From: a virus
Virus record (IMG/VR): IMGVR_UViG_3300033155_002050
Span: 1-24,013 of that record
DNA length: 24,013 nucleotides
Reading direction: 5' to 3' (one strand)
In this document: in pieces, positions 1 through 24,013 of the stretch
How positions within the stretch are numbered: the first letter of the stretch is position 1
Layout of the letters: each line of letters begins with the position of its first letter
The notes under the pieces: model-generated
Database searches by the model: none
Seen by the model: the letters and a program-made list of their open reading frames with translations, nothing else
What the model was told of the DNA's origin: nothing
Program-made: the position numbers and the translations under genes

Positions 1-21
1 TACCCGATATTCTCATCATTC

Positions 22-156
22 TCAGGGGATAATCGCCAAAGCAACGCCAATGACAAATGCACTTGCGAGTTCAAATACAGAAAGAAGCTCTGTACCAAAA
101 CCAAAGCAAGCTACGATAACGAGCACAATACCTACCAGTTTCACGAAACCCTTCAT
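22..156 (-). CDS. Small hydrophobic membrane protein (44 aa)
   Basis: A 44-codon frame on the minus strand starts with ATG (complement of 154-156) and ends with TGA (complement of 22-24). A good Shine-Dalgarno sequence, AAGGGAG, lies about 7 nt upstream of the start. The peptide opens MKGFVKLVGIVLVIVACFGF and continues with a second apolar stretch near residues 32-43, with a short linker holding two acidic residues between them. This predicts one or two membrane segments. It is the only plus/minus divergent gene supported here. I recognise no family. A small lysis-associated or superinfection-related membrane peptide is possible because a holin-like gene lies across the intergenic region, but that is inference. 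Confidence 0.6.
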   Translation of the reverse strand: MKGFVKLVGIVLVIVACFGFGTELLSVFELASAFVIGVALAIIP

Positions 157-218
157 TTTCAACTCCCTTTACTAAAAAGAAAAAAACACACATATAAACA
201 ATTTATATATGCAGGGCA

Positions 219-247
219 TAGATAAAATAGGTGGCAAGGATTGTCAA
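219..247 (-). promoter_or_regulatory. Candidate sigma70-like promoter for the minus-strand gene
   Basis: Read on the minus strand, a perfect -35 box TTGACA (complement of 242-247) is followed after 17 nt by TATCTA (complement of 219-224). The -10 match is poor, but the spacing is ideal and the promoter points at the 44-aa gene. The -35 box abuts the outer stem of the three-way-junction repeat that begins at 247. Confidence 0.4.
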
Positions 248-321
248 TGGTGACATTTGTTCCCTGCGCTGTATTTCCGCAGGGTTACATTGGGCTCTTT
301 CAATGTAACAAATGTCATCAT
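247..321. other. Three-way-junction inverted repeat
   Basis: Three perfect or near-perfect stems nest without spare bases. The outer stem pairs 247-260 with 308-321 (14 positions, one G-T wobble). Inside it, 262-268 (CCCTGCG) pairs with 278-284 (CGCAGGG), and 285-292 (TTACATTG) pairs with 301-308 (CAATGTAA). The result is a T-shaped fold with two arms, drawable in either RNA or single-stranded DNA. I see no T-run next to it, so it is not a plain terminator. Its function is unknown; candidates are a structured RNA, an origin or nicking site, or a recombination site. Confidence 0.65.
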
Positions 322-433
322 TTACAAAACGTTGAGTTTTTGACACAAAGGACGAAGTCCTGTGCAAAAATTCATAAGAGGTCTGCAGTCCGGATCAGCA
401 TTAAATATAGCGCCCCCAAAAAATCGGATAAGG

Positions 434-478
434 AATTGCCCCTGCGGCTTTATGCAGGAGCAATTACCCGCATTTTTT
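434..478 (+). terminator. Hairpin followed by a T-run
   Basis: AATTGC and CCTGC (434-445) pair with GCAGG and GCAATT (455-465) around one C-A mismatch, and TTTTTT follows at 473-478. The gap of 7 nt between stem and T-run is longer than usual, so terminator function is uncertain. Just upstream, 344-364 forms a smaller hairpin whose core is AGGAC-GAA-GTCCT. Confidence 0.4.
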
Positions 479-505
479 GTGGTAGATAGATTTATATGCC
501 CGGAT

Positions 506-559
506 GCTCACATGAGAAAGCCCCATCTTTGGCGCTTTTGCCAGGGGCTTTCTGTGAGC
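506..559 (+). terminator. Long two-part terminator-like hairpin
   Basis: GCTCAC (506-511) pairs with GTGAGC (554-559). Inside, AGAAAGCCCC pairs with GGGGCTTTCT, and the apex carries a small TGGC/GCCA stem. The downstream bases CACCCCTATTTTAT are moderately T-rich. It is the most stable simple hairpin in the left region and probably ends a plus-strand transcript, or separates the left transcription unit from what follows. Confidence 0.5.
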
Positions 560-636
560 ACCCCTATTTTATAATGCCCAGTATATATATATATTACTAG
601 TGAAAGCAGTCCCGATATAAATATCAATATAGCGGA

Positions 637-667
637 AGAAGGCGAGGCTGATTTTGCCTCACCTTCT
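637..667. repeat. Hairpin with internal C-A mismatch
   Basis: AGAAGG-C-GAGGC (637-648) pairs with GCCTC-A-CCTTCT (656-667) across a 7-nt loop. The arm design (6 bp, one C-A mismatch, 5 bp) is the same as in the hairpin at 434-465, although the sequences differ. No T-run follows. Confidence 0.5.
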
Positions 668-724
668 GGAGCACAGTGCACAGGCGCTAAAACAACAGGC
701 ACTATCGTTGTTTTTAGAATGTGC

Positions 725-793
725 ACATAGGGACGACTTGAACGGCCCGCTATATAGGGACAAAGAAGGGAGCTTGCGACCGCGTCCCTATGT
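725..793. repeat. 11-bp perfect inverted repeat
   Basis: ACATAGGGACG at 725-735 is exactly inverted at 783-793. The 47-nt interior holds a further partial copy (TATAGGGACA near 752-761). No credible gene occupies this stretch; a 62-codon plus-strand frame over 654-842 lacks a good ribosome binding site and family resemblance. Confidence 0.5.
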
Positions 794-856
794 AGCTAAT
801 GATGAGAGCCAAACAATTGTGATGTTGCCTCATGAAGTATAGAGTGGCGCAGTGCC

Positions 857-1269
857 CTCCTAGACACAGGCTGTATGTGCCTGTAGGCTAGTAAGGAGCA
901 CAAGCTTCATGCCCCCGCGCGGTGTACGAGGCAACATGCAATTGCCATGCTGTATGTGCATGGGAGGGGTCGTAGGGGGTAACCCCTACATTGTATGAGC
1001 ACACATACAGGCGTAAGCCTGCCACGCGCTCTTGCGTGGGTGAGCGTAGCGAACTGTGTGCGAATGAAGAAGGCACTCCAAACTGGGCGAAGCCCAAGGC
1101 TTGGAGTGCGTCCTTGTATTATCTATCACACATGACGTCTGTGTCGTGTGTAGCCAAGGGTTCAAAGGGACAGGATGTCCCTTGGCGAGCGCGAAGCGCG
1201 AGCTAAGGTACGTAAGCCTAACTGCGCGAAGCGCAGACAAGGGTTTGTAAAACAGTGAGCGAAGCGAAC
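857..1269. ncRNA. Hairpin-dense non-coding region, candidate structured RNA
   Basis: About 410 nt carry at least eight small, mostly perfect hairpins in close succession. They are 866-884 (ACAGGC/GCCTGT), 935-962 (CATGCA/TGCATG), 972-989 (7 bp, GTAA loop), 992-1009 (TGTATG/CATACA), 1008-1021 (CAGGC-GTAA-GCCTG), 1022-1039 (CCACGC/GCGTGG), 1073-1109 (9-bp stem enclosing GGGC-GAA-GCCC), 1154-1185, 1189-1199 (GCGC-GAA-GCGC) and 1222-1236 (CTGCGC-GAA-GCGCAG). A near-identical 15-mer, GTGAGCGWAGCGAAC, occurs at 1040 and 1255. Stop codons interrupt all frames and the short frames present have no good ribosome site. The hairpin density suggests a large structured phage RNA, or a replication or packaging region. 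The strand is undecided. Confidence 0.4.
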
Positions 1270-1300
1270 GTTTAGGTGTTAACGCCAGAAGCATGGCCCT

Positions 1301-1408
1301 GGGGTGTGCCCGAGCGGGACATACCCCCCCCTCCCCCTCCCCCTCCACTGGGGTAAGCTGCGACTTGTGCGGACACGGAAATATTAATAGGGGGTGTGAG
1401 GGGTGGGG
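1301..1408. other. Hairpin plus C-tract and G-tract pair
   Basis: A hairpin at 1301-1327 (GGGGTGTG, then CCCG-AG-CGGG, then ACATACCCC) runs into a C-rich tract at 1324-1346: runs of 8, 5 and 5 C separated by single T. The minus strand there has enough G-runs for a G-quadruplex. On the plus strand, G5, G4 and G4 runs follow at 1390-1394, 1400-1403 and 1405-1408, so the two tracts could also pair with each other. Nothing here looks coding. Confidence 0.5.
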
Positions 1409-1482
1409 CGTTCACTTGTTGAAATGTATATATAAGGCCTATTACCACTTACACAATCAAGGAGGACCCCTTTTGCCTCACC

Positions 1483-1608
1483 ATGGGAAAAGCGCCACCA
1501 CAGCAAAGTTCAAAAACGGGGAGGGTGAATACTAAAACCAATGCAGTAATTAACCATATATGGCAAATTACTGGTTCGGTATCGAACCACAAGGCAAAAA
1601 GCTTGTAA
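1483..1608 (+). CDS. Possible small basic peptide (41 aa) or leader peptide
   Basis: A perfect Shine-Dalgarno AAGGAGG stands at 1459-1465, so something is probably translated here. With ATG at 1483 the frame gives a 41-aa basic peptide ending at TAA 1606-1608, but the 17-nt spacing is too long. A TTG at 1473 has ideal 7-nt spacing and gives a 20-aa peptide in another frame, ending at 1535. The first dispersed palindrome (1572-1589) lies inside the 41-aa frame. I recognise neither peptide. A leader peptide, or a decayed gene start, is equally possible. Confidence 0.25.
   Translation: MGKAPPQQSSKTGRVNTKTNAVINHIWQITGSVSNHKAKSL
1572..1589. repeat. Dispersed palindrome, copy 1
   Basis: TGGTTCGGTATCGAACCA: 7-bp arms around GTAT. 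It lies 50 bp upstream of the first tandem promoter. Three related copies are at 8511, 16231 and 21231. Confidence 0.85.
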
Positions 1609-1638
1609 AGTGTGTTTACAAGCAAAAATGCTTGTAAA
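1601..1638. promoter_or_regulatory. Three alternating GCTTGTAAA boxes
   Basis: GCTTGTAAA (1601-1609), its inverse TTTACAAGC (1615-1623) and GCTTGTAAA again (1630-1638) sit immediately upstream of a -35 box at 1640. Neighbouring pairs can form a 9-bp hairpin in either register. The position suggests operator sites for an activator or repressor, or competing RNA hairpins. Confidence 0.5.
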
Positions 1639-1639
1639 G

Positions 1640-1669
1640 TTGACAATATACCCGGGTTTAGTATACAAT
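1640..1669 (+). promoter_or_regulatory. Candidate sigma70 promoter P1
   Basis: TTGACA (1640-1645) and TACAAT (1664-1669) are 18 nt apart. The -10 box overlaps the palindrome CAATATATTG (1666-1675). A second TTGACA at 1684-1689 lacks a clear -10 at good spacing but is followed by another CAATATATTG at 1707-1716. Transcripts would run rightward into the holin gene. Confidence 0.55.
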
Positions 1670-1747
1670 ATATTGGTGATTAGTTGACAATAACGCCAGT
1701 AATACACAATATATTGTTGGTTATCTCTCAAATAATGCAATATATTC
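1644..1747. promoter_or_regulatory. Array of CAATATAT boxes (operator-like)
   Basis: Related boxes occur at 1644 (CAATATACCC), 1666 and 1707 (both the perfect 10-bp palindrome CAATATATTG) and 1738 (CAATATATTC). A further one, CAATATATCC, lies at 1899 on the -10 box of the last promoter. Overlap with the promoters argues for regulatory binding sites, although AT-rich promoters can produce such words by convergence. Confidence 0.4.
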
Positions 1748-1873
1748 ACGACAAACCAATTTTGTTCCACCCGCGCCAGGCCAGATTCACGAAAAGACAT
1801 CATACTGCACTCTCGGTTTAGACATATTGTGACTATGGGACAAAATTAAGGTTGAATCGCTGAAAAACACCCC

Positions 1874-1902
1874 TTGACAAATTGAAACTTTGTGGGTACA
1901 AT
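1874..1902 (+). promoter_or_regulatory. Strong sigma70 promoter P3 for the holin/virion operon
   Basis: TTGACA (1874-1879), a 17-nt spacer and TACAAT (1897-1902) give a near-consensus promoter. An interrupted repeat ACAAA...TTTGT (1878-1893) lies in the spacer. The transcript would have a leader of roughly 115 nt before the ATG at 2023, including a GTAACT/AGTTAC hairpin around 1957-1975. Confidence 0.75.
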
Positions 1903-1996
1903 ATATCCAGTGTTGTAACTACTACTTTGAAATTCGTCTACTACATAAGATTAGTAACTATATAAGAGAGTTACCACTGCGTGGCGCAAAACAAGT

Positions 1997-2016
1997 TTGA
2001 TAAGCTTATCAAGGAG
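1997..2016 (+). promoter_or_regulatory. Perfect palindrome merging into the holin ribosome binding site
   Basis: TTGATAAGCTTATCAA (1997-2012) is a perfect 16-bp palindrome and its last two bases are the first two of the Shine-Dalgarno AAGGAG (2011-2016), 6 nt before the ATG at 2023. It may be an operator. In RNA it may be a hairpin that tunes access to the ribosome binding site. Confidence 0.6.
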
Positions 2017-2022
2017 TAATAC

Positions 2023-2385
2023 ATGGACTGGAATCAACTATTGCTGGACATAATGCCTCTTTTGCAGCAGCTCTTAGTGATTGTTCTTTCCGCATTGCTG
2101 ATCTTTGCGACCAAGAAAGCGAATGAATGGATCAAAGCCAATACAGACGAGAGCCAACTGGCTCTTGTGAACATGGTTGCGAAACAAATCGTTCTTTTCC
2201 TGGAGCAAGTTGGAGAAGCACGTGGATGGGCAAGCTCAGAGAGTAAGAAAGAATACGCAGTAAACCGACTCATACAGGATCTCGCTGGTATGGGTGTTGC
2301 GATTACTATGGAACAAGCCGACCTCGCCATTGAGGCAGCGGTTATGGAATTCACCAACGAAGCAGCTTCAAACCTGCCGGGCTAA
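2023..2385 (+). CDS. Holin-like protein, LLH-type
   Basis: The 120-aa protein has one hydrophobic segment at about residues 7-30 (rich in Leu, Val and Ile), a Lys-Lys stop-transfer, and then an amphipathic soluble part. That layout (short N-terminus, single membrane helix, helical tail of about 85 residues with conserved Ala/Glu/Tyr pattern) matches the LLH family of phage holins (superfamily 6). Such proteins form inner-membrane lesions that let endolysin out at the end of infection. Start choice is firm: AAGGAG lies 6 nt upstream. It is the first gene after the strong promoter at 1874. No endolysin is visible beside it. A tail-associated membrane protein is the main alternative. Confidence 0.65.
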   Translation: MDWNQLLLDIMPLLQQLLVIVLSALLIFATKKANEWIKANTDESQLALVNMVAKQIVLFLEQVGEARGWASSESKKEYAVNRLIQDLAGMGVAITMEQADLAIEAAVMEFTNEAASNLPG

Positions 2386-2408
2386 AAATTTTTCGACGAT
2401 TATGATTA

Positions 2409-2447
2409 CCTCCGGTTGGTTGGGTGCGCCACCCCTGCGGCCGGAGG
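2409..2447 (+). other. Nested intergenic hairpin
   Basis: CCTCCGG (2409-2415) pairs with CCGGAGG (2441-2447), enclosing GGGTG-CGC-CACCC (2422-2434). It fills the gap between the holin and the next gene. No T-run follows, so an mRNA processing, stability or partial-termination role is more likely than full termination. Confidence 0.5.
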
Positions 2448-2471
2448 ATTCGTGAATACTAAAGGAAGTAC

Positions 2472-4028
2472 ATGGCTGGCCCAACCTATACTACAGATTT
2501 AACAACATTATCTGAGGCAGACGATTTCGGCAACTGGGACGAAAGTTCCAACGCTGCTTGGGATGATGCTGGCTCAATGGTTGATGAGGAAAACTTCTAT
2601 ATTCAAGAAGAATCCGGTGCAGCCACCTGTGTTTCAGCACAATTCACGAAAGACGGTGTAGGAACAATTATATACGGGCATGGTTCAAGCGTGGCTATCC
2701 CCACTCCCGGAGCTGTGTTAATTTGGCATTTCTGGGCATCCCCTCCATCGCTGGCAGTATTAGCAAGCGGCGGGGTTAGAGCAATTGTTGGAAATAGCTT
2801 TGGTGATTTCGAAGCCTGGAAAGTATCCGGTTCTAATTTTGAACCCAGTCCAATTGGTGGTTGGTATAATTATGCGGTCGATCCTTCTTTAACTTACGAT
2901 TACACAATAGGCACTGTTGGATCTCCATTTTCACATTTTGGTATAGCTGTTTCAGCCACAGCACAGGCTAGGGGAAATCCAAACGCTATTGATGTCATTA
3001 GATATGGAAGATGTGAAGCCAGGTACGTAGGTGGAGAAGCTGCTGATTATGCTACATTCGCCGGCTTTGCCGGAGAGGATAATGATCCTCTGAATATGTG
3101 GGCCCTGCTGCAGAATATTCCAGGTGGATATAAGTGGCAAGGATTAATGACACTCGGTTATGGCGGTGCAGTAGATTTTAGAGATTCCAACAAGAGTATA
3201 CTCGTAGCCAACACCTTGAACGTAGTCTCTGACTTTAATAAAATCGAGCTTGACAACGTAAGTTCTAATGTCGAATGGACAAATATTTCCATAACTGCAC
3301 TAGGTACTGTATCCAGAGGTAATTTCGAAATGTTGGTAGATTTACCAACATCAAAGATCGGTTGTGTTTTCACCGATATGGGCACCTTTGCATATGATTC
3401 ACTCGCAGACATCGTTAATACAACTTATCGTAGAACTGATTTAATATCCGCACTTGGCGGAAGTTTTACTGGTTGTATATTCGAAGAAGTCAGGAATGGC
3501 ATTTCCGTTTTATGCAGCACAACAAGTAATATTGAAGGATGTACATTTCTTTCAGATGATAGCAATCATGCTATTAAAATTGACACGCCCGGGATATATG
3601 ATCTCGATGACAATATTTTTACAAATTATGCAGTCACAAACGGCTCTGGCGGAAATGAAGTAATCTTTAACGACAGCGGAGGCGAAGTAACACTCAACGC
3701 ATCTGGAAATACTGGAGTTCTCTCAGTGAGAAACGGTACCAGCGCAACAACGATACTCAATGAAGATTTGATTACTTTCAAATTAACGGGATTGCCCTCG
3801 AATACAGAGGTAACAATAGTAAACGCCTCTACCCGGGCGGAATTATATCATATTGAAAATTCAAGTGGAGACGTGACACATACTTACACAACAGGAGGAG
3901 CGGTAGTTGACGTTCTCATACACCACGTAGATTACGATCCACACATTGGACAGCTCTTGGACTACACACTTCCAAGTATTAGCACAACGCTGCCAGTCAC
4001 TTTAGTTTTAGACAATACTTATATTTAG
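2472..4028 (+). CDS. Beta-helix virion protein (possible tail spike or fibre)
   Basis: The protein has 518 aa. After an N-terminal beta-rich part (about 1-240), residues 245-425 show short repeating strands with Asn/Asp/Gly turns and stacked aliphatic and Cys positions (for example GCVFTDMG, GCIFEEVRNG, GCTFLSDDSNH). This is the look of a right-handed parallel beta-helix as in phage tail spikes. The last 90 residues (about 430-518, beginning ITFKLTGLPSNTEVTIVNAS) resemble the small C-terminal beta domain common in phage structural proteins. It probably sits on the virion surface, where such proteins bind or degrade host glycans. No catalytic triad can be assigned. The ribosome site AAAGGAAG precedes ATG 2472. 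Confidence 0.55.
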   Translation: MAGPTYTTDLTTLSEADDFGNWDESSNAAWDDAGSMVDEENFYIQEESGAATCVSAQFTKDGVGTIIYGHGSSVAIPTPGAVLIWHFWASPPSLAVLASGGVRAIVGNSFGDFEAWKVSGSNFEPSPIGGWYNYAVDPSLTYDYTIGTVGSPFSHFGIAVSATAQARGNPNAIDVIRYGRCEARYVGGEAADYATFAGFAGEDNDPLNMWALLQNIPGGYKWQGLMTLGYGGAVDFRDSNKSILVANTLNVVSDFNKIELDNVSSNVEWTNISITALGTVSRGNFEMLVDLPTSKIGCVFTDMGTFAYDSLADIVNTTYRRTDLISALGGSFTGCIFEEVRNGISVLCSTTSNIEGCTFLSDDSNHAIKIDTPGIYDLDDNIFTNYAVTNGSGGNEVIFNDSGGEVTLNASGNTGVLSVRNGTSATTILNEDLITFKLTGLPSNTEVTIVNASTRAELYHIENSSGDVTHTYTTGGAVVDVLIHHVDYDPHIGQLLDYTLPSISTTLPVTLVLDNTYI

Positions 4029-4042
4029 ACAGGAGAAATAGA

Positions 4043-5617
4043 ATGGCAAAAATTGTAGATCCCGATCAACTGAATCAGTCCACGGAGGTAGTTTTCGTAC
4101 CCGCGTCTGCGACGATCCAGTTGTTAGAAGCGGGAAACTTGGACGATGATGCACCGCGCTCCACTTCTGGAGTAGCATTGCAAGCTGTCTATTCCTTTTG
4201 TAAAGAGGAATGGAGAACAGATGCAGGACTATACCTGAACAGGTATCGTTTCCCTATCAAGGCTATTTACGAAGCCAAATACCTCATGGAAAACACCTGG
4301 GATTGGGCAGACCCCACATCTCGTGATCTTATCCGTGATGCTGGCTGGCAAGAAGTAAACGGTGACGAATACACTTGCTTCATCTCACTTGGCACCATGG
4401 ATGATGATGTGATCGATCAAGGCTACTTCACTACCGCAGCAGGCTTCGATCAAACAAAGGTTGATTTTGGTTCGACAGGCCAATTGAATGAAGCTACACT
4501 CACGATTGATTTTGGTTCTTATGATTATTCCGGATATCACAAAGCTTTCCTTCGGGAAGAACTAAAAACTTACGACGAATACAACATTCTCGTTGAACAG
4601 GGATACGCAGCATTAACCTTTATTGCTTATCGTCTCCCGCTTTCAAACGAAGTTGATACGTCAATGAACCCCACCTACGATGATACTTATATAGAGGGTG
4701 CAAATCAGCCGTTTACCTCTATGGAATTGCAGTATTATCCTGGACATACATTTGATGCAGCCACGGCTAAATTTTATACCTTGAACGAAGTTGGACAGGA
4801 CGATGCCGATCGGTGGTTCAGGTGTTCCGTGGCCGGAACACTGGATGCTGCCGGCGTGATTGATTACACCAATGCAGGTGGAGATGGAACTTTTGTAGCT
4901 TACGAAGGTGAGCGTGAAGTTGGCGCTGGCAATTACTACGCTTTCAATCGTGCCATTGTTTGTGATAGTGGCAACAAAGCAGACACAGAAGAATTGTATG
5001 CTTTCGCTCAGCACAGAAACCGTCAAGGTACTGATATCAATGACGACACTGAAACATTGAGTTATGGCACAGTTTACGGTGATGTAGCAGTAAGACTTTG
5101 CTACTTTGTCGGTACTGATCTCCACACTTGGCCAGGCGTGTGCATTGACAATTACGACCAAAATGTTGAACCTGACATTAAATTACACGACATCACAGTC
5201 GACAATCCTCTCGACAGCGAAGATGTACCAACCGTTTCTACCCTTAGAACATATCCATTTGTTTCTTCCGGAAACATGGTCTTCAATGATGCTCTCAAAA
5301 ATGACAGTGACGGAAAATACTGGATGTATTTCAAAGATGCTAATGGTAGTGCTTTCAATACAGCCGACGCCACAATCGTCAATGATAATAGTGCATCGCC
5401 CATTACTGGAGCTATCCCGACTAACAGCATTGCCTTTACATTCGACTATGCTGGTAATGTCCAAGAAGGAAGATCGGGCGGAACTGACGCAATCGTTGTT
5501 GTGGTCGCAATGGGTCTGAACGGAGCGGAATGGGTCGAGGGTGAATTTACCATTACCGAGAACGTAGGGCTATCATTCCCAATCAACGCTGGTGTAGAGC
5601 GCAACTATTCAACCTAA
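4043..5617 (+). CDS. Large virion-type structural protein
   Basis: A 524-aa, acidic, beta-rich protein without signal peptide or membrane segment, preceded by AGGAG. Residues 46-75 contain KEEWRTDAGLYLNRYRFPI and a following AGWQEV. Both features recur in the product at 6096 (KEDWQTNALLNKFRFPV, then YGWRIRP), so the two genes share an N-terminal domain. The rest has many Asp/Gly/Asn/Tyr residues and long strand-like stretches, typical of tail or capsid surface proteins. The gene lies 14 nt after the beta-helix gene in the same operon. I do not recognise a named family. A baseplate, fibre or head decoration protein is inferred. Confidence 0.5.
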   Translation: MAKIVDPDQLNQSTEVVFVPASATIQLLEAGNLDDDAPRSTSGVALQAVYSFCKEEWRTDAGLYLNRYRFPIKAIYEAKYLMENTWDWADPTSRDLIRDAGWQEVNGDEYTCFISLGTMDDDVIDQGYFTTAAGFDQTKVDFGSTGQLNEATLTIDFGSYDYSGYHKAFLREELKTYDEYNILVEQGYAALTFIAYRLPLSNEVDTSMNPTYDDTYIEGANQPFTSMELQYYPGHTFDAATAKFYTLNEVGQDDADRWFRCSVAGTLDAAGVIDYTNAGGDGTFVAYEGEREVGAGNYYAFNRAIVCDSGNKADTEELYAFAQHRNRQGTDINDDTETLSYGTVYGDVAVRLCYFVGTDLHTWPGVCIDNYDQNVEPDIKLHDITVDNPLDSEDVPTVSTLRTYPFVSSGNMVFNDALKNDSDGKYWMYFKDANGSAFNTADATIVNDNSASPITGAIPTNSIAFTFDYAGNVQEGRSGGTDAIVVVVAMGLNGAEWVEGEFTITENVGLSFPINAGVERNYST

Positions 5618-5632
5618 AATATAGGAGAATGT

Positions 5633-6106
5633 ATGGAAACTATCAATGGAATAGTATATTGGGAGCGTGGAGACTTCACGCTCCTAATCAAGAGTTTGTC
5701 TCCAGAAGAGTCGGTCAAAAGACACGATTGTCGCTATGCGCTATTTCGTGCTCAAACTGAATTCAATGGAGGCAACAAAGCCGAACCCAAACATCTCGAG
5801 ATTATGAGAAAGATCTTGAATTATAAAGGGACCGGTGATATACTGGACTTTGCCAAAACCTGGGATGTTGGACATCCCGAACCAGACTTTGAGATTGTTC
5901 AAAGACTCTGGTCTATTCATCAGGAACATAACCAAATGATGAATAGAGTAACAGTGACTATCGCCAAAAGTGATACCGCTGAAACCCTGGCCAAGAAAGA
6001 ACATGCCGTTATGGAAAAAGAGAAACGGCACGTAAAACGAGAAGCCAAGAAAGCGAAGGAACAGAAAGCAAAAACTCCGAAGAAGAGGAATAAACGTGGC
6101 AGTTAA
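5633..6106 (+). CDS. Unknown 157-aa protein with Lys-rich helical tail
   Basis: The start ATG at 5633 follows AGGAGA. Residues 1-100 are mixed alpha/beta with no motif I know. Residues 100-157 are strongly helical and rich in Lys, Glu and Ala (EKEKRHVKREAKKAKEQKAK) and should form a coiled coil or a nucleic-acid-binding tail. The 3' end overlaps the next gene by 11 nt, suggesting translational coupling with the two structural genes beside it. A chaperone or assembly factor for those proteins is possible but unproven. Confidence 0.5.
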   Translation: METINGIVYWERGDFTLLIKSLSPEESVKRHDCRYALFRAQTEFNGGNKAEPKHLEIMRKILNYKGTGDILDFAKTWDVGHPEPDFEIVQRLWSIHQEHNQMMNRVTVTIAKSDTAETLAKKEHAVMEKEKRHVKREAKKAKEQKAKTPKKRNKRGS

Positions 6107-6719
6107 AGTAACGTTCGATAGTGTAAATAAATTAATTATTTGCAAATCGGGTGTGACTACATTGGACGCGAAAGTTGACTTTTTTAGCGACATGAAGGAA
6201 GATTGGCAAACAAACGCGCTTTTGAACAAGTTCCGTTTTCCAGTTCGTGCAATCGGTGGTGATGAAACACTATCGGGTGAAACAGCCCCATTGTATGCCT
6301 TTATTGATTATGGCTGGAGAATACGGCCAGATGAAGCAGATCATGTTTTGAATATTACCGGTGGTGCCATTCTTATAGAGGGTGATACCGCCGCGGATCC
6401 ATTTGTTGATACTCTTGGTGATTTTACCGTGAGGGTGAGGATGTATGTGCCGGTAAAGGCCACAATCGTAACGTCCGGGTCCGGTGTTACTGCTCAGGAC
6501 AAAGTTGATATCGCGGATGCAGTTCATGACGAAGTAATCGAAGGAGCCTTGACATTCAGAGAAATGGCCAGGATCTTCTTGGCCGTATTGGCTGGAAAGT
6601 CTTCTGGCGGTGGAACAGTTACCGTTACCTATAGAGATGAAGCCGATACCAAAGACAGAGTGATTGGAACGGTCGATGGAGTTGGAAATAGGTCAGAAGT
6701 CACCCTTGACGGGGCATAA
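6096..6719 (+). CDS. Virion-type protein sharing a domain with the 4043 gene
   Basis: The protein has 207 aa and starts with GTG, preceded by AGAGGA. Residues 1-65 repeat the KED-W-x-T-(N/D)-A...FRFP(V/I) pattern of the 524-aa protein, followed by YGWR. Residues 150-207 (FREMARIFLAVLAGKSSGGG, then TVTYRD, then DRVIGTVDGVGNR) match a C-terminal module I know from many tailed-phage proteins, of the type 'E..R.mLA.laGk...G..t..frd...t..RI..t.D..GnR'. Those proteins lie among tail and fibre genes, and their function is not established. It overlaps the gene before and is followed directly by small coupled genes. Confidence 0.55.
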   Translation: MAVKVTFDSVNKLIICKSGVTTLDAKVDFFSDMKEDWQTNALLNKFRFPVRAIGGDETLSGETAPLYAFIDYGWRIRPDEADHVLNITGGAILIEGDTAADPFVDTLGDFTVRVRMYVPVKATIVTSGSGVTAQDKVDIADAVHDEVIEGALTFREMARIFLAVLAGKSSGGGTVTVTYRDEADTKDRVIGTVDGVGNRSEVTLDGA

Positions 6720-6722
6720 ATT

Positions 6723-6860
6723 ATGTCTTATAATTGGTTCACTAATAATTACTTTCCCACCTGGTTTGTCAGGAATTGGTTTGCCGGAATTATCGCCTCT
6801 GGAGTCCGTTTATACCACATGACTTTCGAATTGGCGAAGAGGACAATAACCTTTGAGTAA
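6723..6860 (+). CDS. Small aromatic-rich protein (45 aa)
   Basis: ATG 6723 to TAA 6858-6860 encodes 45 residues beginning MSYNWFTNNYFPTWFVRNWF. The Trp/Phe/Tyr-Asn pattern resembles short phage peptides built from repeated (Y/W)F units that are found next to tail and fibre genes; their role is unknown. It starts 4 nt after the preceding stop. The next small gene begins inside its last codons. Confidence 0.55.
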   Translation: MSYNWFTNNYFPTWFVRNWFAGIIASGVRLYHMTFELAKRTITFE

Positions 6861-7008
6861 GCGCCAGGCAACATTCACAATCAAAGAAAGAAGCACTGAA
6901 CTTGTGAGTAAAAAACGAAAATTAACTTTTGCAATACTGCAACGAAGTGCAACAACCGCAGTGGCAAAAAGACAAATAGTATTTATCCACGAAGGTGGCG
7001 GACAATGA
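6853..7008 (+). CDS. Small basic repeat protein with TTG start (51 aa)
   Basis: The frame can begin at TTG 6853, which has GAAGAGG 10 nt upstream and overlaps the previous stop (TTGAGTAA). It ends at TGA 7006-7008, overlapping the next ATG (ATGA). The peptide has three short repeats of one unit: SKRQATFTIKERST, SKKRKLTFAILQRSA and AKRQIVFI. A GTG at 6904 is a shorter alternative start. Tight overlaps on both sides and a good ribosome site support it, though the rare start and small size keep it uncertain. Confidence 0.5.
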   Translation: MSKRQATFTIKERSTELVSKKRKLTFAILQRSATTAVAKRQIVFIHEGGGQ

Positions 7009-7331
7009 GTTTACCAACTATAGATGAAAAATCTACATCATATTTAACAGTAACCTTGCTCGATAAAGATGAAGCAGCCGCTCAACCATCGTCCGCTACT
7101 TATGATGTTTATGATGAAACATCTGACGCCTATATCAAACAAGATATCGCTCTCGTATTTACGCTCGGCGTAACTGAAATCACCCTTGACGCAGACGACG
7201 CAGAGATATTGGGCTCCGCCAACTATGAACGAAGAATTGTAACAGTGCATGCATTGTATGCAACAGACGACGAACTTCACGCAGAATACACCTATAGGGT
7301 AAAGAACCTCCACTGGACACCAACGCCCTAA
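7005..7331 (+). CDS. Small beta-sandwich phage protein
   Basis: The 108-aa product follows a pattern seen in phage tail and fibre regions: T-x-Y-L-x-V-x-(L)-x-D near residues 11-22, a central strand YDVYDE, then EITLDADDAEIL, and a terminal EYTYRVKNLHW. It is predicted to be a single Ig-like beta-sandwich, so a small structural or baseplate-linked part is likely. Its start overlaps the previous stop (ATGA). Confidence 0.5.
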   Translation: MSLPTIDEKSTSYLTVTLLDKDEAAAQPSSATYDVYDETSDAYIKQDIALVFTLGVTEITLDADDAEILGSANYERRIVTVHALYATDDELHAEYTYRVKNLHWTPTP

Positions 7332-7363
7332 TTAACCTTACGACCTGTAGACAGGAGTGCAAA

Positions 7364-7579
7364 ATGGGACGAGAACAAAGAAATAGAGCAATACGGCAGC
7401 AAATTAATTACAAACCGGGACATCCCGGGAACGAGACAGAATACTCGTTTACCCCACATATACGTAATTTTATTATCAACAAGAAGAAAATTACCCGCAA
7501 CACAGTGACAAGACGCTGCGGTGGTACTCGTGCGTTATATCAACAAATGAAAAATGTCGACAAAGCGAGGGCTCAATAA
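7364..7579 (+). CDS. Unknown small basic protein (71 aa)
   Basis: ATG 7364 follows AGGAG by 6 nt. The 71 residues are rich in Arg, Lys, Asn and Gln with no hydrophobic segment and one Cys. The stop overlaps the next start (TAATG). High positive charge suggests nucleic-acid binding, without a recognisable motif. Confidence 0.5.
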   Translation: MGREQRNRAIRQQINYKPGHPGNETEYSFTPHIRNFIINKKKITRNTVTRRCGGTRALYQQMKNVDKARAQ

Positions 7580-8037
7580 TGGCATACGATAGTGCACCAG
7601 ACACGATCAAGCATGCTCACATGGTTCATCAACTAATTGAGATTTTTAACACTCAATTACGCCGGGCAGGCTCCGTTCACGACATGTCGAAATTGTTCGA
7701 ACCAGAGAAATCTGCTTTCGACGCATGGACACCGCGCTTGAATGAAACTGAGTACGGGTCAACCGATTACCAGGAGGCCCTGGATGGGCTAAAGCCCGCT
7801 TTAGACAATCATTACGCCGAGAACTCACATCATCCAGAGCATCACGAAAACGGCATCGCAGGGATGACGCTCGTAGATCTTGTTGAGATGTTTTGTGATT
7901 GGAAAGCAGCCTCAATGAGACACGCAGATGGTAACTTTTTAACATCGCTGGCTATTAACGAAACCCGGTTTGACTTACCAGAAGAAGTAATAGAAATTTT
8001 TTATAATACTGCCAAAGAATTCGGGTGGGATAAATGA
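7579..8037 (+). CDS. DUF5662-like protein
   Basis: A 152-aa alpha-helical protein with the His/Asp pattern of the DUF5662 family: HDMSK (34-38), HYAENSHHPEHH (78-89), then DLVEMFCDWKAASMRH (100-115). The spaced His and Asp residues suggest a metal site of HD-domain type. The family is common in phages and its reaction is not established; nucleotide hydrolysis is a reasonable guess. Start and stop overlap both neighbours (TAATG before, ATGATGA after). Confidence 0.7.
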   Translation: MAYDSAPDTIKHAHMVHQLIEIFNTQLRRAGSVHDMSKLFEPEKSAFDAWTPRLNETEYGSTDYQEALDGLKPALDNHYAENSHHPEHHENGIAGMTLVDLVEMFCDWKAASMRHADGNFLTSLAINETRFDLPEEVIEIFYNTAKEFGWDK

Positions 8038-8195
8038 TGATTACTGCATTAAAGGTTGCGGCCTTCCTATTTTACTTCAGTTCTGCGCCGGTATTGATAA
8101 TCGGAATGGCAAATGAAGACACGGCAATAATGTTATCTGCAGTTGTTATGTATGCATTGGGGTGGTTTCTCGCCATGACGGTAGGTAACAAATGA
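8034..8195 (+). CDS. Small two-helix membrane protein (53 aa)
   Basis: ATG 8034 (or the adjacent ATG at 8037) to TGA 8193-8195. Two apolar segments (about residues 4-25 and 32-50) are separated by a short acidic turn, so a helical hairpin in the inner membrane is expected. It overlaps the gene on each side by 4 nt. I recognise no family. Phage membrane peptides of this kind can be superinfection-exclusion or lysis accessory proteins. Confidence 0.5.
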   Translation: MMITALKVAAFLFYFSSAPVLIIGMANEDTAIMLSAVVMYALGWFLAMTVGNK

Positions 8196-8401
8196 GTAAA
8201 TTGATATTCGACCATTCACCTTGGGACGATGGAACGGATATTATTACCGTCCGGCCGGACTGGGAAAAGTTATGGAGATGCGCTCCTATTGGTATGTGTT
8301 TGAGTAAACGGGATGCAAAAATAATAGCAGAGTGGATACAAGGTGCATATAAAGAAATTGAACAAATCGTCAAGAACGGTTACGAGGAAGAAAATGATTG
8401 A
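8192..8401 (+). CDS. Unknown small protein (69 aa)
   Basis: Starts in an ATGA overlap with the membrane peptide and ends 8 nt into the next gene. It contains PWDDG and a terminal acidic helix (AYKEIEQIVKNGYEEEND). No family is recognised. Its place in a chain of overlapping genes supports translation. Confidence 0.5.
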   Translation: MSKLIFDHSPWDDGTDIITVRPDWEKLWRCAPIGMCLSKRDAKIIAEWIQGAYKEIEQIVKNGYEEEND

Positions 8402-8729
8402 AAAATACGAAGAAAAGATAGAAGAGGTCCTCCAGTCACATTCCGGACAAATGCCAGCCGCTGTATGGGCCGTCATGGCTATTGCTCGTGCGATTATCGA
8501 GCTGGCTGATGCGGTTCGGTACCGAACCGCTATGGTGCCATTTGTTCAGCCAGTATACCCGGTAAACCCTCCTTACGAGATTATTTGCACTGGGCAGACA
8601 GATGAAGAGTGCTCTCCATCTCCAATTTGCCCTTATTGTTCCATGTCACTCGATACCGCAGGCAATTGTACGAATACCCACTGCTACCAGGCGGGTATTG
8701 GTAAAGTTTTCGGGACCGATAGTGATTAA
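8394..8729 (+). CDS. Small protein with C-terminal zinc-ribbon-like Cys cluster
   Basis: The best start is ATG 8394, with GAGGAAG 4-5 nt upstream; an upstream in-frame ATG at 8343 has no such site. The 111-aa product begins with an acidic helix, has a hydrophobic helix near residues 20-40, a Pro-rich linker, and a Cys-rich end (CPYC...CTNTHC) that probably binds zinc. The coding sequence contains copy 2 of the dispersed palindrome (8511-8530). Function unknown. Confidence 0.55.
   Translation: MIEKYEEKIEEVLQSHSGQMPAAVWAVMAIARAIIELADAVRYRTAMVPFVQPVYPVNPPYEIICTGQTDEECSPSPICPYCSMSLDTAGNCTNTHCYQAGIGKVFGTDSD
8511..8530. repeat. Dispersed palindrome, copy 2
   Basis: GCGGTTCGGTACCGAACCGC is a perfect 20-bp palindrome inside the gene at 8394. 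Relative to the other copies the outer base pair is changed on both sides (T to C on the left, A to G on the right), which keeps the dyad. Confidence 0.85.
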
Positions 8730-9051
8730 CCAATTTAGGCCGGCTCCAAAGCCTCTCAAGAAGGGTAAAAAACGCAAAAAATCGCGTATTATCTCAAGTT
8801 ACGTTACGAAAGAAAGAGATGGTGTTTGTCTCTATGGGTTATCGACAGGCAAGACTTGCAGTGCGGGCCTTGACCCACACCATATAAAACCGAGAGGAAG
8901 TGGTGGAGCAGATACGGCAGAAAACCTTATTACACTATGTCGCTTCCATCACGACAGAGCACAACAGAATAGTATTCGGCGCGGCGAACTACGCAAGATA
9001 TTGGCGCAATACCACAAGTATGAGTATACGCCAGAGGAGCTAGACGAATGA
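8722..9051 (+). CDS. HNH endonuclease
   Basis: I chose the GTG at 8722, which overlaps the previous stop, giving 109 aa. TTG 8698 is an alternative and an ATG further up lies deep in the upstream gene. After a very basic N-terminus (KKGKKRKK) the HNH core is clear: Cys36 and Cys46, DPHHIKPRGSGG (51-62), Asn68, and LCRFHH (72-77), with Cys46/Cys73-type zinc ligands around a beta-beta-alpha metal site. HNH proteins near phage terminases nick DNA and can assist packaging or cos cleavage. This one sits three genes before TerL. A free-standing homing nuclease is the alternative. Confidence 0.85.
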   Translation: MINQFRPAPKPLKKGKKRKKSRIISSYVTKERDGVCLYGLSTGKTCSAGLDPHHIKPRGSGGADTAENLITLCRFHHDRAQQNSIRRGELRKILAQYHKYEYTPEELDE

Positions 9052-9314
9052 AACATCCTAAAACATTTATAGAAAAGGCGCCACAGGTACGCGCCATCCT
9101 TCTCGGTGACGAAAATGTCCAAATCGTTATGCGATGGATTGGGCAGCATTCGGCTACACCCTTATATCAACGCATGAACGATACCTTTATTATTGATTTG
9201 CTTGAGGGCGATCTTATTATCGAAATCGGTTGGTGGGTATTACGCCATGCCGATGGAACTTTTTCAGCTTGTACACAGGAGTTTATGGATGAAAACTACG
9301 AAGAATACGTGTAA
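9048..9314 (+). CDS. Small conserved phage protein
   Basis: 88 aa, starting in an ATGA overlap with the HNH gene. It matches a widespread short phage family with the order 'RAI.L.geN...I..WI', 'EGd..i..G.W.lR...G.f..c...F...Y': here VRAILLGDENVQIVMRWIG (13-31), LLEGDLIIEIGWWVLRHADG (51-70) and EFMDENYEEYV at the end. Its role is unknown. Confidence 0.6.
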   Translation: MKHPKTFIEKAPQVRAILLGDENVQIVMRWIGQHSATPLYQRMNDTFIIDLLEGDLIIEIGWWVLRHADGTFSACTQEFMDENYEEYV

Positions 9315-9334
9315 CAATACGAGGGAGCAATATA

Positions 9335-9736
9335 ATGGGATTAGTACTCGCTGACCACAATCTTCAAGAAGCATTGGAAAACGTAGGAAAGGGTTGGCAT
9401 CACGAAATCTATCAACTATACATGCTCCGGCAATTTCATCCGACTGTAAAAGTTGCTCAGGTAAAAGAAAAGTTCGGACAATTGCGTTTTTATGTTGACG
9501 GTGGAACAGACGAATGGTATAATGCAATGTATAAGATAATTAATGTCGCAGACACCAAGTGTGAAATATGCGGCCGGCCGGGCAAAACACGGCCAACTGG
9601 TTGGATCATGACACTCTGTTGGCGCCATTACGCAAAAATGTTATTATTCAACAAATATGTTCGAAGAAACAAAGTAAAGCAAATGAAGTCTATCCTAAAA
9701 AGGAGACTAAATGCAAATCGCACAAATAACCCTTGA
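9335..9736 (+). CDS. Zinc-finger phage protein with KEKFGQLRFY motif
   Basis: 133 aa with GAGGGAG upstream of ATG 9335. It carries GWHHEI near residue 20, the motif VKEKFGQLRFY (43-53) and a later pair of putative zinc ligands, CEICG (about 76-80) and LCWRHY (about 94-99), then a Lys/Arg-rich tail. The combination is recurrent in phage genomes as a small protein of unknown function, possibly binding nucleic acid. The 3' end overlaps the next gene by 26 nt. Confidence 0.6.
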   Translation: MGLVLADHNLQEALENVGKGWHHEIYQLYMLRQFHPTVKVAQVKEKFGQLRFYVDGGTDEWYNAMYKIINVADTKCEICGRPGKTRPTGWIMTLCWRHYAKMLLFNKYVRRNKVKQMKSILKRRLNANRTNNP

Positions 9737-10310
9737 TGGAAGAGTATTTCTTGACAATGGTGAAGAGCTTGTTGGGCTTCACAGCGTGTCGTCCAGACCC
9801 AATATAATGGATGACCAGTTACGCATTACGTTACACCTTGAGTATTCAATGCATGACATCGTGCGCGCTCGTGACACAATGGGCCCAGGAATGCTACCGA
9901 GGCTAGAGGGCACTGATATGGGGGCATTTATGCAGAATACTCCACAGGCTGTCCAAACAGACCTTATGCGTGACAGATATGAAGATGCGCTCCGTAGAGT
10001 TAGCGTTCTCGAGGCGGATATTGCCAGGCAGGGGAGGCCATTTGCACAGACCGCAAACCTGGGAATAACTGTGGGAACAACGGCGTTGTCGTCCCGGCAC
10101 GTCACAACAGGACCATGGCAATACTGGGCCGACAGTGCCGGACCCCCTCAATTAGAACCAATCGACAGAAATCGTTTTGCCAACATCGAAGAAACGCTTG
10201 ATACACTAATTGGTATAAGCGATGATCCAGCACCGGCAATACAAGAAATGGCAGATGCCGGCAGAACAGTAATTATGATAGATGGAGAAAGGCAAGGCTA
10301 TGAGGCCTAG
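9711..10310 (+). CDS. Unknown protein preceding the terminase (199 aa)
   Basis: AAGGAG precedes ATG 9711. Residues 1-50 look beta-rich, residues 83-107 form a likely coiled coil (DRYEDALRRVSVLEADIARQ), and the end is acidic. The position directly before TerL is the usual place of the small terminase subunit, but I see no helix-turn-helix. An unrecognised small terminase or an unrelated virion-linked protein are both open. It overlaps the terminase start. Confidence 0.5.
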   Translation: MQIAQITLDGRVFLDNGEELVGLHSVSSRPNIMDDQLRITLHLEYSMHDIVRARDTMGPGMLPRLEGTDMGAFMQNTPQAVQTDLMRDRYEDALRRVSVLEADIARQGRPFAQTANLGITVGTTALSSRHVTTGPWQYWADSAGPPQLEPIDRNRFANIEETLDTLIGISDDPAPAIQEMADAGRTVIMIDGERQGYEA

Positions 10311-11793
10311 TGACCAACATATTTTACCACTCGCCTGGCGCAAGTCTGGACAGTTTCATATCGCAACAGAATGGTACTTAAGAGGTTGGACACCCCTTCC
10401 TTACCAGTATGCTTTTCACCAATTCTCAGTCCCGAACGTTACATTTATAGCCGGCATCGCTGCCGGCAAGACCATTGGTGTTGCCGGTTCGTATTTCATG
10501 GATTGTCTTTCGACTCCTTACTTCAGGGCTTTAAATACTTCCGTCACTGCCAAGCAAGCAAGTCTTGTTTACGACATGATGGAGACCTGGATTGAGGACA
10601 ATCCAAGGATAGAGCCCCTGATCGATGGTATGAGTCTTCGGCCGTACCCCTCTATTACATTTAAGAATTATTCACATATGGAATTTAGGACAGCCGGAAA
10701 TGATGCCCGGTTTATCCGTGGATCCGAGTACGACCGCATCAATTTCGACGAAGCCGGCCTCGACATGACTGGAGGCATTTCCAAAGTCCTTAGAGGTCGT
10801 CTTCGTGGTACCAGGCCCGACGGAACTACCCGGTTAGCACGTTTTGACGTCACAACTTCCCCAACTGATGCTCCCTGGCTGCGCGAGAGGGCCGAAAGGG
10901 GCACTAAAGGCCATGCTGATGCAGATTTAGCCCTTTATCGATTTATGAGGGTGGAAACCTACGATAATACGCATTTGACACCAATGCAAATTCTTGCCAT
11001 GGAAGCAGATTACCCTCCGGAAATGATTGATGTCGAAATGAAAGGAATGTTCCCAGACTATGGCTATTCCATGTTCGCGTCCGGAAACATACGTGCATGT
11101 GTTGACCAAAGTCTCTATGATGCTGCCTATATTGCGCTCAATCCCGAAAGTGATAATAAAAAGGACATCAAGCCCGGATATAACCTCGGTGAAGATCCCA
11201 GGCACGGAATTTTCAAAATTGAGCTCCCTAGAATCCCCGGGAATATATACGTACAGGGCGGAGACCCTGGTACTGAGAATTTCCCGAAACGTTCGGCTGG
11301 CGTTGTCATGGTTTTCGACGTCACTGACATGCCTCTCAAAAAACTTGTTTATTTCGACTGGGTCTCGGGAAAAGGTTCTTACAATCCTTTTCTTCAAAGT
11401 TATAAGTATGCTCTTAAAAAATATGATCCCATACTTAAGGGCATTGATAACACCGGAACCCAAAAAGCTATTGACGAGTTAGCCTTTGAAAATTATGGTA
11501 TTACGGTCGATGGGCTTAATTTTGGCTCTGAAAAACAATCCATGTTGAATGCATTATCCCTTGATATAGGGAATCATCATCTTCGTTTCCCGCCAATTCA
11601 AGGCCTACTAAAGCAACTTGGTACCTATTCGCTGGCGCTTGACAAAAAAATTGCCCAGGACATTGTTATGACGATGGCAGAAATATCACACCTCTCTCGG
11701 TATGTTCCAGCAGTCCGCGGGGAAAAAGATCCGCCGGCAAAGAAAAGTAATCACAGAAGCCGTAAAAGAACCAGTAGCAGAAGACGTAGATAA
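10300..11793 (+). CDS. terL: Terminase large subunit
   Basis: DNA-packaging motor, ATPase plus nuclease. I chose ATG 10300, with GGAG/AAGG upstream, over ATG 10282, giving 497 aa. The Walker A-like loop is AGIAAGKT (51-58), Walker B with catalytic Glu is RINFDEA (146-152), and a coupling motif TTSP lies at 185-188. The nuclease (RNase H-like) domain shows GGDPG (320-324), GIDNTG (381-386) and a later Asp near 454. It ends in an Arg/Lys/Ser-rich tail (RSRKRTSSRRRR), unusual in composition. The start overlaps the preceding gene by 11 nt. The portal follows five genes later, so the packaging genes are not adjacent. Confidence 0.9.
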   Translation: MRPSDQHILPLAWRKSGQFHIATEWYLRGWTPLPYQYAFHQFSVPNVTFIAGIAAGKTIGVAGSYFMDCLSTPYFRALNTSVTAKQASLVYDMMETWIEDNPRIEPLIDGMSLRPYPSITFKNYSHMEFRTAGNDARFIRGSEYDRINFDEAGLDMTGGISKVLRGRLRGTRPDGTTRLARFDVTTSPTDAPWLRERAERGTKGHADADLALYRFMRVETYDNTHLTPMQILAMEADYPPEMIDVEMKGMFPDYGYSMFASGNIRACVDQSLYDAAYIALNPESDNKKDIKPGYNLGEDPRHGIFKIELPRIPGNIYVQGGDPGTENFPKRSAGVVMVFDVTDMPLKKLVYFDWVSGKGSYNPFLQSYKYALKKYDPILKGIDNTGTQKAIDELAFENYGITVDGLNFGSEKQSMLNALSLDIGNHHLRFPPIQGLLKQLGTYSLALDKKIAQDIVMTMAEISHLSRYVPAVRGEKDPPAKKSNHRSRKRTSSRRRR

Positions 11794-11807
11794 AAGGAGA
11801 AAGCTCC

Positions 11808-12368
11808 ATGTTAGTTTACACCATTATTGAAAAAGGCGTTTCCCTAGAAGAAGTTGCAAATGCCTCAAAAGACATGTTTGAAAACGGAATGACACCGATC
11901 ACTGGTCTTCCAAACAGCCCGTCCGTGACGGAAGCAGTTGCTAGATGCGATGCGGTTGTCGTTCTTGAACACCCAGGTACCGTGCGGGATAGTTTCTATG
12001 ATTTTGACGGCATATCCGTTTACACATATCCAGACTTGCCCGCACTGTCTTCTACTGAAGTCCGGTATCCTAAACAGGTGCAAGGTTTTATTCAAAAGAT
12101 TATGGGTATGTATAGGGTACATCTTCGAAAAAACGAAGACTATTCCCCGGCAAATATCATGGGCGCGGGTGAGATTGGCATCGTAACAAGGCTGTGGGAC
12201 AAGATGGCCCGATTGATGAACTTAACCGGGTTCGATATTCAAGTTCAGTCCAGTTCATTCCGTGAACCGAAAGAGCCCAAGCATGAAAGCATTGAAGACA
12301 ATGCCATGGACATGGCCGTCTATTCTATTATATTCCAACTCTTCCGAGAGGATAAATGGGCAAAGTAA
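11808..12368 (+). CDS. Nmad1/DUF1599-like nucleotide-metabolism protein
   Basis: 186 aa, with AAAGGAGAAAG upstream. Residues 95-186 contain KNEDYSPANI (108-117), GEIGIVTRLWDKMARLMNL (121-139) and EDNAMDMAVYSII (163-175). This fits the 'K..DY...GE.G...R..DK..RL...D.A.Y' pattern of DUF1599 (nucleotide modification associated domain 1), an all-alpha fold related to MazG-type pyrophosphatases. Residues 35-80 (VTEAVARCDAVVVLEHPGTV, then a FDGISVYTYPDLP strand) look like part of a Rossmann-type nucleoside deoxyribosyltransferase/DUF4406 domain. Family knowledge links both domains to unusual or recycled nucleotides. The substrate is unknown. Confidence 0.65.
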   Translation: MLVYTIIEKGVSLEEVANASKDMFENGMTPITGLPNSPSVTEAVARCDAVVVLEHPGTVRDSFYDFDGISVYTYPDLPALSSTEVRYPKQVQGFIQKIMGMYRVHLRKNEDYSPANIMGAGEIGIVTRLWDKMARLMNLTGFDIQVQSSSFREPKEPKHESIEDNAMDMAVYSIIFQLFREDKWAK

Positions 12369-12553
12369 CCGCAGAGGAACTTGCCGAGCAATTTCATGAG
12401 ATCTACGAAGAAATTGCTCCCGCGCACGGATACAAGACCAGAGACGGAACTGCAGTGCCGTGGGAAGAACTGCCAATGAACAACAAGATGTTAATGATTA
12501 TGACATGCAGGATAATCCTGCTGAGGGCTGCAGATGGCAAAATACAATTTTAA
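12356..12553 (+). CDS. Unknown small protein (65 aa)
   Basis: ATG 12356 follows GAGAGGA and overlaps the preceding stop by 13 nt. The product is helical and acidic at the N-terminus (AEELAEQFHEIYEEIAP), and has a Met-rich segment near residues 40-50. The stop overlaps the next start by 20 nt. No family recognised. Confidence 0.5.
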   Translation: MGKVTAEELAEQFHEIYEEIAPAHGYKTRDGTAVPWEELPMNNKMLMIMTCRIILLRAADGKIQF

Positions 12554-12782
12554 TTGTAAAAAGTGTGGTATACTGGAGATAGAACACCCGATGGTTGAAG
12601 ATCATCCGGAGGTGTGTCCAAATTGTGGAGGTGATATTACCCGAATATTTAATAACCCGGGTATCATGTTTCGAGGGTCGGGGTTTTACAAGACAGACAA
12701 AATTCTTTCCGAGCCAACTCCAGACGAAGTCACCGAAATGAAGTTGGCCGAAAACGCCAGAGATCGATTGAGTAGAGCATGA
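12534..12782 (+). CDS. FmdB-like zinc-ribbon protein
   Basis: 82 aa. The N-terminus Y-x-F-x-CKKCG (4-12), then CPNCGG (about 28-33), is a four-Cys zinc ribbon. It is followed by FRGSGFYKTDK (about 46-56), the signature of the FmdB-type putative regulatory family. The exact role of these proteins is unknown; they may bind nucleic acid or regulate transcription. The start lies within the preceding gene and the stop overlaps the next ATG (ATGA). Confidence 0.8.
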   Translation: MAKYNFNCKKCGILEIEHPMVEDHPEVCPNCGGDITRIFNNPGIMFRGSGFYKTDKILSEPTPDEVTEMKLAENARDRLSRA

Positions 12783-13051
12783 TAATTTCCACACATACCG
12801 GCAAAATTATTCATCACAACAATTGCACGCATTGTGTTTTTAGAAACAACAAGAATATTGGAACCAAAAGCAAGAAAAGGATACAAGAAAGATGTATATT
12901 ACATAATCGTATACTCACACCACCTAATTCGGACCAAAAACGCACTTGTGACGACTACACACAGGTAAATTGTCAATGTGAAGCGTGTTTAGACAAGTAT
13001 AAGCGTTTCGATACCGAAACACTACTTGACAAAAAGGATAAAGCATGGTAA
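12779..13051 (+). CDS. Cys/His-rich small protein
   Basis: 90 aa, starting in an ATGA overlap. It has eight Cys and several His in pairs (HHNNCTHC near 12-19, RCILH, CDDY, CQCEAC near 66-71), so one or two zinc sites are likely. Basic residues lie between the pairs. I recognise no family. It forms a pair with the FmdB-like gene before it. Confidence 0.55.
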   Translation: MIISTHTGKIIHHNNCTHCVFRNNKNIGTKSKKRIQERCILHNRILTPPNSDQKRTCDDYTQVNCQCEACLDKYKRFDTETLLDKKDKAW

Positions 13052-13326
13052 CATTTAGTTGTACACCACAGGAAGTGGACATCATTGAAGACATCGAAGA
13101 AGTAGGCTACGGTGAATTATTCGATGTAGTGAAACCGGATGACATACACAAGGGTGTAACAATCGAAGTCACAAAACACGAGGCATTTCAATTACTACTC
13201 AAAGAACTTCGAAATCAGGAAGCATTCAATAAAGTCATTATTCATGGAAGCCTACCGGCGTATGGCACCTTCGAGGGTCATACCGAGGGTGGGCGTTTGT
13301 GCGTAAAGAAGTTCAAGTTTAGCTAA
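13045..13326 (+). CDS. Unknown small protein (93 aa)
   Basis: ATG 13045 lies 10 nt after AAAGGA and overlaps the preceding gene by 7 nt. The N-terminal half is acidic (VDIIEDIEEVGYGELFDV), followed by a helix (HEAFQLLLKELRNQEAF) and a basic end. No family recognised. It ends 9 nt before the portal gene. Confidence 0.5.
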   Translation: MVTFSCTPQEVDIIEDIEEVGYGELFDVVKPDDIHKGVTIEVTKHEAFQLLLKELRNQEAFNKVIIHGSLPAYGTFEGHTEGGRLCVKKFKFS

Positions 13327-13335
13327 CGGAACCCT

Positions 13336-14868
13336 ATGATAGATTTCCCTATATGGGCTGATTTGGGGATGGATACCACCTCCAAGGAACATAAAGACGG
13401 TTGGGAAGGCGAGCTCGGTAGAGCACAGAAATATTGGTATTACTTTACCGGACACATCTTCAAAGAAACTGTCGACGAATATGAACTTGGCGCTGATATT
13501 CCCCTAATGTATCCGGTTGGTCTGAATTTGACACGTATGTTATGTATGGCGCATGCCGACAGCACATACGGCGAATGGGAAGGGATTCCCGTCACGTTCG
13601 ATCCAGTCTCTGAAAATGTTCCACAAGATGGTGACGAAGAAGCGTCCAAGTTAATGAGCAAAGTTCTTCGACACAGCCAGGCAGCTTCGCTGCTCTGGAA
13701 AGTAGAACTCGAGCGGCAAATCTTTGGTGGTTCAGTGATCAAGATTTCTCCGAGTTTAGACAAGAAAGGCATAGTAAGATGGCAACATATCCCGAAGGGA
13801 AGTTTTTTCCCGATCTGGGATCCAGCAAACCCAAACAATTTGCTGCAGGTTGAAATTGTTACTATTCTTAGTTTAGAACAAGCGAAACTAAAGTACAATT
13901 TTGTTCCGAAAGACATCACGCAAAATGTGACTCGTGTTGAAAAGTGGGATAAATCCACTTTCGAAATTCGCATGAATGACGATGTTGTTCGGTCTGGAAC
14001 AAATCCCTGGGGTCGCGTTCCATTCGTTTATATCCCACGTTTCCGTGTCAATGATTGGTGGGGAGAAGCGCTGACTGAAATCATCATGCCTTTGCAAGAT
14101 GAAATGAACATGCGCATCGGCGATATTGGCGAAGCGATCAATTATAATACACATCCCGTTCGCTGGGGTCTGAATTTGGCCAAGAACTTTACCCAGCAGA
14201 ATTTCCCTCTCGGCTCGAATGCTATGTGGGACTTGGGACGCGCTCTTGGTTCCAGCCCGGCACCTTCTGTTGGTGCGCTCGAGCTTAAGAACCCGATACC
14301 CGAGGGAACGTTCAAATATGTCAACTTCTTGTACGACTGGGCACGTACTGCTTCGTTCGCACCTCCTATTGCATTTGGCGAGGACGATGGTGGCGGACAA
14401 CGCTCGGGCGCCACTCTAGAAATTAGAATGTGGCCGTTGATAAAGGCAACTACGCGCTCGCGCGCGTTCCTGCACGATGGCTTGACGGAAGCAATGAAGA
14501 TTACTGCTTTGATTTACAAGCAAAAAGGTTTTCCGGGCGTAGACGAAAAAGCTATCGAGGCAATCTTAGAAGACAGGATTGATATTGGTTTCGGCAATAT
14601 GTTACCGAGAGACCAGAAGTCGTCTGTCGACGAAGTAGTAAAGTTATTGTCCACATCACCACCTTCTATTTCTCTGGAAACCGCAGTGGATATACTTGGT
14701 AGAGGTCCTGGTGAGTACGCTAGAATATTAGCTATGATAAAACATCCGGAATTGAAAGAGTTCTTCGAAGAGAAAGAAGCGGAAACTCCAATCGGATCAG
14801 AAGAAGACACGGAAAAGAAAAATAAAGATGAGGTAGCCAAAGCCAAAACTGGCAAGGAGCCAAAATGA
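13336..14868 (+). CDS. Phage portal protein
   Basis: 510 aa. The product follows the portal layout: helical clip/stem region, a beta-rich middle (residues about 150-240: FPIWDPANPNNLLQVE, VTRVEKW, GRVPFVYIPRF), the helix PLQDEMNMRIGDIGEAINYN and a long C-terminal helical part (crown) that ends in a Lys/Glu tail. Portals form a dodecameric ring at one vertex, through which TerL packages DNA. Position before capsid genes supports it. The weak upstream sequence GGAACCC makes the start less certain. The stop overlaps the next ATG (ATGACC region). Confidence 0.8.
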   Translation: MIDFPIWADLGMDTTSKEHKDGWEGELGRAQKYWYYFTGHIFKETVDEYELGADIPLMYPVGLNLTRMLCMAHADSTYGEWEGIPVTFDPVSENVPQDGDEEASKLMSKVLRHSQAASLLWKVELERQIFGGSVIKISPSLDKKGIVRWQHIPKGSFFPIWDPANPNNLLQVEIVTILSLEQAKLKYNFVPKDITQNVTRVEKWDKSTFEIRMNDDVVRSGTNPWGRVPFVYIPRFRVNDWWGEALTEIIMPLQDEMNMRIGDIGEAINYNTHPVRWGLNLAKNFTQQNFPLGSNAMWDLGRALGSSPAPSVGALELKNPIPEGTFKYVNFLYDWARTASFAPPIAFGEDDGGGQRSGATLEIRMWPLIKATTRSRAFLHDGLTEAMKITALIYKQKGFPGVDEKAIEAILEDRIDIGFGNMLPRDQKSSVDEVVKLLSTSPPSISLETAVDILGRGPGEYARILAMIKHPELKEFFEEKEAETPIGSEEDTEKKNKDEVAKAKTGKEPK

Positions 14869-15617
14869 CCAAGATAGTCTTCCCTACTGACGAGCATCAT
14901 CCGTATGCGGACATGCGAGCCATTGAGTTAGCACAAAAGATTACAGAAGTGTTCAATCCTGATATTCGGATAGCAGGTAGTGACGGGATAGATTTTTACT
15001 CAATTTCGTCATTTAACAAAGATCCAAACCATTTCAAATATGGTGGATTACAACGAGAAATAAGCGAGTGGCAAGCAACACAAAGAGATTGGATGAGCGC
15101 CACTCCCAACGCAGATGTGTATTTCCTAATTGGAAATCACGAGGACAGGCTCAAGAGGTATCTCTGGAAGAACCCTGAGCTCTATGGCCTGGAAGCGCTG
15201 GAATTAGAGAACCTACTTGATTTTGACGGCCTGGGAATTATTATGGCGTCAAAAGGAGGCCTCGAGATGGTCTTCCACGACAAGCTGGTAATAAAGCATG
15301 GGAATCTCGTAAGAAAATGGTCCGGATATACTGCCCGGGGCGAATTGGAAAAAGAGAGTTACGGAATATCCACTCTGAGTGGCCATACTCACAGGGGAGC
15401 ACAGATTTTCCGGAAAACAAGACATGGCACGGTTACCGGAGTAGAAGGCTTTTGTTTATGTGACATCGAGCCAACTTACATCAATAACCCAGATTGGCAA
15501 CAAGGAATTACCTTGGCTACAGTGACTAACGATGCGGTTCAGTTTGAACTGGTACCCTTTTACAATAAGGGAAATCGTAAAGCAGCCATATGGCGCGGTA
15601 CTGAATATACCGCATAA
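14865..15617 (+). CDS. Calcineurin-like metallophosphoesterase
   Basis: 250 aa. Metal-binding motifs are in order: Asp9-x-His11 (TDEHHP), Asp40 in AGSDGID (38-43), GNHEDR (90-95), IKHGN (143-147) and SGHTHRG (172-178). These are the expected dinuclear-site ligands of the calcineurin/Mre11 phosphoesterase fold. The second site has GSD where many members have GD. The gene is translationally coupled to the portal (4-nt overlap) and precedes a capsid gene. Its substrate is unknown; a nucleic acid or cyclic nucleotide is possible. Confidence 0.8.
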   Translation: MTKIVFPTDEHHPYADMRAIELAQKITEVFNPDIRIAGSDGIDFYSISSFNKDPNHFKYGGLQREISEWQATQRDWMSATPNADVYFLIGNHEDRLKRYLWKNPELYGLEALELENLLDFDGLGIIMASKGGLEMVFHDKLVIKHGNLVRKWSGYTARGELEKESYGISTLSGHTHRGAQIFRKTRHGTVTGVEGFCLCDIEPTYINNPDWQQGITLATVTNDAVQFELVPFYNKGNRKAAIWRGTEYTA

Positions 15618-15625
15618 CTAACAAA

Positions 15626-15718
15626 ATGATTTTACGTAGCAGAGCAGAAACTAGAGGTGCACCGTTTCCCTCTGCGACAGTAAGATTTAAACAATTTTCA
15701 GCCTATAACAAGGAGTAA
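15626..15718 (+). CDS. Possible 30-aa peptide
   Basis: An open frame from ATG 15626 to TAA 15716-15718 fills the only gap of this part of the operon. It has no convincing ribosome site and its stop overlaps the AAGGAG of the next gene. It may only be leader sequence. Confidence 0.2.
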   Translation: MILRSRAETRGAPFPSATVRFKQFSAYNKE

Positions 15719-15723
15719 CACAT

Positions 15724-16221
15724 ATGGCAGTTTACCTCACTGCTGCGAAAAAGGCAGAAATCGTTAAGAACTATAACTTTGCTCTTCACACGAGCTCGTT
15801 ACAGAACTTCTTAGATGAGATTGCTGCCGCCGTGGCACAAGCTGGTATTGTCGAGATTAACGAAACAATCGCCTTTGGTGATTTCACTGATAATCTTGAT
15901 GCAACTGGCACCTATGAAATGCTAGAGGATATTCCCGCTGGCGCGCTGGTTTTAGGGGCAACTCTAACCGCCGTCACTGGATTCACTGGCGACACATCTG
16001 CAGCCATCACCGTTGGTGATGGAACAGACGTGGACCGGTACAATACCGGCACAATCGATGTTTTCACAACTGCAGCGGCTCTCGATCTGGGCGCAATGTC
16101 CGGAGCGGCAGTTCACATAGTTGACAAAACACCCACTATCATATTGACAAGCGCCGCAGCTTTTGCAGATGTCGACGCAGGATCCATGGATGTAAGTCTT
16201 TTTTACGTCATCGCTGACTAA
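15724..16221 (+). CDS. Capsid decoration or head fibre-like protein
   Basis: 165 aa, AAGGAG upstream. Residues 1-40 are helical (MAVYLTAAKKAEIVKNYNFA, then LQNFLDEIAAAVAQAG). Residues 45-165 are Ala/Thr/Gly-rich beta strands (IPAGALVLGATLTAV, AAITVGDGTDVDRYNTGTI, DVSLFYVIAD). The helical peg plus beta-sandwich plan and the position between portal and scaffold/capsid genes fit a decoration or head-fibre protein. The exact family is not certain. Confidence 0.55.
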   Translation: MAVYLTAAKKAEIVKNYNFALHTSSLQNFLDEIAAAVAQAGIVEINETIAFGDFTDNLDATGTYEMLEDIPAGALVLGATLTAVTGFTGDTSAAITVGDGTDVDRYNTGTIDVFTTAAALDLGAMSGAAVHIVDKTPTIILTSAAAFADVDAGSMDVSLFYVIAD

Positions 16222-16230
16222 GTAGTTTCA

Positions 16231-16248
16231 TGGTTCGGCACCGAACCA
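16231..16248. repeat. Dispersed palindrome, copy 3
   Basis: TGGTTCGGCACCGAACCA, 8-bp arms around CA. It lies in the 68-nt gap between the decoration gene and the start of the scaffold gene (16290). Confidence 0.85.
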
Positions 16249-16289
16249 CCAAATCAAATCGCTATATAGCGAAAGGAAACAAAGACAAA

Positions 16290-16994
16290 ATGACCACTAA
16301 ACCAGTCCCTGTAGAGCCTATTGTGGCAATTCCAGAGGCGCCATCAGCAGCACCGATTACACCCCCAGTAGCATCCGCTGCCCAAGCACCAAAAGAACCC
16401 GCAGTACCTCCTCAGCAGAATGTGCCCGAAGGTTATGTTACACAAGAGCGTTATACAGGTGCAATTCAAAAGATTGAAACGCTGGCTCTTTCTCAGAAAG
16501 ACCTGCAGCAACAAATTGCTGATAAGTCCTCCTCACTGGAGCAACTGAACAGCCAATTAGCAGAAGCTGACGCGTTACGTAATACTTCTCTGGGCGAGAA
16601 GGATACGGAAATCACCGGATTGCAAGGGCAAATCACAGATCTTACAGCATCAAATGCTGCCCTCAAATCGCTAGAAGTCAAGATTAACACCTTGAAAGAG
16701 GTAGGACGTCCTGACTTACTCCCAATATTGGAGCATCTGCCTGATACAACCGATCCTGAGAAACTGAAAGAAGCCTTGAATGCCATGGCCGGCACAGTCG
16801 ACTCGGCCGTCAAAGCAAGGTCAGAACAGTTACTCTCCGGGGTCGTTGATACGCCATCTATCTCTGCGTCGTCAGCACCTGATACGCCAGAGGGATGGGT
16901 AAAACATATTGAAAGCTTACCTCTGGGCACCCCAGAACGTGACAAAGCGTTTGATGATTACGGCGCTTTCCTCCACAACTCGGGAGCTCTGTAA
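16290..16994 (+). CDS. Capsid scaffolding-type protein
   Basis: I chose ATG 16290, with AAAGGA upstream, over ATG 16230, which has no ribosome site and would place the dispersed palindrome inside the gene. The 234-aa protein has a Pro/Ala-rich N-terminus (about 1-50), a coiled coil (about 60-125: QKDLQQQIADKSSSLEQLNS, then ITGLQGQITDLTASNAALKS) and a short C-terminal helix. Length, coiled coil and location just before the major capsid gene fit a scaffold, which shapes the procapsid and then leaves. Confidence 0.7.
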   Translation: MTTKPVPVEPIVAIPEAPSAAPITPPVASAAQAPKEPAVPPQQNVPEGYVTQERYTGAIQKIETLALSQKDLQQQIADKSSSLEQLNSQLAEADALRNTSLGEKDTEITGLQGQITDLTASNAALKSLEVKINTLKEVGRPDLLPILEHLPDTTDPEKLKEALNAMAGTVDSAVKARSEQLLSGVVDTPSISASSAPDTPEGWVKHIESLPLGTPERDKAFDDYGAFLHNSGAL

Positions 16995-17017
16995 GCACTA
17001 ACCAACGGAGATAAATT

Positions 17018-18274
17018 ATGACTTCCCTTATCACCGGCGCGCATCTAGCTCAGGGAGCAAATCCCCAGTGGCAACGGTCTTATTACGAGATGCTTTTGCT
17101 GGAAACCCTGCGGACAAAATCTATTTTGGTGCCTTTCACGGCATACAAAGAGGATTTTAATGCCCGCTCAACCGGTACAATTGTTTACACAGAAGTGTTC
17201 GATACTGAACCCGACTGGTCAACATTGGCCGAAACCGACATTTGGCTGCGTGGTGCACATCTTGACACGCAAACAATCTCTGTGGACCTCGAAATCCACG
17301 GTGACGTTCTGAAATATTCCGACTATTCCGAAGTTGTGCAGTATGTCAACAGCGGCAATATGGGCGGACTTGTCAAGAACAAAATCGGTCTAAACCAAAA
17401 AGAATACCTGGACATTCTTGCTCGGAACGCATTTTTAACACATCCGAACAAAATCTTCGCAGACAGCAAAGCCAGCCGTGCAACACTCGCTGCTGACAGC
17501 TTGTTTGAGCCTTCCCTGGCTCGCCTCGCTCGCCTGCACTTAGAAGAGAATGAAGTTCCCGGAGTTGCAAATCCTTACGACGGTGGAGCAGCGATTGTCT
17601 GCGTTACCACACCTCGCGTGATTTACGACATCCAGGAAGCAGCAGGTTCTGAGTGGAAAGACGCTCAACTGTACGAACAAACCGGTCGTTTATTCACAGG
17701 CGAAGTCGGAATGTGGGGCGGAGTTCGTTGCGTTAAATCCATGCGTATGCGTCTGCGTAATGCAGGTACAGTGGAAGTCGAAACTACACTCGCACAAGAT
17801 GTTGCACCCGGAGACGGCGCATCCTCAACTGTAGATACTGTATACAGTCCAGGACAAGCTGGTTCTGACCGCCTCATCGCAGTAACATCTGCCGCTGGCT
17901 TCGCAGTTGGTGACTATGTCACTTTTTCTGCTGCAGCCAAAGGCGGAGGCGTTGGTGTACCGGAAAGTGACGGCACACAGGAAACACGTCGGATTACGGC
18001 TATTGCCACAAACGATATTTCCTTCAACAAACCATTCATGAAATCTCACTCGACTAGTGACTACATGACCAAAGGTATCGATGTACATGCTTCGGCAATC
18101 ATCGGTGGCCCTGGCGTTGCATTCGCAGTAGGTGAACGGCCAAACGTATTTGCTCCTCCGAAATACGATGACCTCATGATGATCAACCGCATCGGCTGGA
18201 GAGGTTTCCTGAAGATGCAGCTTTGGCGCCCAGAGTTCTTCGAAGTTGTGGAGAGCGCTGGCTCAACAGACTAA
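17018..18274 (+). CDS. Major capsid protein (HK97-type, N4-gp56-like)
   Basis: 418 aa, preceded by GGAG. The sequence resembles the N4 gp56-type major capsid group: an N-terminal YYEMLLLETLRTKSILVPF segment, extended loop, then A-domain strands with RVIYDIQEAAGSEWKDAQLY and GEVGMWGGVRCVKSMRMRL, and a C-terminal VGERPNVFAPPKYDDLMMIN. Residues about 258-345 are an extra beta-rich, Gly/Ser/Ala-rich segment (TVDTVYSPGQAGSDRLIAV, then VGDYVTFSAA) inserted before the last A-domain strands. It probably forms a surface-exposed domain. Scaffold before and connector after support the call. Confidence 0.85.
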   Translation: MTSLITGAHLAQGANPQWQRSYYEMLLLETLRTKSILVPFTAYKEDFNARSTGTIVYTEVFDTEPDWSTLAETDIWLRGAHLDTQTISVDLEIHGDVLKYSDYSEVVQYVNSGNMGGLVKNKIGLNQKEYLDILARNAFLTHPNKIFADSKASRATLAADSLFEPSLARLARLHLEENEVPGVANPYDGGAAIVCVTTPRVIYDIQEAAGSEWKDAQLYEQTGRLFTGEVGMWGGVRCVKSMRMRLRNAGTVEVETTLAQDVAPGDGASSTVDTVYSPGQAGSDRLIAVTSAAGFAVGDYVTFSAAAKGGGVGVPESDGTQETRRITAIATNDISFNKPFMKSHSTSDYMTKGIDVHASAIIGGPGVAFAVGERPNVFAPPKYDDLMMINRIGWRGFLKMQLWRPEFFEVVESAGSTD

Positions 18275-18280
18275 TTGACT

Positions 18281-18300
18281 CCCGGGGTGAAAGCCCCGGG
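18281..18300 (+). terminator. Hairpin downstream of the major capsid gene
   Basis: CCCGGGG (18281-18287) pairs with CCCCGGG (18294-18300) across 6 nt; outer GACT/AGTC can add pairing. The following CTTTAGTCTT is a weak T-run, so partial termination or protection of the abundant capsid mRNA from decay is more likely than a full stop. Confidence 0.55.
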
Positions 18301-18320
18301 CTTTAGTCTTAAAGGAAAAT

Positions 18321-18965
18321 ATGGCGACTACTTGGGCTGAGTTACTTATTGATGTACGGGCTGAATTATCGGACGAGACCGCTGGCACTTATGAATGGTC
18401 AGACGCTCTCTTTTATATATGGCTGAGAGATGCCGTAGCCGATTATTCTCTGTACAATCCCGTTCTCAAAACAGCTACTCTATCGGTTATAGCGGCTGCC
18501 TCCTACGCTTTTCCGGACGATTACGTTGTTGAAGAATATGTCGAGGCTCCGGCCGGAACATATTTGAGAAAAAGATTTCTTAGCCCCGGTCGTCGTTTTA
18601 CCAGAACTACCGGTTCTCCAATTTATTATTGGACAGTCGGTGCCGTAATGTATCTAAACAGCGAAACTACTGAAGATGTGATTTTGACTTATCATGCTAC
18701 GCATGAACATCCAGACGCTGTTGGTGATGATACTTTTGAATTTACCTTCCCGCAAAGAGATGAGGAGCTTATCCGCTTGTATATGAGGGCTAAAGCTCAC
18801 GAGAAAATGCGTTCAGGCCAGGCAAGCTTAGACAGGTTCGCTCTCGGCTCAGGATCGCGGGATGACAACCCACTAGAACCCGAGTATGATAATCTCATGG
18901 AAGATTATGAGAGGAAAATATACGACCGTTATGGTGGAGGGATTATTACGCTTTATCGAGCATAA
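18321..18965 (+). CDS. Head-tail connector (adaptor) protein
   Basis: 214 aa, AAAGGAAA upstream. It is mixed helical and strand: an N-terminal helical pair (WAELLIDVRAELSDETAG, then LFYIWLRDAVADYSLY), a central beta segment and a C-terminal helix with EEELIRLYMRAKAHEKM-like character (written here DEELIRLYMRAKAHEKMRSG). Family plan and position directly after the capsid gene fit the connector that sits under the portal. No exact family name assigned. Confidence 0.6.
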   Translation: MATTWAELLIDVRAELSDETAGTYEWSDALFYIWLRDAVADYSLYNPVLKTATLSVIAAASYAFPDDYVVEEYVEAPAGTYLRKRFLSPGRRFTRTTGSPIYYWTVGAVMYLNSETTEDVILTYHATHEHPDAVGDDTFEFTFPQRDEELIRLYMRAKAHEKMRSGQASLDRFALGSGSRDDNPLEPEYDNLMEDYERKIYDRYGGGIITLYRA

Positions 18966-18968
18966 ACT

Positions 18969-19523
18969 ATGGCATCTATACATGACGTGACGCTCGATTA
19001 CATCGAAGATGAACTAAGGGCAGCGCTTATCACCGAAGTTGATGATGATGATATTGCTCTGGTCGGCCACATGCAGCAAGGTCCTTCACAGGGTAGCCCA
19101 GCTCCAGACGCCGCACGCATAAGTGTAACAATACACGAGAATGACCCGGACGCTTTTTTCGACAATCCGGCGTCGGCCATCAAAAATGTATGGCCCGACG
19201 AAATCGCATTTGTTGAGACATCCCAAGTAATTACTTGGAAAAGACGCTTTACAATTAAGGCAAGATGTCTATTAGTGCGAACCAAAGAAACTAAAGACGT
19301 CGCGAGAGAAATTGCATCTACATTGCGCACTCGCCTCGAGGACACATTGCTGAGTATGGATTACACAGACGTAGAGGCTACTAATGGAGAGTATGTTTCC
19401 AGAAAAGCCGTAGCAAAATCCATGAAATCAGAAATGATTCAAGCAGGCGGCCCGCCCAATAGTTTCGATTATCACATCAAAGTAAGATTTGATGTTCTAA
19501 CAACAACGAGGAGTTTTGTATAA
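18969..19523 (+). CDS. Neck or tail-completion protein
   Basis: 184 aa. N-terminal helix (DVTLDYIEDELRAALITEVD), then beta-strands ending with WKRRFTIKARCLLVRTKE, and a helix DVAREIASTLRTRLED. It resembles the minor tail/tail-terminator or neck proteins found between connector and tail tube in siphoviruses. The start is 3 nt after the previous stop and the stop overlaps the next start (TAATG). The exact neck position is inferred from order. Confidence 0.55.
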   Translation: MASIHDVTLDYIEDELRAALITEVDDDDIALVGHMQQGPSQGSPAPDAARISVTIHENDPDAFFDNPASAIKNVWPDEIAFVETSQVITWKRRFTIKARCLLVRTKETKDVAREIASTLRTRLEDTLLSMDYTDVEATNGEYVSRKAVAKSMKSEMIQAGGPPNSFDYHIKVRFDVLTTTRSFV

Positions 19524-20476
19524 TGGTTCTTTCCGCTGATAGTTCAGTATTTGGAGTAGCGCAGCAAACAGGCAAGGGTACGCCTAATGTTACTGACGCT
19601 GATTTCAAATACATACTTTTCACAGAAGGAGTTCCTACACCTCAGAACATCACTCGCGCTCTTGACCGAGAAGTGGGTGCTGGCGCACTGCCGCAGGGCA
19701 GCGTTAAAGTAGGCGTTCTTTCTGGCGCGCAAATGCAGTTTATCCCACGTCCTCAAACGCTGGGCGAATTGTTATATGCGCAATTAGGTGCTGTGTCTAC
19801 CGAAGACAATACCACCTATTTTACTCACACATTTACCTTGCCAACCGACCAATTTTCTCAGCCTGGTGCTGATTTCATGCGTGGCGCATTCGCTTTCCAA
19901 GGCGGATTGCCACAAAAGGTTGCCTCTATGGCAGCTTGGGCCCCTCAGACTTATATTGACGAGGGTCCTCAATTCTTGTCACCGGTTTCCAGTATCGAAG
20001 TGCCAACAAGTACCTCTATCAAGGTATTAGAGGGCGCTATCACAATGGGCTCTGCCGTTCCTCTGGATGAGCAGTGGATTGTCGGAAGTTATTATCCCGA
20101 TGACACCCCAACCGTGAATCGTGCTATTGGCCTCACTATGACTGTCTTGATTGAGGATAATACACTTTATCAAAAACTTATGTACGACCCAACTGGTGGG
20201 GCAGACTGGACAGCAGACATCTTCAGAGAAGCGGATATTGCTCTTTCGTTTGTATCCGATCAAGAAGTTGACACTGGAGTTCCATACAGCTTATTGTTTG
20301 AAGCTAATGGCCAAAATGCCGCAAGCGGAGATAGTAATATCCAGTGGTCAGTACAACCAGTGGCAATTCAGGCTGGTCGACAGATGAAAATGATCATCTC
20401 AGGCATTTTCACCGCAAGTCCGACCGTAGACGAACCAATCACTGTAACACTCGTAAATGGCGAAGCATCTTACTAA
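19523..20476 (+). CDS. Tail tube (major tail) protein
   Basis: 317 aa. It opens with SSVFGVAQQTGKGTPNVTDA, the usual 'fGia.Q..kGTp' start of the phage_tube_2 group of tail tube proteins, and continues as a beta-rich protein with FTLPTDQFSQPGADFMRGAF and VPTSTSIKVLEGAITMGSAV. Tube rings stack to form the DNA channel of the tail. Position between neck and chaperone genes agrees. It is longer than simple tube proteins, suggesting an extra C-terminal beta domain. Confidence 0.8.
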   Translation: MVLSADSSVFGVAQQTGKGTPNVTDADFKYILFTEGVPTPQNITRALDREVGAGALPQGSVKVGVLSGAQMQFIPRPQTLGELLYAQLGAVSTEDNTTYFTHTFTLPTDQFSQPGADFMRGAFAFQGGLPQKVASMAAWAPQTYIDEGPQFLSPVSSIEVPTSTSIKVLEGAITMGSAVPLDEQWIVGSYYPDDTPTVNRAIGLTMTVLIEDNTLYQKLMYDPTGGADWTADIFREADIALSFVSDQEVDTGVPYSLLFEANGQNAASGDSNIQWSVQPVAIQAGRQMKMIISGIFTASPTVDEPITVTLVNGEASY

Positions 20477-20497
20477 ATAGAGCTTTAGGAGGCAGTA

Positions 20498-20959
20498 ATG
20501 AGTAATTTTGGAAAATACGCAGTATTAGACAATGTAAAATATCACCTTGAACGTGAGCCGGATATGTGGTGGGTATTCAAACCACCGACCGCTCGTGAAG
20601 AAATTGCGATTAACCGGTTCACGCAAGGTGGATCCATCAAACAATCTGCAGCGGGCATCGAGCGCAACATTGTTACCAATGCAGAAATTGCTCTTGAAGA
20701 GCTTGCACTAACTGTGCAATCCTCAAATCTCAAGGGTAAAGACGGCAAGAATATTATCAACACCAAAACAATGAGCGTTGATACTATCCGAGAAGTTGTC
20801 CGATCATTCCCAAAAGAACTTTTCTGGGAACTCTGGGATGCTCTTGGTGCAACTTGCCCTGGCTGGGGCGCTGTTCCGAAAATTACAGACGACGATGATG
20901 ATGAGTCTGAAGATAGCCCGAAAGACAGCCCAAAAGAGAAGCCCTCAAAAGAGGGCTAG
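20498..20959 (+). CDS. Tail assembly chaperone, short (G-like) form
   Basis: 153 aa, AGGAGG upstream of ATG 20498. Residues 20-60 carry WVFKPPTAREEIAINRFTQG, a pattern seen in siphovirus G-type chaperones, and the C-terminus is acidic, Ser/Lys/Pro-rich (DDDDESEDSPKDSPKEKPSK). Chaperones hold the tape measure during tail assembly and leave. The in-frame stop TAG (20957-20959) is preceded by a slippery site and hairpin; a -1 shift yields the longer form. Confidence 0.75.
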   Translation: MSNFGKYAVLDNVKYHLEREPDMWWVFKPPTAREEIAINRFTQGGSIKQSAAGIERNIVTNAEIALEELALTVQSSNLKGKDGKNIINTKTMSVDTIREVVRSFPKELFWELWDALGATCPGWGAVPKITDDDDDESEDSPKDSPKEKPSKEG

Positions 20960-21216
20960 AACTACTTGAGCGCACAGTAAAAGAAGCCGTTGGATACGGA
21001 ACTAAGGACAAAGTGTTACAAAGCCTTGTGGAATTGACAATGATAGAAATAACACAAGGAAGGCCATTATTTCCAAATCCAATGGATGAACCAGTCTTTT
21101 ATAGACGCGCATTCCGCGAATGGGTTTCCGAAGCAATAAAAGAAAAACAGACGGAAGGCGGAGTGTACGACAAGATTATGAACGATGCGCAGACAGGAAA
21201 AATCACGAAGCGATAG
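20498..21216 (+). CDS. Tail assembly chaperone, -1 frameshift fusion (GT-like, about 239 aa)
   Basis: A -1 slip at CCCAAAA (20929-20935) joins the first 146 codons to the frame ending at TAG 21214-21216. The extension is ALKRGLELLERTVKEAVGYG, then LQSLVELTMIEITQGRPLFP and a helical DEPVFYRRAFREWVSEAIKE, with no stop between 20917 and 21213. This G/GT plan, directly before the tape measure, is known from siphoviruses such as lambda. Without a slip, the downstream frame would have to start internally at ATG 21013, which has no good ribosome site. Confidence 0.75.
20929..20957 (+). promoter_or_regulatory. Programmed -1 frameshift signal
   Basis: CCCAAAA (20929-20935) fits X XXY YYZ with the 0-frame codons CCA and AAA. 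Four nt later a perfect hairpin follows: AGCCCTC (20940-20946), loop AAAA, GAGGGCT (20951-20957), reaching the first base of the stop codon. The shift leads exactly into the open downstream frame. Confidence 0.8.
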
Positions 21217-21230
21217 CTTCTTTAGACGGG

Positions 21231-21248
21231 TGGTTCGGCATCGAACCA
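21231..21248. repeat. Dispersed palindrome, copy 4
   Basis: TGGTTCGGCATCGAACCA, in the 118-nt gap between the chaperone stop and the tape-measure start. A 28-aa frame starting GTG 21249 and ending 21335 is present here but lacks a ribosome site. Confidence 0.85.
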
Positions 21249-21285
21249 GTGAGCTTCACAAAACACAATACAATTTACGATTACA

Positions 21286-21315
21286 CAAATACACTCTTTG
21301 CCGAGGGTGTATTTG
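21286..21315 (+). other. 9-bp hairpin in the tape-measure leader
   Basis: CAAATACAC (21286-21294) pairs perfectly with GTGTATTTG (21307-21315) across 12 nt, 19 nt before the tape-measure ATG. The following TCATTTCTG is T-rich but not a clear terminator. It could limit read-through or access to the start. Confidence 0.5.
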
Positions 21316-21334
21316 TCATTTCTGAGGATAATTA

Positions 21335-23764
21335 ATGAGCTACGACGACGAAGATAATTGGTACGACAAGGCATTCCTTGAGGACGATGACGATCCAACT
21401 GGCGTTCCTTTTACAACAGACCATAATTTCAGTAGTTCGCGAGCTAGCATAGCTCCTTCGAATGTCTTTAATCAACAAAGCGTTCCTTTTAGACAGGACC
21501 GCACTTATACTCATTCGCGAGTTAGTAGCGCTCCTTCAAATGTCTTTAATTCACCTGGTTCGTATAACGCTTTTGGCTCATATGGTCAGCAGCCCGTAGA
21601 CGATGGTTTCAACAGTACCACTCCTTCGACTCTCGATAATACCCACGTTACTCCAGCGGTGAGGGCATGGCTGGATCAGACTCGAAAAGAATACAATTCT
21701 GCTAACGAAATCAATGATCGTATATTCGAAGCAGCCATTCGTCAATCCAGGCCAGCACAAACTGCAAATAGACTTGCAGCCGCTGCCGGAACTGAATTGC
21801 TCGATCCGTTAGTTGGCTTTAGAGGAACCTATAATGCAATGCAGGCTTCGTCAATAAGCCTGGAAAGTATTCTCGGAACGGAAAATATGTACAGAGGCAA
21901 AGGGTCTCTGGATGAATGGGGCAGAGAACAAACTGGTCATAGGTTCACTGGTAAAGGTAATGAATTGCGTCTTATCGATGCCTCCAGTGGAGAAGTAAAG
22001 CTAGATAAAGATCAAGTAAGAATGGCCCATGAGGCCACTCGCCAGGTTACAGATCAAGTAGTAGGTCAATCTATTTCTCCTGACGGACAAAATCTTGTCG
22101 GCACTATTCATAAAAATATCAATACAGCAATCGGAAAGTACGTTGATAAGTTAATGCAATCAACGCAGAATGATATAGCTCCGGAAGATGCCGCAATATT
22201 CGAAAAAACCATGAAAACCATGTATAACCGGATGGTTTCAAAGGTTACTGACCAATTGGCTGGTCAAGATGGTTTCGCCTCGTCTCATGTGAGAGGTCAG
22301 GCGTTCAACAGTGCGGTAGATCTCAACGTACATAACGAAGCTACGGCTAAAGAAGTACTTTCGAGAATGCCAGTAGGTGCTCAGCAAGCTGTAGATAAAG
22401 TTGGATTTACTGCTGCTTACAATAGTCCGACAGCACAATTTTTCTCTGGCGGTTCAGGCGAGCAGGGCGTTACTCTTGGTGGGTGGCGTCGCGGTGGTAG
22501 TAGTGGTGGAATGAACACAGGTGGCGGCGGCAGGGGTGGAATGGGCGGTCTCATGCATTCCGCATATATCGCTAAAAGAATGTGGAGTTATACTGGTGAG
22601 CCGGTTATGGCTGGCGCAGCAGAACATGTTAAGTCACAAGGTGAATATGCAGCATTATTCAGAACCGTAACTGGCCAAGATCCAATTACTTCAGATTATG
22701 GCGCTCAACTGCGCGCCGATGAAGTTTCTGGCGCACAAAATGAAGCAGCTTTTCAAAACATAGGCGCTCTCGGAGATGCGGCTTGGGTAGCAAACCAAGG
22801 TCCTAATGCGGATGCAAATCAGCGCTTGATTCAAGGTGGTAAATTAGCCGCGGGCGTTGGATTTATGGGAACCATAGCTGGTGGTGCATTGACATCATTG
22901 GCAGCTCCCGGCATTGCTGCAGCAGCCTCTGCTGGGGTAGCAGTAGGTGGAGGCACGGCTCTTCTGGCTGGTGCTGGAACGGTTTTAAGTGCTGCTGCAC
23001 TTCCAGTTGCTGGAGCATTAGCTGCTGGTTTTCTTGGAAACGAAGCATACAACTTGGCAACTGGCTCAGACACTGGTCTCGGTCAGAAATTCATGGGTGG
23101 GCTTTACGAGAATGCTGGACAGCGGGGTCAAATTGGTGCCCTTCGCGCGAAGGGTTACATGGGCCTTGCTACTTCTTTCAATTTAGAAGATCTAGTCAAG
23201 GCGTATGACGTCACAGACGAAGAAACCCAGGCGCAAATGACTCCTGGTATGGCAGCGATGTACGGACAGTCTCAACGGCAAGATGATTTCTCGCCATATG
23301 AGAAAACGATTAAAGATGCCGCTACATTAACCGGTGGAGACAAGAAGGCCTCTATTGCCCAAGCCAGGGGCCTAGATGTAATGTTTGGCGGGGATTCCGC
23401 AAAAATGTTGGATGCAGTTGGTTTGCTGTCCAGCATTGATGCTCCTCTCCAGGATAGTATCGCAAAAACTATTGGCTTGGCAGCACAGGGTGGTATCTTG
23501 CCTGGCGACACTAAGGCAATGGATAATTTGATAGACCAGTATGCCGGTACCGATGACGCTGGTCGTTCCGCGCTAACAGAAGAATATGGCGAATACGCTG
23601 CCATGGGTGGCATGCTTGGTCAATACACTGGTTCTGCTCGCAGTGGCTCTTCCCTAGCCAGGGAAGAAGGCTTGACTGCGATTACCGCTGGAACAACTCA
23701 GTCCTATATGGCCGCAGCAACACGCTACGGCTCGAACATGGACGATGTTGTAGGATACGACTAA
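21335..23764 (+). CDS. Tape-measure protein, N-terminal part
   Basis: 809 aa before the TAA. The plan is that of a tape measure, which sets tail length: an Asp-rich N-terminus, two 26-residue repeats (SVPF...APSNVFN; 21403-21480 and 21481-21558, period 78 bp), long Gln/Ala/Lys-rich helical stretches, a Gly-rich linker (about 368-405), a hydrophobic Ala/Gly block (about 504-575) that could be membrane-active during DNA delivery, and further helices. The start overlaps the previous frame (TAATG). The reading frame continues without shift after the TAA at 23762-23764. Confidence 0.75.
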   Translation: MSYDDEDNWYDKAFLEDDDDPTGVPFTTDHNFSSSRASIAPSNVFNQQSVPFRQDRTYTHSRVSSAPSNVFNSPGSYNAFGSYGQQPVDDGFNSTTPSTLDNTHVTPAVRAWLDQTRKEYNSANEINDRIFEAAIRQSRPAQTANRLAAAAGTELLDPLVGFRGTYNAMQASSISLESILGTENMYRGKGSLDEWGREQTGHRFTGKGNELRLIDASSGEVKLDKDQVRMAHEATRQVTDQVVGQSISPDGQNLVGTIHKNINTAIGKYVDKLMQSTQNDIAPEDAAIFEKTMKTMYNRMVSKVTDQLAGQDGFASSHVRGQAFNSAVDLNVHNEATAKEVLSRMPVGAQQAVDKVGFTAAYNSPTAQFFSGGSGEQGVTLGGWRRGGSSGGMNTGGGGRGGMGGLMHSAYIAKRMWSYTGEPVMAGAAEHVKSQGEYAALFRTVTGQDPITSDYGAQLRADEVSGAQNEAAFQNIGALGDAAWVANQGPNADANQRLIQGGKLAAGVGFMGTIAGGALTSLAAPGIAAAASAGVAVGGGTALLAGAGTVLSAAALPVAGALAAGFLGNEAYNLATGSDTGLGQKFMGGLYENAGQRGQIGALRAKGYMGLATSFNLEDLVKAYDVTDEETQAQMTPGMAAMYGQSQRQDDFSPYEKTIKDAATLTGGDKKASIAQARGLDVMFGGDSAKMLDAVGLLSSIDAPLQDSIAKTIGLAAQGGILPGDTKAMDNLIDQYAGTDDAGRSALTEEYGEYAAMGGMLGQYTGSARSGSSLAREEGLTAITAGTTQSYMAAATRYGSNMDDVVGYD

Positions 23765-24013
23765 GAAGGAAGGCCTCTTACGCTCGGGCGCGATCTTGCT
23801 ATGCGCGGAGCTGGCACAACACAACGTCAAGCATCAATTGATATTGGTGTCGCCGCTCCATTCCAGGCTGCCGGTATGACGGCTGGTACTGCATTTGCAC
23901 AAGCTGGAAGTCTTGGATTTGAAACTCCTAGCCAAGTCGGCACATTTAATCAATGGTCTCAAACTAATGAAGCATTCCAGGGACAAGCCAGTATTGCAAG
24001 AACGTCCCAATTA
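23765..24013 (+). CDS. Tape-measure protein, in-frame continuation after TAA (partial)
   Basis: The same frame stays open for all 83 codons to the window edge and reads like the preceding protein (EGRPLTLGRDLAMRGAGTTQ, later GMTAGTAFAQAGSLGFETPS). No good start with a correctly spaced ribosome site is visible: GAAGGAAGG at 23765-23773 has no ATG, GTG or TTG at suitable distance, and ATG 23798 is too far. Nonsense mutation, stop read-through, a recoded stop or a sequence error can all explain it. Confidence 0.6.

Follow-up and report, generated by a model that had tools for sequence, protein, structure and literature searches.

What does a T-shaped inverted repeat near the left end of a phage sequence do: does it act alone or as part of something larger, and as DNA or as RNA? 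The stretch analysed here (hereafter the window) comprises 24,013 nt of the IMG/VR record IMGVR_UViG_3300033155_002050, and its given strand is called the plus strand. Its proteins match a holin, an HNH protein, a portal protein, a phosphoesterase and a major head protein, and a divergent TerL-like protein is encoded as well, through whose Walker-A-like motif relatives were reached; the genes for the TerL-like, portal, head and holin proteins mark the genome as belonging to a double-stranded DNA phage. The closest informative relative is L141 (JAUUYL010000058.1), a phage contig from a MAG bin assigned to Lentisphaerota (the bin may not be the true host), with identities of 89% in TerL, 91% in the portal protein and 92% in the major capsid protein (MCP) and with the same gene order, including the structured region described below. 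The features around the repeat are as follows:

22..155, minus strand: gene for a small membrane protein (MKGFVKLVGIVLVI...), kept in L141 (protein match through SVFEL...)
188..246, minus strand: left-facing promoter-like motif (TTGACA ... CCTATTTTATCTATGCCCTGCATATATA) upstream of the membrane-protein gene, conserved in L141
241..327, plus strand: T-shaped three-way junction with outer stem 241-260/308-327, hairpin B 262-284 and hairpin C 286-307
553..593, plus strand: second copy of the promoter-like motif (CCCCTATTTTATAATGCCCAGTATATATATA), here facing right; identity to L141 97.6%

The T-shaped fold that the original prediction placed at 247-321 is present there, on a slightly longer span, with arms that reach in full over 241-261/307-327. 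The outer stem, described as having 14 positions, is a helix A of 15 bp including one G-U (246-260/308-322) with a basal extension (241-244/324-327). The inner stems, described as perfect and of 7 and 8 bp, are helix B (262-268/278-284, 7 bp, loop CTGTATTTC) and helix C (286-293/300-307), which consists of seven Watson-Crick pairs and one G-U below a GCTCTT loop. Almost no unpaired bases had been seen at the junction, and T261 and T285 are indeed the only two. Folded as RNA, 241-327 has a minimum free energy (MFE) of -38.6 compared to a mean of -16.1 for dinucleotide shuffles (z -7.6); folded as DNA it reaches -26.0 (z -8.9), and the RNA of the minus strand gives z -6.9, both again with respect to dinucleotide shuffles, none of which was as stable in any of the three folds.

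L141 harbors the same T-shape in the same place (978-1094, MFE -54.3, z -8.9), with longer inner hairpins and largely rewritten arms. The two sequences were aligned with MAFFT from sequence alone (alignment A4, 61% identity), and each base pair of the window was then scored on this alignment. Nineteen of the 34 pairs are unchanged, 8 have changed on both sides and still pair, 5 carry one-sided changes that are paired in L141 and 2 are broken, one of them (252/316) through the aligner's placement of a two-base gap and the other within hairpin B, where 7 bases are inserted. When correctly aligned, the one-sided changes that stay paired either form G-U on the plus strand or restore a pair. Pairing is found in 95.6% of the cells, compared to 33-46% when the partners are slid by 1-3 columns, and the observed covariation measures were reached by 0-1 of 500 shuffles; as it rests on two sequences, this covariation is strong for the helix pattern and is no phylogenetic test. 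The comparison confirms that the T-shape is real and has been kept in L141 with matched changes in both arms, the opposite of the uncompensated arm mutations that had been named as counterevidence, and these compensated changes support the proposed reading as a compact structured RNA.

The other proposed reading, an origin or telomere hairpin of a single-stranded DNA element, is not supported. In L141 the T-shape is internal, flanked by genes on both sides and preceded on the left by coding sequence; it lies in a double-stranded DNA phage, and it is single copy, occurring once in the window record and once in the 2.6 Mb bin holding L141. A telomere or inverted terminal repeat (ITR) is thereby excluded.

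The minus-strand -35 box at which the repeat was said to begin is TTGACA (245-240), which overlaps the base of the stem. The left-facing segment 188-250, the right-facing segment 553-612 and their L141 counterparts align, all four, as CCCCTATTTTATnATGCCCnGCATATATA. The view that the T-shape adjoins a divergent promoter is plausible in so far as the promoter-like motif is conserved, promoter activity being predicted from sequence. The right-facing motif may start an RNA near 583, in which case the T-shape would lie between two divergent promoters. The T-shape could also be the sole functional unit, an inverted-repeat operator or cruciform controlling divergent promoters at 190-245 and 553-593, with the rest of the region being separate; in favor of this, the TTGACA of the left motif sits in the stem base and an inverted repeat lies directly upstream of both motif copies. 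However, an operator would keep its arm sequence and here the arms change with compensation, a geometry of two hairpins has been retained where a simple palindrome would suffice, and the same loop types recur across 1.1 kb, so that this explanation appears improbable.

The T-shape marks the left boundary of some 1.1 kb without convincing genes (~240-1340), a region flanked by the small membrane-protein gene on the minus strand, which reads away from the T-shape, and by the holin operon. The remainder of the region comprises:

333..374, plus strand: hairpin with a C(GAA)G triloop; its L141 counterpart is a hairpin with a TGTATGT loop
380..393, plus strand: conserved GGTCTRCAGTCC stretch (GGTCTGCAGTCC in the window, GGTCTACAGTCC in L141 1136-1147)
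398..499, plus strand: long stem ending in an apical hairpin, with CGCCCCC / GTGGTAG conserved in its interior
503..564, plus strand: hairpin with a sequence-conserved base (GATGCTCACATG...TGTGAGCACCCC) and apical stems that differ wholly between the window and L141
594..1340, plus strand: right-hand part of the structured noncoding region, including GTAA, GAA and GCTCTT hairpins
866-884 and 945-963, plus strand: TGTATGT hairpins within 594..1340
998..1062, plus strand: three hairpins that meet in a junction within a closing stem; covaries with its L141 counterpart (1592-1656)
1073..1109, plus strand: stem capped by GGGC(GAA)GCCC; in L141 (1766-1812) the cap is TGGGC(GCA)GCCCA and the stem base is rewritten

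The overall RNA z of the region is about -12 (-11.95 on the plus and -11.4 on the minus strand for 330-1329, -11.4 for 641-1340), compared to about 0 to -1.8 for coding control segments, and the 0.9 kb or so that follows the T-shape in L141 (1095-2000) is structured too (RNA z -10.5). The junction at 998-1062 repeats the behaviour of the T-shape, with 5 double compensations among 22 pairs and 97.7% of cells paired. Protein coding was rejected, as the six-frame matches between the window and L141 run through stops. No Rfam family matched window 1-2100 or L141 1-2200 at the gathering threshold, and no lower-scoring match was found at E up to 10 in the former or up to 1 in the latter. Likewise, no tRNA gene was found in the window or the relatives tested, the sequence being incomplete. 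Three unrelated phage contigs (L169, L170 and L171) share intergenic hairpins of the form GATGCTCACA...TGTGAGCACC that resemble the conserved stem at 503-564, a likeness that is probably due to chance or to convergent terminators.

In both phages, a few loops are reused on unrelated stems: TGTATGT or TGTATTT, GCTTTT-like loops and GNA triloops closed by C. Read on the plus strand, the perfect triloops of the two regions are GNA in 9 of 9 cases, compared to 3 of 47 elsewhere in both contigs (Fisher p 3e-8, a descriptive value since the loop classes were named after viewing the data), and 24 of the 29 loops in both regions are closed by C..G compared to ~36% elsewhere. Additionally, GCTGTATGTGC occurs four times in the 2.6 Mb bin holding L141, always in the structured region and on one strand. 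Loops in the T-shape and in the remainder have the same polarity, which suggests that the whole region works as one plus-strand molecule; the right-facing motif inside the region conflicts with this single-strand polarity. Template switching at quasi-palindromes, by which one arm is corrected from the other, would produce covariation free of function and stems as nearly perfect and G-U poor as those observed, but it leaves unexplained both the loop heptamer and the one-polarity GNA triloops shared on unrelated stems by two phages and the rarity of those loops in the rest of both genomes. Such a mutational origin is considered very improbable.

We favor the reading in which the T-shape would be the three-way-junction domain at the 5' (left) edge of the structured region (240-1340), and that region would act as a plus-polarity single strand, most probably a large noncoding RNA that the phage encodes and whose transcription we infer. 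This reading is judged likely, and the RNA is probably an undescribed one. It might present a few loops, in many copies, to a partner that binds them, as a scaffold or a CsrB-like decoy, or alternatively serve the kind of RNA assembly that GOLLD and ROOL build. A bolder version, put forward tentatively, would make it a new class of giant phage noncoding RNA of ~1.1 kb, consisting almost entirely of freely changing Watson-Crick stems with a small set of kept loops (UGUAUGU, GCUUUU, C-GNA-G); such a multivalent RNA would either capture a loop-binding protein of the host or the phage or assemble with itself via its loops.

On the other hand, G-U makes up 3-4% of the confident pairs of the structured region, compared to 9-15% in tmRNA, RNase P RNA and 16S of E. 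coli and ~10% in shuffles, and confident pairs are equally numerous on both strands, unlike in those three RNAs. The very low G-U share and the equal folding of both strands leave room for a role at the DNA level, in which plus-strand hairpins exposed during replication, packaging or promoter opening would be the functional form, for example as an origin, a packaging site or a regulatory region between divergent operons, the c(GNA)g loops serving the folding of single-stranded DNA. Triloops of the GNA type closed by C-G are extraordinarily stable in DNA (GCGAAGC minihairpins). These loops, the nearly all Watson-Crick, strand-symmetric stems, the position between divergently oriented genes and motifs and the DNA fold of the T-shape (z -8.9) were all counted in its favor. 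However, junctions nested within one another, whose arms can lie ~100 nt apart, point rather to RNA, the wobble changes give G-U on just one of the strands, the incomplete sequence revealed no replication gene, and E. coli csrB, which encodes a real RNA, has the same low G-U and strand symmetry. RNA is favored over DNA, a DNA element being possible but rather unlikely.

As far as could be searched, the element is so far limited to two close phages. Single-query searches with TerL and MCP retrieved only a near-identical contig that starts at window 10,115 and does not include the structured region, whereas a degenerate Walker-A pattern led to TerL relatives at 52-68% identity, and an alignment of TerL relatives (A1) to 19 virus loci (partly on the same contigs) and two MAG contigs. 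Among the TerL-related virus contigs and the L142 stretch, a model of the T-shape (R1) matched only the window and L141, and the noncoding gaps examined in more distant relatives, many of them on fragmentary contigs, contained no comparable fold. Further relatives were also sought with TerL, in 388 genomes from the L141 phylum, 31 from its order and 400 from the L142 phylum, and none was found. At the DNA level the structured region had no similar sequence among phages and plasmids, a pattern built on the conserved block 553-593 had no match, and a search with a holin alignment gave no relative. Two sets of candidates were rejected as unrelated: L003, found by the arm pattern, has an AT-rich inverted repeat that immediately precedes a phage repressor-like gene, and the matches to a GCTCACA stem pattern are other phage hairpins.

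Other sequence features of these genomes were recorded along the way. An 18-bp near-perfect palindrome, (T/C)GGTTCGGYRYCGAACC(A/G), is found at window 1572-1589, 8512-8529, 16231-16248 and 21231-21248 and in L141 at 6022 and 15213; these widely spaced, mostly intergenic sites look like a phage operator or stoperator family. Short direct repeats with promoter-like copies of the TTGACA-N18-TACAAT type occupy window 1589-1725, upstream of the holin operon, and two 71-base direct repeats (76% identity) lie at 21402-21550, near the start of a large tail protein gene. The near-identical contig L004 (9749-9834) has ~85 extra bases with respect to window 19861-19863, within the gene 19523-20476. In L141, positions 1-270, to the left of the membrane-protein gene, also fold strongly (z -6.8, and -16 for 1-700); their counterpart would fall beyond the left end of the window.

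With respect to known systems, the T-shaped ITR of parvoviruses has the same A-B-B'-C-C'-A' layout, but the element described here is internal, single copy and carried by a double-stranded DNA phage. The virion RNA polymerase promoters of phage N4 involve DNA hairpins with C-closed purine triloops near promoters, a likeness in phage DNA that does not extend to the dozen or so hairpins, several loop types and large junctions found here. Should the element act as DNA instead, a double-stranded DNA phage would be using a single-strand signal of unusual complexity. The pRNA of phi29 is likewise a phage RNA built on a three-way junction; its Rfam model is unmatched, and the present region is far larger and away from the terminase gene. 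The decoy RNAs CsrB and CsrC carry many stem-loops, with recurring loops on variable stems, and share the low G-U and strand-symmetric folding (E. coli csrB), but the loops here are TGTATGT, GCTTTT and GNA instead of the CsrA motif GGA, there is no Rfam match, and the region is three times longer. Large structured RNAs of phages are few so far, and for GOLLD and ROOL, the best studied among them, the roles are still unknown; together with OLE they are classed as large ornate RNAs (PMC12286853). All three are large, multi-junction noncoding RNAs, GOLLD and ROOL being encoded by phages or prophages. Unlike in these systems, a few recurring loop types dominate here and G-U is rare; their Rfam covariance models do not match at any useful score, and GOLLD and ROOL are often near tRNA genes in phages whereas none was found near 240-1340 in the incomplete sequence. 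If the RNA reading is true, this second large-RNA architecture would offer a tractable case, with loops that name candidate binding sites and the T-shape as a compact domain for structure work.
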